This document shows, one piece after another, positions 1 through 64,000 of a stretch of DNA of 64,000 nt. The notes below the pieces were generated by a model. That model was not told the DNA's origin. It saw only the letters and a program-made list of their open reading frames with translations, and did not search any database. Within the stretch, counting starts at the first letter, position 1; every line of letters starts with the position of its first letter. The DNA is from Natrinema sp. DC36 (GTDB taxonomy: Archaea > Halobacteriota > Halobacteria > Halobacteriales > Natrialbaceae), in the NCBI RefSeq assembly GCF_020405225.1, contig NZ_CP084472.1, forward strand, positions 1,674,001-1,738,000. Direction: 5' to 3'. A program made the position numbers and the translations under genes.

Positions 1-351
1 ACAGCGTCGTCGTCGTGACCGCCGGCGGAAAGGAGTCCTCGAGGTGGCCGATCATCTTCTCACCCGCCGGTCGGTAGTGCGGGCGAAATCGTCGGTAGCG
101 ATGGGACGCTCACCGCTCGAACGCTGGCAGCCGCGGGTCGTCGATAGCGATACCATCGAGCCGATACTCCACAGTGGTTAGTCAAATCGCTTGAATCTTT
201 GTGCTGTTCGCAGGGAGACGTTCGGATATGCTCACCGCACTCCGTCCGCAATGGTTTCAGTTCGAAGGGTGCCTCGAATAGTTGTGCCCTGATAACGGTC
301 TCGGTGGCGGCGGCGGTGTCACCAGACTCTTCTTAAACGAGAGCGGCGACG
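1..351. other. Left edge: no complete gene; possible 3' tail of a truncated gene
   Basis: I see no complete gene here. On the + strand, bases 3-77 read as a short open stretch that begins SVVVVTAGG and ends at TAG. A hydrophobic valine strand followed by a glycine resembles the C-terminal end of some UspA-type proteins, but 24 residues are too few to assign. The rest is non-coding by eye. A weak AT-rich tract (ttcttaaacg, about 330-339) lies shortly before the anion-permease start and may be its promoter. Confidence 0.25.
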
Positions 352-1797
352 ATGCCGATAATGGGAGATCGGTTCGGTATGCGGACAAGATTGGTGACGG
401 CGCTATTATCGTGGCAATCCCTCGGATTGCTCACGGCCACCATCGTACTCGTGGTCGGTACGACAGTCACTCCACCGGCGGCCCTCTCCGTCGACGGGCA
501 ACGCACACTGGCAGTGTTCCTGTCTGCGCTCGTGCTGTGGCTGACTCGGCCCGTGCCGTACGTCGTCTCGAGTGTTCTCAGCGTCACCTTGCTGTTCGTA
601 CTGGGGACCGTCAGTTCGTTCAGTGCGGCGGCGACGGGTTTCACGTCGACGCTCGTGTTCTTTTTGCTACTCCTCCTGTTGCTGGGTGACGCGACGACGA
701 GTGTCGGTCTCGATCGACAGCTAGCGAGACGCGTACTGACCGCGGACAGTACGCCACGCCGTGCGTTGCGCTCAGTTGCTGGGAGCGTCCTCGCGCTGGC
801 ACTGGTTATGCCCTCCGCGATGGCCCGCGCGGTAACGTTTATCCCGATCGTGAAGCAGCTCACGTCTGCGTTCGAACTGGACGCCGACAGCGGGTTTGAG
901 AGCGCAGCGTTTCTCATCCTCGGCCACGTCAACCCGATCGCATCGATGGCGCTGATGACCGGTGGCGGAATGGCGTTGGTCACCTCCGAAATCGTCGCGA
1001 CGTCGGTGAGGCCGATAACCTGGGTCGACTGGGCCGTGTTGATGGTTCCACCGACGATTCTCCTCTACACGTTGGCAGCGCTCTGTGCGGGCCTGTTTGC
1101 GATGGACGACGCAGAGATGACCGCCGGCAGGAAAAACGCCGCGCAACTGGAACCGGACGGCAACGGGACGACCTCACTGACTCGTGAACAGCGTCTCGTC
1201 GGAATCGTTCTCTCCGGAGCCGTCATAAGCTGGATCGTCGGCTCGTTCGTCGGACTCCCGACAGTCCTGCCGGCCGTCGCGGCGGTCGTAGTGCTCTCGC
1301 TTCCATCCGTGGGCATTATCACAGCCGAGGATATTGCGGATGTGAGCTGGGGGATCATCTTCCTCATCGGCGCAATGTTATCGATTCTGGATGTCTTGGA
1401 GGTGACCGGTTCGATTACGGCAGTCATCGACGTACTCGCACGATGGATCCCGTTCGCGGCGCTCGCCCACTGGCAGATCGTCGCAGTGCTGATAGGCATC
1501 GCCGTCGGCATCCGTATCATGTTTTCGACCGGCTCGGCAGCGATCGTCGTTGCACTTCCGATCGTCCTCGAGTTCGCGAGCGTCTTCGGTATCGACCGAC
1601 TGTTTCTTGCACTCGCCGTCTTGCTAGTCGTCGGCTCGACGACGATCCTTCCGTTCAATACGACGGCGGTCCTGGTGTCGATGGATCGCGGACCGCTCTC
1701 TCACCGTGATGTCGCCTCGTTCGGCCTCGTGACGATGGGACTCTCGCTCGGTGTCGCTGCCGTCTCATGGCTCATCTACTGGCCGCTGGTGACCTGA
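352..1797 (+). CDS. DASS/SLC13-type anion symporter (sodium:sulfate / dicarboxylate permease family)
   Basis: This is a 481-residue polytopic membrane protein with about 11-12 hydrophobic segments. It fits the divalent anion:Na+ symporter / ArsB-like ion-transporter fold, which moves sulfate, phosphate or dicarboxylates with sodium. Two inverted repeat halves are visible. The first half has the run near VFFLLLLLLLGD. The second half has the glycine/serine stretch FSTGSAAIVVALPIVLEFA followed by GSTTILPFNTTAVL, which resembles the SNT-type substrate and sodium loop of the family. Nearer ATGs at 361 and 379 are possible starts, because the first nine residues look unlike a membrane anchor. The gene stands alone, with a regulator downstream on the same strand. 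The substrate cannot be told from the sequence. Confidence 0.75.
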   Translation: MPIMGDRFGMRTRLVTALLSWQSLGLLTATIVLVVGTTVTPPAALSVDGQRTLAVFLSALVLWLTRPVPYVVSSVLSVTLLFVLGTVSSFSAAATGFTSTLVFFLLLLLLLGDATTSVGLDRQLARRVLTADSTPRRALRSVAGSVLALALVMPSAMARAVTFIPIVKQLTSAFELDADSGFESAAFLILGHVNPIASMALMTGGGMALVTSEIVATSVRPITWVDWAVLMVPPTILLYTLAALCAGLFAMDDAEMTAGRKNAAQLEPDGNGTTSLTREQRLVGIVLSGAVISWIVGSFVGLPTVLPAVAAVVVLSLPSVGIITAEDIADVSWGIIFLIGAMLSILDVLEVTGSITAVIDVLARWIPFAALAHWQIVAVLIGIAVGIRIMFSTGSAAIVVALPIVLEFASVFGIDRLFLALAVLLVVGSTTILPFNTTAVLVSMDRGPLSHRDVASFGLVTMGLSLGVAAVSWLIYWPLVT

Positions 1798-1882
1798 CCG
1801 CGATAAGCGTGAGCTATATATGACCGGATCGGACTCTTCTCTGTAGGAGGGTCCCCCAATTCTACGCGTCGAGTTCACGACT

Positions 1883-2548
1883 GTGCCGACGGGTGTGATG
1901 GCAACGCTCCATCGAGAGCTGGACGACGTCCGGAGTATCGAACTCGACAACGCGTTCTACGTCGAAGACGGGACGTGGATCGAGTCGCTGACCGTCGCGT
2001 CGAACACGGAGTTCGACCCCGAAACCGTCCTCGCGGGCATCTCCGGCGTCTCGCTGTTCTACAGTAGCGAGATTCCGACCGCGTCCGACGATCTCGAGAT
2101 CCGTCGACTCACCATTCTCGCGAACGAGTCGTACCCGTACATTCTGAGTTTGATCCTGCGTCAGGAAGCGATTCCGAACCGCATCGTCCTCCAGAACAAC
2201 GTTTTCGAAGTCGTCGCAACCACGCGGGACTGGGATCAGTTCCGTTCGATGGCCGACGAGATACAAGAGACTCTCGGCGAGTTCGAGCTAGTATCAGTCA
2301 CGCAGAACGAAGACCCCGGCGAACCACTGGATAGCGGGCGACTGACGGAGGTTCTCGTCTCGAAACTTACCGACGACCAGTTGATGATCCTCGAGACGGC
2401 GTACACTCACGGCTACTTCGACGTTCCTCGGGGGGCCTCGGAGACTGACCTCGCCGACGAACTCGATATCACCCAATCGACAGTTAACGAGCGACTCAGG
2501 ACTGCCGAACGAACCCTGCTCGAACTCATCTACGGTCCTCGCGAGTGA
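1883..2548 (+). CDS. HTH-10 (bacterio-opsin activator-like) transcriptional regulator
   Basis: This is a 221-residue soluble protein. The C-terminal 60 residues are a helix-turn-helix of the HTH-10 / Bat family: LTDDQLMILETAYTHGYFD, then DLADELDITQSTVNERLRTAE. The N-terminal 150 residues are an uncharacterised sensor-like domain as in other haloarchaeal Bat-type regulators. The start is GTG. The frame is open upstream to a TAG at 1844 but offers no better start codon, so the true N-terminus may lie a few residues upstream on a rare codon (homologous-looking residues ILRVEFTTV precede it). A TATA-like run (agctatatatg) lies at about 1811-1821. The gene follows the anion permease and may control it, but this is only positional inference. 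Confidence 0.75.
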   Translation: MPTGVMATLHRELDDVRSIELDNAFYVEDGTWIESLTVASNTEFDPETVLAGISGVSLFYSSEIPTASDDLEIRRLTILANESYPYILSLILRQEAIPNRIVLQNNVFEVVATTRDWDQFRSMADEIQETLGEFELVSVTQNEDPGEPLDSGRLTEVLVSKLTDDQLMILETAYTHGYFDVPRGASETDLADELDITQSTVNERLRTAERTLLELIYGPRE

Positions 2549-2671
2549 CAGCGGTCGGAGACGATTTCGAAGCCGGTCGGCTCCATTTTATCTGCCCTGA
2601 TTTAAAGTTCGATAGATATCGGCCGCTATTGGGAGTAGAACGAACCTAGTTACCCCGTAACGTGGGACTGA

Positions 2672-4579
2672 ATGACGCCGAAAGAAAACCATGACAGTTC
2701 GGTCACCGGAGAAGGTGATCGACTCACACGACGCGGCTATATCGCCACGGCCGCCGCGGCGCTCGGAACGAGCGCACTCGCGGGCTGTAGCGGCAGCCGT
2801 GGCGAGAGTCTCGAGCCGAATGTGCCCGAGGGGGTCCCGAAAACCGTCGACACCCAGTACTGGCGCGAGTGGGAGACGATCGACGCCGACTCGCCGCCGC
2901 TGGACTACAGCGCGACCGCGGGCGCGGTTCTCGACCGGTTGCCCATCGAGTTCTCGAGCGAGGACGACCCGTGGATGCGCGAGCACGCGTTACTGGTCCA
3001 GCGCGGCCTCGACGATCTGGGGATCGCGGTCGAGCTCAACGACCGGCCGTTGAACCAGCTCTACGCCCAGAGCTGGTCGACGAAGGGGCTCGAGGCGGTG
3101 ATCTCGATGAGCACGCACGGGCCCGACCCGCAGCGGGGGCTCGATCCGAACCCGCTGTTGATGCGCCGGACCGAGGGATCGCTCTCGAACTACGATAACT
3201 ACTACCACCCTGAGCTGCAGGAGATCCTCACCGAACAGGCCCGGACGACCGATCGGGCCGAGCGCGAGGAACTCGTCGATCAGGCACAAGAAATTTTCGC
3301 CGAGGACGTCGGGGCACTGATCACGCTCTTCCCGAACGTCGTCACGGCGGTCAACACGGAGCGGTGGTCCGGCTACGTGAAGACGCCGGGCAACGGCCCG
3401 ACGAAGGACTCGTTCGTCTGGACCGAGGTCAACCTCCAGCCCGAGACAGATAATCGCACCTACGTCAAGGGTGTCTCGACGTCGATGAACTCGCTGAACC
3501 TCCCGTGGGCGGCCGGCGGCGCAGAGGCCAAGCGGCTGACGTTCATCTACGACGGGCTGTTCGACGCGGCACCCAACCTCGACGTGGTCCCCGCGCTGGC
3601 GACCGGCGGCGGCTTCGTCGACGAGACGACCGTCGAGCTCACGCTGCGCGAGGGCGTCGAGTGGCACGACGGCGAACCGTTCACCGCCGAGGACGTGAAG
3701 TTCACCGTCGATCTCTATCAGGAGTATTCCTCCTCGAGTCAGGTGCCGTTCTACGAGCCGATCGAGTCCGTCGAAGTGCTCGGCGACCACGAGGTGCGGT
3801 TCAATCTGACGAACCCCGACGCGGCGTTCATGACTCAGCGGGTCGTCCGCAGCGTCATTCTCCCAAAACACCGATGGAATGACGTTGACAACCCGTCCCA
3901 GCACAACCCGGACGCGCCCGTCGGGACCGGACCGTTCCAGTTCGAGGACTGGGAGCAGGGAACCCGATTCTCGGCCTCGCGCAACGACGGCCACTGGATG
4001 TTCGACGACGACTGGCGGGCCGACGCGCTGGGCGACCAGACCGAGCACGGCCCCGGCATCGAACGGGTTATTTGGATCAACGTGAGCAACGTCGACGCGC
4101 TGATCGGCTCGCTACAGAGCGGAGCGATCGACGCCGTCGGGACGACCCTCTCGACGCTGCAGGCCGACCGCGCGGCCAACGCCGACGGGGTCGAGCAGAT
4201 GTCGGCCGGCAACTACGCCCCGCTGGACACGAAGCTCATGTTCTCCTGTCCGCTCGTCCGCGACAAGGAGTTCCGCGTCGCGCTGGCGAAGGCCGTCGAT
4301 TCGCAGGGGTTCGTCGAAGACTTCCTGCAGGGCGAAGCGACGGTGCCGGCCGGCGAGAATCCGATCTCCTCGCTCACCCAGTGGCACAACGCCGAGACGA
4401 CCGGATACAGTTACGACGTCCAGGAAGCGCGCGACGTCCTCCAACGGGCGGGCTACACCTGGGACGACGACGGCAACCTGCGCTTCCCCAACGGCGACGC
4501 CTGGGGTGCGTTCGTCGAACGAATCCAGCCCGAAAACACCTACAAACGCCGCTCGGACCTCGATCAACCCGATTTCTAA
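2672..4579 (+). CDS. Dipeptide/oligopeptide-type ABC substrate-binding lipoprotein, apparently circularly permuted
   Basis: This is a 635-residue SBP_bac_5-type solute receptor. The signal is Tat-type (RR at 20-21) with the lipobox LAGC at 36-39, so the mature protein should be lipid-anchored at Cys39 outside the cell. Domain order is unusual. Residues about 88-240 match what is normally the C-terminal lobe: a strand, then LVQRGLDDLGIAVEL, the GPDPQ...DPN loop, SNYDNYYHPELQEIL and RAEREELVDQAQEIFAED. Residues about 262-608 match the normal N-terminal lobe and hinge: STSMNSLNLPWAAGGA, FIYDGLFD, LREGVEWHDGEPFTAEDV, GTGPFQFEDW and EFRVALAKAVD. The protein ends shortly after GYTWDDDGNLRFPNGD, exactly where the C-lobe normally follows. 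It heads an operon with two permeases and a double ATPase. Confidence 0.85.
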   Translation: MTPKENHDSSVTGEGDRLTRRGYIATAAAALGTSALAGCSGSRGESLEPNVPEGVPKTVDTQYWREWETIDADSPPLDYSATAGAVLDRLPIEFSSEDDPWMREHALLVQRGLDDLGIAVELNDRPLNQLYAQSWSTKGLEAVISMSTHGPDPQRGLDPNPLLMRRTEGSLSNYDNYYHPELQEILTEQARTTDRAEREELVDQAQEIFAEDVGALITLFPNVVTAVNTERWSGYVKTPGNGPTKDSFVWTEVNLQPETDNRTYVKGVSTSMNSLNLPWAAGGAEAKRLTFIYDGLFDAAPNLDVVPALATGGGFVDETTVELTLREGVEWHDGEPFTAEDVKFTVDLYQEYSSSSQVPFYEPIESVEVLGDHEVRFNLTNPDAAFMTQRVVRSVILPKHRWNDVDNPSQHNPDAPVGTGPFQFEDWEQGTRFSASRNDGHWMFDDDWRADALGDQTEHGPGIERVIWINVSNVDALIGSLQSGAIDAVGTTLSTLQADRAANADGVEQMSAGNYAPLDTKLMFSCPLVRDKEFRVALAKAVDSQGFVEDFLQGEATVPAGENPISSLTQWHNAETTGYSYDVQEARDVLQRAGYTWDDDGNLRFPNGDAWGAFVERIQPENTYKRRSDLDQPDF

Positions 4580-4581
4580 CA

Positions 4582-4788
4582 ATGAACTGCACGACCACCC
4601 TTCCCAAAAGACAGACCCAAACGGAGGCGAACAAGCACCCCGACCGTGCCACCGCTCCAGCCGATCGTGCCGCACCAAACGGCCGTACGGCGACAAGTGA
4701 GAAGACGCCGGCGAGCGACCGCGCAGCGGTCGACGCGATGGCACAGTCGGCGAACAAGACGGCGATTGTCCCGGAGGGCGACCGATGA
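4582..4788 (+). CDS. Small hypothetical ORF between receptor and permease
   Basis: This is a 68-codon ORF starting at an ATG two bases after the receptor stop and ending in a TGA that overlaps the permease ATG (ATGA). The predicted product begins MNCTTTLPKRQTQTEAN and is polar, rich in Ala, Thr, Pro and charged residues, with no membrane segment or domain I recognise. Its tight fit between the two operon genes suggests that ribosomes traverse it, either as a translated spacer that couples receptor and permease synthesis or as a real small protein. It lacks the strong acidic bias of its neighbours, so an untranslated spacer is also possible. Confidence 0.35.
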   Translation: MNCTTTLPKRQTQTEANKHPDRATAPADRAAPNGRTATSEKTPASDRAAVDAMAQSANKTAIVPEGDR

Positions 4789-5780
4789 CGAAGTTCCAGC
4801 GGTTCCTACTCAAGCGGTTCGCGATCTCCGTGCTGCTGACGCTGATCGCTGTTTCGGTGATCTTCGTCGTTCTGCGGCTCCTACCGGGCAGCCCCTTCGA
4901 GGCGCTCGTGACCTCGGGGAATCTGAACCAGGAGCAGATCACCGAGATTCGGTCGATGTACGGCCTCGACGAGCCGATGTGGAAACAGTACGTCAACTAC
5001 CTCACGAGCTTACTAACCTTCCAGTTCGGCTACTCCATCCTGCGGAGCCAGCCGGTCTGGACGGTCCTCGAGCCGCGCCTGATCAACTCGCTGATCCTGC
5101 TCGTGCCCGCGCTCGTGACGACGGCGATCCTGAGCTCGCTGCTCGGCATGTACGCCGGCTGGAACCGGGGCAGCCGCCTCGAGAAATTTAGCATCGTCTC
5201 GACGACGCTGCTGCGCTCGACGCCGGTGTTCATCACGGCGATCGGCTTCATCATCGTCTTCGCGTATAACTTCGAGATCGTCCCCGCGCTCGGCATGCGA
5301 TCGATCCGGGCGACGCCGGATAGCTACCTCGAGACGTTCGTTTCGCTTGACTTCCTGCATCACTACATCCTCCCCTTCACGGTCGCCGTCCTCTACTACA
5401 GCGGCGACTTCCTATTGCTCGCACGCAACGGCGTGGTCGAGAAACGGGGCTCCGAGTTCCTCAAACTCCACCGTGCGAAGGGGCTCACGGAGATGCAACA
5501 GCTGGCCCGCGCAGGCCGGAACTCGATGCTGCCCATTCTGACGTACTTCACGCTGCGGTTAGGGATGATCTTCCAGGGGCTGATCCTGCTCGAGGTCGTC
5601 TTCAGTTGGCCTGGGATTGGCCGCGAACTCGTGTTGGCCATCCAACAGCAAGACTACCCGCTGGTGCAGGCAGCGGTCTTCATCATGGCGCTGGCCGTGA
5701 TCCTCGCGAACCTCGCCGCCGACGTCCTCTACGCGTACTTCGATCCGACGGTCTCGACTAACGGAGGTGGTGCCACATGA
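4785..5780 (+). CDS. dppB: Peptide ABC transporter permease, DppB/OppB family
   Basis: This 331-residue integral membrane protein has six hydrophobic segments and matches the first permease of dipeptide/oligopeptide importers. The N-terminus has the classic LLKRFAISVLLTLIAVSVIFVVLRLLPG segment pattern (the conserved first helix followed by LPG), then DEPMWKQYVNYL and the FGYS stretch. The cytoplasmic EAA loop, which docks on the ATPase, is seen near HRAKGLTEMQQLARAGRNSMLP, and GLILLEVVFSWPGIGRELV is the conserved block after it. It overlaps the small upstream ORF and the DppC start by four bases (ATGA), which is typical of translational coupling. Confidence 0.93.
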   Translation: MTKFQRFLLKRFAISVLLTLIAVSVIFVVLRLLPGSPFEALVTSGNLNQEQITEIRSMYGLDEPMWKQYVNYLTSLLTFQFGYSILRSQPVWTVLEPRLINSLILLVPALVTTAILSSLLGMYAGWNRGSRLEKFSIVSTTLLRSTPVFITAIGFIIVFAYNFEIVPALGMRSIRATPDSYLETFVSLDFLHHYILPFTVAVLYYSGDFLLLARNGVVEKRGSEFLKLHRAKGLTEMQQLARAGRNSMLPILTYFTLRLGMIFQGLILLEVVFSWPGIGRELVLAIQQQDYPLVQAAVFIMALAVILANLAADVLYAYFDPTVSTNGGGAT

Positions 5781-6697
5781 GTACCGAAACGAAACCAAAG
5801 GGAGCGCTGTACAGTCGCATTGACGACCTATGGACGACCGTCCGCGACCAGTTCGCGTTCCTGCGGCAAGATCCCCTGGCGTTCGGAGGGATGATCGTCG
5901 TCGGGGCGTTCGTGTTCCTCGGGCTGTTCGGGCCGCTGCTGGCTCCCCACGATCCGATCGAGTACACGGTCCGCGGCGACGGCGGCTCCGTCCTCCGGCT
6001 GTCGGCCCCGAGCGCGGAGGCGTTCTTCGGGACGACGTCGTACGGAAAGGACGTGCTGAGCCAGTTCCTCGCCGGCGCGCGACCGACGCTCATCGTCGGA
6101 CTGTTCGGCGGGCTAGGTACGGGCGCGCTCGGGTTCACTGTCGGCGTCGTCAGCGGCTACTACGGCGGCTGGGTCGACGAACTCCTGATGCGACTGACCG
6201 ACCTGACGTTCTCGCTGCCGTTCATGCCAATGGCGCTGTTGTTGCTGACCTTCATGACGCCGAATATCTGGCTGATCACGGCGATCATCGCTGCCTTCCT
6301 CTGGAAGATGCCGGCGCGGGTCGTCCGCTCTGAGGTGCTATCGGTCCGCGAGCGAACGTTCGTCAAGTCCGCTCGAGCCAGCGGCGCGAGCGACCTGCGG
6401 ACGATGCTGTACCACGTCGCGCCGAACGTGTTGCCGATCGGCTTCCTCTACACCGCCTACGGCGTCGCCTGGGCGATCGCAGCGCAGGCGAGCCTGGCCT
6501 TCCTCGGCTTCGGCGACCCGACGATGACCAGTTGGGGCCGAATGCTACGGCAGGTGTTCGCGTCGGGGAACATGCGCGTCGCGTGGTGGTGGGTGCTCCC
6601 GCCGGCCATCGGTATCGCCGCGATAACCACCTCGGTGTTCCTCATCGGACGGGCCTACGAGGAAGTCATTAATCCCGAAATTCAGACCAACCAATGA
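5777..6697 (+). CDS. dppC: Peptide ABC transporter permease, DppC/OppC family
   Basis: This 306-residue membrane protein is the second permease. The N-terminal helix (FGGMIVVGAFVFLGLFGPLLAPHDP) and the periplasmic-type insert before GTTSYGKDVLSQFLAGAR are characteristic of DppC/OppC. The EAA loop is RTFVKSARASGASDLRTMLYHVAPN, followed by the conserved AQASLAFLGFGDPTMTSWG block. It overlaps both neighbours by four bases. Together with DppB it forms the membrane channel fed by the upstream lipoprotein. Substrates are probably peptides, but related haloarchaeal systems may carry nickel or sugars, so specificity is open. Confidence 0.93.
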   Translation: MSTETKPKGALYSRIDDLWTTVRDQFAFLRQDPLAFGGMIVVGAFVFLGLFGPLLAPHDPIEYTVRGDGGSVLRLSAPSAEAFFGTTSYGKDVLSQFLAGARPTLIVGLFGGLGTGALGFTVGVVSGYYGGWVDELLMRLTDLTFSLPFMPMALLLLTFMTPNIWLITAIIAAFLWKMPARVVRSEVLSVRERTFVKSARASGASDLRTMLYHVAPNVLPIGFLYTAYGVAWAIAAQASLAFLGFGDPTMTSWGRMLRQVFASGNMRVAWWWVLPPAIGIAAITTSVFLIGRAYEEVINPEIQTNQ

Positions 6698-8796
6698 CGC
6701 TACTCAACGTCGAAGATCTTAAAGTCACGTACGCGACCGACGACGAACCAGTCCACGCCGTCAACGATGTCTCGTTCAGTATCGACGAGGGCGTCAACTA
6801 CGGCCTCGCCGGGGAATCCGGCTCCGGGAAGTCCACCGTCGCGGAGGCGCTGCTCGGCCTGCTCCCGACCAACGGGACCGTCGAGGGCGGTACCATCGAG
6901 TTCGACGGAACGGACCTCACGTCGCTTTCCGAGGCTGAGCGCCGGGACATCCTCTGGGAGGACATCGCCTATATCCCCCAGAGCGCGATGGACTCGCTGG
7001 ATCCTGTGATGACGACCGGCGACCAGATCGCACAGGCGATCCACACCCACCGTAACGTCACGGAGACGAAGGCGTACGACCGCGTCCGCGAACTGTTCGA
7101 AATCGTCGGCCTCGACCCGGGCCGAATCGACGACTACCCCCACGAGTTCTCCGGCGGGATGCGCCAGCGGGTCACCATCGCGATGGCGCTGGCCCTCGAG
7201 CCGGACCTCATCATCGCTGACGAGCCGACGACCGGACTGGACGTTATCGTCCAAGACAAGATCATCGACAAGATCTTGGAGATTCAAGAGCGGATGGACA
7301 GCTCCCTGCTGTTGATCACCCACGAGATCGGCGTCATCGCCGAGACCTGCGACGAGTTGTCTATCCTCTACGGCGGGAAGGTGATGGAGCAGGGCAGCGT
7401 CGACAACGTGCTGGTTAATCCGACGAATCCCTATACGATGGGACTGAAGAACTCCTTCCCGGAAATCGACGAGGACGAGGACCCCGTTGCGATCCCCGGC
7501 TCGCCGCCGAACTTGAATCGGGAGCCGACGGCCTGCGTCTTCGAGGACCGGTGTCCGTTCGCCACGGACGAGTGCGGAGAATCCCATCCGGAGCTGGTCG
7601 ATCTCCCCAACCGAAACCACCGGTCGGCTTGCCACCGCGTCAAGGAGGCGGCCCAGCTCCGACGGGACGCGGACGAGCCGGAGACGTGGAACATCCCCGA
7701 CGACGGGGATGTCGAGTCCGACCGCGGTGAAGTCATCCTCGAGACAGGTGACCTCGAGAAGCACTACGAGCAGAGCCAACCGCTGCTGAGCAAGTTCCGC
7801 GGCGAAGACCCGGATCGCGTGAAGGCAGTCGACGGCGTCTCGCTGTCCGTCCGCCGCTCGGAGGTGCTCGGCGTCGCCGGTGAGAGCGGCTGCGGGAAGT
7901 CGACGCTCGGCGAGACGATAGCGCTCCTCGAGGATCCGACGGGCGGTGAGATGACGTTCGACGGGGAGCCCTACGAGTACTACCAGGACGGCAACCTCCA
8001 GGAGTTCCGGCGAAAGGTCCAGATCGTCTTCCAGGATCCGTTCGACTCGCTCAACCCCCGCCAGACCGTCCGTAAACTCGTCGGCGAACCGCTGACGATC
8101 CACGATTACCGTACCGACGAGAAGGAGCAGGCCATCATCGAGACGCTCGAGAAGGTCGGGCTGACCCCCGCCGAGAAGATTCTCGATAACTACCCTCACG
8201 AACTCTCGGGGGGGCAGCGCCAGCGCGTGGCGGTCGCGAAGGCGCTCGTACTGGATCCCGACTTCCTGATCTGTGACGAACCGGCATCGATGCTGGACGT
8301 TTCGCTGAAGGTCAACCTGCTGAACCTGCTGCGGGGGCTCGCCGACACCGAGGAAATCGGGATCGTCTACATCTCTCACGACCTCGCGAGCCTGATGCAG
8401 GTCTCGGACCGGCTGGCCATCATGTACCTCGGCCGGATCATCGAAGAGGGTGACGTCGATCGCATCGCGACCCGGCCCAAGCATCCCTACACCTCGTCGC
8501 TGCTCTCGGCTGCGCCGGAGAAGGACCCGACTGCCGATCGAACTCGCGTCCTCCTCGAGGGAGAGCCGCCGGACCCGGTCGATCTCCCCTCGGGCTGTAC
8601 GTTCGCTCCGCGCTGTCCGAAGGCCAAGGAGTCGTGCTGGGAGGACGAACCGGCCGTCGGCGAGGCCGGTGGTGAGGGCCATCGGGCAGCGTGTTACTTC
8701 CCGGATGACGAAGACGAGCAGTCCGTGTCGGACGCGTCGGCGATGGACGAAACCGAGTTCCCCGGGTCCGCGAACACCGATTCAGTAGGTGACTGA
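6694..8796 (+). CDS. Fused peptide ABC transporter ATPase (DppD-DppF in one chain)
   Basis: This 700-residue protein carries two complete ABC ATPase domains. The first has Walker [10 protein letters not shown], signature SGGMRQRV and Walker [13 protein letters not shown]. The second has Walker [10 protein letters not shown], signature SGGQRQRV and Walker [13 protein letters not shown]. Each half ends with the OppD/OppF C-terminal extension with spaced cysteines: [14 protein letters not shown]...C, and [14 protein letters not shown]...C. This is a fusion of DppD and DppF, so one polypeptide supplies both nucleotide-binding sites. It overlaps DppC by four bases and is the last obligate operon member. 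Confidence 0.93.
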
Positions 8797-8801
8797 ATTC
8801 C

Positions 8802-10151
8802 ATGTCCGGCCTCGAGATAATCGCCGCGCTGAACGCCGTCGGCGTCGATCTTCCGTCGGATCTCGTGGCCGTCGCCGGCATCGGAACGCTTCTCGTATTG
8901 CTGATGTTATCGGCGTTCTTCTCCTCGGCGGAGATCGCGATGTTCTCGCTGGCTCAGCACCGAATCGAGGCGCTCGTCGAGGACGGTTCGCCCGGTGCCG
9001 ACATCGTACAGACGCTGAAAGCCGACCCCCATCGGTTGCTCGTAACGATCCTCGTCGGGAACAACCTGGTCAACATCGCGATGTCGTCGATCGCGACCGG
9101 ACTGCTCGCGATGTACGTCGGGCAGGGCCAGGCGGTGCTGGCGGCGACGTTCGGCGTGACGGCCGTCGTCTTGCTGTTCGGCGAGAGCGCTCCGAAGTCC
9201 TACGCCATCGAGAACACGGAATCGTGGGCGCTCACCGTCGCTCGGCCGCTGCACGTCTCGAAATACGTACTCTATCCGCTGGTGGTGACGTTCGATAGGC
9301 TGACCCGCATCGTCAACAGCCTGAGCGGCGGCGGAACCGCCGTCGAGTCCTCGTACGTGACCCGCGAGGAGATCCGGAGCCTGATACGGACCGGCGAAAA
9401 CGAGGGCATCATCGAGGCCGACGAGCGCGAAATGCTCCAACGAGTGCTCCGGTTCAACGACACGATCGCGAAAGAGGTGATGACGCCGCGGTTAGACGTC
9501 ACCGGCGTCCCTCGAACGTCGACGGTCGACGACGCCGTCGAGAAGTGCGTCGAGAGCGGCCACACCCGCTTACCGGTGTACGAGGGAGGGCTCGACACCG
9601 TCGTCGGCGTCGTCACACTCGCCGATCTCGTCCGCGACCATCAGTACGGCGAGACGGTGGACGACACGCTTGAGGACCACATCGAGGAAACGCTGCACGT
9701 CCCGGAGAGCAAGCAAATCGACGACCTGTTCCGCGAAATGCGTCACGAGCGCGTCGAACAGGTCGTCATTATCGACGAGTTCGGGACGACCGAAGGGATC
9801 GTCACGACCGAAGATATCGTCGAAGCGGTCGTCGGCGAGATACTCGATACGAAGGAAGCGGAACCCATAGAGACCGTCGATGAGCTGACGACCTACGTCG
9901 ACGGTGAGGTGAACATCGAAGCCGTCAACGACGTGATCGGCGTCGAGTTTCCGGAGGGAGAAGAGTTCGAGACGATCGCCGGTTTCCTCTTCAATCGCGC
10001 CGGGCGGTTGGTCGACCCCGGCGAGACGTTCACCTACGACGGCGTCGACCTGGCCGTCGAACGCGTTGATAACACGCGAATCAAGCGCGTGCGTATCACC
10101 GAACCCGACCCGCAAACGGCCGACGATTTCGGTGTGACTGCGTCGAGTTAG
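8802..10151 (+). CDS. Hemolysin C / CNNM-type membrane protein (DUF21, CBS pair, CorC_HlyC)
   Basis: This is a 449-residue protein. The N-terminal DUF21 region (about residues 25-190) has four hydrophobic segments, including LLSAFFSSAEIAMFSL. A CBS pair follows (about 205-335; ETVDDTLEDHIEETL and FGTTEGIVTTEDIVEAVVGEI mark the second CBS and its end). A C-terminal CorC_HlyC transporter-associated domain lies at about 350-435 (GVEFPEGEEFETIAGFLFNRAGRL). The family is linked to Mg2+/Co2+ export and ion homeostasis; the bacterial name hemolysin is historical. It starts only five bases after the ATPase stop, so it is probably cotranscribed with the peptide operon, although a functional link is not known. 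Confidence 0.88.
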   Translation: MSGLEIIAALNAVGVDLPSDLVAVAGIGTLLVLLMLSAFFSSAEIAMFSLAQHRIEALVEDGSPGADIVQTLKADPHRLLVTILVGNNLVNIAMSSIATGLLAMYVGQGQAVLAATFGVTAVVLLFGESAPKSYAIENTESWALTVARPLHVSKYVLYPLVVTFDRLTRIVNSLSGGGTAVESSYVTREEIRSLIRTGENEGIIEADEREMLQRVLRFNDTIAKEVMTPRLDVTGVPRTSTVDDAVEKCVESGHTRLPVYEGGLDTVVGVVTLADLVRDHQYGETVDDTLEDHIEETLHVPESKQIDDLFREMRHERVEQVVIIDEFGTTEGIVTTEDIVEAVVGEILDTKEAEPIETVDELTTYVDGEVNIEAVNDVIGVEFPEGEEFETIAGFLFNRAGRLVDPGETFTYDGVDLAVERVDNTRIKRVRITEPDPQTADDFGVTASS

Positions 10152-10161
10152 TGTTCCGCGA

Positions 10162-10614
10162 CTACTCTCCGTCCGATATAACTGTCACGACCGGCCGATC
10201 AGCCTCGAGAAGGACGGACTGAGTCGTACTCCCGAACAGGGCCTTTCCGGTGGGTGAGCGCTTTCTGCCGCCGATAACGATGTATTCGGCATCGATATCG
10301 GTGGCAACGTCCAGAATCGATGGGACCGGCTCGCCAACGCGCCCGAGCGTCGAGACTGTCTCCAGGTCGACGTCCTCGAGCGTCCCAACGACGACCTCAT
10401 TCGCGACGTTTGCCGCGGCTTCGGCGCGCTGGGACTTACTGTATCCGCGAACGTCAGAGACGCGCTCGACAGTCTCTTTGCGGGACTCGAACGCTTTCTG
10501 TGAGACGACGTGGAGGACGGAGAGCGTCGTCTCGTAGGCAGAAGCCAAATCGTGTCCGGTCTCGACGACAGTATCGTGTTCATTTGTCGCATCGACAGCT
10601 GCGAGTATAGACAT
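10162..10614 (-). CDS. Universal stress protein, UspA family
   Basis: This is a 150-residue single UspA domain. It starts MSILAAVDATNEHDTVVETG and ends with the nucleotide-loop region IGGRKRSPTGKALFGSTTQSVLLEADRPVVTV. The usual G-x2-G spacing is only partly kept (GGRKR), so ATP binding is not certain. It runs convergent to the CorC-like gene with a 10-base gap. On its own strand an AT-rich acttttacaac tract (about 10639-10649) lies 25-35 bases upstream of the ATG and is a reasonable promoter. It closely resembles the truncated UspA tail at 33005-33192. Confidence 0.88.
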   Translation of the reverse strand: MSILAAVDATNEHDTVVETGHDLASAYETTLSVLHVVSQKAFESRKETVERVSDVRGYSKSQRAEAAANVANEVVVGTLEDVDLETVSTLGRVGEPVPSILDVATDIDAEYIVIGGRKRSPTGKALFGSTTQSVLLEADRPVVTVISDGE

Positions 10615-10779
10615 GCGAAAACTACAACGACCGAATGTTGTAAAAGTACGGCATCATTACCGCGGTATTGGCGAGAAACATAGATTGTATGGGATAATAA
10701 TACGAATGCGAACTGATACTGGGGTTGTCACTGTCGTGAAACGTGGAAGGGGAATGACTCGGTAGACGGATCCGGACAC

Positions 10780-10974
10780 TCAAGCTTGCGACTCCTCGAG
10801 TACGCTCTTAGACGTCACGACCTCGACTCCGTTCGTTTCGCAGCCGGTCATCGCCTCAAGACGATCGGAATCGTCGACGCGTCGCGTCACCGGTCGCTCG
10901 GACTCGAGCGCTGGCGGATCCACCGTTCCGATCGAGAGCGGCCCGCCGTAGGGCTCGAGTACTGCAGCGCGCAC
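10780..10974 (-). pseudogene. Alcohol dehydrogenase relic: N-terminus joined to C-terminus
   Basis: This 64-codon ORF begins MRAAVLEPYGGPLSIGTVD, which is the typical first strand of a haloarchaeal zinc-dependent alcohol dehydrogenase. After about residue 28 it jumps to VDDSDRLEAMTGCETNGVEVV, which resembles the last residues of the same family. Nearly 290 residues, including both zinc sites and the Rossmann fold, are missing. The simplest reading is one in-frame internal deletion leaving a non-functional relic. The last eleven residues after VVTS look like read-through beyond the old stop. No promoter of note was seen. Confidence 0.55.
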
Positions 10975-11048
10975 GGGTCTGCGTCGAACAGCAGCGAGTG
11001 ACCCGTACCCCTACGACGGACGAGAACGGGAGACGACAGCGAAAGGTA

Positions 11049-11057
11049 CCCTTATCG
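11049..11057 (+). promoter_or_regulatory. TATA-like box of the MBL hydrolase gene
   Basis: The tract cccttatcg is centred 28 bases before the ATG at 11081. This is the usual spacing for a leaderless haloarchaeal transcript. Confidence 0.4.
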
Positions 11058-11080
11058 GCTCGGGCGTTCCACACCCTCGT

Positions 11081-11815
11081 ATGCGTGTCACCTTTCTCGG
11101 TACTGGAAGCGCCATGCCTACGGGGGATCGGTTTCAGGCGGGGATTCTCGTGCAGGCGGACGGCCGGACGCTGCTGATCGACTGCGGTGCCGGCTCGCTC
11201 CAGCGGCTCCAGCAGTCCGGCGTCGGCTACGAGAACGTCTCGACGGTTCTCCTGACGCACCACCACCTCGATCACGTGGCCGACCTGCTCCCGCTGATGA
11301 AAGCCCGCTGGCTCGCCGGCGAGGAGCACCTCGAGGTCGTCGGCCCGCAGGGGACCAAGGCGCTGGTCGACGACCTGCTCGACGTCTACGAGTACATGCG
11401 GGACAAACTCGAGATACAGGTTCGCGAGGTCGTCGCCGGCGAGTTCTCCGTCGCCGGATTCGACGTATCCGCCTACGAGACTCGCCACTCGCTGCCGTGT
11501 CTGGCCTACCGATTCGGCAATCTTTTCACGTTCAGCGGCGACAGCGAGGCTTTCGCGGGACTGGCAAACTTCGCCGAGGGGTCGGCGATCCTCGCTCACG
11601 ATTGTTCCTTTCCCGACGACGTCGACGTCTCGAACCACCCGACGCCCGACGCACTCGGCCGGGAACTGTCCGGCCGGGAGATCGGCCGAGTCTACCTGAC
11701 CCATCTCTATCCCCACACCGAGGGCCGCCACGACGAGATGCTCGAGTCGATCGCCGCTCACTACAACGGCGATGTCCGGTTCGCCGAGGACCTCCAGACG
11801 GTCTCGATTACATAG
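11081..11815 (+). CDS. MBL-fold metallo-hydrolase, RNase Z-like family
   Basis: This 244-residue protein has the metallo-beta-lactamase fold. It starts MRVTFLGTGSAMPTGDRFQAG, as in the RNase Z / arylsulfatase-like branch. The zinc motif HxHxDH is intact (THHHLDHVADLLPL). Further metal ligands are expected at GDSEAF, AHDCSF and the final His of THLYPHTEGR. It lacks the long flexible exosite expected of true tRNase Z, so it may act on another phosphodiester or ester. It is a single gene, apparently leaderless. Confidence 0.82.
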   Translation: MRVTFLGTGSAMPTGDRFQAGILVQADGRTLLIDCGAGSLQRLQQSGVGYENVSTVLLTHHHLDHVADLLPLMKARWLAGEEHLEVVGPQGTKALVDDLLDVYEYMRDKLEIQVREVVAGEFSVAGFDVSAYETRHSLPCLAYRFGNLFTFSGDSEAFAGLANFAEGSAILAHDCSFPDDVDVSNHPTPDALGRELSGREIGRVYLTHLYPHTEGRHDEMLESIAAHYNGDVRFAEDLQTVSIT

Positions 11816-11976
11816 TTCTCGACCAATCGTCGCAGTCACGCCCGCGTCAAGCTCCGTTTTTGCTCCGGATCGACCTTCTTCTTCGAGCCTGTCGTGAAGC
11901 GCCCGGATTTCCAGAACCGTTGACGTGACTTCCAAACACGTATATACAGTCGAGTTTGTAGGATCATAACAACAGC

Positions 11977-12024
11977 ATGGACCCCACCGAATTCGCCAAC
12001 GCGAACAGCGAGGTACTCGAATGA
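11977..12024 (+). CDS. 15-codon leader ORF overlapping the MMPL exporter start
   Basis: The reading frame MDPTEFANANSEVLE ends in a TGA that overlaps the exporter ATG (ATGA). A TATA-like run (gtatatacag, about 11940-11949) sits 27-37 bases before the leader ATG, so the transcript would begin just before it. This suggests that ribosomes load on the leader and restart on the exporter. It could instead be chance, as the peptide has no recognisable feature. Confidence 0.35.
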   Translation: MDPTEFANANSEVLE

Positions 12025-14714
12025 GCGTTCCCGAACGGATCGCGGACGCCATCACCGGGCACACGCGGATCGTTCTCGTAGTCCTCCTGCTCCTGACGGC
12101 GTTCGTCGGAGCCGGAGTGCCGAGCGTCGACGACGACTCCTCACTCTCCCAGTTCGAGAGCGAATCCGACGAGGCAAAGGCCCTCGAGCGGATCGACGAG
12201 AACTTCACGAGCGAACAGCGGGAGAACACGACCAGCGTCCAGCTGATCGTGCGCGGCGATAACGTTCTCGAGAAGGAGTCGCTGGTCTCGTCGCTCGAAT
12301 TGCAGCAGGAGATACGAGCCGACGAATCGATCAACTCGACGCTCGTCGAGAACCAGTCGATCACCGGCGTCGAGAACATCGTCGCGATCAGTGCGATCAG
12401 AAGCGAGCGAGCCGCTGAACGGAACGAAACCGGCGTACAAGGCCAGCAGCGCCAGGCAGACGGGAACAACACCACCGACGCCGGGGACGGGGCCACCCGA
12501 GCGCAGCCGTCCCTCGACGAACAGATCGCGGCCCTCGAGGACCTGAGCGACGAGGAGTACGAGCGACTCCTCGAGCGGACGCTGTCGGGAGAGAGCGCGG
12601 CTGACAATATCGCGATTGCGTTCATGCCAACCTCCTACGAACCGGGCAGTACGCAGGCCGACACCCGGATGACGTCGATCACCCAGTCGACCGCCAGTGA
12701 CGGTGCAGGCGGTATGGGCGGCGGCGCGATCAGCGACGAGATCATCGACAGTCAACTCGAGATTCGCGAGTTGGCCGAGACGCAGGACCAAGAGTACCTC
12801 GTCTTCGGCGGCGGCGTCATCACCGACGAGATCAACCGATCGATGGGAGACAGTCTGGCCATCGTCGGCCCGCTCGCAATGTTGTTCGTCGTCGTCGCGC
12901 TGGTACTCGCTTACCGCGACCTGCTCGATATCCTCCTCGGCGTCGTCGGCATCGTCGCCGTCCTCGTCTGGACGTTCGGCTTCATGGGCTGGGCGGACAT
13001 CGCGTTCAACCAGATGTTCGTCGCGGTGCCGGTCCTCCTGATCGGCCTGTCGATCGACTACGCGATTCACGTGTTCATGCGCCATCGGGAACAGCGTGAA
13101 GCGGACGGCACCGGCGGAACCGTCCGCGGCTCGATGACGATCGCGCTGGGCGGCGTGGGTGCCGCCCTCGTCTGGGTGACCGCGACGACCGTCATCGGCT
13201 TCCTCTCGAATCTCGTGAGTCCGATCGGCCCCATCCGCGAGTTCGGGGTCGTCAGCTCCGTCGGCATCGTCGCCGCGCTGATCGTCTTCGGCGCGCTGAT
13301 TCCGGCCGCCAAGATCGAGATCGACGAGTTCCTCGAGTCCCGCGGCTACGATCGCCGAAAGCGAGCGTTCGGGACCGGCGGCGGCCGCTTCAGCGACGTT
13401 CTGACGGTCGGCTCGACCGCCGCTCGTCGAATCCCCCTCGCCGTCCTCGTCATCGTCGTCCTGCTCACCGCGGGCGGCGCATACGGGGCGACACAGGTCG
13501 ATACCAGTTTCCAGCAGGAAGACTTCCTCGCAGAGAGTCCCCCGGCGTGGACCGAAAACCTACCCGGCGGAATGGCTCCCGGCGAGTACCACGCCAAGGA
13601 CGACCTCGAGTTCGTCAACCAGCACTTCCAGCGCGAGGACAGCCAGGCACAGCTACTCGTCGAGGGTGATGTCGACGACGACGAGTTCCTCACGAAGATC
13701 AACGAGACGCGGACCGACGCCGCGGGCGACGACGGCATCGCGTACACGTTAGCGACCGGCGAAGCCAACATCCAGGACCCGCTCTCGACGATGGAACGGG
13801 CCGCCAGACAGAACGAATCGTTCAACGAGTCGTTCACCGCTGCCGACACCGACGACGACGGCGTCCCCGACGAGAACGTCTCGGCGCTGTACGACCAGCT
13901 CTACGAAGTCAACGGGGAAGCCGCGAGTCAGGTCCTCCACCGGACCGATGGCGGGGAGTACCAGTCGGCTCGGATGATCGTCGCCGTCAAGGGGAACGCG
14001 ACCGCCAGCGAGACGACCAGCGAGATGCGGACGCTCGCCGGCGATCTCGAGGAGGGGAGCGACGATCGCTGGAGCGCGATCGCGACCGGCGATCCGATCG
14101 TCAGCCACATCGTCGAACAGGACCTGTTAGACACCGTCCTCGAGAGTCTCGTGATCACGCTCGTCGCGGTGTTCCTGTTCCTCACCGCGGCCTACTGGCT
14201 GACCGGAGCCAGCGCCTCGTTGGGCGCCATTACCCTGCTTCCGGTCGCGTTCTCCGTCAGCTGGATCCTGGGGACGATGTACCTCATCGGAATGCCCTTC
14301 AACGTGTTGACGGGGATGATCACGAGCCTCACCGTCGGGCTCGGGGTCGCCTACAGCATCCACATCAGCGAACGCTACAGGCTCGAGCTCGAGCGGCAGA
14401 GGAACGTCTGGTCGGCACTGCGAACGACCGTCACCGGCACCGGCGGGGCGCTGCTCGGCAGTGCCGCGACCACCGTCGGCGGCTTCGGGACGCTCGCCTT
14501 CGCGATCCTTCCCGCGCTCCGGCAGTTCGGGATCATCACCGGGCTGACGATCACCTACGCGTTCCTGGCCAGCGTCGTCGTTCTCCCGACGCTGCTGGTG
14601 GTGTGGACGCGATACTTCGGGCCGGACGTCTCGTTCGACACGTCGGGTGCGCGGTCGGAAACGGCGACCGCGAGCGATGGCGGGACCGTCTCGGAGCAGG
14701 GTGACAGCGAGTGA
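12021..14714 (+). CDS. RND-superfamily exporter, MMPL / HAE3 type
   Basis: This 897-residue polytopic protein has the duplicated RND layout. There is one N-terminal membrane helix (residues about 17-35), a large outside loop, then five helices (about 283-430). A second copy follows: a helix near 470-490, a loop, and five helices (about 715-870). Both halves contain the GLSIDYAIHVFMR / GLGVAYSIHISERYR helix-4 signature of MMPL proteins, where the second half lacks the acidic residue seen as SIDY in the first. The second outside loop contains DTDDDGVPDE at 609-618, resembling a calcium-binding DxDxDG loop. The family exports lipids, hydrophobic compounds or drugs. The TrmB-like gene overlaps its stop. 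Confidence 0.88.
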   Translation: MSVPERIADAITGHTRIVLVVLLLLTAFVGAGVPSVDDDSSLSQFESESDEAKALERIDENFTSEQRENTTSVQLIVRGDNVLEKESLVSSLELQQEIRADESINSTLVENQSITGVENIVAISAIRSERAAERNETGVQGQQRQADGNNTTDAGDGATRAQPSLDEQIAALEDLSDEEYERLLERTLSGESAADNIAIAFMPTSYEPGSTQADTRMTSITQSTASDGAGGMGGGAISDEIIDSQLEIRELAETQDQEYLVFGGGVITDEINRSMGDSLAIVGPLAMLFVVVALVLAYRDLLDILLGVVGIVAVLVWTFGFMGWADIAFNQMFVAVPVLLIGLSIDYAIHVFMRHREQREADGTGGTVRGSMTIALGGVGAALVWVTATTVIGFLSNLVSPIGPIREFGVVSSVGIVAALIVFGALIPAAKIEIDEFLESRGYDRRKRAFGTGGGRFSDVLTVGSTAARRIPLAVLVIVVLLTAGGAYGATQVDTSFQQEDFLAESPPAWTENLPGGMAPGEYHAKDDLEFVNQHFQREDSQAQLLVEGDVDDDEFLTKINETRTDAAGDDGIAYTLATGEANIQDPLSTMERAARQNESFNESFTAADTDDDGVPDENVSALYDQLYEVNGEAASQVLHRTDGGEYQSARMIVAVKGNATASETTSEMRTLAGDLEEGSDDRWSAIATGDPIVSHIVEQDLLDTVLESLVITLVAVFLFLTAAYWLTGASASLGAITLLPVAFSVSWILGTMYLIGMPFNVLTGMITSLTVGLGVAYSIHISERYRLELERQRNVWSALRTTVTGTGGALLGSAATTVGGFGTLAFAILPALRQFGIITGLTITYAFLASVVVLPTLLVVWTRYFGPDVSFDTSGARSETATASDGGTVSEQGDSE

Positions 14715-15472
14715 GCGGCGATCAGAACGAGGCCGTCGACGCCTTCGAACAGCTGGGACTCACCAGCTACGAGGCCAAAGTGTTCATCGCGCTCCACCGG
14801 CTCGGCGTGGGGACGGCGAGAGACATCGCCGAGATCACGGACGTCCCGCGTTCGCAGGTCTACAGCGTCGCAGAGAGCCTGGAGAAGAGAGGCCTACTCG
14901 AGGTCCAGCAGTCGAACCCGATCCGGTACCGTCCGGTCAGCGTCGACGAGGCGCGCGAGACGCTCCGAGACCGGTTCGAACGCGAACAGAATCGAGCGTT
15001 TGACTACGTTGATACCGTCAAGAACGAACCCGCAGGCGAGGAAACGCAGGAGGACATCTGGACGGTTCGCGACCGCGACCGCGTCGACGATCGGGCCGTT
15101 GATATCCTCTCGCAGGCTGACGAACGGATCATCTTCGGGACTCGGCTTCCGGAACTCGTCACCGACTCGATCGAACGGACGCTCGCGGAACGCGCAGCGG
15201 ACGGCGTCTCGGTGACCATTATTAGCAGAACGGACGCGGTCCGCGATCGGTTCGCCGACGCCGAGGAAATTACCGTCGTGAGCCCGCCGGACCACCGGAC
15301 GGACGACCAGCGGTCGGGACGGATCGTTATCGTCGACGATGACAGCATTCTGTTGAGCGTCCTCGGCAGCGAGGACGGCGAGACCGCAATCTGGAGCGCC
15401 GCCTCGGTGTTCGCCTCGGTCTTGATTCAGCTCATCGAGGCCAGCGACGAGCTACGGGTCGAAACCGACTGA
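14711..15472 (+). CDS. TrmB-family transcriptional regulator
   Basis: This 253-residue protein has an N-terminal winged HTH of TrmB type (about residues 8-75: QLGLTSYEAKVFIALHRLG, then IAEITDVPRSQVYSVAESLEKRGLLEVQ). A C-terminal effector-binding region follows (about 110-250; SQADERIIFGTRLPEL and IVIVDDDSILLSVL). The start is GTG within a GTGA overlap with the exporter stop, so the two are translated from one message. TrmB proteins respond to small molecules, usually sugars or metabolites. Position suggests that it regulates the exporter operon it belongs to. Confidence 0.88.
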   Translation: MSGDQNEAVDAFEQLGLTSYEAKVFIALHRLGVGTARDIAEITDVPRSQVYSVAESLEKRGLLEVQQSNPIRYRPVSVDEARETLRDRFEREQNRAFDYVDTVKNEPAGEETQEDIWTVRDRDRVDDRAVDILSQADERIIFGTRLPELVTDSIERTLAERAADGVSVTIISRTDAVRDRFADAEEITVVSPPDHRTDDQRSGRIVIVDDDSILLSVLGSEDGETAIWSAASVFASVLIQLIEASDELRVETD

Positions 15473-15487
15473 CCGGGCGTTCGAGGA

Positions 15488-16555
15488 TTACTCGAGGCGG
15501 TATCGAAGCAATGCCGCGATCCCGCCGAGATTGGAGAGCTGCTGGCCGGGCGGGAACTCGCTCGAGAAGACCGTCACGTCGCCGCCTTTCTGTTCCGTCG
15601 TCCGGACGATGTCGTCGACGCTGATCGCCCACTCGCCGTCGGGACCGCGTTCTTTCTGTAATCGATCGTCGAGGACGAGCAGCCGTTCGATCGCGCCGAA
15701 CTCGGCGGCCTGTTGGACCTGCTCGGGGCCGTACGCCGCCTTCGCACCCTCGGCCATCCGCCGGGTGAGTTCGTCGATGTACTCCGCCTCGCTCTCGATG
15801 CGGGTCTCCTCCTGAACGTCCGCGACGGCCCCGCGTTTGAGCACCTCGTGGACGCCGCGGTCGCCGACGGCCGCCGTGTCGACCATCGTGATCAGCTCGG
15901 CCACCTCGGGCTCGTTCTCCTCGAGGTGCTTGTACGCGTCCTGCTTCGTGAAGCCGGGACCCGCGAGGATGATCGCGTCGACCTCGAGGCGCTTGAGGAC
16001 CGTCGCGAGCTCTTCGAACAGCTCCGAGCGGCCGCGTGCGTACTCGCCCTTGCCGGTCGTTCCGGTGATCGTCGCCCGCTCTTCGGTGCCGTACTGGGCG
16101 ACCGAGTGGACGTGGGCCTGACCCTCCTCGACGGTGGCGATGGCGACGTCCGGGTTCTCGGTGGCTTCCTCGGCCTCCTCGAGGCGGGCCGCCTGATCCG
16201 GTTTGAACCGCTTCTCGATCGAGAGTTCGTCGCGCGCCTCGACGTTGAGCGTGTGGTGAAAGCCGAGTTGATCTTCGCGCGAGCAGGCGACGATTTCCCC
16301 GCCGACCCGCAACCGGTTGGCGAACTTGTGAAACTCGACGGTCTCGACGGCGATGGCGACCCACATGTGCTCGCGCTCGCCGCCCGTATCCCGCATCTGG
16401 TCGTCGTTACGCTGAATCCGCCGGGTTGTATCGCCCGCGACGCGATCGCCGGGCTCGAGGACGTACTGCAGGTGCCAGAGATCGTCCACGCTCTCCGGCA
16501 CGACGGTGACCCGCTCGCGGCCACCCTCGACCTGCTCCCGGTCTTTGATCTGCAT
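15488..16555 (-). CDS. pelA: Pelota (Dom34 homologue), mRNA surveillance and ribosome rescue factor
   Basis: This 355-residue protein has the three eRF1-like domains of archaeal Pelota. The N-terminal Sm-like domain starts [20 protein letters not shown] and covers about residues 1-130. The central domain covers about 135-255 ([20 protein letters not shown]). The C-terminal domain covers about 260-355 and ends with [17 protein letters not shown] and [11 protein letters not shown]. It lacks the GGQ of true release factors, as expected. Pelota acts with aABCE1 and an EF-1A-like GTPase to split stalled ribosomes. It lies on the same strand as rqcH about 2.2 kb away. Confidence 0.93.
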
Positions 16556-16766
16556 GACCGTTCGTTCTCGGGATGTCGGTAAGTGCCCTGCGATCCGCGT
16601 GTGTAGCTGTTGTGCCCGACGTCGTGTATTGGTCGTCAGTTCCTCCGGTGCACGAGGGAAGCTTCGATTCGGCAGTCGTTTATTTCATACAGTGAATTTG
16701 TCCACTCATATGAAATATAAGCGATACAGTAAAATACTCTGTCAGCGTCTCTATAGTAGGTTACTA

Positions 16767-17186
16767 ATGTCAACGACAAACAATTCAGTGGCCGGAACGG
16801 AACCCGTCGAACCGACAGCGACCAGTCTCGGTCCCGAGGAGAACGTGCTCGGTGCGATCTCGTACCTGTTCTCGCCCCTGACGGGCATCCTCGTCTACCT
16901 CCTCGAAGACGAAAACGAGTTCGCCCGCTTCCACGCCGCCCAGAGCATCGTCTTCGGAGTCGCCTCGATACTGGTCTACGTGACGCTCAACGTCGCGACG
17001 ACGGTCATGGCGATGCTCGTCGGCGATCTCCTCGGCTTCCTGATCACGGTGGTATCGTTCCTGTCGCAGATGGGACTCGGATTCGCCCTCCTGCTCGTCT
17101 GGCTCTACCTCCTGGTCACGGCGTTCCAGGGGAAGCGGACGAGCCTTCCGCTCCTCGGCTCGATGGCCGAAGAACACCTGCTCTGA
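16767..17186 (+). CDS. DUF4870 small membrane protein
   Basis: This is a 139-residue protein starting at MSTTNNSVAGTEPVEP. The open frame extends further upstream, but those residues are arginine-rich and non-protein-like, so the ATG at 16767 is preferred. Two or three membrane segments match DUF4870: NVLGAISYLFSPLTGILVYLL, then ENEFARFHAAQS, then two long helices. The FARFHAAQS motif is the family hallmark. AT-rich tracts (about 16708-16740) upstream fit a promoter. Function is unknown; the family occurs widely in bacteria and archaea. Confidence 0.85.
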   Translation: MSTTNNSVAGTEPVEPTATSLGPEENVLGAISYLFSPLTGILVYLLEDENEFARFHAAQSIVFGVASILVYVTLNVATTVMAMLVGDLLGFLITVVSFLSQMGLGFALLLVWLYLLVTAFQGKRTSLPLLGSMAEEHLL

Positions 17187-17339
17187 GCCGGTACTCGTTT
17201 AGGAGTACTAGCCATGTCCGCGTCTTGACCCAACGTGTTCGCGTGGAATCCGGTCACAGCAGCCGAGATTCACGAAATTTATACTCGGTTGACATAGGTA
17301 GGGACCGACGCTATCCTCACTGCAGACTTCCGTTCGGGT

Positions 17340-17957
17340 ATGAACCTGAGACACACAGCTCGGTTAGAAGACTTCGGCGTTCGTTCGGTCCTGACCCACG
17401 CGATCATGGCGATAACGTTTACGGGTGCGGTCGTGACGGGGCTGTTCGTCGACGGACAGCTCGGGCTCGCCTCGTTCGTCGCGTTTCTCAACTTCACAGC
17501 CGGCGTGTGGATCGCACAATCGATTCACTCCCTCGGGAACGCACGGACCGACGATTCGTACGACGGAATCATCGCGGTGCTGCTCGACTCCACCGGCGAA
17601 AAGACCTTTCGTGGGCTCGATACCGGCCGGCTGGCCCGACTCCTCACGTTGATCGCAGGCGTGACGGCAGTCTCACTGCTGGTATCCGGGGAGGTCCTCT
17701 CCGGCGCGATTGCGTCGATCGGTGCCGTCGCGATCGGTGCCGTCGCGCTCGTGACCGCGATGGTCGGGTTCCTGATCGCGATGGGTTCGACGTTCGACGA
17801 ATCCGAGCGTCGGGCGACCCGCGTCGGCGAACGCGAACGCGACCGTGACGGGATGGGTCGAACAGCCCGCCAGCCACCCGAGTCCGACGACGGATCCGCC
17901 ATCCGAATTTCGGTTCGAGAGACCCACGTGGACGAACCGGCGTCCGATCATCGATAA
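17340..17957 (+). CDS. Hypothetical haloarchaeal membrane protein
   Basis: This is a 205-residue protein that I do not recognise. It has four hydrophobic segments: about residues 18-36, 43-60, 101-120 and 122-148. A hydrophilic loop near 65-100 (SIHSLGNARTDDSYDGII) separates them, and a charged, probably disordered C-terminal tail from about 150 is rich in Arg, Asp and Glu. Base composition and codon use look like the neighbours. It stands between DUF4870 and two small minus-strand genes with no evident operon. Confidence 0.6.
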   Translation: MNLRHTARLEDFGVRSVLTHAIMAITFTGAVVTGLFVDGQLGLASFVAFLNFTAGVWIAQSIHSLGNARTDDSYDGIIAVLLDSTGEKTFRGLDTGRLARLLTLIAGVTAVSLLVSGEVLSGAIASIGAVAIGAVALVTAMVGFLIAMGSTFDESERRATRVGERERDRDGMGRTARQPPESDDGSAIRISVRETHVDEPASDHR

Positions 17958-18005
17958 TCCGACGGATCACGACGGCTCACGCTCGAGCACGCAGAGCGCG
18001 GACGG

Positions 18006-18299
18006 TCAGTCTCTGAGTTCCTCGAGTTTCCCTTTCGCCTTCTCGAGGCCGGACTCGAACGTCTCCTCGATCTCCTCGACGGAGCGTTCGACGTAGTGGA
18101 CGCTCTCCTTGGGGACTCGGCGAACGACGTCGTTGCCGTCGTCGTCGGTCCCGTACGCGAACAGCCAGTGTTCTTGAAAGTAGGCGATCCGGTCGTTGTC
18201 GACAGTGACTCGCTCGACGTCTTCTCCCGGCGTCTCGTAAACGATCGTCGCGGTGCCCAGCTCCGGCTCCGTGTCGGTGTCCGTATCGATGTCAACCAT
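18006..18299 (-). CDS. Small conserved-type acidic hypothetical protein
   Basis: This is a 97-residue acidic protein starting MVDIDTDTDTEPELGTATIV. An upstream ATG at 18314 would add five residues (MNAPP) but is less typical. The middle looks like a small beta domain (VERVTVDNDRIAYFQEHWLF). The C-terminus is a charged amphipathic helix (ERSVEEIEETFESGLEKAKG). I do not recognise a named family. It lies between pelota and rqcH on the same strand, which hints at, but does not prove, a role near translation. Confidence 0.6.
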   Translation of the reverse strand: MVDIDTDTDTEPELGTATIVYETPGEDVERVTVDNDRIAYFQEHWLFAYGTDDDGNDVVRRVPKESVHYVERSVEEIEETFESGLEKAKGKLEELRD

Positions 18300-18403
18300 G
18301 GGCGGTGCATTCACGGTCGGCCGTGTAATCGTGAACCCGGCAGATGCAGCCCGCGTTCAAACGCTGGAAAAACGAACGATCGCAGCGAATTGCGCCTACA
18401 CGG

Positions 18404-18652
18404 TCAATGGGATCCAGACTCGGTCGAGGAGTTCGCTTGCTCCTCCGCGTTCGTGTCGCGAACACCGCCGTCGTCCGTCGGCGTCGGTTCGGCCTCCTCC
18501 GCCTGATACGGTTGGGTACCGGGACCGAGCGCCAGGAACATCACGAATCCGATCGCAACCACCATCGCGGCGAGGACAATCCACCCGATGATGACCGGCC
18601 CATCGAGTCCGCCAAGCACTGCGGGGACGAGCGTCTCGAGTAGTGGTATCAT
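18404..18652 (-). CDS. Small single-pass membrane protein
   Basis: This is an 82-residue protein starting MIPLLETLVPAVLGGLDGP, with one strong membrane helix (about residues 19-42, IIGWIVLAAMVVAIGFVMFL). The cytosolic tail is polar and disordered, rich in Glu, Thr and Ser. The frame is open further upstream to 18742, but that part lacks protein character, so the ATG at 18652 is chosen. No family was recognised. It lies just downstream of rqcH on the same strand. Confidence 0.5.
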   Translation of the reverse strand: MIPLLETLVPAVLGGLDGPVIIGWIVLAAMVVAIGFVMFLALGPGTQPYQAEEAEPTPTDDGGVRDTNAEEQANSSTESGSH

Positions 18653-18782
18653 CGACTGCGCTAGTTCGGGACCACCAATCAGTGTTGAGCCGTCTATGTC
18701 GGGGTCGTGCTCCGATCTCGAGCGACGCGGCACGAGAGTCACGCAGCCATCGTCGATCCGAGCGGATCGCCGCGGATGCGAC

Positions 18783-20981
18783 TCACTCCTCGCTGACCCG
18801 ACTGCCGCCCGGCGGCATGAAGTGCTGGATCCGGTCGGGACTCGCGATTTTGCGGACGAACGTCTCGTCCTCGAACCGTTCGCGGAACGTGCGGTAGAGT
18901 CGCTTTGCCGTATCGGCCTGTGCGTACCGACCGGGCTCGAGTTCGATCGTCGTCACCGCCCGTTCCTCGATGGCCGACGACGGTCCGCCGATCACTCGCG
19001 TGTACGGTTCGCACTGAATGCCGACGGCCACGTCGACCGGCGTATCGCGGTGATACGTCCGGTCACCGCGGATCGCGAACCCGCCCTTCTCGAGGTACTC
19101 GCCGCTCTCGGGGGTCTTCGTGACCTGATCGGAGTCGACGGCGTAGACGTCGCCCGCGTAGCGGCCGTCCTTCCAGACCGACGAGTAGGAGACGGCGAAC
19201 CGGGCGGCCTCCTCGATGCTCGACTCGGGGAGGTCGATATCGCTCGAGGAGGCCTCGCTGGGATCGGTCGCCTTCAACACGGTGACGGGGGCGCCGTGGG
19301 CCTGCGTGTGGAAGACTTTGTCACCGGGCTCGAGGTACTTCTTGACGAGTTCCTCGTTCTGGTCGGCGTTGCGCCCGCCGATCACGAGGAAGTCGTCGCT
19401 GGTCTTGAACCAGCGGAAGCGATCGAACCACGGTTCGTTCTCGCGGATCGGCACTGACGGCTCCGCAAGCCAATCGCGTTGCGTTTCCTCCTCGTCCTCA
19501 TCTGATTCGTCGTCGTCCGTACTCTCGCCGTCGTCGGCTTCCCACTCATCGCGGCGGCGCTTGGCGTCCTCGAGGTCCTCGCGGGTGTTCTCGATGGCCG
19601 CCAGCGCGCCCTCCTTTTTCCCCTCGACGCGCTTGGCCTCGGTGTAGAGTCGGTCGGCGTTCTGTTCGACGCCCTGCTGCGTGACGAGACTGATCCGCTC
19701 GCCGTCGATATCGACGGTGACCGTCCCCTCGCTGCCGTCGACATCGACGACCGCCTCGGCGGCCTCGATACCACGGTCGGCTCCCTCCTCGAAGCGTTCC
19801 CTGATCTCGTCCCAGGGGCGATCCTGCTGCCGGGCGTTCTGGATCGTCGAGAGAATCTCGTCGACCAGTCCGTACTCTGCGTAGAGCAGTTCGGCCTGCT
19901 CGCGTAGCGAGTCGGCCTCCTGCTCGAACCCCTCGATCGCCCCCTCCTGTTGCTCGATAATCCGCTCGTGTTTGGCGATCTCCGATCCGAAATCCGGCCG
20001 CTGGTCGGTCGGGTCCGGCTCCTCTTCGTCGTCCAACTCGAGCCGGAAGAAGTAGTCGTCCAGCGCGCTCAGGAACGAATCGTACGGCTCCGCGGCGAGT
20101 CCCGAACGCTCCTCGAGCGGGAACGGGGTCACGTCGACGACGTGTGCGTCGGCGGCATCGGCGTCGCCGGTCGCGGCGTCGTCGACGTTGCCGTCCGGTC
20201 CGTCCTCGGCGTCCTCGTCGTCTTCGTCACCGCCCTCGAGGTAGAGTCGCGGCTCGAAGTTGCCGTTCCGGATGTCGAGCGCGAGCCGTTCGATCGCCTC
20301 GTAAAGTCGGTCGTAGACGTCCTCGTCGGCGTCGGGAATGTCCAGCCCCTTCTCGACGCCGGCGCGAGTACACAGCTCTTCGGCGTAGAAGCCGCCGAAG
20401 TTGAGCTGCGTCGCCAGCGTCCGGACGACGTCCGTATCGGAGTCGTTCATCTCGTGATCGAACGCCTCGCGGGAAATCGTCAGCGGGTTCGTCCGGGAAT
20501 CGGGGAACTCGTAGCGCGATCCCGGAACGACGGTGCGTGATTTGAGCCGGACGGTCTCGAGGCAGTCGATCACTTCGTACTCGCCGTCGGTGACGGCGAC
20601 GTTGCCCTGTCCGAACAGTTCGACGATGATCCGAGTCGTGCCGTCGTCGCGTTCGAAGACGAACTCGAGGATGCGATCGAACTCGTACTGCTCGACGCCG
20701 GCGAAGTCGGCCCCGGAGAGGCGGTTGCGGAGCATCATCGCGAACTGGGGCGGGCGGCCGGGAGCGTCGGGAACGCGCTCGGGGGCGACCGTGTGGGCTC
20801 GCTTGGTTTCGCCGACCTCGATGATCAGTTCCGTGCGACCGCGGTCGAAGTCCCGCATCTTGAGCCGGACGAGGTCGTCGCCGTAGAGATAGGCCTTGTC
20901 CAGCTTCGCCCCCTCGTAGGCCCCGAGTTCCCCGACGAGGGCGGCGAGGTCGACGCTGGTGAGTTCCCGCTTTGGATCCAT
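18783..20981 (-). CDS. rqcH: RqcH (Rqc2/NEMF homologue), ribosome quality-control factor
   Basis: This is a 732-residue NFACT protein. The NFACT-N domain starts MDPKRELTSVDLAALVGELG and contains FDRILEF with Asp102-Arg103, matching the DR pair needed for tail synthesis in eukaryotic Rqc2. A coiled-coil region spans about 290-520 and includes long acidic stretches. The NFACT-R (DUF814) domain near 540-650 has FRWFKTSDDFLVIGGRNADQN and GDKVFHTQAHGAPVTV. RqcH binds split large subunits that still carry peptidyl-tRNA. Its product should cooperate with pelota, encoded 2.2 kb away on the same strand. The acidic linkers in the coiled coil (DEDAEDGPDG, STDDDESDEDEE) are halophilic insertions. Confidence 0.93.
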   Translation of the reverse strand: MDPKRELTSVDLAALVGELGAYEGAKLDKAYLYGDDLVRLKMRDFDRGRTELIIEVGETKRAHTVAPERVPDAPGRPPQFAMMLRNRLSGADFAGVEQYEFDRILEFVFERDDGTTRIIVELFGQGNVAVTDGEYEVIDCLETVRLKSRTVVPGSRYEFPDSRTNPLTISREAFDHEMNDSDTDVVRTLATQLNFGGFYAEELCTRAGVEKGLDIPDADEDVYDRLYEAIERLALDIRNGNFEPRLYLEGGDEDDEDAEDGPDGNVDDAATGDADAADAHVVDVTPFPLEERSGLAAEPYDSFLSALDDYFFRLELDDEEEPDPTDQRPDFGSEIAKHERIIEQQEGAIEGFEQEADSLREQAELLYAEYGLVDEILSTIQNARQQDRPWDEIRERFEEGADRGIEAAEAVVDVDGSEGTVTVDIDGERISLVTQQGVEQNADRLYTEAKRVEGKKEGALAAIENTREDLEDAKRRRDEWEADDGESTDDDESDEDEEETQRDWLAEPSVPIRENEPWFDRFRWFKTSDDFLVIGGRNADQNEELVKKYLEPGDKVFHTQAHGAPVTVLKATDPSEASSSDIDLPESSIEEAARFAVSYSSVWKDGRYAGDVYAVDSDQVTKTPESGEYLEKGGFAIRGDRTYHRDTPVDVAVGIQCEPYTRVIGGPSSAIEERAVTTIELEPGRYAQADTAKRLYRTFRERFEDETFVRKIASPDRIQHFMPPGGSRVSEE

Positions 20982-21177
20982 ACCTCACACTGCCCGTCCC
21001 GGTCAAAAAGACGTGTCGCTCCGACGCCAGCGCCTGATCCCAGCCCGACCGCATAGTGTGGGGTGGCCGTGCCCCCATCGGGAAGTGCAGGTGGAGAAGT
21101 GCACACTCACCGCGAGCGAACCGAGTGAGCGAGCGGGCCGACGACCGACCCGTAGGGGAGGGAGGAGTGCTTTTAAT

Positions 21178-21231
21178 CAACATTTTGCCGAGCGACCGAG
21201 CGCCAGCGAGGGAGCGCAGAGCAAAATGTTG
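21178..21231. repeat. Palindromic element with perfect 11-bp outer stem
   Basis: The arms caacattttgc (21178-21188) and gcaaaatgttg (21221-21231) are perfect inverted repeats enclosing 32 bases rich in gagcg/gcgag units. It lies about 200 bases upstream of the rqcH start in a gene-free stretch. Transcribed, it would form a stable stem-loop. Its layout resembles the other AT-stem elements in the window. Confidence 0.6.
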
Positions 21232-21341
21232 GTACACGTAGTTACCGAATCGCCCGATTCAGTTCGAGTGCGCCTCTGTATACAGAAACGATGCTACTCT
21301 CTACCGTGACGAGAAACCCGTCAGCAGTACCTTGAAAGCCC

Positions 21342-21442
21342 CTTCCGCGCTCGACTCACGGGCCTCGCTGTGCGCCTCGGCTCGCTCCCACCGGTCGCTC
21401 ACCTGCGGTGCTTGCATCGTCCGCGTTCGTCCAGCGCGGAAG
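21342..21442. repeat. Long inverted-repeat element downstream of the zinc ADH gene
   Basis: The arms cttccgcgct (21342-21351) and agcgcggaag (21433-21442) are perfect 10-bp inverted repeats enclosing 81 bases of ctcgct/gcctcg repeats. It lies between rqcH and the ADH gene, about 70-170 bases past the ADH stop on the ADH strand. A second hairpin follows immediately (21450-21472). I see no gene in it. Confidence 0.5.
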
Positions 21443-21449
21443 CCCCTTT

Positions 21450-21472
21450 CATTCCCACCCAGCGGTGGAATG
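21450..21472. repeat. Hairpin cattcccacc / ggtggaatg, possible transposon-end relic
   Basis: The arms cattcc(c)acc and ggtggaatg pair with one bulged base around a short loop. The hairpin is followed by cacgggtttctgag. Hairpins of this look occur at the ends of haloarchaeal IS200/IS605-type elements, but no transposase or TnpB fragment is visible, so the assignment is only a suggestion. It may equally be the ADH terminator. Confidence 0.3.
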
Positions 21473-21512
21473 CACGGGTTTCTGAGAAACGTTCGAGATC
21501 GCGGATGCTGAT

Positions 21513-22526
21513 CTACGGTTCGACGACGAGCTTGCCGACGCTCTCGCGATCTTGCATCGCCGCGAAGGCGTCGTCGGTGTCCTCGAGCGCATACGTCCGA
21601 TCGATTTCGGGCTGCAGTCGGCCGTCGGCGGCGAGTTCGACGAGCCGCCGGAGGTCGTCCTGGGTCCCCATCGTGGAGCCGACGATGCGCTTGTGGCCGA
21701 GAAAGAGGCTCGCCACGTCGATCGTAGATTCGCCGCCAGCCGTGCGGCCACAGATCGCCATCGTCCCACCCCGTCGCATGACGGACTGGCCGAGTCCGGT
21801 GAACTCGCCGCCGAGGTGGTTGATGACCGCGTCCGGCGCGCCGATCGCCTCGACCTCGTCCCGGATCTCCTCGATATCCGCCGATCGAATTCCGTGATCG
21901 AGTCCCAGATCGCGGACTCGCTCGAGTTTCGCTGTCGACGAGGAGGTCCCGATCGTCTCGGCACCGAAAATATCCGCGAGCTGGATCGCGGCGACCCCGA
22001 CGCCGCCGGTCGCGCCGGGGACGAAGACGAGGTCGGCGGGACCGACATTAGTTCGCCGGAGCATGTGATAGGCGGTCATGTACGCCGTCGGAATCGCTGC
22101 GGCCGTCGTCACGTCCACGCTTTCGGGCAACGGAACGAGCCGGTCCGCCTGCACGCTGGCGGTCTCGGCGAGGCCGCCGTGGAACAACGAGAACCGTTCG
22201 CACATGTTCTCGGGTCCCTCGCGGCAGAATCGACAGGAGCCACAGGTCTCGTTCGGACAGAGAACGACCCGCTCGCCGGGCTCGAGGCCGCGAACGCTGT
22301 CCCCGACTTCGGTCACGACGCCGGCTACGTCGAGCCCGGTGACGAACGGGAGATCGTCGGCGTCGACCATCGCCGAATCCCCCTCGAGGATCCAGAGATC
22401 GTGACGGTTTATCGCGCAGGCCTCGACGTCCACTAGCGCCTCGTCGGGGCGGGGTTCGGGGTCGTCTCGTTCGATCACGCTCACTCCCTCGGGGCCGATC
22501 AAGTCGGTGAAGGCTGCGGCTCGCAT
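21513..22526 (-). CDS. Zinc-dependent alcohol dehydrogenase (MDR superfamily)
   Basis: This is a 337-residue medium-chain dehydrogenase starting MRAAAFTDLIGPEGVSVIE. The frame is open for another 200 codons upstream, but that part is the shadow of the ferredoxin region, so the ATG at 22526 is chosen. The GroES-like domain has Cys37 and His42 (ACAINRHD), as catalytic zinc ligands, and four structural cysteines (C95, C98, C101, C109). The Rossmann NAD(P) domain has VPGATGGVGVAAIQLADIFG at about 170-190. The protein is likely an alcohol or quinone oxidoreductase. It is divergent from the ferredoxin gene with about 105 bases between starts. Confidence 0.87.
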   Translation of the reverse strand: MRAAAFTDLIGPEGVSVIERDDPEPRPDEALVDVEACAINRHDLWILEGDSAMVDADDLPFVTGLDVAGVVTEVGDSVRGLEPGERVVLCPNETCGSCRFCREGPENMCERFSLFHGGLAETASVQADRLVPLPESVDVTTAAAIPTAYMTAYHMLRRTNVGPADLVFVPGATGGVGVAAIQLADIFGAETIGTSSSTAKLERVRDLGLDHGIRSADIEEIRDEVEAIGAPDAVINHLGGEFTGLGQSVMRRGGTMAICGRTAGGESTIDVASLFLGHKRIVGSTMGTQDDLRRLVELAADGRLQPEIDRTYALEDTDDAFAAMQDRESVGKLVVEP

Positions 22527-22631
22527 CGATTCCCCAGTCGGTCTCGAGGGCAAAGGCCCTAGGGAAGGCGGCACCGCGCCTTGCGGTCCGCCGGCCGCAG
22601 GCATTTTTCCCGGCCGGCTGTACGCGTTCCC

Positions 22632-23006
22632 GTGACAGCCCCCACGACGTGGGATGTCGAACTTCGCGTGCCCGAAGACGCCGATCTGGATGCCGCCGGC
22701 GAGTCCCGAACGATCGAGGTCCACGAGGACCAGGCGATCCTCGCGGCGGCCCGCGCTGCGGATCTCTGGCTGTCGGCAGACTGCCAGCAGGGCTGGTGTA
22801 TCACCTGCGGCGCGAAACTCCTCGAGGGCGAGGTCGATCACAGCCAGGCCAAGCGGTACTATCCGGAGGACGAGGCGGCCGGATTCGTCCTCACCTGCGT
22901 CGCGCGTCCCCGCTCGGATTGCGTCATCGAAGTCGAGCGCTACGGCGAGTTGCTCAGACACCGCGCCGATCACGACAGACCGCCGGGCCGGTCGAAACTC
23001 GGCTGA
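22632..23006 (+). CDS. 2Fe-2S ferredoxin, plant/haloarchaeal type
   Basis: This is a 124-residue ferredoxin with a GTG start, chosen because the text before it is not protein-like and lies in the promoter gap. The cluster ligands are Cys51, Cys56, Cys59 (DCQQGWCITCG) and Cys89 (VLTCVARP), the standard C-x4-C-x2-C...C pattern of [2Fe-2S] beta-grasp ferredoxins. It lacks the large acidic insertion of the major haloarchaeal ferredoxin, so it is probably an accessory electron carrier. Partner enzymes are unknown; the adjacent ADH and DCC proteins are candidates by position only. Confidence 0.87.
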   Translation: MTAPTTWDVELRVPEDADLDAAGESRTIEVHEDQAILAAARAADLWLSADCQQGWCITCGAKLLEGEVDHSQAKRYYPEDEAAGFVLTCVARPRSDCVIEVERYGELLRHRADHDRPPGRSKLG

Positions 23007-23118
23007 GGGCACTCGAGTTTCGTCGGGGGCTCGAGCCGCTGCGGGCGATCGAACCGCGAGGAGACGGGCCGGAAACTGCCCGCCGAACGTTTTCCGCTCT
23101 GTCGCCGTAGACACTCCC

Positions 23119-23568
23119 ATGACGAAGCCGACGACACCGCAGTTCACCGGCGTTCTGCTATACGACGGCGACTGTCCGTTCTGTTCGGCGGCCTCGACCG
23201 CGATGCGCCAACTCGAGGCCGTCGGCGTCGTTCCGTGGGAGGTGCCGGCCGCACAGGCGTTCCTCGAGGCGCAGTTCGGGGAAACGCCGTTCGCGCTGTT
23301 CTTCGCGGATCTCGAGGCCGAGACTGTCTGGGCGGGCCGGGCCGCTGCGACCGAGTTGTGTGAGCGAGCCGGGATGCCGGTGCTCGTCCGGGATATCGTG
23401 GACGAGAACTACGAGCGGTTCGCGGACGCCGTCCGGTTCGTCTCCGGAACCGACCGCGAGATCGATCCCTACCACGACGCGTATCCGCTAGCCGACGACG
23501 CCGCGGCGCTGTTTGATGAGCTCGCGGCCAGCGGCAGTCGAACGCACGTCCCGACCGGGTCGGGCTGA
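23119..23568 (+). CDS. Thiol-disulfide oxidoreductase-like DCC family protein (DUF393)
   Basis: This is a 149-residue DUF393 protein, recognised by the DxxC-x2-C signature near the N-terminus (LLYDGDCPFCSAA; Cys19 and Cys22). The fold is thioredoxin-like and the CxxC pair suggests redox or metal activity. Such proteins often occur near HTTM genes; an HTTM gene is present 2.8 kb downstream but separated by three other genes. The ATG at 23119 is chosen because the upstream frame reads arginine-rich shadow text. Confidence 0.85.
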   Translation: MTKPTTPQFTGVLLYDGDCPFCSAASTAMRQLEAVGVVPWEVPAAQAFLEAQFGETPFALFFADLEAETVWAGRAAATELCERAGMPVLVRDIVDENYERFADAVRFVSGTDREIDPYHDAYPLADDAAALFDELAASGSRTHVPTGSG

Positions 23569-23596
23569 TTCTTCGAGGGACGGTTGTCGCGTCGCC

Positions 23597-24862
23597 TTAC
23601 TCCGCCGAGGGGTTCGGCGCGGGCAGGGACCGACGTTCCCGCGGCGGGACGAGGTAGTTCGCTCTGTTCGTGACGCTGATGTACTGGAGAATACCGCTGT
23701 TGAACATCGGGGTATCGAGATCGGTTCCGGTCATCGCTTCGCGGGTCTTCACGAAATCGTCGATCGAGCGCTGGAGCGAGAGGAAGTGGGTGGCCGCCGT
23801 GTCGTCGTCGGTCGAGTCGAAGTCGCGCCGGAGGATGATCGGTTCGCCGTCCTCGCGGGCGCGAGCGGCCTTCTGGGCGTGGCCGACAGTTCCATTGCCG
23901 GTCGACGCCGGGTCACCGCCGACCTCGGTCACGCGACTCGAGTCGCCGAGATTGTGGCCGGCCCCCTCGACGAGATCCTCCGCGTTGTGGTTCGGCGAGA
24001 ACATCTTGGAGACCCGCTGACCGCGGCTGTCCTGTTCGTACCACTGGTGGAGGTGAAGCTGAATCTTCGAGAGGTGGATCGTCGTTCCGCCCGCGAACGG
24101 GCCCTCGTCGATTGTCACGCGGTCCTCGCTCGCTTGATTCTCCCTGAAGCCGGATTTGAACCCCATGAACATCGGTGCGTCTTCCGGAACGGGATCGCTG
24201 TCGGGGATGCCGTGGACGCCGGACTGATTGTCGGCCGGGAGGCCGCGACCGATGAACCCGGTTCTGCGGTCGCTCACCTCGAAGATTCCGTCGAACGTTT
24301 CCTCGACCTCGATCCCGTTGAGTTCGTCGAGTTCACCTTTGAGAGCCTCCTCGACGCTCAGGGTGACGTGACCGTAGTCGCTGGCCACCTGGAGCAAGGC
24401 GTCGTACTCGTCGAGTTCCGGATCGTCGAACGGCGTCAGTGATGTCGGCTCGGGGAGGTCGACCCCCGAGAGGTCGGCGTCGAAGCGGTCGAAGTAGGCT
24501 GGGCCGTAGCCCATCGTGAACACCAGTCCCTCGTTGCCGCGCTTGTACGCTCCCTCGAGCGTTCGGAACGCCGCCTCGAGTCGCTCGCGTTCGGCTGTCG
24601 CGTCGGCGGGACCGTCGCCGACGTACTCGAGGCCGAGCAGGAGGTGGTGTTCGGGCGGCCGAACGTTTCCGTCGTCGTCCGTCCCGAGGAACTCGTTCCA
24701 CGCGTGCTGGCGATCCGGGAGCTCATCCGGGGCGAGCGCGGCCTGGGGAACGTCCTCGGCCTCCTCGCGCTGGAGGCAGGCTGACAGCGCGCTCGCACCG
24801 CCGATTGCGACGGCGCTGCGGACGAACGCGCGACGCGAGAGTCCGCGATCCGAACCGTTCAT
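23597..24862 (-). CDS. Secreted DyP-type peroxidase-like lipoprotein
   Basis: This is a 421-residue Tat-exported lipoprotein: RR at 10-11 and lipobox LSAC at 26-29. The body resembles dye-decolourising peroxidases. The C-terminal part has GHAQKAARAREDGEPIILRR, where His328 fits the proximal haem ligand region, followed by ATHFLSLQRSIDDF, similar to the family's final block. The distal GxxDG motif, however, reads GFKSG (234-238), so the catalytic Asp is replaced by Ser. It may be the haloarchaeal family sometimes labelled DUF7405. It could bind haem without normal peroxidase chemistry. It is convergent with the DCC gene. Confidence 0.65.
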   Translation of the reverse strand: MNGSDRGLSRRAFVRSAVAIGGASALSACLQREEAEDVPQAALAPDELPDRQHAWNEFLGTDDDGNVRPPEHHLLLGLEYVGDGPADATAERERLEAAFRTLEGAYKRGNEGLVFTMGYGPAYFDRFDADLSGVDLPEPTSLTPFDDPELDEYDALLQVASDYGHVTLSVEEALKGELDELNGIEVEETFDGIFEVSDRRTGFIGRGLPADNQSGVHGIPDSDPVPEDAPMFMGFKSGFRENQASEDRVTIDEGPFAGGTTIHLSKIQLHLHQWYEQDSRGQRVSKMFSPNHNAEDLVEGAGHNLGDSSRVTEVGGDPASTGNGTVGHAQKAARAREDGEPIILRRDFDSTDDDTAATHFLSLQRSIDDFVKTREAMTGTDLDTPMFNSGILQYISVTNRANYLVPPRERRSLPAPNPSAE

Positions 24863-25031
24863 ACACGACCCTCAGGGGTTGGCGACTAAGGATATTGCGG
24901 TCACACCGGTCGGACACGATGAGATCGGTCGACCGAACCGCCCGAGAGAGACGGACGGCGGCGCTGCTCGGATCGGGACGGCAGTCGCAAGCAAAGATTG
25001 ATGCGTCGAGTTCTGGGAGTTCTTTGGTGCG

Positions 25032-25688
25032 ATGTCCGACGAGAAACCACACGCGGCAGGGAACGTCGATGCGGGGGACACGAGCGAGCGCGTCGGAATG
25101 GCCGTGCTCCGCGAGCGCGGGCTCGAGCCCGCAGAACTACGCGAGAAACTGCTGGACGCGATCGGTGCCGAGTTCACCACGTACTACTACTACACGAACC
25201 TCCGAATGCACCTCGCTGGGCACGAGGACTACAAGGAGATCACCGAGGACGCCCGCCTCGAGGACCGGGCGCACTTCGAACTCGTCGCGCCGCGAGTGTA
25301 CGAACTCGGCGGCGCGCTACCCAACGACATTCGGGAGTTCGCGGATCGCGCGTCCTGTCCGGACGCGGAGATGCCGGTGCCCTACGAAACCGAGGGGTTC
25401 GACCTCGAGAACCTGACCGCCGAGAGCATCCTCGAAGTGCTGCTCGAGGCCGAGCGCTGTGCGATCCGAACGTGGTCGGAGATCTGCGACATGACCCACG
25501 GCGTCGACCCGCGGACCTACGACATGGCCCAGCGCATCCTGCAGGAGGAGATCGAACACGAGGCGTGGTTCGTCGAACTTCTCTCGATGGAACGGGACGG
25601 CGAAACGAACCCGGCGGGTCACTTCGTCCGGGGCGAACCCGGCGACGCGCCGCTCTCGACGAACCGGCGGTTCAACAACAGCGCGTAA
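25032..25688 (+). CDS. Ferritin-like / DPSL-type iron or oxidant-protection protein
   Basis: This is a 218-residue protein with a four-helix ferritin-like core (about residues 30-190). Putative metal ligands appear in helix 1 ([14 protein letters not shown]), helix 2 ([12 protein letters not shown]), helix 3 ([17 protein letters not shown]) and helix 4 ([15 protein letters not shown]), which carries the ExxH. Related haloarchaeal proteins are called Dps-like or DPSL and are thought to store iron or remove peroxide. The C-terminal 30 residues are a disordered tail. The gene is divergent from the DyP-like lipoprotein, which would make a plausible oxidative-stress pair. Confidence 0.8.
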
Positions 25689-25862
25689 CCTCGAACCAGC
25701 CGATCGACTCGTCACGCGCCCGCGATTCGAGGCCGATCGAGGGCCGAATCGACCGCTCTCGCGGTCGATACCGCGTATCCTTCCTCGTTTCGGAGCCGTA
25801 ACCGAAGTCACCGGCGGACGGGTGACCGGTACAGCCATTCCCATGTGTGTCCTACGATACCT

Positions 25863-26309
25863 ATGAACGTAGTCGAAGTGTTCGTCGAAATCGACGCGCC
25901 GCCCGATGTCGTCTGGGAGGCGCTGCTCGAGTTCGAATACTATCCGGAGTGGAACCCGGTCAGTCGAACCGTCGAGGGAATCGCGATCGACGGGACGGAG
26001 CGACGGGGCCGGTACCCGCCCGTCGATTCCCGTCGGTTCCTCGATGGACCGATGATCGTCACCGTCGAGCCGTACAGACGGCTCGCCTGGCTCGATCGGT
26101 TCGTTCTCCCGTTCGCGCTCGATCGCTACCACGAGTTCCACCTCGTGTCGATCGACGACGGGCGGCGGACGCGATTGCTACAGCGAGAGACGGTCAGAGG
26201 TGCGCTCGTCCCGCTACTGTTCGACGAGGGCCGGGTCGAACGCGCGTTCGTCGCGATGAACGAGTCGGTCGCGACCCGTGCCGAACGACGGGCGAGTCCG
26301 CCGGCGTAA
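25863..26309 (+). CDS. SRPBCC / START-like lipid-binding-fold protein
   Basis: This is a 148-residue protein of the polyketide-cyclase/SRPBCC fold. It begins MNVVEVFVEIDAPPDVVWEA and continues FEYYPEWNPVSRTVEG, the common first strand and helix with the PxWNP motif. The C-terminal long helix is near RVERAFVAMNESVATRA. An upstream ATG at 25845 would add six residues without family support. Such proteins bind hydrophobic ligands in a helix-grip pocket; the ligand here is unknown. Confidence 0.82.
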   Translation: MNVVEVFVEIDAPPDVVWEALLEFEYYPEWNPVSRTVEGIAIDGTERRGRYPPVDSRRFLDGPMIVTVEPYRRLAWLDRFVLPFALDRYHEFHLVSIDDGRRTRLLQRETVRGALVPLLFDEGRVERAFVAMNESVATRAERRASPPA

Positions 26310-26371
26310 CCGGAATGGATCCTCCCGTGGGGGCGGTTCGCTCGCGTTTTCGAGCGCCGTGGAGGAGAAAA

Positions 26372-26379
26372 TACTTATA
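26372..26379 (+). promoter_or_regulatory. TATA-like box of the HTTM gene
   Basis: The AT tract tacttata stands out from the GC-rich surroundings and lies about 42 bases before the ATG at 26418, giving a predicted 5' leader of about 15 bases. Confidence 0.4.
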
Positions 26380-26417
26380 TTCCGCTTGACAATCCGGGGT
26401 CGATCCGACTGCTCCGC

Positions 26418-27938
26418 ATGACTGGCGCTCGATCGACACTCACGACGGCCGACGGCGAGTCGACGACGCTCGCGTCGCTTCGCGCGTTCGGTCGGTCGCG
26501 ACTCGGGATCGATCCCCGCGCACTGGCTGCGTTCCGGATCGGACTGGGACTCGTCGTCCTCTGCGATCTCCTCTTCCTCCGCGTTCCGGGGCTGGTACCG
26601 TTCTACACCGACGCGGGGGTCCTCCCCCGGTCCGCCCTCGCGGAGGCGTCTCCGACGCTCGCGACGTGGTCCCTGCACGCCCTTTCCGGTTCGGTGTGGC
26701 TACAGGCCCTACTGGTCGCGATCGCGGGCGGTGCCGCCGCGTGCCTTCTGGTCGGCTACCGGCACCGACTCGCGGCGCTCGTCTCGGCGCTCCTCCTCGC
26801 GTCGCTGTTCGCCCGCAATCCGTACCTCGTCAACGGCGGCGATACGATCCTCCTCTCCCTGCTCGTCCTCGCGGCGACGCTCCCGCTCGAGCGGCGCTGG
26901 TCGCTTCGTCCGCGTCGCCTCGCGGACAAACGTTCCGATTCCATCGACTCGCGAGACGGCCCGCGGGTCGTCTCGGCGGCAACTGCGACCGTTCTCCTCC
27001 ACGTCGCGGTGATCTACCTGCTCAACGCCGTCCTCAAGTTCCGGAGCGACGCATGGATGAGCGGCACGGCGGTCAGGCGCATCTTCCAGCTTCAGGACTT
27101 CGTCTTCCTGCTCGGCCCGACCGCGGCGGAGTATCCGGCGCTACTCACTGCGGCCAACTGGCTCTGGATCGCCGTCCTGTCGACGTCGCCGCTGCTCGTG
27201 CTCGCGACCGGCCGGCTCCGGATCGCGACCGTCGGTGCGTTCGTGGGCGCGCACCTCGGGATGGCGGCGACGATGCGCCTGGGTGCCTTTCCGTTCGTGA
27301 TGATCGCCGCCCTGCTATTGTTCCTCCCGCCGCAGTTCTGGGATCCCATCGACGAGTTCGTGTCGCAGACCGCGTCGAGACGCCGTCTCGAGGCGCTCGC
27401 GACGCCACGGGACGAAAGCGGAACCGGTCCACGGGCTCTCCCGGGCGCGCCACGGATCCGGCGCGGGGTTCGTCTCGGGACGACGGTACTGTTCGCCTGC
27501 GTTTTCCTCTCCGTGGTGAGCTGGCAGGTGACCGCGGCCGGCCTCGTCGATACCGGACCAACCCCGGGCGGCGAGGAACTGGGTGGTGCGAGCTGGGCCT
27601 TCTTCGCACCCGATCCGCCGGACGAGTACAGCTGGTACGTCGTCGAGGCCGAGCGCGAATCGGGTGCCCCGATCGATCTCGTCGACGGCGAAACGGTCGA
27701 TTTCGACCGCCCGCCGGACGCCATGGATCGGTATCCGTCGGCGCTCTGGAAGCGCTACGGAACGAAGCTGCGCGGCGGCGGTGGAGACGCTCACCTCGAT
27801 CCCGCGGCGGCGTACTTCTGTGACCGCGCCCCCGACGACGTCGAGTCGGTGACCATCTACCGCGTCGATCAGTCGGTCGACGCGGACGGCCCGGTCGGCG
27901 AACCGGTTCCCCGCCAGCGGATTTCGGTGTCCTGCTGA
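26418..27938 (+). CDS. HTTM-domain membrane protein (vitamin K gamma-carboxylase-like)
   Basis: This is a 506-residue membrane protein. The HTTM domain spans about residues 30-310 with multiple helices. It starts AFRIGLGLVVLCDLLFLRVPG, then FYTDAGVLPRS, and contains LFARNPYLVNGGDTILL, all characteristic of the family related to gamma-glutamyl carboxylase. A further helix (about 355-372) precedes a soluble outside domain (GGASWAFFAPDPPDEYSWYVV). Biochemical function in archaea is unknown. It stands as a single transcription unit. Confidence 0.82.
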   Translation: MTGARSTLTTADGESTTLASLRAFGRSRLGIDPRALAAFRIGLGLVVLCDLLFLRVPGLVPFYTDAGVLPRSALAEASPTLATWSLHALSGSVWLQALLVAIAGGAAACLLVGYRHRLAALVSALLLASLFARNPYLVNGGDTILLSLLVLAATLPLERRWSLRPRRLADKRSDSIDSRDGPRVVSAATATVLLHVAVIYLLNAVLKFRSDAWMSGTAVRRIFQLQDFVFLLGPTAAEYPALLTAANWLWIAVLSTSPLLVLATGRLRIATVGAFVGAHLGMAATMRLGAFPFVMIAALLLFLPPQFWDPIDEFVSQTASRRRLEALATPRDESGTGPRALPGAPRIRRGVRLGTTVLFACVFLSVVSWQVTAAGLVDTGPTPGGEELGGASWAFFAPDPPDEYSWYVVEAERESGAPIDLVDGETVDFDRPPDAMDRYPSALWKRYGTKLRGGGGDAHLDPAAAYFCDRAPDDVESVTIYRVDQSVDADGPVGEPVPRQRISVSC

Positions 27939-28144
27939 GGTGTCCAACGGGCCGTCCACCTCTCACGGTCCCGCCGAATGGACAGGAGAGAGGAGGGACG
28001 TATCTCCCGGAGCCACCGACCTCGAGAACGCGGACGTCCGCAGGTTCAAGTACGGACGGGCGGCCAGAGCCGCCGTGACCCGTCACACAGTTCCCCGCTC
28101 GGGCCTCGAGCGGACCGACTCGACCCACTCAGACAGGGTGGACG

Positions 28145-28801
28145 ATGGGGCATAGGGCCCTCGTCGCCTACCGGCGACCGGATCGGCTCTACGACCTGCG
28201 GTACAGCCACTGGGGCGGCGAGACGCTGTCGCTGGCCGGCGAGATCACGTCCGCAACGCCGCTGGCCGACGGCTCGGTCGCGGGGCCCCTGGTGGCGGAT
28301 TCGATTAGCCGCGATCGAATCCTGACGGATCATCTCGATCCCTGTGTCCACGAGGCGCTGTATCTGGTCGATCCGGCGGCCGACTACGCGGTCGACGCCT
28401 ATCGGGTCTGCTGGCTCGAGTGGGGCGACGGCCGCGACGGCGGTCGAGGCGCGATCGTCGAAGCCGATTCCGACGTCGCAGATTCGGTCAGGCAATGGTT
28501 TCGAGCGACGAAGACCGCACTGGCCGACGTCATCGAGATGGGGGCGCTCTCGCGGCGAGCAGCGCAGGCCTACCTCGAGGCCCGGGTCTGCGAGGAGTAC
28601 GACGGAACGCTCTACACCTACGGCGAGCCGATCGACACCGAACCCGGAACCGGGTACGAGCCCACGCCGGACCGCTGGCTCGAGGACGAAAACCGCCTCG
28701 ATGACGAGACCCGTCTCGAGGATCGAACCAACCGCGAAGAAGGGACAGATAACGGTGACGGGAGCGGATGCGGGGACAGGAGCGGGGGTGGGCCGTCGTA
28801 A
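28145..28801 (+). CDS. Haloarchaeal hypothetical protein, DUF6735-like
   Basis: This is a 218-residue soluble protein starting MGHRALVAYRRPDRLYDLRY, which I associate with the haloarchaeal DUF6735 family. Residues 1-160 form the conserved part (SHWGGETLSLAGEITSATPL, DRILTDHLDPCVHEALYLV). The last 50 residues are a repetitive, charged tail (LEDENRLDDETRLEDRTN and a glycine-rich end) that is probably disordered. Function is unknown. It is convergent with the MutS-like gene, with one base between stops. Confidence 0.68.
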   Translation: MGHRALVAYRRPDRLYDLRYSHWGGETLSLAGEITSATPLADGSVAGPLVADSISRDRILTDHLDPCVHEALYLVDPAADYAVDAYRVCWLEWGDGRDGGRGAIVEADSDVADSVRQWFRATKTALADVIEMGALSRRAAQAYLEARVCEEYDGTLYTYGEPIDTEPGTGYEPTPDRWLEDENRLDDETRLEDRTNREEGTDNGDGSGCGDRSGGGPS

Positions 28802-28802
28802 C

Positions 28803-30578
28803 TCACTCGTCGGCGGTCCAGCGAGCGTCCGCGAGCGTCCGCTGGACGACCTCGTTGCCGACGGCCTCGGCCAGCGTCTCGAACCCGGAGCGTTCGCCCC
28901 GGTCGCTCGCGTTCGCGACGAGTCGCGAGACGATGAACTCCGGCGTCGAGCGGCCCACCGTGCCGAAGCGGGGCTGGTAATCGACGAGCAACTCGAGGTC
29001 GGGGTTCAGCCCCTCCGCGAAGATGCCGTCGACCCGCGCTTGTGGGGGGAGCGGCTCGAGGTCGTCCGCGAGATGGGTGACGAAGACGCCCAGCGCCTCG
29101 CGGTCGACGGAGAGCGTGACCAGTCCGTGGAGCAGGTCCGCCGCGCTGCCCGGCTCCGTGATCGCCTCGAACTCGTCGACCAGCATGAGGGTGCGGCCGC
29201 CCGACGAGAGCGGGGGGACGATCGACCGCAGCGTGGACTCGAGGACGCCGGCGTTGAAACTCGCGTGCCGGCGGTGGAAGACCAGCGAGTCGACGGGCGT
29301 CACCTCGGCTCGATCCGCGGGAACCGGTAGCCCCATCGTCGCTAGCAGGACGATCTGACACAGCGTCTCGAGCAGGGTCGTCTTACCGCCGCTGTTCGCA
29401 CCCGTCAGGACGGCGACGCGCTGTTCGCCGGGGACCGCGTTCACACCGTCCGGAACGCTCGTGATACCGTGTTCGCCGAGCCCGTAGGTGACCGGTTGGA
29501 CCGACTCGTCGTCTCGTGCGGCGAGCGTGAGATTGCGTGCGTTGACCACGGAGACGGCCGCGTCTTCGCCCGTTACGAAGACAGGGCGAGTGCAATCGTA
29601 CTCGAGCGCGAAGCGGGCCAGCGAGAGGTGCAAGGCGATGTCGTCGACCGCTTCGACCGCCTGATCGACGGCATCGCGGGCGTCTCCGAGCGTTTCCCGG
29701 AGGTCGCTCGCGACGGTTTCCTCCCGCTCGTCGACAGCCGCCGTGAGGTCGGTCCGCAGCGTTCGCAACGTGTCTCCGACGAAATCGGTCGCGTCCGCCG
29801 CGTCGGTCGGCATCGCGTCCCGAACCCGGTCGATCGTCACGTCGGTCTCGCTCAACAGGCGGTCCTCGAACGACTGGCGAAAGCCCTCGACGTCGTGCAC
29901 CCCTTCCGAGCGAAGGTCCTCGATCAGCGCGAGGGCGTCGGCGTCCATGTCCTCGACCGCACCCAGCGCGTCTCGGAGGCGATCGAGTTCTTCGTCGGCT
30001 CCCTCGCGGACTCGGCCGCCGTCTAACGCCGCCAGCGCTTCGGCGGCCGCCGCGAGCCGGTCGCGCTCGAGGTCGGCGATCGCGGCGAACGGCCCCGAAT
30101 CGACGCCGGCCGCGAGCAACGCGAGCGCGGCCTCGACGGCCGCGTGCTCGCTCCCGGCGCGCTCGTCGTAGCGTTCGTAGGCCGCGAGCACGGCCTCGCG
30201 GTCGTCGTTGGCGAGGTCAGCCCAAGCGTCCCTGGCCGCAAGTACGTCGTCGAGGCGGTCGTCCATCGCCGCCCGGCTATTGAGTGGCGTCAGCACGCGA
30301 ATCCTGTCCGCCGCGCGCTGTGTGACGGCGTGGTCGACCGCGAGATCCAGCAGCTCCTTGTAAGCCGATCGTGCGTCGCCAGTCGCCAGAATGTCCATTC
30401 CCGCGCCGCCGATCGCCTGGCGCAGGATCCGCGTCGCTCGTCCGCGGGCGAGTCCGGCGTCGGCAAGTGCCCGCACGTCTCCGCTTTCGATCGCCTGGAT
30501 CGCCCGCTCGTGACCCAGCTCCTCGATCAACGTCTCCCGCGTCTTCGGGCCGACCCCCCAGTACTCCTCGAGTCGCAT
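28803..30578 (-). CDS. MutS-family ATPase with N-terminal helix-hairpin-helix (archaeal MutS5/MutS2-like)
   Basis: This is a 591-residue protein. The N-terminus has a helix-hairpin-helix (YWGVGPKTRETLIEELG, and LADAGLARGRATRILRQAI). The centre is a long helical lever-like region. The C-terminal MutS ATPase domain has Walker A TGANSGGKTTLLETL, Walker B RTLMLVDEFEAITEPG and the following GLVTLSVDREALGVFVTHLAD. It lacks the mismatch-recognition domain of MutS1 and the Smr nuclease domain of many MutS2 proteins. Archaeal members may process recombination intermediates or collided ribosomes; the role is not established. The ATG at 30578 is chosen because upstream residues are shadow-like. Confidence 0.8.
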   Translation of the reverse strand: MRLEEYWGVGPKTRETLIEELGHERAIQAIESGDVRALADAGLARGRATRILRQAIGGAGMDILATGDARSAYKELLDLAVDHAVTQRAADRIRVLTPLNSRAAMDDRLDDVLAARDAWADLANDDREAVLAAYERYDERAGSEHAAVEAALALLAAGVDSGPFAAIADLERDRLAAAAEALAALDGGRVREGADEELDRLRDALGAVEDMDADALALIEDLRSEGVHDVEGFRQSFEDRLLSETDVTIDRVRDAMPTDAADATDFVGDTLRTLRTDLTAAVDEREETVASDLRETLGDARDAVDQAVEAVDDIALHLSLARFALEYDCTRPVFVTGEDAAVSVVNARNLTLAARDDESVQPVTYGLGEHGITSVPDGVNAVPGEQRVAVLTGANSGGKTTLLETLCQIVLLATMGLPVPADRAEVTPVDSLVFHRRHASFNAGVLESTLRSIVPPLSSGGRTLMLVDEFEAITEPGSAADLLHGLVTLSVDREALGVFVTHLADDLEPLPPQARVDGIFAEGLNPDLELLVDYQPRFGTVGRSTPEFIVSRLVANASDRGERSGFETLAEAVGNEVVQRTLADARWTADE

Positions 30579-31175
30579 ACGCTGTGAACTCGGGGCGACT
30601 CTCTTGAACGCTGTGTCTCGAGGTACCGCGAGCGACGGCTCGCGGAACGCTCGGCGTGATGCCCGCGGACCGGGCGGCTCGCGTAGATGGGCTGTTCGAT
30701 CCCGGTACCGGAGGGGCCGGCGGGCGGCCACGAACGCGGGGTCCACGGTCGGGCGCTACCGACTGCCGCTCTCTCACGGCTGGTGGCCGGTATGAGGGTC
30801 CGCGGGTTCGAGTGCGCGCGGTTCTCGCTCCTCGAGTCATTCCGCACCTGGGATCGATGAGCGTCGTGACGGCCTGCGCTTCGCAGCCTGCTCCATGGCG
30901 TCGGTCCGGAGCGGACCGCCGATGCAGTCGCGAGAACTGTTCACGTTCGTGGGACTCGTCGTCGTGCAGCCGTCGTGAGTCAGTTCGACCGGCCGGAAAC
31001 GGCGTCGATGGGAACGGAACGAGATTGCCATCGAACGGTGGCGATCGTGGTGTGGATGTCCCGTCACGCAGTTTCTCGACGGATATGCACGAACGTGGTC
31101 ATAATTCAGCTAGATGGGGAGTCGAAGGAGCACAAACACGGGGATTTTTATCGGCTCGATGCCCTACTGACTCCC
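30579..31175. other. 597-base intergenic stretch, no gene recognised
   Basis: Open frames here are arginine- and serine-rich and do not resemble proteins. The stretch separates the divergent starts of the MutS-like gene and purF and probably holds both promoters; only the purF one is clear. A short hydrophobic string (LFTFVGLVVVQ, about 30935-30967, + strand) may be a fragment of an old membrane gene, but it is too short to claim. Confidence 0.4.
31144..31151 (+). promoter_or_regulatory. TATA-like box of purF
   Basis: The tract atttttat is centred 28 bases before the ATG at 31176, predicting a leaderless purF message and supporting that start over the ATG at 31215. Confidence 0.45.
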
Positions 31176-32687
31176 ATGACTGATGGGCGGGGCGAAACTC
31201 CCCGGCGAACAGGAATGACCGAAAAGTGCGGCGTCGTCGGCGTCTCACTTGACGGTCGGGACGCGGCGCGACCGTTGTACTACGCGCTCTACGCGCTCCA
31301 GCATCGCGGGCAGGAGTCCGCGGGGATCGTCACCCACGACGGCTTTCAGCAGCACAGCCACGTCGAGATGGGGCTCGTGGGCGACGCGTTCGGCGAGGAC
31401 GATCTCGACGCGCTCAACGGATCGGCGGGAATCGGGCACGTTCGGTATCCGACCGCCGGCTCGGTCGACTCCTCCTGTGCACAGCCCTTTTCCGTCTCGT
31501 TCAAGAGCGGTTCGCTGGGCCTCTCGCACAACGGCAACCTCGTCAACGCCGACGAGATCCGCGACGAACTCGCCGCCGTGGGCCACGCCTTCACCAGCGA
31601 CGGCGACACCGAGGTCATCGCCCACGACCTCGCGCGCAACCTCCTCGAGGAGGACCTCGTCCGCGCCGTCAAGCGGACGATGGGGCGGATCCACGGCTCG
31701 TACTCGCTGACGATCACCCACGACGACACGGTCCTCGGCGTGCGCGATCCGCAGGGGAACCGCCCGCTCTGTATCGGAGAACTCGAGGACGGCTACATTC
31801 TGGCCTCCGAGTCGGCGGCCATCGACACCCTGGACGGGGAACTTGTCCGCGACGTTCGACCGGGCGAACTGGTCGTCCTGCAGGAAGACGGCGCAGGGTT
31901 CGACTCCTACCAGCTCGTCGAGCAGGACAACACCGCCCACTGCTTTTTCGAACACGTCTACTTCGCGCGCCCCGACAGCGTCATCGACGACACGCTCGTC
32001 TACGAGGCCCGCCGCAATCTCGGCCGCAAGCTCTGGGCGGAAAGCGGCGTCGAGACCGATGTGGTGATGCCGGTCCCCGACTCCGGGCGAGCGTTCGCCT
32101 CGGGCTACGCCGACGCCGCGAGCGAGACGACCGCCGACGGCGAGCCTCGAGCCGCGGACGACGACGGCGTCGAGTTCGCGGAGGGGCTGATGAAGAACCG
32201 CTACGTCGGCCGGACGTTCATCATGCCGACCCAGGACGAGCGCGAACGCGCGGTGCGGCTCAAGCTCAATCCGATCAAATCCACGATCGAGGGCAAGACC
32301 GTCACCGTCATCGACGACTCGATCGTCCGCGGGACAACCTCGACACAGCTCGTCCAGCTCCTCAAGGACTGCGGTGCCGAGGAAGTCCACGTCCGCATCG
32401 GCGCGCCGGCCATCGTCGCCCCCTGCTACATGGGCATCGACATGGCCACCCGCGAGGAGCTCATCGCAGCCGACAAATCGACCGCCGAAATCCGCGACGA
32501 GATCGACGCCGACAGCCTCGCCTACCTCTCGACCGACGCCGTCGCGGAGGTGCTCGAGAAGGACCGACTCGACCTCTGTCTGGGCTGCGTGACCGGCGAG
32601 TACCCCTACGACATCGAGGGCGAGGAGACCGACCGCGACGTGAGCCGCCCCGACGTGGGCGGGACGCAGTTGCCCGCGGACGACTAA
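31176..32687 (+). CDS. purF: Amidophosphoribosyltransferase (first step of purine synthesis)
   Basis: This 503-residue enzyme makes 5-phosphoribosylamine from PRPP and glutamine. The N-terminal Ntn-hydrolase glutaminase has its nucleophile at Cys18 (TEKCGVVGVSLDG), behind a short propeptide that must be removed. The PRPP-binding loop TVTVIDDSIVRGTTSTQLVQ is intact. Cysteines matching the Fe-S cluster of the Bacillus-type enzyme are visible: AHCFFEHVYF, APCYMGIDMATREEL and LCLGCVTGEYP. An acidic insertion near residue 320 (SETTADGEPRAADDDG) is a halophilic feature. A strong palindrome follows the stop. Confidence 0.95.
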   Translation: MTDGRGETPRRTGMTEKCGVVGVSLDGRDAARPLYYALYALQHRGQESAGIVTHDGFQQHSHVEMGLVGDAFGEDDLDALNGSAGIGHVRYPTAGSVDSSCAQPFSVSFKSGSLGLSHNGNLVNADEIRDELAAVGHAFTSDGDTEVIAHDLARNLLEEDLVRAVKRTMGRIHGSYSLTITHDDTVLGVRDPQGNRPLCIGELEDGYILASESAAIDTLDGELVRDVRPGELVVLQEDGAGFDSYQLVEQDNTAHCFFEHVYFARPDSVIDDTLVYEARRNLGRKLWAESGVETDVVMPVPDSGRAFASGYADAASETTADGEPRAADDDGVEFAEGLMKNRYVGRTFIMPTQDERERAVRLKLNPIKSTIEGKTVTVIDDSIVRGTTSTQLVQLLKDCGAEEVHVRIGAPAIVAPCYMGIDMATREELIAADKSTAEIRDEIDADSLAYLSTDAVAEVLEKDRLDLCLGCVTGEYPYDIEGEETDRDVSRPDVGGTQLPADD

Positions 32688-32688
32688 C

Positions 32689-32760
32689 GACCTTTTACGC
32701 TGCGGTCTATCACGAGCGAGGCGCGTCGCGCCTCGCTCGGATGTCCCTCGGTAAAAGGTC
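32689..32760 (+). terminator. Large palindrome after purF, probable terminator
   Basis: The outer arms gaccttttac (32689-32698) and gtaaaaggtc (32751-32760) are perfect 10-bp inverted repeats. Nested inside is a second near-perfect palindrome, cgagcgaggcgcg / cgcgcctcgctcg (about 32713-32739). It begins two bases after the purF stop, so it would fold at the end of the message. Its CCTTTT/AAAAGG outer stem matches that of the elements at 54021 and 56001. Confidence 0.55.
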
Positions 32761-32890
32761 GATCAAAAGCACTCCTCCTTCCCCTCCAGCCGCGCGTTGC
32801 GCGGCTTCCGGGTCAGTCGTCGGCCCACTCGCGCCTTCGGCGCTCGCGGAAGTACCGGTGTTCTCAGCCCGCTAACCGCACAAGCCAGTC

Positions 32891-33016
32891 TTAGAACACT
32901 TCGGCGAACTCCGTTGGGAGCGTTCCGAGATCGATCTCCCAGGCGATCGGCAGCCAGCCGACCGCGACGAGCGTGATCAGGACGATTCCGATAGCGTTGC
33001 GTCCGATCCCGATCGG
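32891..33016 (-). pseudogene. C-terminal fragment of a membrane permease
   Basis: The minus strand reads about 42 residues ending at a TAA (complement 32891-32893): GIGRNAIGIVLITLVAVGWL, then PIAWEIDLGTLPTEFAEVF. One membrane helix and a short tail look like the end of a transporter. The rest of the gene should lie at higher coordinates but is absent; the tail of a UspA gene stands there instead. Which transporter family it belonged to cannot be told. Confidence 0.45.
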
Positions 33017-33192
33017 GCGATCCCGCGGACGCGATCCTCGAGGCAGCCGCGGAGTACGACAGCGACGCGATCGTCGTCGGCGTCGAAGGACGATCGCCCG
33101 TCGGCAAGGCGCTCTTCGGGAGCGGCGCCAAGTCCGTAATTCTCGAGAGCGATCGGCCGGTGACGGTCGTTTCGACCGATGAAGCTGAGTAA
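33005..33192 (+). pseudogene. C-terminal fragment of a UspA gene
   Basis: The + strand reads about 55 residues beginning ADAILEAAAEYDSDAIVV and ending at TAA (33190-33192). It includes GRSPVGKALFGSGAKSVILE and DRPVTVV, the nucleotide loop and last strand of a UspA domain, very like the intact gene at 10162-10614. The first 85-100 residues are missing and the sequence runs straight into the permease relic on the other strand. The fragment has no start signal and is almost certainly dead. Confidence 0.65.
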
Positions 33193-33229
33193 CGTCGCTC
33201 GTCGACGACGATCGACGGCGCGGCGACGA

Positions 33230-34483
33230 CTACCGCAGGCAGGCCGCCACGACCTCGAGCATGCCCTCGCCGCGGACCTCGTCGGCGAATAGCGGGACGC
33301 GTCGGACCTCGGTGCCGCGGAAGAGGTCCTGGGCCTCTGCCAGCGCGTTCTGCTGAACGTCCCAGCGGCGCTGACAGAACGCGCAGTCGTCGAGGTTCGG
33401 CTGGAGGAACTCACCGTCGACGTCGTCGGTGACGTTCGAGAGCGGTTCCATCACCCGGTTGACGACCACGGTTCCGACGGGGATCTCGAACTCCCGGAGT
33501 TGCTGGCGCAGGCGCTTCGACTCGAGGACGCTCATCTCCTCGGGGACCATAACGATCCGGAAGTCCGTCCGCGCGGGATCGCGCAGGGCGGCCCGCAGGC
33601 GCTCGATGCGTTCGCGTAACACGTCCAGGTCCTCGAGATCGTCCTCGTCGGTGTCCTCGCTCCCGCCGAACATCCCCTTGACGCCGTCGATCATCCCGCC
33701 GATCTGCTGGCGGAATTTGACGAGCCGGCCCATCATCGTGTCCATGATCTCGGGCAACTGGAGCAGTCGGAGGGTGTGGCCCGTCGGTGCCGTGTCGACG
33801 ATCACGCGCTCGAAGCGCTCGTCGTCCATGTACTCGAGCAGGAGTTGCATCGCGGCGGCCTCGTCCGCTCCGGGCATCGCGCCGCCGAAGAGGGCGTCCA
33901 TTGGCGACTCGCCGCCGAGCATCTCGCCGAGGCCGCCGAGCGGACCGCCGTCGCCGCCAGCGCCACCGGGGAACGGGGAGCCGCCAGCCTCATCGCCGCC
34001 GAAGGGCGATCCCTCGTCGGATCCAGGCCCGGGTCCCGAATTCGCGTCCGTGCCCGCGCTCGAGCCCCCGAAGGGAGTCTCGCCCTCCTCGAGCGCGGCC
34101 TCGGGATCGATCTCGGCCGCGTAGAGGGGGATGTCGTCGCGAATCCGTCCGGGGTCGGCCGGAATGTCCGTCTCGAACGTGTCCGAGAGCGAGTGGGCCG
34201 GGTCGGTCGAAACGACCAGCGTCCGGGTGCCGCCGCGGGCGCTGTCGAGCGCCGTCGCGGCTGCCATCGTCGTCTTTCCGACGCCGCCTTTACCGCCGTA
34301 GAGGACGTACTCGGGGCCGTCGATCGGCTCGTCCGACGGCTCGACGTCGATGGTCTCGCGTTCCGCCGGCTCCGCGTCGTCGACCGAGTCCGTCGGCGTC
34401 ACCTCGATGGTGTGTGCGTCGTCGTTGTTCCCCTCCCTCGCCTCGTCTTCCTCGTCGACCGGTTCGACGTCGATGCCACTCAT
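33230..34483 (-). CDS. Get3/ArsA-family ATPase (TRC40 homologue)
   Basis: This is a 417-residue ArsA/Get3 ATPase. The deviant P-loop GGKGGVGKT is at about 63-71, with the switch I region STDPAHSLSDTF and switch II VDTAPTGHTLRLLQLPE. A Cys-x2-Cys (C367, C370; CAFCQRRW) corresponds to the zinc-mediated dimer motif of Get3. The first 57 residues are an acidic extension. Residues about 134-205 are a Gly/Pro-rich insertion. Archaeal homologues bind tail-anchored membrane proteins or metalloids; with no ArsB neighbour, membrane-protein targeting is more likely. Confidence 0.87.
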   Translation of the reverse strand: MSGIDVEPVDEEDEAREGNNDDAHTIEVTPTDSVDDAEPAERETIDVEPSDEPIDGPEYVLYGGKGGVGKTTMAAATALDSARGGTRTLVVSTDPAHSLSDTFETDIPADPGRIRDDIPLYAAEIDPEAALEEGETPFGGSSAGTDANSGPGPGSDEGSPFGGDEAGGSPFPGGAGGDGGPLGGLGEMLGGESPMDALFGGAMPGADEAAAMQLLLEYMDDERFERVIVDTAPTGHTLRLLQLPEIMDTMMGRLVKFRQQIGGMIDGVKGMFGGSEDTDEDDLEDLDVLRERIERLRAALRDPARTDFRIVMVPEEMSVLESKRLRQQLREFEIPVGTVVVNRVMEPLSNVTDDVDGEFLQPNLDDCAFCQRRWDVQQNALAEAQDLFRGTEVRRVPLFADEVRGEGMLEVVAACLR

Positions 34484-34555
34484 ACGGCTCGGTTCCCCGT
34501 CCCAACACGAGTATTCGTCGGTCTCGACTCCCGATCGGTGGCACTTCTGCCACGC

Positions 34556-35977
34556 TCACTCCGTCAGCGTTCCCGAAACCGACGACTCGTTGCCGGTGAC
34601 GGCGTCGCGGAGCGCCAGCGCGAGCGGTACGGCCCACAGCGTCGCGTACAGTGCGTGCGCGAAGGGGTTCGAGAGCAGCGAGTATCGTATCCGTACCCAG
34701 CGGCTCTCGAAGGGCACGGCGTGCCAGGCCGCGCGATAGGAACGGACGCTGTAGTACGCCCAGACGACCGCGTTGCAGGCGACGAGAGCCGCGAGGAGCG
34801 GGGAGAGGGAGAGCCACCCGGCCACGGTCGCCAGTGCGACCACCAGTCCGACCGGGATTCCGACGACGTTCGTGACCGCGAGCAGGTGCGTCAGACCGGT
34901 TCCGGTCACGAGCCGGAGTCGATCGAACGCGGACCAGTTCGGCGCTCGAAGGCGTCGGTACGGCTCGAAGACCTGCCGTCGCTTCTCGCGGACCCACTCG
35001 TCGATACCGGTCGGACAGCGGTTCCGGACGTACCGGTTCAGGACACCGAGCGTATACCCTCGCCGGAACGCCGCCGCGTCGAGCGGCATCGATCCGGTCG
35101 CGCCATCGCGCCGCCAGCGCTCGAGGTCGGCCAGCACGTCGGCCGGCAGGAAGTATCCCTCGTCGAGCAGTCGGTACGGTCCGGTGTTCGAGTTCGCAAA
35201 CAGCAGGTCCGAGCGAATCGCGCTGCCCGTAGACTCGAGCAGCGGAAGGAGTCCGTCGTCGACGTTCCCCGCGGTTCGTTTCGCCTGCACGATATCGTAC
35301 TCCTCGAGGCCGGCGACGGCGAGTTCGAACGTGTCGACGGGGAGCCGCGTGCCCGAGTTGACCACGGTGACGATATCGTCGTCATCGACTGAGAGCGTCG
35401 CGAACGCCTCGGCCATCGTGGCTGCGCCGACTCGACAGCTGCCGCGGTCGGTCCGCGTCCGGTCGTCGGTTGTCCGATCGGCCGCACGCACTGCGTCGTC
35501 GATCTCGACTACTTCGACTGTCACACCGCTCGCCTGGCCTGACTCGATGGCACCGGTTAGCTCGGCCACGGCGGGTTCGCCGGGCCCGATGATCACGGAG
35601 ACGGAAACGCGGCCGGCGGGATAGCTCTGTCCCGCGATCGACGCGAGCGTCTCCTCGAGCGCCTCATTCCGGGTACCGGAGACGGGCACGAGAACGTGAA
35701 TTCGCCGCTGCGTGGTCGCTGGCAGCCGACAGTCGGGCCCGGGACCGTCCTCGACAGGTGGTGGCGGCTCCGTCGCGAGGCACAGATCGCCGGCTGTCCG
35801 CATCTGCTGTGGGCCCGTCGCGGAGTCGGCCCTCGATTCCTCGAGCACTCGACCGAGCGTCCGTTCGTCGACCGCGTTGAGCGGTCGACGGGCGAACAGC
35901 CCTACGAGCCCACAGCTGACGACGAAATAGCCGATCTGGCTCGCGACGAACGCGACGACGACGGCCTCGAGCAACAT
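34556..35977 (-). CDS. GT2-like membrane glycosyltransferase homologue, possibly inactive
   Basis: This is a 473-residue protein. There is one N-terminal helix (about 5-28), a soluble GT-A-like domain (about 90-350) and three or four C-terminal helices (about 355-460). The start of the domain fits GT2 enzymes (RRIHVLVPVSGTRNEALEET, LASIAGQSYP). However, the position of the metal-binding DxD reads VVNSGTRLP (Asn207-Ser-Gly209), and the QxxRW position is not recognisable (VREKRRQVFEPYRR). The substrate is unknown. It may be a pseudo-enzyme or use altered chemistry. Confidence 0.65.
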   Translation of the reverse strand: MLLEAVVVAFVASQIGYFVVSCGLVGLFARRPLNAVDERTLGRVLEESRADSATGPQQMRTAGDLCLATEPPPPVEDGPGPDCRLPATTQRRIHVLVPVSGTRNEALEETLASIAGQSYPAGRVSVSVIIGPGEPAVAELTGAIESGQASGVTVEVVEIDDAVRAADRTTDDRTRTDRGSCRVGAATMAEAFATLSVDDDDIVTVVNSGTRLPVDTFELAVAGLEEYDIVQAKRTAGNVDDGLLPLLESTGSAIRSDLLFANSNTGPYRLLDEGYFLPADVLADLERWRRDGATGSMPLDAAAFRRGYTLGVLNRYVRNRCPTGIDEWVREKRRQVFEPYRRLRAPNWSAFDRLRLVTGTGLTHLLAVTNVVGIPVGLVVALATVAGWLSLSPLLAALVACNAVVWAYYSVRSYRAAWHAVPFESRWVRIRYSLLSNPFAHALYATLWAVPLALALRDAVTGNESSVSGTLTE

Positions 35978-36031
35978 GACTCACCGGCCCGACGGTCTAG
36001 CCGCGTATTTGTATTGTGGCCGGATCGCGTC

Positions 36032-37132
36032 TCACTCGAAGTACGCCGCTAACCGCTCGGCCGCCTCCTCGACGCGCGACGTGACGAGTGCGAATCGCAG
36101 CCACTCCGTCCGCGACTCGCCGAAGGCCTCGCCAGGCATGCCGGCCACGCCGGCCTCGTCGATCAGTCGCTCGACGTTCGCGATCGTACCCGGATAGTCC
36201 TCGAAGCGAGCCATCACGTAGAACGACCCCCTCGGCGTGGTGTACTCCGCGCCCGCAGCTTCGAGCGCGTCGGTAAACGTTTCGACGCGCCCGCGGAGCC
36301 GCTCTCGGTTGCGCTCGTAGTAGTCCGGTCCCGTCTCGCGCAGCGCCTGCAGGACAGCGAACTGGCCGGGGCGGGTCGTGGCGACGTTAACCAGCATGTG
36401 TCGGCTCTTCGCGTTCGCGACGAGTTCCGGCGGGAAGATCGCATAGCCGACCCGGGCCCCGGTGATCGCCATCGATTTCGAAAACGCGTTGGTGACGATC
36501 CGGTGGGCCGAATCGGTCTCGAGCGCGCTCGCGAACGCCCCCGAGAGGTCGTAGTGGTCGTACACCTCGTCGCTGATCAGGACGGCGTCGTACGTTTCGG
36601 CGATGGCGACGAGTTCCCGCATCGTCTCCGCGGGATAGACAGCACCCGTCGGGTTGTTCGGCGTATTGACCACGATCGCGGCCGTCTCATCGTTCGCGGC
36701 CGTGCGGATATCGTCCGAATCCAGTTGCCCCTTCTCGTCCGTCGCGACGAAGCGCTGCGTTCCGCCGAGCATCGTCGTCTTTCCCGGATAGTAGGGATAG
36801 ACTGGGTCTGTCAGGAGGATTTCGTCGCCGCGCTCGCGCTCGAGGGCCCGTGCCATCGCGAGATAGTTCGCCTCGCCCGCGCCGTTGGTGACGACGATCT
36901 GATCGGCATCGACGCCGCGGCGTGCCGCGATCTCCTCGCGCAACTCGAGCAGCCCCTCGCTGGGCGGGTACTGAAACCGGTCCGGCTCGAGGTCGGCGTA
37001 CTCGCGAAGCCCCTCCCGAAGCGCCTCGGGCGGCTCCCAGTCGGGGTTCCCGCTCACCATGTCGATGACGTCGCGCTCCGCGGCGTCCGCGTACTCCATC
37101 ACGCGGAAGAACAGCGGCGTCTCGTAGTTCAT
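36032..37132 (-). CDS. PLP-dependent class I/II aminotransferase
   Basis: This is a 366-residue fold-type I aminotransferase. It starts MNYETPLFFRVMEYADAAER, then DMVSGNPDWEPPEALREGL. Hallmarks are NNPTGAVYP (substrate and PLP contact), ISDEVYDHYDLSG (Asp/Tyr at PLP) and VTNAFSKSMAITGARVGYA, where the Lys in SKS forms the Schiff base. The final Arg (RFALVTSRVEEAA region) would bind the substrate carboxylate. Aspartate or a broad-specificity amino acid is likely. It is not in an obvious operon. Confidence 0.88.
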   Translation of the reverse strand: MNYETPLFFRVMEYADAAERDVIDMVSGNPDWEPPEALREGLREYADLEPDRFQYPPSEGLLELREEIAARRGVDADQIVVTNGAGEANYLAMARALERERGDEILLTDPVYPYYPGKTTMLGGTQRFVATDEKGQLDSDDIRTAANDETAAIVVNTPNNPTGAVYPAETMRELVAIAETYDAVLISDEVYDHYDLSGAFASALETDSAHRIVTNAFSKSMAITGARVGYAIFPPELVANAKSRHMLVNVATTRPGQFAVLQALRETGPDYYERNRERLRGRVETFTDALEAAGAEYTTPRGSFYVMARFEDYPGTIANVERLIDEAGVAGMPGEAFGESRTEWLRFALVTSRVEEAAERLAAYFE

Positions 37133-37199
37133 GCGCGACGGTATAGCGTCGGCTGCAGTCAGTGTGGCGATTCACTCTGCCCGATCCGTATCGTCGCCT

Positions 37200-38624
37200 T
37201 CAGAGACGATCCGAGATCCGCTCGATCGCGGCGGGTGCATCGATACGGCCGGCACCGAGCCCGTCGGTGTTGTCTCCCGAGAGTTCGACCGCACCCTGCG
37301 TGATCGCCTGCCGGACGCGCCGCGGGTGTAGGTCGGGCGCGAGTTCGCGGAGCAAACAGGCGAGTCCGGCGACCTGCGGTGCCGCCATCGACGTGCCGGG
37401 TTTGTACAGATACCGCTCGCCGTAAATCGATTCCGGGACCGTCGAGAGGACGTAGTTCGTCGGATGCGGGTACGCGACCGCGTCGGGATCGGTCGTCCGT
37501 GTTTTCGCTCGCGTCTCGTAGCCGCCGCCGGGCGCAGCGACGTCGACCGCCCCGTTACCGTAGTTCGAGTAGATGCTGCGTTTGTCGGTCGGGCCGGTCG
37601 CCGCGACGGTGACTGTTCCGGGGGTCTCGGCGGGGAGCACGTAGTCGGATTCACGGTCGACGTTGACCCCTCTGTTGCCGGCGGCGGCCACGACCACGAC
37701 CCCCTGTTGCATCGCGTGTTGCACGACGCGGCGAACCGCGGCGAACGCGCGGCTGTTGTTGGGTCGGATCCCGCGAATGCTCGCGTTGACCACGTCGACG
37801 CCGAGGTCGACGGCGTAGTCGATCGCGATGAGGATGTCCGCAAGCGTCCCGATAAGCTGGCTGTACGTGGTCTCACCGTACGAGTATACGGGGTCGAAAA
37901 ACATCGTGCGAAGCGAGACGATCAACGCATCGGGGGCCATCCCGACGATCCCGAAGCTGTTGCGCGGTGCGGCGGCGATGCCGGCGACGTGGGAGCCGTG
38001 TCCATCGACGTCGGCGGCGACGGGCTGTGTGATCCGTTCGGTCGGCTTCAATACGAGTCCGGAGTTCGTGGCCGTCCGCACCTCGCCGGTTCCGGCGTGG
38101 ACGTGTGCGTTTCGAACGAGTCGGCTCCGGTCGGCGTCGACCCGCGATGCGAGATCCGGATGGTTGAAACTGACTCCCGAGTCGATAATCGCGATCGTCG
38201 TTCCATCGCCGGTCGCCCGGTCGTGGGCCGCGTCCGCGCGGATGAGTCGCTTATCCCACTGTTTGTCGGACAACGGCTCGTCCCTGCGAACCACCTCGCC
38301 CTCGCTTTGTTCGATATCGTCGAAAACGTACGTCTCGTTCGTAACGGCGTCAGTGACGGCCGCCATCGACCGAAGCTCGTCGCGCTTCGCTTTCGGCCCT
38401 TGGACGATGAAAACCGCTCCGTCGGCCAGTTCGTGTCGTACTTCGAACCCGGCCCTCGAGAGTCGGGAGCGGAGCCCGGTCCCCCCACCGAGGACGATAT
38501 AGACCTCGCGGTCGTCCGCCACAGTCCGGTCGCTCCCGCTAGCGGTTCCGACCGCGCCGATGATGCCACTTCCACCGATCCCTTTGATCACCGACCGCCT
38601 CGAAATGCTTTTGTACTCTTTCAT
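37200..38624 (-). CDS. Secreted subtilisin-like serine protease (S8, halolysin-type)
   Basis: This is a 474-residue Tat-exported protease. The start at ATG 38624 gives MKEYKSISRRSVIKGIGGSG, a normal Tat signal with RR at 9-10; a GTG at 38651 would add nine residues. A propeptide (about 35-110, inhibitor-I9-like; VYIVLGGGTGLRSRLSRAGF) precedes the catalytic domain. The triad is Asp148 (IAIIDSGVSF), His209 (DVDGHGSHVAG) and Ser412 (KPGTSMAAPQVAG), with the oxyanion Asn317 (AAGN). It lacks the C-terminal extension seen in several halolysins. The upstream region is AT-rich (about 38645-38695), consistent with divergent promoters. Confidence 0.9.
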   Translation of the reverse strand: MKEYKSISRRSVIKGIGGSGIIGAVGTASGSDRTVADDREVYIVLGGGTGLRSRLSRAGFEVRHELADGAVFIVQGPKAKRDELRSMAAVTDAVTNETYVFDDIEQSEGEVVRRDEPLSDKQWDKRLIRADAAHDRATGDGTTIAIIDSGVSFNHPDLASRVDADRSRLVRNAHVHAGTGEVRTATNSGLVLKPTERITQPVAADVDGHGSHVAGIAAAPRNSFGIVGMAPDALIVSLRTMFFDPVYSYGETTYSQLIGTLADILIAIDYAVDLGVDVVNASIRGIRPNNSRAFAAVRRVVQHAMQQGVVVVAAAGNRGVNVDRESDYVLPAETPGTVTVAATGPTDKRSIYSNYGNGAVDVAAPGGGYETRAKTRTTDPDAVAYPHPTNYVLSTVPESIYGERYLYKPGTSMAAPQVAGLACLLRELAPDLHPRRVRQAITQGAVELSGDNTDGLGAGRIDAPAAIERISDRL

Positions 38625-38753
38625 GAACGTCTGCTCTGATATTTTTTCCACGAAACTAAAATAATTACGTACATTAATGGGATTTTATTTTTGTGAGTGG
38701 CTCGGATCGCTCACCCCGACGACTTGACAAGCCGTCGGTTCGTTACTCGAACC

Positions 38754-39278
38754 GTGAACGACGACATCGATCGCGACCTGCCGATGGACGTCGCCGACGC
38801 GCTCCGCGATCGCGAGGAGACGCTGGCGGTCGCCGAATCCTGCACCGGTGGACTGATCGGCGCGGCGATCACCGCCGTTCCGGGCGCGAGCGACTACTTC
38901 GACGCCGGGTTGACGACGTACGCCTACGGGGCCAAACGCCGCCACCTCGGGGTGAGTCGCGAAGCGCTGGACGAACACGGTGCCGTCTCCGAACACGTCG
39001 CCCGCGAGATGGCCCGGGGTATCCGGGATGTCGCGGACGTGACGTGGGGTCTCTCGACGACCGGTGTCGCCGGCCCGACCGGCGGCAGCGACGACAATCC
39101 GGTTGGCACCGTCTACATCGGCGTCTCCTACGCGGGTCCATGGGGCAGCGAGGAGTCGTACGCGACCGTCTCGCGATACGAATTCGACGGCGACCGCGCC
39201 GACGTTCGCGCCGAGACCGTCGACCGGGCGCTCGAGGACCTGCTCTCCGAACTCGAGGCGCGGGAAACAAGTCGCTGA
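38754..39278 (+). CDS. CinA/PncC-family nicotinamide-nucleotide amidohydrolase
   Basis: This is a 174-residue CinA C-terminal domain protein. It contains AESCTGGLIGAAITAVPGAS, YAYGAKRRHLGV and TTGVAGPTGG, the conserved blocks of NMN deamidases (PncC) that recycle NAD by-products. The start is uncertain. GTG at 38754 is used; a GTG at 38697 and an ATG at 38784 are also in frame. The domain itself begins after the ATG. It is divergent from the subtilase. Confidence 0.85.
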   Translation: MNDDIDRDLPMDVADALRDREETLAVAESCTGGLIGAAITAVPGASDYFDAGLTTYAYGAKRRHLGVSREALDEHGAVSEHVAREMARGIRDVADVTWGLSTTGVAGPTGGSDDNPVGTVYIGVSYAGPWGSEESYATVSRYEFDGDRADVRAETVDRALEDLLSELEARETSR

Positions 39279-39484
39279 CCGTCACTGGACGCCCGGTCGA
39301 ACGACGACCGTCCGATCGGTGTGCGATCCCTTCAGTCGGTCCGATCGGGAGCGCATAGCCCTCGATTCGACTCGGTGACACACTCGCCCGCACCTCGAAT
39401 CAGTAACGAATCCGATACATGTCTGACATGGTGACAGTTTCGAAAGAAAAACTATTCCTTCCACGACTTCCCAGATGCGGATAG

Positions 39485-39970
39485 ATGAACAAGAAGGGCC
39501 ACGTGCTGAACGCCGTTCTGTTGAGCATCGGGGTGGGCTATCTGCTCGAACCGGTGGGGGATATGGAGACGTTCAGAACGATCGTGATGATCGGCGTGCC
39601 CGTGACGCTCGGAGCGCTCTTCCCGGACGTCGACACCGCCTTCGGCAAACACCGGAAGACGCTGCACAACCTGCCGATCCTGATCGGCTTCGTCGCCTTC
39701 CCGTACGTGTTCGGCAACCTCGAGTACGTCTGGATCGGCGTGTTGACCCATTACGTTCTCGATATCTCCGGGAGCAAGCGCGGGATCGCGCTGTTTTACC
39801 CGCTTTGGAAGGAGGAGTTCGGACTCCCGATCGGCGTCGCGGTCAGCAGTAAACGCGCGGATCTCATGATGGTAATCGTCACCGTCGGCGAACTGGCCCT
39901 CGCCGCCGCGCTCGTGTTCGAAGTCCCCCGGTGGGGCTTCGAGATGGGGCGACAGCTACTCGGTCTGTAG
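39485..39970 (+). CDS. Membrane-bound metal-dependent hydrolase family (DUF457/YdjM-like)
   Basis: This is a 161-residue membrane protein starting MNKKGHVLNAVLLSIGVGYL. It has four hydrophobic segments and conserved polar residues typical of the YdjM/LexA-regulated DUF457 family: His6 in the first helix, LGALFPDVDTAFGKHRKTLHN (Asp and His) and GVLTHYVLDISG. These resemble a phospholipase C-like metal site, which is why the family is called hydrolase, though activity is unproven. Confidence 0.75.
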   Translation: MNKKGHVLNAVLLSIGVGYLLEPVGDMETFRTIVMIGVPVTLGALFPDVDTAFGKHRKTLHNLPILIGFVAFPYVFGNLEYVWIGVLTHYVLDISGSKRGIALFYPLWKEEFGLPIGVAVSSKRADLMMVIVTVGELALAAALVFEVPRWGFEMGRQLLGL

Positions 39971-40055
39971 TCGACTGCCGGTTCTAGCGAGAAGTGTCCG
40001 AGTACCGACTCGTCATCCCATTACTTACCCGTCCGGCGGTCCGTCGAATACACGA

Positions 40056-40490
40056 ATGCCAGCAGCAGATCGCCAGCGTCCACGGTCGGATTTCACCGAT
40101 GGCCAGCCGCCCATTCGCTGTGACGAGTGCCGGTCTGCCCTTCGATCAGATCGGCAGCAGGCCGTTTCGTTTCTCCTCCTGGACCAGCTCACGATTCCCG
40201 TTCTCAGCTGTGACGACCACCTCGAGCGGTTCACCTCGATCTGTGGGCTCACCACCGAAGCGACGGCCGATCTCTTGCACCACCGACCGGCCGGTGGTAT
40301 CACCTGTCCCGGCTGTCGCCTCGCACCGTCTAGTTCGACCCAACACATGATACCGGTCCAGGAGGGGATACTCGTCCCCATGGCATGCTCGGAACACCAG
40401 TCGAAAATCGTTCAGCGATTCCATACGGGACTCCAGACGAAACAACAGCTGTCAGTCAGCCTCGGCACGACTCCGAACGGCTCATTGTGA
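40056..40490 (+). CDS. Hypothetical zinc-binding protein with two CxxC motifs
   Basis: This is a 144-residue protein that I do not recognise. It has paired cysteines RCDEC near residue 22 and TCPGC near residue 83, with further Cys/His residues (LSCDDHLERF, ACSEHQSK) that would complete two zinc sites in a duplicated layout: each half has CxxC followed by C-x2-H. This suggests two related zinc ribbons. The start ATG follows a short gap after the DUF457 gene. It may be a small nucleic-acid-binding protein, but nothing more can be claimed. Confidence 0.55.
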   Translation: MPAADRQRPRSDFTDGQPPIRCDECRSALRSDRQQAVSFLLLDQLTIPVLSCDDHLERFTSICGLTTEATADLLHHRPAGGITCPGCRLAPSSSTQHMIPVQEGILVPMACSEHQSKIVQRFHTGLQTKQQLSVSLGTTPNGSL

Positions 40491-40602
40491 GCTACCAGTT
40501 TGTGATTACGGACGGCACGCCTACAGCGGTAGTACAGCTGAGAAGAATGACAGCCGAGAAAAACGAGCACCGCTCTCGTTCTGAACCGCTTTCGGCTGCT
40601 GA

Positions 40603-41595
40603 CTACTGTCGGTTCGGCGTCCACTCATCGCAGGCGTCCATGTCGTCCATCGCCGTTTCGTGGCGGGCGCAGTAGGGGACCATCCCATCCGAGGAGCGGA
40701 CGTACTCGAAGTGCGTGCAGTTCCCACAGTAGCGATCCGTCGGTTCGTTCGGCTGCTCGGTCGGCGACTCGACGATCTCCGCGTCGGTGCCGTCGCCCGA
40801 CTCCAGCGGCGAGGAGATGTCCGAGGCAGCGGACCCGCCGTCGCTGGTCGCAGCGCCGACGGATCGGCGGGTAGGTGAGCCGGTTCCCCTTCCGCCGGAC
40901 ATCCCCGTTCGACCCGTCGACTGTCGCGACGCGGTCGTCCGCTCCGCTTGTCCGTCGGAGACCGTCGTCCGGCTCTGGTCGGCGTCGGCGTTGGTCTGCG
41001 TCTCCACGTCTCCGTCCGGCGTGCCGCCGAGGAATCCGATGCCCCCGAGACCGCCCGAGTCGCTCCCGTCGGACTCGATGACCGTCTTGTTGTGTCGGGT
41101 GACGTTCATCTGAAGGGCGCCGCCGGGATCGTTGCGCCGCTTGAACGTCGCGACGGCGGTGAACAGACACCAGACCGCGGTCAGGAGCCCGAGCAGGTAG
41201 ACGACGCTCACCTCGAGCGTGAGCTGGTCACCGCCGTAGCGCCAGTGTTCGGGGTAGGCGTGCCAGAAGAGCGCGACGCCGAGCAGGCAGAGGCTCGCGC
41301 TGATCGCGGCGGCGGCCTGGACGCGGCGGCCGGCCGGTAAGACGACGAAGACGCCGACGAGGATGATCGGAACGCTGAGTCCGGCCAGAACGCCCGCAGC
41401 ACGGACGGTCGCGAACTGGGCGGCCATCTCGCCCGAGAGCTCGACCGCGTAGCCGCCGACGAAGTCGGTCGTCGCCACGAGGACCGCAACGACGGCCAGC
41501 GCCGCGCCGAGCAACACGAATGCCGTTCCCGTGTACAGCCGGCGACTCGTCACCTCCGGTGCCGTCCCGTCGTAGACCTCCGTCAGGCTTGTCAT
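40603..41595 (-). CDS. Haloarchaeal membrane protein with C-terminal zinc ribbon (DUF7139-like)
   Basis: This is a 330-residue protein. The N-terminal half has four membrane helices (about 20-45, 65-90, 97-113 and 125-150). A juxtamembrane part (FKRRNDPGGALQMNVTRHNK) follows, then a long disordered Ser/Thr/Gly/Asp-rich linker (about 175-285). The C-terminal 45 residues hold a compact Cys-rich module (RYCGNCTHFEYV, PYCARHETAMDDMDACDEW) with four cysteines plus His, likely binding zinc. An upstream in-frame ATG at 41622 is less likely. I believe it is the family called DUF7139. Function is unknown. Confidence 0.65.
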   Translation of the reverse strand: MTSLTEVYDGTAPEVTSRRLYTGTAFVLLGAALAVVAVLVATTDFVGGYAVELSGEMAAQFATVRAAGVLAGLSVPIILVGVFVVLPAGRRVQAAAAISASLCLLGVALFWHAYPEHWRYGGDQLTLEVSVVYLLGLLTAVWCLFTAVATFKRRNDPGGALQMNVTRHNKTVIESDGSDSGGLGGIGFLGGTPDGDVETQTNADADQSRTTVSDGQAERTTASRQSTGRTGMSGGRGTGSPTRRSVGAATSDGGSAASDISSPLESGDGTDAEIVESPTEQPNEPTDRYCGNCTHFEYVRSSDGMVPYCARHETAMDDMDACDEWTPNRQ

Positions 41596-41733
41596 ACGCG
41601 GCCGTTCGGCTCCCCACCACAAAACGATACGTCAGACACATGTCTGTTTTTCTATGCGAACGGGGTCGAAGCCCGGCTCGAGCCGACCGGCGGAAGCGAA
41701 AGCTTGAATCGCCGCCCTCGCAAACGAACGCCC

Positions 41734-42021
41734 ATGAGTGACGAGGACGAGGAGGCGGAGCCGGCAGTCTCACTCGGAGAGCCGACTCCCGTCGAGGGCG
41801 CGCCGCTCGCCCGCGTGAGTTCGCGACTGACCTGGCCGAAAGAGAAGAGCGAAGTCGACCGACTCGAGGGCGAGAGCGTGATCCGGACCCCCGACGGACC
41901 CCGCGAGCTCTCTACCGTGCTCGAGGACGTCGACGAGACGTACTTCCAGCGACACCAGGAGTTCGAAGCGAACGTCCGGAACGTGATCGGTACCGGACCG
42001 ATTCCGACCGCGGACGAGTAA
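41734..42021 (+). CDS. DUF5789-family small protein
   Basis: This is a 95-residue acidic protein starting MSDEDEEAEPAVSLGE. Its core (RVSSRLTWPKEKSEVDRLEG, VIRTPDGPRELSTVL, NVIGTGPIPTADE) matches what I know as the haloarchaeal DUF5789 family. The ATG at 41734 is chosen over 41704, since the extra residues are basic and shadow-like. Function is unknown. It is followed four bases later by the CPBP-like gene, probably in one transcript. Confidence 0.7.
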   Translation: MSDEDEEAEPAVSLGEPTPVEGAPLARVSSRLTWPKEKSEVDRLEGESVIRTPDGPRELSTVLEDVDETYFQRHQEFEANVRNVIGTGPIPTADE

Positions 42022-42025
42022 TACC

Positions 42026-42721
42026 GTGGTGTCCGAGCCGGATCGGTACGACGGTCGCTGGCTCCGGAACCGATTGGAGCTCTCCTGGGTCCAGAAGTCG
42101 GTAGTGGCCGGAGCCGTGCTCACGCTGTTGTGGATGCGACTCGTTCCCAGCGGGCTGGATCAGCGAATCGTCGTCGACGGCGTGCTCCTGATCGGCGGAC
42201 CGCTCGCGCTCGGACTGTCCCACGGGAACCGTCTCGGGTGGCGGATCGACCGCGTCGCCGTCCGAAATACGGTGTTGCTCGCGCTGTTCGTCCTCCCCTT
42301 CTACGTCGTCGGCTCGACGCTACCGACGATCCGGGCGTACTATCCGATCTGGGAGACGACGGCCGCACCGGCGGTGTTCATCCCGCACGCGATGAAACTG
42401 TTTCTCCTCGCGCTGGCCGCCGAGACCTACTATCGCGGCCTGCTCTGCGTCGGCGTCAAAGAAATCGGCATCAGCGCGGTGTTCATCAGCCCCGTCGTCT
42501 ACATGCTTCACCACACCTCGAAGCCGCCGATCGAGTTCCTGCTGTCGGGGCCCACGGACGTCCTGTTCGGTGCGGTCGACTACAAATCCAATTCTATCCT
42601 CCCGTCCGTCGTTGCCCACGGCGGCGGGCTGATTCTCCTCGACTGGCTCGTCATCCACGACCCGTTGTTCGATCCGAATCGATTGATCCGATTCCTCGAG
42701 TGGGCCCCGATTCCGCTCTAG
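42026..42721 (+). CDS. CPBP-like intramembrane protease homologue
   Basis: This is a 231-residue membrane protein with about six helices and a GTG start (a second GTG follows directly). The CPBP/Rce1-like motif appears as AAETYYRGLL: Glu133 and Arg137 are kept, but the first Glu of the usual EExxxR is Ala132. Histidines of the later motifs are present (YMLHH at 162-163 and SVVAHGG at 198). Family members cleave prenylated proteins or bacteriocin precursors, or confer immunity. The missing Glu makes activity uncertain. Confidence 0.62.
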   Translation: MVSEPDRYDGRWLRNRLELSWVQKSVVAGAVLTLLWMRLVPSGLDQRIVVDGVLLIGGPLALGLSHGNRLGWRIDRVAVRNTVLLALFVLPFYVVGSTLPTIRAYYPIWETTAAPAVFIPHAMKLFLLALAAETYYRGLLCVGVKEIGISAVFISPVVYMLHHTSKPPIEFLLSGPTDVLFGAVDYKSNSILPSVVAHGGGLILLDWLVIHDPLFDPNRLIRFLEWAPIPL

Positions 42722-42832
42722 TCGCCACGGAGCCGCCGCGGGATCGACACGGACGAGTTGAAGCAATTCCCGCCCGTCTCACCGGACTCGAGACGGCAAA
42801 CCGATAAGGATCAGGACGACCAACTGTCGCGT

Positions 42833-43270
42833 ATGGCGCTTCCTATCGACCCGACGAAGATCGATCCGGACGACTACGGCGAGCACCGCGCGGTCCTCGA
42901 GATGGAGCACGAAGAAGCCATCGAGCACACCCGGGAGGTGTTCACAGATGTGGGGTTCGGCGTCCCGGCGGAGTTCTCGCCGTCGGATCTGCTCAACGAG
43001 AAAGTCGACGCCGACCGCGATCCCTACTACGTGCTCGGGGCCTGCAACCCCCAGATCGCCGACCGAGTGCTGGACGTGACCGAACAGATGGGGGCGCTGT
43101 TCCCATGTAACGTCGTCGTCTGGGAGGAGGAGCCGGGCCGACAGGTCGTCTACCACGTCTCGATCATGAAGATCGCACGGCTGCTCGGGATCGCCCCCGA
43201 CGACGAGAACTGGCAGGCGATCGTCGACGAGACCGGCGAGTTGGTCGACGAAGCCTACGCGAACCTGTAG
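42833..43270 (+). CDS. DUF302-domain protein
   Basis: This is a 145-residue soluble protein. The ATG at 42833 (MALPIDPTKIDPDDYGEHRAV) is preferred over an upstream ATG at 42758 with unsupported residues. Residues 25-125 fit DUF302: a helix (AIEHTREVFTDVGFGV), then YYVLGACNPQIADRVLDV and LFPCNVVVWEEEPGRQVVY. The family has a small alpha/beta fold of unknown function and is common in archaea and bacteria with redox or sulfur metabolism. Confidence 0.82.
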   Translation: MALPIDPTKIDPDDYGEHRAVLEMEHEEAIEHTREVFTDVGFGVPAEFSPSDLLNEKVDADRDPYYVLGACNPQIADRVLDVTEQMGALFPCNVVVWEEEPGRQVVYHVSIMKIARLLGIAPDDENWQAIVDETGELVDEAYANL

Positions 43271-43279
43271 GCGGCCGGC

Positions 43280-43344
43280 GTTCAGTTCGGATCTGTGGGC
43301 CGTTCCGTCCGAATCTGTGGGCGGCGTTCCATCCGAATCGACGG
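43280..43344 (+). repeat. Three short imperfect tandem repeats
   Basis: Units of about 21 bases with the pattern gttcNRtccgRatctgtggg occur at 43280-43300, 43302-43322 and 43326-43344, the last one degraded. They lie between the DUF302 stop and the AI-2E promoter. No function is evident. Confidence 0.4.
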
Positions 43345-43433
43345 ACAGTGTCGTGGCTGAGGACGCCGTTCCATTACTGCAGAAGACAGTATAGAATATC
43401 AACACTTATGCGTCCGATCGGAGAGGCTGCAGT

Positions 43434-44519
43434 ATGGACGCTCGGAGTTCGTTTTTCGCTCTCCTGGTCTCTGTCCTCGGCGCGCTCGCCGCGCTGATCG
43501 TGCTCCCGCTGGTGGAGTACGTGCTGGCGGCCTGCCTGCTCGCGGTCGTTCTCCGTCCGCTGTACGAGCGGCTCGCACCGCGAGTCGGCGCTCGCACCGC
43601 CGGACTCACGGTCACCGGTCTCGCCGTGGTCGGCGGTGTCGTCCCGCTGGTGCTCGTCTCGGTGGTCGTTCTCCGCGCCGCCGCGTCGGTTCGCGAGACG
43701 ACTTCGATCGACCGCATCGCGGCGAACGTCGGAGAGTTCGCGCGGACCGAATTCGGACTGGCCGATGGGACGGTCGCGGCCCTCGAGTCGGCGGTATCGG
43801 CCGAACTCGAGGGAGCGATCGCGGGTGCGGCCGACGTGACCCTGGCCCGGACCGTCGGGGTCGTGACCACCGCCGCCGACATCGTCGTGGGGACTATCGT
43901 CCTCGTGTTCGTGCTGTACTATCTGCTCGTGGATGGGCCAGCAGTGGTCGACTGGATCCGACGGCACGTCCCGCTCGAGAACCGGATTCTCGACGACCTG
44001 TTCGAGGAGATTCACGTCGTCGTCTAGGCGGTCCTCCGCAGTCACGTTCTCGTTGCGGTCATCCAGGGGATACTCGGCGGGTTGGGGATCGCCCTTCTTG
44101 GGGTTCCGTACGCCCCCGTTTTGGCGATCATCCTCGTTCTCGTGTCGTTCCTCCCGACGATCGGGGTCTGGCTCGTCTGGGGCCCGGTGACGGTCGCCCA
44201 CGCGGTCTCGAGCGGCCCCGTCCGCGGCGTACTTCTGTTGGGGTACGGGATCGCGGTGCTCGCCGTCGTCGATAACTACCTCCGGGCGATTCTCGTCGAC
44301 CGGCGGGCCGGCCTCCATCCGGCGATCGTCCTCGTGGGCGCCATCGGCGGCGTCCTCCTGTTCGGGATCGTCGGGGTGTTCGTCGGTCCCGTCGTTCTCG
44401 CGACGTTCAAAGTCTGCGTGGCGGCCGTCGATCGGATCGACCGAACCGCACCGGACGTCGACGCTGACGCCGAGAGCGAGCGCGAAGAAGAGCGATTGCT
44501 CGCAGACACGAAGCAGTAA
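43434..44519 (+). pseudogene. AI-2E family transporter interrupted by an in-frame TAG
   Basis: Both halves read as one 361-residue AI-2E/PerM-type membrane protein. The first 197 codons carry the N-terminal helices and end EIHVVV; codon 198 is TAG (44025-44027). The same frame then continues AVLRSHVLVAVIQGILGGLG through the C-terminal helices to the stop at 44519. Family members usually have Trp at this point (V-W-A), so TGG to TAG is the likely change. A TATA-like box (cacttatgc, 43403-43411) lies 27 bases upstream. It is either a recent pseudogene or a strain-level nonsense variant. Family members export small molecules or sodium. Confidence 0.7.
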
Positions 44520-44548
44520 CGGCCCGCTCGAGACGGAGCGATCGTCGC

Positions 44549-45985
44549 TCAGTCGGCGGTCTGGGCCTGCGTGGTGCGGTCGGTCGTCGGAATACCGCGA
44601 CCGGTCAGCGCCATCATGAACAGGACGAGCGGCGAGAGGAACCCGAACAGGTAGAACGGCGCGTACTCGAGCGTGGGAACGCCGGTCGCCGAGGCCATGA
44701 AAACGCCGCCGGCGTGCCACGGGATGAGCGCGCCGGTGGGCGTACCAGCGGCCTCGACGGCCCGGGAGAGTTCCTCGCTGTCGAGGCCGAACTCCTCGTA
44801 GAGGTTGCGCAGTGTCAGCCCCGGCAAGACGATGCTCATGTACTGCTGAGCGGTGAGCGCGTTGACGAGGATCGCGGACGCGCCGGTGCCGGCGATCAGC
44901 CCGCCGGAACTACGCACGCCCTGCGAGAGGCGGTTCGCGAGCACCGCCAGCACGCCGATGTGCTCGAGGAGGCCGCCGAGTGAGAGTGCGGCGACGACGA
45001 CCGTGATCGTCCAGGCGGAGCCGGTGAGACCGCCGGTCACGAGGAGTTCGTTCACGAGGGCCGCCCCGGTCTGGGGTTCGGTGCCACCCATGAACACCTC
45101 CCAGGCGGCGACGAAGCCGGTACCCTGAACCAGAATCGAGGTGAAGACGCCGGCGAAGACGCCGGCCACGAGCGTCGGAAGCGCGGGGTAGCCGTAGAGG
45201 GCGAGGCCGAAGGTGACCACGAGCGGCAGGAAGACGAGCACGGAGAGATCGTACGTCCCCGCGAGCGCGGTCTGAATTTCGGCGACGCGACCGGCCGGAA
45301 TCTCGCCGCCCGCCCGAAGGCCGAGTGCGGCGAATCCCAGTACTGCAAGGCCGAACGCGACGGCCGTTCCCGTTCGCATGCGGCGGATGTGGTCGTACAG
45401 CGGCGTGTTCGTCACGCCGGCCGCGAGGTTGGTCGTATCGGAGAGGGGCGACTGCTTGTCACCCGCGTACGCCCCGGAGATGACCGCACCGACGGTCATC
45501 GGTCCGGAGACGCCGAGTCCGGCCCCGATTCCGACGAACGCGACCCCCAGCGTCCCGACCGTCGTCCACGAGGACCCGATGGAGAACGCCACGACAGCTG
45601 CCAGAATCGCTGTGACGGGCAGGAACACCGTCGGGGTCAGCAACTCGAGGCCGTAGTACATCATCGCCGGAATCGTTCCGGCGTCGACCCAGGTAGCGAT
45701 CAAGGCGTAGATCGTAAAGAGGATCAACAGCGCCTGTAGCCCCATCAGGAGGCCGTTAGAGATCCCCTCTGAGAGGTCGTCCCACTGGTAGCCAAGATAG
45801 CGACCGAACGCGCCGACGAAGACGATACTCCAGAGCAACGGAACGTGGGGAGCCAGTCCGAGCAGGGCCGATCCGATGCCGAGAAAGACGACGATCGCGA
45901 GTACCGGGACGAGTGCGAGGCCGGCCGACGGTCGTCGGTCGGGGTCGAGATCGTCGATCGTCGTCGGTGTAAAGTCGAAGGTCAT
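44549..45985 (-). CDS. nhaC: Na+/H+ antiporter, NhaC family
   Basis: This is a 478-residue membrane protein with about 12 helices. Family blocks include LAAVVAFSIGSSWTTVGTLG, MTVGAVISGAYAGDKQSPLS with DTTNLAAGV, and LVNALTAQQYMSIVLPG. These match NhaC antiporters that expel Na+ for H+, an essential task in salt-loving cells. On its own strand a TATA-like ttttatgcc (46006-46014) lies 26 bases before the ATG, predicting a leaderless message. Confidence 0.9.
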   Translation of the reverse strand: MTFDFTPTTIDDLDPDRRPSAGLALVPVLAIVVFLGIGSALLGLAPHVPLLWSIVFVGAFGRYLGYQWDDLSEGISNGLLMGLQALLILFTIYALIATWVDAGTIPAMMYYGLELLTPTVFLPVTAILAAVVAFSIGSSWTTVGTLGVAFVGIGAGLGVSGPMTVGAVISGAYAGDKQSPLSDTTNLAAGVTNTPLYDHIRRMRTGTAVAFGLAVLGFAALGLRAGGEIPAGRVAEIQTALAGTYDLSVLVFLPLVVTFGLALYGYPALPTLVAGVFAGVFTSILVQGTGFVAAWEVFMGGTEPQTGAALVNELLVTGGLTGSAWTITVVVAALSLGGLLEHIGVLAVLANRLSQGVRSSGGLIAGTGASAILVNALTAQQYMSIVLPGLTLRNLYEEFGLDSEELSRAVEAAGTPTGALIPWHAGGVFMASATGVPTLEYAPFYLFGFLSPLVLFMMALTGRGIPTTDRTTQAQTAD

Positions 45986-46247
45986 TGGCCCGATTATGCA
46001 GTTGAGGCATAAAAGAAGAACGGTTTATTACCACTATGTATGCTATGCGGTATCAGTGGTCATATTCCGGTGCGAGTACCAATCGGATCCCCGACCGTCC
46101 GAGCGGAGATGCCTTGAGACGGTCTCCGAAATAGCAGCGATTCTCGGACGGCCGGCTCAAACGTACTGCTTGTCACCGGCTTTCGGACGGAAAAGAGACC
46201 GCTTGCCACTTGCTGCTGGACGCGGTACGGAAACGCGCGCTCGCGGA

Positions 46248-47549
46248 TCAGTCCACGCTCGAGAAGGCGCTCAGATTCGACTGTAACCCGGCCGCGAGTT
46301 CGGACTTGCGACGCAATCGCGCGTAGGAAACCGGCAACCGGGTGGCGACCTCCGAAACGGCCTCGTGGAAGGTCTCGGCCTCGCCGTACTGCCCCTCGAA
46401 GGCGTTGCGGACGCTCTCGCGGACCTGCCAGACGCCGACCGGTGCCCAGTAGTCGTCGGACACCTCGCGGAGAACGAGACACTTCGCCTGCCGGCCGATC
46501 GACTCGAGGTACTCGAGAACGCCCAGTCGGGCGGCGTAATAGGCACCCGCGGTCTCCTCGACGTAGCTCGAGCGCCCCTCGTAGCCCTCGCTGGCGCTGG
46601 CGAGCCAGATGTTGTCGCCGGGATCGGGATTCCAGATGCTCCCCGGGGCCTTCATCTCGACGAGTTCGAACTCCCAGTTGCCCGGAGCGAGCACGACCCA
46701 GTAGCGGTTGCCAACGTACTCGTTGGCCCAGACCTGTACCTCGTCGATGCTGGGCGCGTTTCGGATCCGACCGCGCAGGTACTTTCCGACGGTGTCGTCG
46801 ACGGCCGTGATCGACCACCGCGTTGGGACCAATCGGCGCTGTTTCGTTTGGCCGAGCGCGCCCGCAGAGAGGATCGAGTTGATATCGTAGACGTCGAAGC
46901 CGCGCCGGTAGAGGTAGGTCATCGCCCCCTCGGCCTGCCAGTCGTCGTCCTCGAGCGTCTTCTTGACCGGTCGGGGCACGTAGGGGTTCTCCCGCAGTTC
47001 CGCGTTTCGGGCGTTGGCGCGGGGGCCCCGCGGCGTCGCCACGTCCGTTCCCGTATCCAGTCCGAGATCCGGTTTGTCGTCCAATCCGATCTCGAGGTCG
47101 ACCGGCCGGTCGGCGATCGCGACCTCGCGTTGCACGCCGACGAAGCCGTCCCAGACGTCGTCCACGTTCGGCGTCATCCGGCTCGCGATGGACGGCGAGT
47201 CGACGTTCGCGCGCTTGCTCGAGTTCAGGAGTCCGGTCCGTCGTTGGAGCACGTCGTCGATGGCGTACCCCTGTTGGTACCAGTCACCGTCGGTGACGTA
47301 CTCCTCGGCGTCGTCTTCGTTACCGACCGGCGATAGCAACCCGATGGGGATATCGGGATAGTTCGATCGCCCGACGAAAATCGACGGCGAGGTCGAGCCG
47401 ACGAGAGTGTCGCCGCTCAGAGCGTCGTCGAACTTCCGCTCGAAGTCCTCGAGGTGATCCGTGATCGCGTAGGACTTCTCCTTGGCGCGGCGGCGGCGCT
47501 CGGCTTCCGCGTCGGGCTCGAGATCCTCGATGTAGTCGTCGAGGCGCAT
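46248..47549 (-). CDS. nreA: NreA, archaeal DNA-repair protein with PCNA-binding tail
   Basis: This is a 433-residue Nre-family protein starting MRLDDYIEDLEPDAEAERRR. Conserved blocks include SPSIFVGRSNYPDIPIGLLS, LLNSSKRANV, NPYVPRPVKKTLEDD and FELVEMKAPGSIWNP. The C-terminal QSNLSAF (423-429) fits a PIP motif that docks on PCNA. NreA is linked to resistance to DNA-crosslinking damage. Unlike some members, no N-terminal zinc finger is present. It is alone, convergent with nothing close. Confidence 0.88.
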   Translation of the reverse strand: MRLDDYIEDLEPDAEAERRRRAKEKSYAITDHLEDFERKFDDALSGDTLVGSTSPSIFVGRSNYPDIPIGLLSPVGNEDDAEEYVTDGDWYQQGYAIDDVLQRRTGLLNSSKRANVDSPSIASRMTPNVDDVWDGFVGVQREVAIADRPVDLEIGLDDKPDLGLDTGTDVATPRGPRANARNAELRENPYVPRPVKKTLEDDDWQAEGAMTYLYRRGFDVYDINSILSAGALGQTKQRRLVPTRWSITAVDDTVGKYLRGRIRNAPSIDEVQVWANEYVGNRYWVVLAPGNWEFELVEMKAPGSIWNPDPGDNIWLASASEGYEGRSSYVEETAGAYYAARLGVLEYLESIGRQAKCLVLREVSDDYWAPVGVWQVRESVRNAFEGQYGEAETFHEAVSEVATRLPVSYARLRRKSELAAGLQSNLSAFSSVD

Positions 47550-47876
47550 TCACTCGAAGGAAGGGCGGCACGGTGTTGAATGTTGAGTTTCCGGAGCGCA
47601 GTCGCTGTCAGCGTGGGACCAGCAGAGATGTCAGAGGCAGAGGTTCGGCATCCGTGTCGGGCCACCGAACCTCACTCACGTCTCCGTGCCGGATCGATAA
47701 GTACCCCGCCGCGCGTTTTCTGAGTCGGAAAACGCTGCGCGACGAGGGGGTCCCCTCGATCGCCGACCATCGGTAGACCGTCGCCGGACCGATGCTCGAA
47801 TCGACGGCGGCCTGGATCGACGACGGCGGACTCGAGAAAGACAATCGTTAAAAACGGCGGGCGGGAAGGGAGGGGT
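47550..47876. other. Intergenic stretch; one weak minus-strand frame
   Basis: This gap separates divergent nreA and the zinc-ribbon gene. A TTG-started minus-strand frame at 47608-47844 could encode 78 residues (beginning [18 protein letters not shown], with an HTH-like [10 protein letters not shown]). It lacks an ATG and a promoter, so I do not call it a gene. Confidence 0.3.
47846..47855 (+). promoter_or_regulatory. TATA-like box of the zinc-ribbon gene
   Basis: The tract cgttaaaaac is centred 27 bases before the ATG at 47877, implying a leaderless transcript. Confidence 0.45.
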
Positions 47877-48056
47877 ATGAGTACGACCGACGAGAGAGAG
47901 ACGCGTTCCTGTGTCTCCTGCGGACTCAATATCGCAGGCACGAACGCGGCCGCGTTCAAGTGTCCCGACTGCGGCCAGCAGATCTACCGCTGTGCCAAGT
48001 GTCGCAAGCAGAGCAACCTCTACGAGTGCCCCGATTGCGGATTCACCGGTCCATAA
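47877..48056 (+). CDS. HVO_2753-type zinc-finger microprotein
   Basis: This is a 59-residue protein starting [20 protein letters not shown]. It has four CxxC knuckles (CVSCG, CPDCG, CAKCR, CPDCG), enough for two zinc sites. Length and knuckle pattern match the haloarchaeal zinc microprotein HVO_2753, studied in Haloferax volcanii for swarming and biofilm formation. It lies eight bases upstream of the EF-1 beta gene, so the two are almost certainly cotranscribed, pointing to a translation-linked role. Confidence 0.85.
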
Positions 48057-48064
48057 GATCTCCC

Positions 48065-48331
48065 ATGGGAAAAGTCGCTGCCAAAATCAAGGTCATGCCG
48101 GACAGCCCCGAAAACGATCTCGACGCGCTCCAGGAGCGCCTCGAGAGCGCCCTCCCCGAGGGCGCGAAGATCAACGGCGTCGAGCGCGAGGAAGTCGCGT
48201 TCGGTCTCGTCGCTCTCTACCCGACCGTGATCGTCCCGGACGGTGCGGGCGGGACGGAAACCGTCGAGGAGAACTTCAGCGAGGTCGACGGCGTCGAAAG
48301 CGTCGGCGTCGAGAACGTCGGTCGGATATAA
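48065..48331 (+). CDS. ef1b: Translation elongation factor 1-beta (aEF-1B)
   Basis: This 88-residue protein is the guanine-nucleotide exchange factor for EF-1A. It starts [20 protein letters not shown] and contains [21 protein letters not shown], the conserved strand and loop of the archaeal family. Length is normal. It follows the zinc microprotein by eight bases. Confidence 0.93.
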
Positions 48332-48552
48332 ACGGCTCTCGCCGTTCGTTTGCAGCCGTTTCGCTATTTCTCGCGAGCCGCTGGTGTGCGACTCGCGCAT
48401 ACGCGCCCCCAACGGCTTTCGCCGCTCGAGCGATCGGAGAGAAACGACTTCAATGGCTGGTAAGAGAGGCTGGTACCCGTGTCGGCGGTGATCCGGTGGT
48501 TCCTCACTCAGTCGTTTCGCTCGTGGCTCCTCGAAGACGTGCCTGCTCGCGG

Positions 48553-48987
48553 TTACTGCTGCTCTTCTCTGTTCGCGCCGAGATTGGCCTGCGAGACGAT
48601 CTCCGCGCCGATCGACGAGAGGTCGACGGTCACGTCCTCGGTGACGGCCTTGCTAATCTCATCTAAGTTCCCCGCGAGGACGGTCAGTACGTCGTCGGGG
48701 TTGGTGTAGACCAGCATGTTTCCGTCCTGGCCTTCCGCGACGAGTTGCGTGTCGTTCAGGACGACCTGATCGTTCTGAATCGTCGCCGAGACGACCGGTA
48801 ACGCCGCCGGTTTCCCCTGTTCGTCGTCCCTGACTTTGCGGATGTGGACCGCCTCGAGGTCGATGACCTCCTTGTGTGTCTTGATCTGTTCGGCGCAGTC
48901 GACCATGTCGTTGAGGAGGGCGGTCCGGCGCTCGTTGCCGTGATCGCCGTCGAGACAGTGCTGACAGACGCGGAGTTCGATTCGCAT
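48553..48987 (-). CDS. Hypothetical protein with N-terminal CxxC
   Basis: This is a 144-residue acidic protein that I do not recognise. It starts MRIELRVCQHCLDGDHGNER, with a CxxC and a later Cys/His that might bind metal. Residues 40-60 (IDLEAVHIRKVRDDEQGKPA) and 75-110 (VVLNDTQLVAEGQDG, MLVYTNPDDVLTVLAGNL) look folded. The C-terminal half is a helix with a hydrophobic face. It is convergent with EF-1 beta, with a 221-base gap between that holds no visible gene. Confidence 0.55.
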   Translation of the reverse strand: MRIELRVCQHCLDGDHGNERRTALLNDMVDCAEQIKTHKEVIDLEAVHIRKVRDDEQGKPAALPVVSATIQNDQVVLNDTQLVAEGQDGNMLVYTNPDDVLTVLAGNLDEISKAVTEDVTVDLSSIGAEIVSQANLGANREEQQ

Positions 48988-49178
48988 TGGTCGTCGTTCG
49001 TGTTCGATACCGATGAGAATTCCGCTTCAGTACCAGGCGGGCACGGGACGATCCGAGACGAGAACCCGTTCCGATCGGACACGGTGCGACTGAGACTGCG
49101 GTCCCCGCTGGCGGCCAGTCGCTGTCGACCGCCGGTTTCGGCTGTCAGCCGATGACGAACGGAACGGAGCCGCGGCGC

Positions 49179-49892
49179 TCACTCTCGCAGTTGCTCGCGG
49201 ATCTCCCGGATCCGATCGCTCCCCTGATCGACGTAGCCGCCGTGATAACACAGCGTGTGGTCGATCTCGAGGGCCGCCAGCGCCCCGACGGACTCGATCG
49301 CGCGATCCATGTCCGGCGTGAACTGGGGCTTCGGACCGGCGAGCGGTTCGCGCTCGCTCCGCTCGTGCTCACCGTCGGTTCCCTCATCACCGTCCGCGAC
49401 GAGCGCGTCGCCGGCCACGAGCAAGTTCCCCGTTGGGAAGTACAGCGAGACGTGTCCGGGCGCGTGGCCGGGCGTTGCGACGACCTCCATCGGCCCCGCG
49501 AGCGTCGAGATACGGACCCCGTCAACCAGTTCGATATCGACGTCGACGGGCGAATAGCGGTCGCCGTCACCCTTGACCGGGTCGCGCTCGCCCGACACGT
49601 ACGGCGCTTCGTCGCGGTGGGTCGCGACGACCGCATCGACGTGCTCGAGGAGTTCCGCCAGTCCACCGACGTGATCTCCGTCGTGGTGGGTGAGGACGAC
49701 GAGCCAGACGTCCGCGAGTTCGTAGCCAAGCGATCGCAAGTGGGTCCGGAGACCGTCGACGGCACCGTCGGGACCAACGTCGCACAACACGAGTCCGCGT
49801 TCGGTCTCGACGACCGTTGGAGTTATCGTAATCTCCCTGCCTCCGTACTCGATCGCGATCGGGAGCGCGTGAACGCCAGCGTCCTCCTGCAT
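49179..49892 (-). CDS. MBL-fold metallo-hydrolase, glyoxalase II-like
   Basis: This is a 237-residue metallo-beta-lactamase-fold protein. The ATG at 49892 (MQEDAGVHALPIAIEYG) is used; a GTG at 49916 would add eight residues. The metal motif is LTHHDGDHVGG, i.e. the HxDxDH variant of HxHxDH. Later ligands are VVATPGHAPGHVSLYF (His), LLVAGDALVADG (Asp) and LCYHGGYV (His). An insertion of charged residues follows the second Asp. Substrates may be thioesters or lactones, but this is unproven. Confidence 0.83.
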   Translation of the reverse strand: MQEDAGVHALPIAIEYGGREITITPTVVETERGLVLCDVGPDGAVDGLRTHLRSLGYELADVWLVVLTHHDGDHVGGLAELLEHVDAVVATHRDEAPYVSGERDPVKGDGDRYSPVDVDIELVDGVRISTLAGPMEVVATPGHAPGHVSLYFPTGNLLVAGDALVADGDEGTDGEHERSEREPLAGPKPQFTPDMDRAIESVGALAALEIDHTLCYHGGYVDQGSDRIREIREQLRE

Positions 49893-50000
49893 ACGAGGGG
49901 CATTCGGTGCCACCACGATAGGTTTAGGTGATTCGATCGCCGATTTCGGGCGTCACTTCGGTGTGATTTCTAGCTGCCACTCATCGCTTCCCATAGATGA

Positions 50001-50008
50001 TTTTATTA
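50001..50008 (+). promoter_or_regulatory. TATA-like box of the terpene-synthase-like gene
   Basis: The tract ttttatta, inside an unusually AT-rich 40-base stretch, is centred 28 bases before the ATG at 50032, predicting a leaderless transcript. Confidence 0.45.
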
Positions 50009-50031
50009 CAATATGATTAGAAAGATGATTG

Positions 50032-51027
50032 ATGGGAGATACGGATCAACGCTTCGCCGCTGATATCGACGATGATTCCATTACGACCGTTCGCGAACAG
50101 GACCTTCCCGAGTCGGTACTACCCCTTCTCGACGTGTACGACGACGTCATCGGAGACAGAGACCGATTTCTCTGGCAGTGGCTCTATCACCTCTTTCCGA
50201 CGTTCAGACTCTCGTGTCTCGACGATACCCGCGCTCGCGAGGTGCGCAACGCGAAGCTGACCGCGTCGATATTCGTCACCGTCGCGGACGATGTCGCCGA
50301 ACGCCACGGTGACCGAGCCACGTTCGACGAACTGACGTCCATTCCGTTCGACCACCGCCGGCCGGATCCGGAGCGACGCGATGTCGACGGCGACGTCGTT
50401 CGATTTCTGATGGACGTCTGGAACGAGTTTTCGGCGCTGTACGATGCGAGCCCCCGTTCGAGGGAGTTCGCGGAGCTGTTACAGTTCGATCTTCAACAGA
50501 CGCTTCAGGCGATCGAGTACTCGTATCTCTCGAACCGGTATCCCGGTCTCGTCTCGGAACGCGAACTGTGGACGTACGACGTCCACAACATGCTGGTCTT
50601 TCCCCTCGCTGGGATCGATCTCTCGAACGCACCGTCGTTCGACTCGAGCGAACTCTCATCCCTTCGGCAGGTTCTCGACCGGACCCAGCGGATGGCCCGC
50701 ATCGGCAACTGGATCTCGACGTGGAAGCGCGAACTCGCCGAGGGCGACTGTAGCTCCGGCGTCGTCGTCCACGCGCTGGAAAACGACGTCGTCTCGCCAG
50801 AACAGGTGCAGGCGGTCCGGCGGAACCCGACGGACGCGACGGTCGATCCGGTCGTCGAAGCGATTACCGACGCCGGCGTCGAGGACTACTTTCTGGACCG
50901 GTGGGACGCCGAGTACGAGACGGTCGGTCGCTACGAGTCCGAGATCGAGAGCGTCGATGTCGGCGCGTACCTCGAGGGGTTCGAGACGGTGCTGAGCTAT
51001 CACCTCGCGAGCGAAGGCGAAAAGTGA
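50032..51027 (+). CDS. Class I terpene-synthase-like protein (isoprenoid synthase fold)
   Basis: This is a 331-residue soluble, mostly helical protein. Numbering is from the ATG at 50032; a TTG directly before it is ignored. It shows the motif set of class I terpene synthases in the right order and spacing. The Asp-rich motif is VADDVAERHGD (Asp86-Asp87-x-x-Glu90). An NSE-type triad lies about 140 residues later, GNWISTWKRELAEGD (Asn226, Thr230, Glu234). A candidate diphosphate-sensing Arg is Arg177, about 49 residues before the triad, and Arg300-Tyr301 lies about 75 residues after it, like the C-terminal RY pair of bacterial enzymes. No prenyltransferase second DDxxD is present. The product cannot be predicted. 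Neighbours are not isoprenoid genes. Confidence 0.6.
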   Translation: MGDTDQRFAADIDDDSITTVREQDLPESVLPLLDVYDDVIGDRDRFLWQWLYHLFPTFRLSCLDDTRAREVRNAKLTASIFVTVADDVAERHGDRATFDELTSIPFDHRRPDPERRDVDGDVVRFLMDVWNEFSALYDASPRSREFAELLQFDLQQTLQAIEYSYLSNRYPGLVSERELWTYDVHNMLVFPLAGIDLSNAPSFDSSELSSLRQVLDRTQRMARIGNWISTWKRELAEGDCSSGVVVHALENDVVSPEQVQAVRRNPTDATVDPVVEAITDAGVEDYFLDRWDAEYETVGRYESEIESVDVGAYLEGFETVLSYHLASEGEK

Positions 51028-51118
51028 GCGGAGGGGCGGACGGGATGTCGGGCGACGACCGGGACTGACGGTTGCGGTCCCGGGCGACGACCGGCACCGA
51101 CGACTGCGAGTCGCCGGG

Positions 51119-52309
51119 CTACGACGAGAGCGCCGTCTCGAACGCGTTCTCGAGGTCGCCGATCAGATCGTCGACGTGCTCGATCCCGACGCTGACGCGG
51201 ATCAGGCTGTCCGAGAGTCCGGCCTCGATGCGCTCTTCGCGGGGAATCGCAGCGTGGGTCATCGGTGCGGGCTGCTCGATCAGGCTCTCGACGCCGCCGA
51301 GGCTCTCCGCGAGCGTGAACACCTCGGTGTTCGAGACGACTGCACTCGCTTCCTCGAGGCTCGCGTCCAGTTCGAAGCTCAGCATACCGCCGAAATCGTC
51401 CATCTGCTCGGCGGCGATATCGTGGCCGGGATGGGACTCGAGACCGGGGTAGTACACCCGGTCGACGGCGGGATGGTCGTCGAGCCACGTCGCGATCGCT
51501 CGGGCGTTTTCACAGTGGCGGTCCATTCGGACGGGCAGCGTCTTCGTGCCCCGAAGGACGAGGAACGAGTCGAAGGGACCCGGCGTCGCGCCGACCGAGT
51601 TCTGGTAGAACCCCAGTCGCTCGTCCAGGTCCTCGTCGTCGGTCAGCAGCGCGCCGCCGACGACGTCCGAATGGCCGCCGAGGTACTTCGTGAGCGAGTG
51701 CGAGACGATATCCGCGCCGAGAGCCAGCGGCCGCTGGAGGTACGGCGTCGCGAACGTGTTGTCGATCGCACAGAGCGCGTCGTGCGCGTGGGCGATCTCG
51801 GCCGCCCCCTCGATATCGACGATCGACATGAGCGGGTTCGTCGGCGTCTCGAGCCACAGCAGTTCCGTCCCGTCCCGAAACGCCGCCTCGATCTCGTCGA
51901 GGTCGGTCATATCGACGAACGAGAACTCGAGGTCGTAGTCCTCGTACACCTGCGTGAAGATGCGGTGCGTGCCGCCGTAGACGTCGTTGCCGGTCACGAC
52001 GTGGTCGCCGGCCTCGAGCAGGTTCAAGACGGTGTTAATCGAGGCCATCCCACTGGCGAACGCGCGGCCGTACTCGGCACCCTCGAGGCTCGCGAGGTTC
52101 GCCTCGAGATCGGTTCGGGTCGGGTTCCCGGTGCGGGAGTACTCGTAGCCGCGATGCTCCCCGGGCGCGTCCTGCTCGTACGTCGAGTTGGCGTGGATCG
52201 GCGTCATCAACGCGCCGGTTTCCGCGTCTGGCTCCTGGCCGGCGTGGATCGAGCGGGTCTCGATCCGAAACTGCTCGCCGTCGCTCTGGCCGTTTGTATC
52301 GTCGTCCAT
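51119..52309 (-). CDS. Cystathionine gamma-synthase / lyase-type PLP enzyme
   Basis: This is a 396-residue Cys/Met-metabolism PLP enzyme. The ATG at 52309 (MDDDTNGQSDGEQFRIETR) is chosen; an ORF extension to 52402 is basic and unlike the rest. Hallmarks are IHAGQEPDAETGALMTPIHA, YEYSRTGNPTR (substrate Tyr/Arg), GMASINTVLNLLEAGDHVV (PLP phosphate) and VSHSLTKYLGGHSDVVGG, where Lys binds PLP. Synthase and lyase activities cannot be told apart from sequence alone. No other methionine gene is adjacent. Confidence 0.9.
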   Translation of the reverse strand: MDDDTNGQSDGEQFRIETRSIHAGQEPDAETGALMTPIHANSTYEQDAPGEHRGYEYSRTGNPTRTDLEANLASLEGAEYGRAFASGMASINTVLNLLEAGDHVVTGNDVYGGTHRIFTQVYEDYDLEFSFVDMTDLDEIEAAFRDGTELLWLETPTNPLMSIVDIEGAAEIAHAHDALCAIDNTFATPYLQRPLALGADIVSHSLTKYLGGHSDVVGGALLTDDEDLDERLGFYQNSVGATPGPFDSFLVLRGTKTLPVRMDRHCENARAIATWLDDHPAVDRVYYPGLESHPGHDIAAEQMDDFGGMLSFELDASLEEASAVVSNTEVFTLAESLGGVESLIEQPAPMTHAAIPREERIEAGLSDSLIRVSVGIEHVDDLIGDLENAFETALSS

Positions 52310-52463
52310 ACCGACACAACGTGATCGAGCGGGGTTATTCTGCCGACTGGCAGTCGTCGTCATTCGTCGGCGCAGTCCCCGCGAATCGGACGGAGACCGC
52401 ACGAGTCGTTTCGACTGTCAGTCACCGCCGACAGTCCGTTCTCATGCCGTGTGATTCTCGGAA

Positions 52464-52474
52464 CAATATATATG
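52464..52474 (+). promoter_or_regulatory. TATA box of the MBL gene at 52497
   Basis: The tract caatatatatg is a near-ideal TATA box, centred 28 bases before the ATG at 52497, giving a leaderless transcript. Confidence 0.55.
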
Positions 52475-52496
52475 TTTGATTGTCATTTCGTTTCGT

Positions 52497-53858
52497 ATGC
52501 GCGTCCGACACATCAAATCATCAACGGTTGTCGTCGAATCCGGTGACGTCTCGGTCCTCTGTGACCCCTGGATCCTCGACGGCGCGTTCTACGGTGCCTG
52601 GGCGCACTACCCACCGGTCGAGTTCGAACCTGACGACTTCGACGAGATCGACTACATCTACGTCTCGCACATTCATCCGGATCACTGCCACCGCGAAACG
52701 CTCGAGCGGCTCGACTCCGAGATCCCGGTCCTGATCCACGATTACAACTGGGACTTCCTCAGACACAACGTCGAGGCCGCCGGGTTCGAGGTCCGCGAAC
52801 TCCCTCACGGCGAGCGGATCCACCTCGGCGGCGACCTGCACGTGAACGTGCTCGCATCCGACGACTGCGATCCCGCGGTCTGTGGCAACCACTTCGCCTG
52901 TCCGTGGATGGCCGAAGACGCCAGCAGCCAGGGAGTCGACGGCTCGACGCAGATCGACTCGATGGCCGTCTTCGACGACGGCGAGCATACCGTTCTCAAC
53001 CTGAACGACTGTCGGTGGCCGATGTCTCAACGCGCTGCCGGCCGCGTGAAACGGCAGTACGGCGGGATCGATCTGGCGATGCTCCAGTACACCTTCGCCG
53101 GTGGCTATCCCCAGGGCCGGATCGATTATTCCCACGAAACGTTGATCGAAGAGCGCGAGGCCCGCCGACTCCAGTCGCTCGATAATGCCGTCGGCTTCCT
53201 CGAGTTGCTCGAGCCGGACTATTACATGCCCTTCGCCGGCAGCTACACGCTGGCGGGCGATCTCGCGGAGTTGAACGAGTACGTGGCGCGGTCGACGCGG
53301 GCACAGGCGCGCGACTATTTCGAGAGCGAAGAACAGATCGACGACGGATCCGAGTGCGTCCTCCTCAACAGCGGCGAGTGGTTCGACGTCGGCGCCGGCG
53401 AGCAGTCGGCCTCCTACACGTCGATCGATCCCGACGAGCGCCGAGCGTACATCGAGACCGAACTCGTGGACCGGGAGTTCACCTACGAGTCGGATCCGAT
53501 TCCGACCCTCGAGGCGTTCAGGGAGTACGTCCCGGCGGCCTACGAGAACTTCGACGCCAAGCGCCGCGGGATCGGGTTCGAATCGGAGACGGAAGTCGTC
53601 CTCTCGCTGGTCGACGACCACTACCTGCGGTTTACCGCGGACGGGGGCGGCCACCAAATCGTCGACGGATTGCCGGCGCGAACCGACCGGCGGCGGGTTC
53701 GAATGGAGATGGATCCTCGACTGACGCTGCGGATCCTGAAGGGGCCGCGGTACGCTCACTTCAACAACGCCTACATCGGCTCGCATCTCGGCTTTTCGAT
53801 CGAGCCGGACGTCTACGAGCGCTCCCTGTTCTACTCGATGAGTTTCCTGCACGCGTGA
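52497..53858 (+). CDS. MBL-fold hydrolase, UlaG / CMP-sialate-hydroxylase-like
   Basis: This is a 453-residue protein starting MRVRHIKSSTVVVESGDVS. The first 250 residues are an MBL domain of the UlaG-like group, beginning LCDPWILDGAFYGAWAHYPP and with an intact metal motif YVSHIHPDHCH. Further ligand candidates lie at NLNDCRWPM and MPFAGSYTL. The last 200 residues form a second domain (NSGEWFDVGAGEQSAS onward) ending ALFYSMSFLHA-like text. The layout resembles CMP-N-acetylneuraminate hydroxylase-like proteins without the Rieske domain. The substrate may be a sugar-linked or lipid phosphate ester, but this is inference. Confidence 0.75.
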   Translation: MRVRHIKSSTVVVESGDVSVLCDPWILDGAFYGAWAHYPPVEFEPDDFDEIDYIYVSHIHPDHCHRETLERLDSEIPVLIHDYNWDFLRHNVEAAGFEVRELPHGERIHLGGDLHVNVLASDDCDPAVCGNHFACPWMAEDASSQGVDGSTQIDSMAVFDDGEHTVLNLNDCRWPMSQRAAGRVKRQYGGIDLAMLQYTFAGGYPQGRIDYSHETLIEEREARRLQSLDNAVGFLELLEPDYYMPFAGSYTLAGDLAELNEYVARSTRAQARDYFESEEQIDDGSECVLLNSGEWFDVGAGEQSASYTSIDPDERRAYIETELVDREFTYESDPIPTLEAFREYVPAAYENFDAKRRGIGFESETEVVLSLVDDHYLRFTADGGGHQIVDGLPARTDRRRVRMEMDPRLTLRILKGPRYAHFNNAYIGSHLGFSIEPDVYERSLFYSMSFLHA

Positions 53859-54020
53859 GCGATTTGCCGGCCGAGAGTCGGTGACTCTTGCGATTCGCTA
53901 CCCAACGACTCGTCGAGAATTTGAGAGATGCGGCCTTCCGTCCGAACACGTGATTCTACTCGTGTATCGACGAGCGTGCTGGTCCGCGTCTGAGTGAATA
54001 CCGCGCGAGCGTAGCGAGCG

Positions 54021-54091
54021 CGGCCTTTTTGGTCCAGATTTTTGCTCCGAGCGGTTCCTCGCGAAGCGAGGAATTCCGAGGAGGAAAAAGG
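54021..54091. repeat. Palindromic repeat element, copy A (short)
   Basis: The element starts cggccttttt, continues through agatttttgc and ends ggaaaaagg. Its outer arms cctttt(t) (54024-54030) and aaaaagg (54085-54091) pair, and an inner perfect hairpin ttcctcgc-gaa-gcgaggaa lies at 54055-54073. It precedes the L21e promoter (gttttataac, 54108-54117) by about 17 bases. Copy B at 56001 shares both ends and the agatttttgc block but has a longer interior. Confidence 0.65.
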
Positions 54092-54145
54092 TGGGTGAAA
54101 TACGTGTGTTTTATAACCGTCACCGAACAAAGCGGTCGTACGACT

Positions 54146-54454
54146 ATGCCGAAATCTAATGGCCCTCGTCAGGGAACTCGGAAGAAGCTCGCGAACAGTC
54201 CTCGAGACCGCGGTACGTCGCCGCCACAGCGCGCGATTCAGGAGTACGAAGAGGGGGAGAAAGTCCACCTGAAGATCGACCCGAGCGTGTCGGACGGTCG
54301 CTACCACCCGCGCTTCGACGGTCGAACCGGTGAGGTCATCGGCAAACAGGGCAGCGCCTTCAAGGTCCAGATCGTCGACGGCAGCAAGGAGAAGACGCTG
54401 CTCGTCACCGCAGCCCACATGCGCGCACAGAACCAGGAAAAGAACCGGATCTGA
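54146..54454 (+). CDS. rpl21e: 50S ribosomal protein L21e
   Basis: This 102-residue protein belongs to the archaeal/eukaryotic large subunit. It starts [20 protein letters not shown] and continues [20 protein letters not shown] and [20 protein letters not shown], an SH3-like barrel typical of L21e. The ATG at 54146 is chosen because the longer frame runs back through the promoter and the palindromic element. The TATA-like gttttataac lies 33 bases upstream. It is followed by rpoF after six bases. Confidence 0.93.
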
Positions 54455-54460
54455 TCAGGA

Positions 54461-54817
54461 ATGACGATCTTCAAAGAGATCGTCGACGAGGAGTTCCTGA
54501 CGGTCTCGGAGACGAAGGAGCTGCTCGCCGACATCGAAGCCGAACGCGCGATGGACGAGGATCGCGAGCTGCGATACGAGCTCGCACGAGCGATCGAACA
54601 CGCCAACCGATTCGCCGTCCTCGAGACCGAGGAGGCTCAGGCGCTCGTCGAGGACCTGCGGGCGCTCGAGAAGGTCGACGAGGCGACGGCCTACAAGATC
54701 GCTAATCTCCTGCCCCACGACCGGGACGAACTCCGGTCGGTGTACGCACAGCAGCGCTACTCGCTGTCGGGGGACGAACTCGACGAGATTCTCAACGTCG
54801 TCGCGAAGTACGCCTGA
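54461..54817 (+). CDS. rpoF: RNA polymerase subunit F (Rpb4 homologue)
   Basis: This 118-residue protein matches archaeal RpoF, which pairs with RpoE (Rpb7) to form the polymerase stalk. It starts MTIFKEIVDEEFLTVSETKE, and the HRDC-like C-terminal region includes ATAYKIANLLPHDRDELRSV and ELDEILNVVAKYA. The gene order L21e-rpoF-DUF655 is conserved in Euryarchaeota and supports the assignment. Confidence 0.93.
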   Translation: MTIFKEIVDEEFLTVSETKELLADIEAERAMDEDRELRYELARAIEHANRFAVLETEEAQALVEDLRALEKVDEATAYKIANLLPHDRDELRSVYAQQRYSLSGDELDEILNVVAKYA

Positions 54818-54985
54818 AACGGTCTGCTGTCACTGCGTCCCGGCGCACCCGTATGGTGCATGGCGAATCGCGGATGCGTTGGAACTGACTGACAGGAGTT
54901 CGGAAGAGACGATCGACGGCATTCGAGAGACCGAATCGTCAAGTTCGGTGCCGATGTCCGTCCGACCGTCCGAGAGCGAGCCGAC

Positions 54986-54993
54986 TCTTTAAG
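54986..54993 (+). promoter_or_regulatory. TATA-like box of the DUF655 gene
   Basis: The tract tctttaag is centred 29 bases before the ATG at 55019, so DUF655 probably has its own leaderless promoter in addition to any read-through from rpoF. Confidence 0.45.
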
Positions 54994-55018
54994 TACGCCG
55001 TCGCCGTATCGGAACCTA

Positions 55019-55615
55019 ATGAGCGAAGCCGATGGCGACGAGACGGACGTTCGGCGTGCGGTCGTGTTGGATTACCTCGCACACGGGCTCTCTGACGACG
55101 GCCGACCGCAGTACGCGAAGTCACCGGCAGGCTATGCCGTCAGGATCGACGATTTTCAGCTCTATCAGGTTGCGTTCGACGAGGAGGAGCGACTGACAAT
55201 CGGAAGCGAGGTCGTCATCGAACCGCCCGCCGGGCGCGACGTCGTCACAGAGGCCCACCGTGTCGAGTACGAGGACCTCTCCTCGGGCGCGCAGTCGGAA
55301 CTCGAGTACGTCGTTGCCGATCTCGTCGAGGAGAACGAAGAACGGTTCGTCGGCTTCTACAACGACGCCCAGCCGATCACGCTGCGGCTCCACCAGCTGA
55401 ATCTGCTGCCGGGGATCGGGAAGAAGCTCCGGAACGGTATCCTCGACGAACGGAAGCGCAAACCCTTCGAGAGCTTCGAGGAGCTGTCCGAGCGGGTGTC
55501 TGGGTTGCACGATCCGGACGAGATCCTCGTCGACCGGATTCTCGAGGAGTTGCGCGACGACGATCTGAAGTACCAGACGTTCGTCGGTCGGCGCGAACAG
55601 GAGCAGAATCAGTAA
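55019..55615 (+). CDS. DUF655 protein (predicted RNA-binding, OB plus HhH)
   Basis: This is a 198-residue archaeal DUF655 protein. The first half is a small beta domain (AVVLDYLAHGLSDDGRPQYA, GSEVVIEPPAGRDVV). The second half has a helix-hairpin-helix (LHQLNLLPGIGKKLRNGILD, then RKPFESFEELSERVSGLHDP). It usually sits between rpoF and the rRNA dimethyltransferase gene ksgA and is predicted to bind RNA. Here ksgA does not follow; the next 770 bases are decayed sequence. Confidence 0.9.
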   Translation: MSEADGDETDVRRAVVLDYLAHGLSDDGRPQYAKSPAGYAVRIDDFQLYQVAFDEEERLTIGSEVVIEPPAGRDVVTEAHRVEYEDLSSGAQSELEYVVADLVEENEERFVGFYNDAQPITLRLHQLNLLPGIGKKLRNGILDERKRKPFESFEELSERVSGLHDPDEILVDRILEELRDDDLKYQTFVGRREQEQNQ

Positions 55616-55703
55616 CGGGGTCGATCGCTCGAGAGGTGTGCTCTTTCCTCACGGAAATGGTTAGATCGAGAATAGGAGTCCCCTTGGAACCGCCACCTGC
55701 CGT

Positions 55704-55895
55704 ATGGAGGTCCGCGAAGTAGCCGAGCGGGACGTGCGACGTGAGACAATCTCTATTCTGCGACAGCGTGTGTTGACGCCGATCCGGACGAGATACTCGA
55801 GTAGACTGGCGAGGACGACTACTACCTGCTCACCGGCTTCATCGGCGGCGAACTCGTCGGCATCGCGGGCGTATTCATTCAAAATAGAGTGATTC
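55704..55895 (+). pseudogene. Decayed GNAT acetyltransferase fragment
   Basis: It begins at ATG 55704 with MEVREVAERDVRRETISIL, the normal start of a haloarchaeal GNAT protein. Near 55770 the homologous frame shifts by one and continues DADPDEILE, then TAG (55802-55804, where Trp is expected), then TGEDDYYLLTGFIGGELVGI and AGVFIQ. The acetyl-CoA-binding half is missing. One frameshift, one nonsense codon and a truncation make it clearly non-functional. Confidence 0.6.
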
Positions 55896-56000
55896 CCACT
55901 GCGGTTAGGACGCAAGTGCAGCACCCGCCAGCGACCAGCAGCGCGGCGCAACGCACCGCGGACAGACGAACGGGTGATAGCCCGTGAGTCAGGGAGCGAG

Positions 56001-56131
56001 CGGCCTTTTTAGCGTAGATTTTTGCGCCGAATGGTTCCGAGCGAAGTCGTTCGAACGGCGCGAAGCGTCTTTCGTGATGACGAGAAACCTACGGTTTCTC
56101 GAACCACGAGGAATCCCGAGGGGGAAAAAGG
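56001..56131. repeat. Palindromic repeat element, copy B (long)
   Basis: It shares with copy A the left block cggccttttt..gatttttgc and the right block cccgaggggg-aaaaagg type end (arms ccttttt at 56004-56010 and aaaaagg at 56125-56131). The interior is longer and contains a perfect 9-bp hairpin cgagaaacc-tac-ggtttctcg (56081-56101), plus shorter cgaagcg units. It lies in the decayed stretch between DUF655 and the unknown gene at 56387. No gene was seen in 55900-56372. Confidence 0.65.
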
Positions 56132-56372
56132 TACGTTTGCACGCATAGTGTACACTGATTCTACCGCGATAGTCGTCCAGAGCAGATCGCTAACTCGGAC
56201 CAATTGGCACTATTAGTACCGACTCGGTAAGCAGTCGCTGCCGGAGGTCGGAACGCCTAATCCTCGTCGTCCCCCATCACGACATATGCACGACGCTGTC
56301 GGCGACACCACGCACGACTCGGCCGGGACGGCTCCGCGTCGCGAACATCGATACCGAGCAGCCGATCCTTGC

Positions 56373-56378
56373 GGAGGT
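56373..56378 (+). promoter_or_regulatory. Strong Shine-Dalgarno site deciding the start of the next gene
   Basis: The hexamer ggaggt stands eight bases before the ATG at 56387. Most genes here appear leaderless, so a clear ribosome-binding site is notable. It favours 56387 over an upstream in-frame start at 56369. Confidence 0.5.
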
Positions 56379-56386
56379 CGATACGC

Positions 56387-57031
56387 ATGAGCGCGGGCGA
56401 CGAGGTGCCGTGGACGGACGTCTCTCGGTTTCCCGACTTCCTTGAGCACCTCGAGGCGGAAGGCGGGGCCACGGTCCAGGGGATTATCGATCGGATCGAC
56501 GCCGACATCGACATGGACGGGATGGCCTACCACGACCGAGGCATCCGCGCGCCGGGCTACGACGCCACCTTCGTCCCGGAACCCGAGGGGTCGCAGGTGG
56601 TCCCGGCGTTCAGCGTCGAGGTGCACACCATCGGACCCCGGAGCGTCTGGGCTGTGTTCGACGCGACGCGCTCCTGGGATTTCTATCTCCTTCAAGCAGA
56701 CGACATCGCGGCCATCGCCTGGGTAAGCGACGAGGAGTTCAACGCCGAGGAAGCGGGGCTGTTCATGTCGAAACACGACGCGCTCGCCGCGGGCCGGTTC
56801 TCCTTCGGGACGTTCATCTACGCCGGCGAAGCATGGGAGGAACAACGCGAGTTGATCGAAGGAACGGACGCGCCGGCGTTCCTCCAGCGGGACGACGGCA
56901 GCACCCTCGTGCCGACCAGCCAGTCCGATTTCTACAATGTCGTCAACTCCACGCCGGAGGATTTCCGCACGAACGGCGGCGGCGCACCCTCCCACCTCGG
57001 CCTGCTCGAACTCGAGGTCACGATCGACTGA
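56387..57031 (+). CDS. Hypothetical soluble protein
   Basis: This is a 214-residue acidic protein with no family I recognise. It starts MSAGDEVPWTDVSRFPDFLE. There are no membrane segments, signal or cysteines. Several conserved-looking blocks suggest a single alpha/beta domain: DMDGMAYHDRGIRAPGYDA, VDATRSWDFYLLQADD-like text near 105, and FMSKHDALAAGRFSFGTFIY. It has a strong ribosome-binding site but no clear TATA nearby. It is followed by the ZIP gene after 123 bases. Confidence 0.55.
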   Translation: MSAGDEVPWTDVSRFPDFLEHLEAEGGATVQGIIDRIDADIDMDGMAYHDRGIRAPGYDATFVPEPEGSQVVPAFSVEVHTIGPRSVWAVFDATRSWDFYLLQADDIAAIAWVSDEEFNAEEAGLFMSKHDALAAGRFSFGTFIYAGEAWEEQRELIEGTDAPAFLQRDDGSTLVPTSQSDFYNVVNSTPEDFRTNGGGAPSHLGLLELEVTID

Positions 57032-57154
57032 CGATCCACGACCGACCGTACGCGGCAGTCGGGGACCGCGAAGTACCCGACCGCGTCCCAGTCACGAGCG
57101 GCAGTGTGTCCCCCGATCGCAAACGTTTTCGAGGAGGCGGCGAACCGAGTTCGT

Positions 57155-57991
57155 ATGTCACCGCTCGGTGAAGTAGTCCTCGTCGCCACAATCGCGGGCT
57201 GTACGACCGGAATCGGTGCGCTTCCGCTCTTACTCACCGATCGGATCAGTCACCGCGTCTACGACGGCTCGCTCGGTCTCGCCGCCGGCATCATGGTCGG
57301 TGCCGCCGTGTTCGCCCTCATCCTTCCCGGCCTCGAACTCGGTTCGCCGCTCGAGGTCGTCGCCGGAATCCTGGCAGGCGGCGGGTTCTTGCTCGCGGTC
57401 AACGCCATCGTCCCGCACCTGCATCTCCTGTTCCGCGGCGAGCAGGTCGAAGGCACGTCAGCGATGCGCGATCCCGCGGGCGAACTGCCGTCGAACGAGG
57501 CGCAATCCGACGATGACCCCGTCCGCGACGGGGACGGCGACGACCTGCGTCGGGCCGCGCTGGTCGGCGGGGCCGTCACCATCCACAACGTTCCCGAAGG
57601 GCTGGCGGTCGGGATCGCGTTCGCCAGCGGCGAAACGGCACTCGGGGTCGCTATTGCAACGGCAATCGCCGTCCAGAACGTCCCCGACGGGTTCGCGATG
57701 GCCGTCCCCGCGGTCAGAGCCGGGGTCTCGGCACCGCGAACGCTCCTCTACACGACGATCTCGGGCGGCGTGCCGGAGCCGATCGCCGCTGCCATCGGCT
57801 TCTCGCTGGTCGCGGTCGTCTCCGGCCTCTTCCCCGTCGCCGCCGGCTTCGCCGCGGGCGCGATGATCGCCGTCGTCTTCCGAGAACTCATCCCCTCGAG
57901 TCACGGCCACGGCTACGCGGACACCGCGACGGCGGCCTTCGTAATCGGATTCTCGGTCATGCTGGTAGTGGATACCGTCCTCGCCGTCTGA
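57155..57991 (+). CDS. ZIP-family divalent metal transporter
   Basis: This is a 278-residue membrane protein with eight helices. The ATG at 57155 (MSPLGEVVLVATIAGCTTG) is chosen. Metal-site motifs are VTIHNVPEGLAVGIAFASGE (helix 4) and AVQNVPDGFAMAVP (helix 5), with the latter Asp in place of the usual Glu. The cytosolic loop between helices 3 and 4 is acidic and contains HLHLL. Zinc or iron import is likely. The loop acid clusters fit halophilic adaptation. Confidence 0.88.
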   Translation: MSPLGEVVLVATIAGCTTGIGALPLLLTDRISHRVYDGSLGLAAGIMVGAAVFALILPGLELGSPLEVVAGILAGGGFLLAVNAIVPHLHLLFRGEQVEGTSAMRDPAGELPSNEAQSDDDPVRDGDGDDLRRAALVGGAVTIHNVPEGLAVGIAFASGETALGVAIATAIAVQNVPDGFAMAVPAVRAGVSAPRTLLYTTISGGVPEPIAAAIGFSLVAVVSGLFPVAAGFAAGAMIAVVFRELIPSSHGHGYADTATAAFVIGFSVMLVVDTVLAV

Positions 57992-58081
57992 ATCGACAGT
58001 TCCCCGTTCGCCGGCGCGATCGATATCGATCCGTCGTCACCGTTCCGAAATATTTTTCGATTGAATTATCCCGCTTCGGGT

Positions 58082-58430
58082 ATGGTCACTCGAGAGAACA
58101 AGGTCATCGCAGCCGCGTTCGTCCTCTTCGTTGCCGCCTTCGGTATCGGCGGGGCCCTCGGTCTCGAGGGGCCGATTTTCGGCGCGCTGGTCCTCGTCGC
58201 GATTCCGATCCTCGGGCCGCAGCTCTATCTCGCCGACACCGGCGACGACGAGGTCGCGCCCGAAACGCGGATCCGCGTGAGCGTGCTGCTCAGTCTCGTC
58301 CTGCTCGCGCCGATCGCTCACCGGATCCGGCCGCGAGCGAACGGTCGTCAGGGAGATCCTCCTCGTCCTGATCGTCGGGCTCCTCGCGTACGAGTTCTAC
58401 GGATATCGAAATCGAGCAGCCGATCGCTGA
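58082..58430 (+). pseudogene. Small membrane protein gene with a frameshift
   Basis: The ATG frame encodes three membrane helices (KVIAAAFVLFVAAFGIGGAL, then IFGALVLVAIPILGPQLYL, then VSVLLSLVLLAPIAH). Near 58320 this frame becomes arginine-rich, while the +1 frame resumes with GRERTVVREILLVLIVGLLA and YEFYGYRNRAADR and stops at 58428-58430. One extra base near 58322 would explain it. Restored, the product would be about 115 residues with four helices. A TATA-like aaatatttttc (58048-58058) lies 28 bases upstream. It is either a true frameshift mutation or a sequencing error. Confidence 0.55.
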
Positions 58431-58732
58431 CGCTACCCGAGACACTGACCGCGGTTTCCTCGAGCGCCGGCTCCGGATGTGCGAAACGCGTTCAAAGCGA
58501 TCGAACGCGGCGAACGGGACGGGCGACGAGCGCGCCGCCGCGGTCGCTCCAGGGGGGTCGAGCGACGTGGTAGGGTTCGGCGCGCTCGAGTGATAGGCAA
58601 TTGCGGTGTGCCGCTGTCGGAGTTGGGAGCTGACAACGGTGCCGACAGGTGTCGGCAGGCGGTACTACATCCTATACGACTATAAAATTTCCCACTGGGG
58701 CGGGGAAATAATATCGGCGACGAGAGCGGGAA
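58431..58732. other. Intergenic stretch with a possible elp3 terminator
   Basis: No gene is seen. The arms atttccc (58687-58693) and gggaaat (58703-58709) flank a GC loop, and on the minus strand the hairpin is followed by ttttata. This fits a terminator for elp3, which ends at 58733 on that strand. A short palindrome tgccgacaggtgtcggca also occurs near 58640-58657. Confidence 0.4.
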
Positions 58733-60394
58733 TCAGATCCGTTTGCTGACGTACGGTCCGTCCTGATGGTAGCCGAGCTTGTTCCGATAGTACTCTCGAG
58801 CGCCGATACCGGAGATGACGCTCAGCTTGTCGTAGCCGGCGTCGGCGGCGAGTTCCTCGGCGCGATCCATCAGACGGCGGCCGTAGCCCCGATGCTGGTG
58901 CTGATCCGTCTCGCTCTCGCTCCCCACTGTCACTTCCGAACCATAGACGTGGAGTTCCCGGATCAGGGCCGTGTTCTCGAGTTCTGGTCGAACGGGATCG
59001 TTCGGGAACCGGAGCCGGCAGAAGCCGACGAGGAGGTCCTTCTCGAAGTCCTCGAAGGAAATGAAGTGTTCCGTGCCGCCACAGGCCTCGTAGCTCATCA
59101 CGTCGAGTTCGATGTCGTCCGCCTCGTCGTCGTGCATCCCGGCTTCCCGACAGCGGATGCACTCACACTCCCAGCCGTGTTCGTCCATCCGCTTGCGGGC
59201 GAGCTGTCGGAGGTTGGACTTCCAGACGCCGGCGTCGATGAAGTCGGCCGGAATGTCCCGCTGGACGCGCTGGAGACGGGTGTATCGGGGGATCATGTCC
59301 TTGATCTCCGCGATCAGGTCCGCGGCCTCGTCGTTCCCCAAGGGCTCGTACTCGTCTTTGTGCCACCAGTCGTAGGTCGCGGTGCCCCGCACCACGAGGG
59401 TCGGATAGATCTTCAGGTAGTCGGGCTTCCACTGCTCCTGTTCGAAGAGCCGCCGGAAGTCCTCGAGACACATCTCTTTCGACATCCCGGGCTGGCCGGG
59501 CATCATGTGGAAGCCGACCTTGAACGCCGAGTCCCGCAGCCGCCGGTTGGCGTCGATCGACGCCTGCGCGCCGTGGCCGCGGTGCATATCCCTGTTGATC
59601 CGTTCGAACGTGGTCTGGACGCCGACCTCGACTTTCGTCCCGCCGAGATCGAGCATCCGATCGATCTGTTCGGGATCGCACCAGTCCGGCTTCGTCTCGA
59701 ACGTCGTTCCGATGTTGCGGATGTTCGCGGTCTCGTTTTCCGCGATGACGTCTTCGAGATACTCGAACTCGTGTTCGTCGGGATCCTCGGCGAAGCTGAC
59801 GCCCTGGGCCGGTTCGGGCTCCTTGTCGACGTCGTAATCGTTCATCGCCTCGAGCGCGCGCTTGACGAACCACTCCTGGTAGTCGTGGCTGCGGGCGGTC
59901 ATCGTTCCGCCCATCAGGATCAGTTCGACCTTGTCGACGGGGTGGCCGATCTGGCGCAGTTGCTCGAGTCGCAGCGTCACCTGTCCGTAGGGGTCGTAGT
60001 CGTTCTGCACCCCGCGGGCGGCGGCGGGTTCCTCGCCCGTGTAGCTCTGCGACGACGAGAACTCGGAGTCGGGGCCGCCGGGGCAGTAGAGACACTTGCC
60101 GTGGGGACACCGCTCGGGCGAGGTCATGATCGCGACAGGCGAGACGCCCGACGCCGTTCGGACCGGCTTGCGCTGGAGCACGGGTTCCAGGGCCTCGCGG
60201 TGCTCCTCGGCGGCGTAATCCAGCAGTTCGGAGTTCTTGGGCACCTTGGGTGCCGAGTGCTCCGAACAGGCCTCGAGCTTAGCCTTCTCGACCTCATCGC
60301 GCTCGACCTCGCCGGCGAGGATCCGCTCGACGAGCGTCTCACAGACCCGCTCGAACGCTTCGGTTTCGGTCGGTTCTGGCGTCTCGGTACTCAC
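58733..60394 (-). CDS. elp3: Elp3, tRNA uridine-34 carboxymethylation enzyme
   Basis: This 553-residue protein has a radical SAM domain and a C-terminal GNAT-like acetyltransferase domain (about 470-553, HQHRGYGRRLMDRAEELAAD). The cluster cysteines are Cys96, Cys101 and Cys104 (ERCPHGKCLYCPGG), and the domain continues ELILMGGTMTARSHDYQ. A C-terminal zinc patch (CECIRCREAGMH) precedes the GNAT domain. The start is GTG at 60394; an in-frame ATG at 60481 would add basic, unsupported residues. Archaeal Elp3 works alone to modify wobble uridine. It is divergent from the Mrp operon. Confidence 0.93.
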   Translation of the reverse strand: MSTETPEPTETEAFERVCETLVERILAGEVERDEVEKAKLEACSEHSAPKVPKNSELLDYAAEEHREALEPVLQRKPVRTASGVSPVAIMTSPERCPHGKCLYCPGGPDSEFSSSQSYTGEEPAAARGVQNDYDPYGQVTLRLEQLRQIGHPVDKVELILMGGTMTARSHDYQEWFVKRALEAMNDYDVDKEPEPAQGVSFAEDPDEHEFEYLEDVIAENETANIRNIGTTFETKPDWCDPEQIDRMLDLGGTKVEVGVQTTFERINRDMHRGHGAQASIDANRRLRDSAFKVGFHMMPGQPGMSKEMCLEDFRRLFEQEQWKPDYLKIYPTLVVRGTATYDWWHKDEYEPLGNDEAADLIAEIKDMIPRYTRLQRVQRDIPADFIDAGVWKSNLRQLARKRMDEHGWECECIRCREAGMHDDEADDIELDVMSYEACGGTEHFISFEDFEKDLLVGFCRLRFPNDPVRPELENTALIRELHVYGSEVTVGSESETDQHQHRGYGRRLMDRAEELAADAGYDKLSVISGIGAREYYRNKLGYHQDGPYVSKRI

Positions 60395-60529
60395 TACACG
60401 TGATTCGTCGCCGTTCGCGAATAAGCGTGTCGGACTCGCCGATCGAAACGGTCGGATCGGCTCGGGGGAGACCGTCGCCACCGCGGCACGGCGATTCCCG
60501 CAACCGGTCTGCCGACCGAAAGGTAACCG

Positions 60530-60535
60530 TTTAAG
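60530..60535 (+). promoter_or_regulatory. TATA-like box of the Mrp antiporter operon
   Basis: The tract tttaag lies about 34 bases before the ATG at 60566 and is the only AT-rich spot in the divergent elp3/mrp gap. Confidence 0.35.
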
Positions 60536-60565
60536 GGCGGTCTCTCCCTATCTCCGGCGTACTGA

Positions 60566-63040
60566 ATGTCTCCCGACCTGGCGATGGTCGTCGCCGCGGT
60601 CGCGCTACCGTTCGTCGCCGCAGCACTGACGCCGGTGTTCTTTCGCGTTCTCGGTGAGGGAACCGGGTTCGCGGGGACGGTCGTCGCACTGGCATCGTTC
60701 GGCCTGCTGGCCACACAGTACGGGAGCGAGGGCAGCGTCTCCCTCGAGTGGATCCCGTCTCTCAATATCGCGCTCCGGTTCTACGTGGACGGCTGGGCGC
60801 TGCTGTTCGCGCTCTTGGCGTGTGGGATCGGCGCGCTCATCTTCACCTACTCGCCGGCGTACATGCACGGGGAGTCCGGCCTCGTCAGATACTACGCCGC
60901 CCTGCTCGCCTTTATGGGATCAATCGTCGGCGTGGCGCTCGCCGCCGACCTGATCGCGATCTTCCTCTTCTGGGAACTCACCAGCCTCGCGTCGTTCGTC
61001 CTGATCGGCTACTACACCGCCGACGATTCCTCGCAGTACGCTGCCCGGATGGCCATGTTCATCACCGTCGGCGGCGGCCTCTTCTTGCTCGTCGGGTTCC
61101 TCTTGCTCTCGATCGTCGCCGGCGACGTGCTCGGTCCCGGAGCCGCGTTCAATCTCGCCGCGATGCTCGAGGAGCCCGACGCGATTGCGGCGGCGCTGCG
61201 AGAGCGCGGGCTGTTTCTGCCGGTGCTCGGACTGCTCGCGATCGGCGCTGGGACCAAGTCCGCGCAGGTCCCGCTGCACTTCTGGCTACCAAACGCGATG
61301 GCGGCACCCACGCCCGTCTCGGCCTTCCTCCACTCCGCGACGATGGTCAAGGTCGGCGTCTACTTCATCGGCCGCGTCCGTCCCATTCTCGTCGGCCCCG
61401 AGTGGCTCTTCCTGTTCGCGACGCTCGGGCTGACGACGATGACCGTCTGTGCGATCATGGCCGTCGCGTCGACGGACATCAAGGAACTGCTCGCCTACTC
61501 GACGGCGAGCCATCTCGGGCTGATGGTCGCCGGATTCGGTTTCACGTCGGTTTACGGCGCTGAGACCGGCGTTTTCCATCTATTCAATCACGCTCTGTTC
61601 AAGGCCGCCCTGTTCCTCGTGGCCGGCATCGTCGCCCACGAGGCGGGCACCCGCGAAATCGACGAACTCGGCGGACTCCGCCACGATCTCCCGGTAACGG
61701 CGGTGATCACCACGATCGTCGCGCTCAGCATGGCCGGCATCCCGCCGTTCAACGGCTTCTACTCGAAGGAACTGCTCTTCGAGGCCGCCGTCGAGGCGAT
61801 CCACCACCACGATATCGGGGTACTGGGCGTTCTCTATCCGGCCGTCGCCGTTTTCGGCAGCATCTTCACCGTGCTCTACTCGCTGCGATTCCTCTCGCTC
61901 TTCTTCGGCGAGCGACCCGAAGCGCTCGGCCACGTTCACCGACCGCCCGTCACCCTGCTCGTTCCGCCCGCCGTGTTGGCGCTGCTCGCCGCGGTCGTCA
62001 GCGTCGACCCCCAGATCGCCGTGGACGCGATCGTTCAATCCGGGCTCGAGGCGACGGCGGTCGATCCCCAGGAGATGCACGTCGGACTCCCGACGTCGTA
62101 CTCGACGCCGGTGGGGATGAGCGCAGTCACGATCGGCGTCGGCCTCGTCGCGTTCCCGTTCTACGGACGCATCCACGACGTCGTTCGCGGAGTCGTGGGT
62201 GCGACACCACAGATCCGCCCGAACTGGTGGTACGACGTGATCGTCGAGGGGCTCTCCGACGAGGGCCGGTCGTTCGCCGAGTACGTCCACGACGGCCACC
62301 TTCGGACCTACGCCTCGTGGACGCTGGGTGCGACCTGCGCGCTGGCTCTCACCGGGTTCGTCGCGGCCGGGGCCATCGCACCGACCGAGTTCGGCCTCGA
62401 GGCCACCGTCCCCATCGCGCTCGTGTTGCTCGTCGCGGTGATCGGCGCGGTCGCGGTCGCGCGCTCGGACTCGCACATCGCGGGCGTCCTCACCCTCTCG
62501 ATTCTCGGGTTCATGATCGCCATCTTCTACATCCTCGCGAGCGCGCCCGACCTCGCGCTGACCCAGCTCGTCGTCGAGACGCTCGTGCTCGTTATCTTCC
62601 TGCTCGTGATCGAGGAGATCCCCGAATCCTACGAGATCGGGATCGGAAACGTCGGGACCGTCGTCCGCGACGCCGTCCTCTCGGTCGCCGTCGGCGCGAC
62701 CGCGTTCGTTACGGTCCTCGTCACGACCGGCGCGCGCCCGGACGGCGCGAGCAATATCGCCCGCTACTACGCCCAACGGGCCGTTCCAGAGGGCGGCGGC
62801 ACCAACATCGTCAACGTGATCCTCGTCGACTTCCGCGGCTTCGACACGCTCGGCGAACTCGCCGTGGTCGCACTCGCCGCGATCTCGATCCTGACGCTGA
62901 TCGTCATGCGGGATCGCAGCGAGGGCGACGCACTCACTGATATGCCGGACGGGAACAACGAACTAACCGACGACGAACCGACCGACGACGAACCGGACGG
63001 AACCCGTCGCGGGGGCAGTTCCGGAGGTGCAGACGAATGA
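60566..63040 (+). CDS. mnhA: Mrp/Mnh Na+/H+ antiporter subunit A (NuoL-like)
   Basis: This is an 824-residue membrane protein. The N-terminal two-thirds is a NuoL/ND5-like antiporter module with FYVDGWALLFALLACGIGAL, FLFWELTSLASFVLIGYYT, the Lys-containing TKSAQVPLHFWLPNAMAAP and ATMVKVGVYFIGR. Helices about 620-790 form the MrpA C-terminal region (TEFGLEATVPIALVLLVAVI, PDLALTQLVVETLVLVIFLL). An acidic disordered tail ends the chain. The complex exchanges Na+ for H+. The operon continues B-C-D with four-base overlaps. Confidence 0.92.
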   Translation: MSPDLAMVVAAVALPFVAAALTPVFFRVLGEGTGFAGTVVALASFGLLATQYGSEGSVSLEWIPSLNIALRFYVDGWALLFALLACGIGALIFTYSPAYMHGESGLVRYYAALLAFMGSIVGVALAADLIAIFLFWELTSLASFVLIGYYTADDSSQYAARMAMFITVGGGLFLLVGFLLLSIVAGDVLGPGAAFNLAAMLEEPDAIAAALRERGLFLPVLGLLAIGAGTKSAQVPLHFWLPNAMAAPTPVSAFLHSATMVKVGVYFIGRVRPILVGPEWLFLFATLGLTTMTVCAIMAVASTDIKELLAYSTASHLGLMVAGFGFTSVYGAETGVFHLFNHALFKAALFLVAGIVAHEAGTREIDELGGLRHDLPVTAVITTIVALSMAGIPPFNGFYSKELLFEAAVEAIHHHDIGVLGVLYPAVAVFGSIFTVLYSLRFLSLFFGERPEALGHVHRPPVTLLVPPAVLALLAAVVSVDPQIAVDAIVQSGLEATAVDPQEMHVGLPTSYSTPVGMSAVTIGVGLVAFPFYGRIHDVVRGVVGATPQIRPNWWYDVIVEGLSDEGRSFAEYVHDGHLRTYASWTLGATCALALTGFVAAGAIAPTEFGLEATVPIALVLLVAVIGAVAVARSDSHIAGVLTLSILGFMIAIFYILASAPDLALTQLVVETLVLVIFLLVIEEIPESYEIGIGNVGTVVRDAVLSVAVGATAFVTVLVTTGARPDGASNIARYYAQRAVPEGGGTNIVNVILVDFRGFDTLGELAVVALAAISILTLIVMRDRSEGDALTDMPDGNNELTDDEPTDDEPDGTRRGGSSGGADE

Positions 63041-63501
63041 CGACGGTCATCATGCGGACGACCGCTCGAGCGATCGTCCCGATCATTCTGGTCGTCGCGA
63101 TTTCGCTGTTCTTCGAGGGGCACAACCTCCCCGGCGGCGGGTTCATTGGCGGCGTCCTCACGGTGACGGCCTTCGCGATCGTCTACATGGCCTTCGGGCT
63201 GGATTTCCTCGAGCGGGGGGTCCTCGGCCGCGACGTCGATCCCGGCAAGGGGGCCTCTCGGGATCGCGTCGTGGTCGCCTACCGCCGGCTCTTCGCATAC
63301 GGGTTCGCGATCGCGGTCGCCAGCGGCCTCGTGCCGCTGCTGTTCGGCCGGCCGTTCCTCACGCAGACCTACGAGCCGCTCGAGGGAATCCCGATCTACG
63401 ATTATCTCGGGATCGCGAGCGCGCTGGCGTTCGACTTCGGCGTCTACTGCGTGGTCGTCGGTGGACTGCTCACGATCCTCTCGGTGGTGGGAGCAGAATG
63501 A
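63037..63501 (+). CDS. mnhB: Mrp/Mnh Na+/H+ antiporter subunit B
   Basis: This is a 154-residue protein with four helices. It starts MTTVIMRTTARAIVPIILVV, and FEGHNLPGGGFIGGVLTVTA is the signature block of MnhB. The ATG overlaps the MnhA stop by four bases (ATGA), and the next gene overlaps likewise. It is a structural subunit of the antiporter membrane complex. Confidence 0.92.
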   Translation: MTTVIMRTTARAIVPIILVVAISLFFEGHNLPGGGFIGGVLTVTAFAIVYMAFGLDFLERGVLGRDVDPGKGASRDRVVVAYRRLFAYGFAIAVASGLVPLLFGRPFLTQTYEPLEGIPIYDYLGIASALAFDFGVYCVVVGGLLTILSVVGAE

Positions 63502-63851
63502 CGGCGGTCGTCCTCGCGGCCACGGTCGGCGCGCTGTTCGCCATCGGGACTTTCCTGCTCTTGCGGCGGGATCTGATCCGGGTCGTCTGGGGGCTGGCGA
63601 TCATCAGCCAGGCGGCGAACGTCTACCTGCTGTCGATGGGCGGGATCGCGCCGGCGACCGCCGACTCGGTGCCGATCCTCGCCGGCCACGGCGAGCACGT
63701 CCCGCAGACGGCCGACCCGCTGGTCCAGGCGCTCGTGTTGACCGCCATCGTCATCGGGTTCGGGATGACCGCGTTCGCGCTCGTCCTGTCGTATCGGGTG
63801 TACGAGGAACACGACACGCTGGACGTCACGGAGCTGGGTGATCGCGAATGA
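63498..63851 (+). CDS. mnhC: Mrp/Mnh Na+/H+ antiporter subunit C (NuoK-like)
   Basis: This is a 117-residue protein with three helices. It starts MTAVVLAATVGALFAIGTFL and contains LLRRDLIRVVWGLAIISQAA, a NuoK-like second helix, and QALVLTAIVIGFGMTAFALV. The start overlaps mnhB by four bases. Confidence 0.92.
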   Translation: MTAVVLAATVGALFAIGTFLLLRRDLIRVVWGLAIISQAANVYLLSMGGIAPATADSVPILAGHGEHVPQTADPLVQALVLTAIVIGFGMTAFALVLSYRVYEEHDTLDVTELGDRE

Positions 63852-64000
63852 CGACGGCACCCGTCGGGACGGACACGCTCGTGATCGCGCCGATGCTGGT
63901 CGTGCTCGTTGCGGCCGTCGGAACGCTGCTACTCGGCAGACGACCGCGGGCGCGTGCGACCGTGAGTCTCGCTGCCGGCGTGGCGTACGCCGTCGCAGTC
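63848..64000 (+). CDS. mnhD: Mrp/Mnh Na+/H+ antiporter subunit D, 5' part only
   Basis: The window ends after 51 codons. The visible part starts MTTAPVGTDTLVIAPMLVVL and contains one to two hydrophobic helices (LLLGRRPRARATVSLAAGVA between them). The position directly after mnhC, with a four-base overlap, identifies it as the NuoN/NuoM-like subunit. It is truncated only by the window edge. Confidence 0.8.
   Translation, partial: MTTAPVGTDTLVIAPMLVVLVAAVGTLLLGRRPRARATVSLAAGVAYAVAV

Follow-up and report, generated by a model that had tools for sequence, protein, structure and literature searches.

The window analysed here, a 64,000-nucleotide stretch of the Natrinema sp. DC36 genome, holds a terpene-synthase-like gene with the following neighbours and features.

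49179..49916, minus strand: separate, divergent neighbour gene for a metallo-beta-lactamase-fold hydrolase (gene calling and Pfam)
50002..50009, plus strand: AT-rich TTTATTAC box, 23-30 bases 5' of the ATG
50032..51027, plus strand: terpene-synthase-like gene, ATG start, 331 aa, stop codon ending at 51027
50287..50301, plus strand: Asp-rich metal motif D86-D87-V-A-E90 (DDVAE), from conservation in the alignment
50698..50700, plus strand: R223, one helical turn before N226 and on the same helix face
50707..50733, plus strand: second metal motif N226-x3-T230-x3-E234 (NSE/NTE triad), from conservation in the alignment
50728..50730, plus strand: R233, at the place taken by the Lys/Arg next to Glu in the ND(L,I,V)xSxx(K,R)E motif
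51119..52402, minus strand: convergent neighbour gene for a Cys/Met-metabolism PLP enzyme (gene calling and Pfam)

The ATG-started open reading frame has the 331 residues given in the preliminary description, and an in-frame TTG at 50029 lies immediately 5' of its start. The AT-rich promoter proposed there has a counterpart in the TTTATTAC box, which keeps a similar distance from the ATG in all six Natrinema orthologues whose upstream DNA was compared; judging by its position, the box is probably the TATA element of a leaderless haloarchaeal promoter. It was also correctly noted that no isoprenoid gene is found among the immediate neighbours, and we saw no tailoring genes at the locus. The genome itself encodes three unambiguous polyprenyl synthases, and a fourth match is borderline; none of them lies inside the window, and prenyl diphosphates can thus be supplied. 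Synteny with the convergent Cys/Met-metabolism gene is kept in Natrinema thermotolerans, where that neighbour is annotated as cystathionine gamma-synthase. Past this gene, a 460-aa open reading frame (window positions 52476-53858, plus strand) carries a metallo-beta-lactamase-like HIHPDHC motif.

The protein had been described as an orphan, a view that its distribution overturns. Homologues, mostly 30-69% identical, occur in 120 of 391 Halobacteria genomes and in 39 of 86 genera, and some of these genomes carry two or three family copies. The family also extends beyond the Halobacteria in a phylum-wide genome sample, where 10 of the 12 tested homologue-bearing genomes outside the class encode methyl-coenzyme M reductase and are therefore methanogens. 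Homologues in two genomes without a match to this enzyme lie at L144 (6004-6786, minus strand; genome G478) and L143 (G525); the former lacks the Asp-rich and triad motifs, appears decayed and has a methyltransferase-like gene downstream. In one methanogen genus, a PHP-type phosphoesterase-like open reading frame and an FAD oxidoreductase lie near the family gene (L139-L141, ~7150-9150). Six haloarchaeal plasmid records in which a homologue occurs were checked, and all annotate it as a hypothetical protein; no homologues were found in viral contigs. The window's open reading frame is a genuine gene, and the archaeal family to which it belongs has no name.

Profile searches connect this family to terpene synthases. 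A comparison with terpene synthase profiles, proposed in the preliminary description as a check, came out in favour: Terpene_syn_C_2 (PF19086) matches residues 80-261 of the window protein with 30.8 bits (E 3e-7) against a curated cut-off of 23.7. The same profile finds 70 of 89 family members at E <= 0.1, and no second match in the window's own genome; some family members stay below the cut-off. Searches of NCBIfam, and of the PDB with the single sequence, returned no match for the window protein. The family profile retrieved three PDB chains at E <= 10, namely two class I diterpene synthases and a designed protein. The only natural proteins among them, Sat1646 and Stt4548 (E 0.056 and 1.7), are bacterial enzymes that act on copalyl diphosphate (PDB 7e4n, 7e4m; PMC9814573). 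The best match, to Sat1646, is weak. The alignment to these enzymes matches the triad residue for residue, with RLSNDLASYERDIRSGDL set against RIGNWxxTWERELxEGD in the triad region. Against ten canonical synthases, five haloarchaeal and five bacterial, hhalign gave a weak match (probability 29%) with the triad placed three residues off, and a small HMM of canonical synthases placed the triad ungapped while scoring the family at only ~3-12 bits.

Structure prediction with AlphaFold2, from three input sequences only, produced low-confidence all-helical models of the window protein (pLDDT 48.7) and of the L002 orthologue (pLDDT 48.0), which is 68% identical to it. Foldseek ranks for the low-confidence window model are mixed, with isoprenoid synthases on top. 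For the equally low-confidence L002 model (best E 0.005), at least 47 of the best 50 matches have the isoprenoid-synthase fold, most of them prenyl diphosphate synthases. Neither low-confidence model gave a match at E 1e-3 or better, and we take the ranks as support for an isoprenoid-synthase fold, not as proof of it.

The metal-binding motifs provide a further link. Both motifs of the preliminary description, DDxxE at 86-90 and N-x3-T-x3-E at 226-234 some 140 residues later, are present and conserved in an alignment of 107 haloarchaeal proteins to which 11 methanogen proteins were added. Among the haloarchaeal sequences, residue 86 is Asp in 103 and Asn in 4, D87 is invariant, and residue 90 is Glu in 95 and Asp in 12; all 11 methanogen homologues have DDxxD when read ungapped, although in those of the Methanosarcina type the alignment program had placed a gap at this point. 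N226 and E234 are found in 107/107, residue 230 is Thr in 103 and Ser in 4, and the triad Asn, Thr and Glu are likewise invariant in the methanogen homologues. The distance from the Asp-rich motif to the triad is 140 residues, compared with 139 in the first of the ten aligned canonical synthases. These motifs were kept while most of the family sequence drifted.

Aspartate and glutamate are abundant in haloarchaeal proteins, and an unrelated, all-helical, acid-rich protein might come to carry DDxxE and NxxxTxxxE by chance, as indeed happened with two further motifs claimed for this one (an Arg177 and an Arg-Tyr pair). To estimate this chance we used 366 similar-sized proteins from the fetched loci as background: the motif pair at a spacing of 130-150 residues occurs in one of these versus 97 of the 107 family members. 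Since both motifs also persist in methanogen homologues of different composition, the PF19086 score exceeds its cut-off, and isoprenoid synthases head the Foldseek ranks, we consider chance resemblance very improbable.

The residues expected around the diphosphate tell a different story. In the first row of the canonical set the sensor Arg stands at N-46 (counting from the triad Asn) and the C-terminal Arg-Tyr pair at N+87/+88, and the pyrophosphate-sensor Arg is usually located 46 residues upstream of the triad (PMC8450962). Arg177, the proposed sensor, is at N-49 and is kept in 35 of 107 proteins. The canonical position, residue 180, is Trp in 30, Glu in 20 and Arg in 17 of the 107, and an Arg anywhere within N-47 to N-45 is found in only 49/107; the family lacks the sensor arginine. 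The proposed R300-Y301 pair is similarly misplaced, at N+74/+75, and poorly kept (R300 in 17/107, Y301 in 16/107); only three of the 107 have Arg-Tyr within N+78 to N+94, and a C-terminal pair is not a feature of the family. The residue after N226 is Trp in 107/107, where canonical synthases have Asp, and the Asn 8-9 residues after the triad is missing (position 242 is Ser or Ala in 103/107, and 243 mostly Gly). In selinadiene synthase this Asp forms a bridge with the sensor Arg (PMC8450962); in the archaeal family, with Trp in its place, it has gone together with the sensor.

Of the full motif set that had been announced for this protein, two of four motifs therefore hold. Conservation across homologues, suggested at the time as a test of all four, supports DDxxE and the triad and fails for Arg177 and Arg-Tyr; likewise, the match in order and spacing is borne out by the metal motifs (140 versus 139 residues) and contradicted by the positions of R177 and R300-Y301. 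Bacterial class I terpene synthases of PF19086, such as pentalenene and selinadiene synthase, resemble the archaeal family in length, in carrying DDxx(E/D) at around residue 90 and Nxxx(S/T)xx(K/R)E at around residue 230, and in the spacing between these, whereas the archaeal family is without the N-46 Arg, the post-Asn Asp (replaced by Trp), the Asn 8-9 residues after the triad and the Arg-Tyr pair. At the level of sequence, the family has what defines class I terpene synthases as metal binders and lacks three of their secondary features.

Such losses have precedent. SmTS1, the sestermobaraene synthase of Streptomyces mobaraensis, is active although it has neither the sensor Arg nor the NSE Asp nor the downstream Asn (PMC8450962), which suggests that the same losses are compatible with activity in the archaeal family. 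SmTS1, however, is a special case among bacterial enzymes, whereas in the archaea the losses mark the whole family. The non-canonical terpene synthases of classes IB-IF (PMC11234867, a text with no mention of archaea) can likewise sit away from isoprenoid genes and be missed by the usual searches, but they lack the canonical metal motifs that the archaeal family keeps.

Other basic residues may have replaced the canonical diphosphate-site residues. R43, R212, R223 and R233 are invariant in Halobacteria, and position 75 is Lys or Arg in 94%. R233, at the Lys/Arg position of the motif as defined in PMC8450962, is Arg in all 107 haloarchaeal proteins and Arg or Lys in methanogens. R223, from its place beside the triad, is a candidate substitute diphosphate contact; it is found in 107/107 Halobacteria and in 5 of 11 methanogen homologues, and is Met in six Methanosarcina-type ones. 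Methanosarcina-type proteins keep R43, K75 and R/K233 and do not keep R212 and R223.

We conclude, with a probability of about two in three, that the gene product belongs to the class I terpene synthases as a divergent archaeal member, or else is very closely analogous to them in function; it is most likely a metal-dependent enzyme that ionises prenyl diphosphates. In the predicted mechanism, two acidic motifs on facing helices would bind Mg2+, and the Mg2+ cluster would hold the diphosphate of a prenyl diphosphate substrate, probably assisted by R43, K75 and R233, plus R212 and R223 in Halobacteria, in place of the canonical residues. Loss of the diphosphate would then set off carbocation chemistry within a pocket rich in Trp. 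The class I assignment of the preliminary description is thus retained on the evidence of Pfam, the metal motifs, the PDB profile match and the Foldseek ranks, and its diphosphate site built on Arg177 and Arg-Tyr is abandoned. Counting against our reading are the models at pLDDT ~48, the Foldseek matches that all fall short of E 1e-3, the best PDB E-value of 0.056, the weak scores of canonical profiles, the four missing canonical diphosphate-site features, the lack of tailoring genes at the window locus and the lack of sensor neighbours in the window's own clade.

Cyclases and chain-elongating synthases use the same metal chemistry, and it is conceivable that the protein has the class I fold without being a cyclase, acting instead like a prenyltransferase or a phosphatase, so that the prenyl group is passed on or set free and no terpene ring is formed. 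The prevalence of chain-elongating prenyl diphosphate synthases, not cyclases, in the L002 Foldseek ranks would fit, as would a diphosphate site that differs from that of canonical cyclases. Nevertheless, the second motif is the NxxxTxxxE of cyclases rather than the second DDxxD of chain-elongating enzymes, and both Pfam and the PDB profile search indicate terpene synthases, not polyprenyl synthetases; we therefore regard this alternative as unlikely.

The genes that accompany the family suggest when its members might be expressed. We examined 76 haloarchaeal loci, in which genes were called with a simple codon model and their products clustered. A sensor or regulator gene lies within two genes of the family gene in 42 of them. 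By Pfam, the gene before encodes PAS in 20 loci and BAT + GAF + HTH_10 in 16, and the gene after encodes HVO_A0261_N/FilR1_middle in 10 and PAS in 5; none of these appears among the families listed for the fifth gene before. By cluster, regulator-type genes make up 69 of 303 genes at +-1-2 versus 5 of 261 genes at +-5-6 (p 3e-15 in Fisher's test, a value that ignores the relatedness of the loci). In a tree of 84 proteins, one clade has a BAT/PAS gene at most two genes away in 21/21 loci, and this gene is arranged in three ways (before the family gene and divergent, before it on the same strand, or after it on the same strand), so the gene link has survived rearrangement. An HVO_A0261-type regulator adjoins the family gene in 12 loci, in some with a 4-base overlap. 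In all seven Methanosarcina-type loci a PAS-protein gene, recognised by sequence likeness, is directly upstream on the same strand, and the two that were scanned both encode PAS histidine kinases. Given the adjacency to PAS/GAF sensor kinases, BAT-type HTH_10 regulators, HalOD1/DUF7344 proteins and HVO_A0261-type regulators, many of the relatives are probably expressed under environmental control. The case for such regulation is poorest in the window's own copy, since tree and loci show no sensor neighbour in its own clade, where a metallo-beta-lactamase gene lies upstream instead; the cluster of this hydrolase adjoins the family gene in 12 of the 76 loci.

No conserved tailoring or prenyl synthase gene is among the families listed at +-1 in the 76 loci, and we reject the idea that the family gene sits within isoprenoid gene clusters. 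Methyltransferase genes, one downstream at L146 and the methyltransferase-like one adjoining at L144, are too few to use. The strong tendency of the family gene to adjoin sensory genes, in Halobacteria as in genomes of the Methanosarcina type, and the fact that the families listed for its neighbours include no conserved isoprenoid-processing one, could be read as the mark of a pseudo-enzyme that binds prenyl diphosphate as a regulatory partner of the neighbouring PAS kinases and regulators, without turnover. We think this distinctly unlikely, as the metal ligands are all strongly constrained family-wide, for which a protein that only binds has no obvious use, and 34 of the 76 loci, the window's clade included, have no sensor or regulator neighbour. 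If the family members are terpene synthases, it is tempting to speculate that they form an ancient archaeal offshoot of class I in which the diphosphate site was rebuilt. They would work with dedicated PAS/BAT sensor partners in haloarchaea and methanogens, and their terpenoid (a signal, a volatile or a membrane-active compound) would belong to the sensed environmental response. This broader proposal is, taken as a whole, rather doubtful.

Terpene synthases are the makers of scent- and drug-like hydrocarbons, and archaeal membranes are built from isoprenoids. Terpene clusters of the antiSMASH type have been stated for archaea (PMC8600319, PMC10105419, PMC12144867), and a 2023 survey states that no archaeal gene cluster had been confidently tied to a secondary metabolite except halocin and bacterioruberin, a terpene of the membrane (PMC10105419). 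Our literature search found no account of this archaeal family; most subscription journals are outside its coverage, and an earlier report is possible. New here is the link of the family to sensor and regulator neighbours, in 42/76 haloarchaeal and 7/7 Methanosarcina-type loci. The window gene may be the source of an undescribed archaeal terpenoid. With members in ~30% of the sampled haloarchaea and in methanogens, the family is a testable potential source of archaeal terpenoids, and the frequent adjacency to environmental sensors offers a hint as to when the product should be sought.

Haloarchaea also harbor a second, bacterial-type lineage of terpene synthases. These proteins, from Actinarchaeum halophilum and Halocatena marina, share with the family haloarchaeal hosts and PF19086; they differ in having canonical motifs, an extra N-terminal SRPBCC domain and a polyprenyl synthase next door, and they score far higher (136-170 bits in the four copies scored, versus 30.8 for the window protein). 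In A. halophilum YIM 93972, a haloarchaeon that forms hyphae and spores (PMC10067837), a plasmid encodes two canonical terpene synthases (L134, 4848-6284, minus strand, and 7008-8399, plus strand; L153 corresponds to NZ_CP071308.1 57502-70935). They score 164-170 bits, a polyprenyl synthase gene lies beside each, integrase and transposase genes are near, and the N-terminal domain of the copy scanned is SRPBCC/polyketide-cyclase-like. Synthases of this type also occur in Halocatena marina, accompanied by a polyprenyl synthase gene, and in G231, a haloarchaeon from the same family as the window's genome (loci in these two genomes: L152, 6010-8394; L135, 1959-3392; L136, 492-1889). G231 carries two such synthase copies, one of them on a short contig together with a cytochrome P450 gene.
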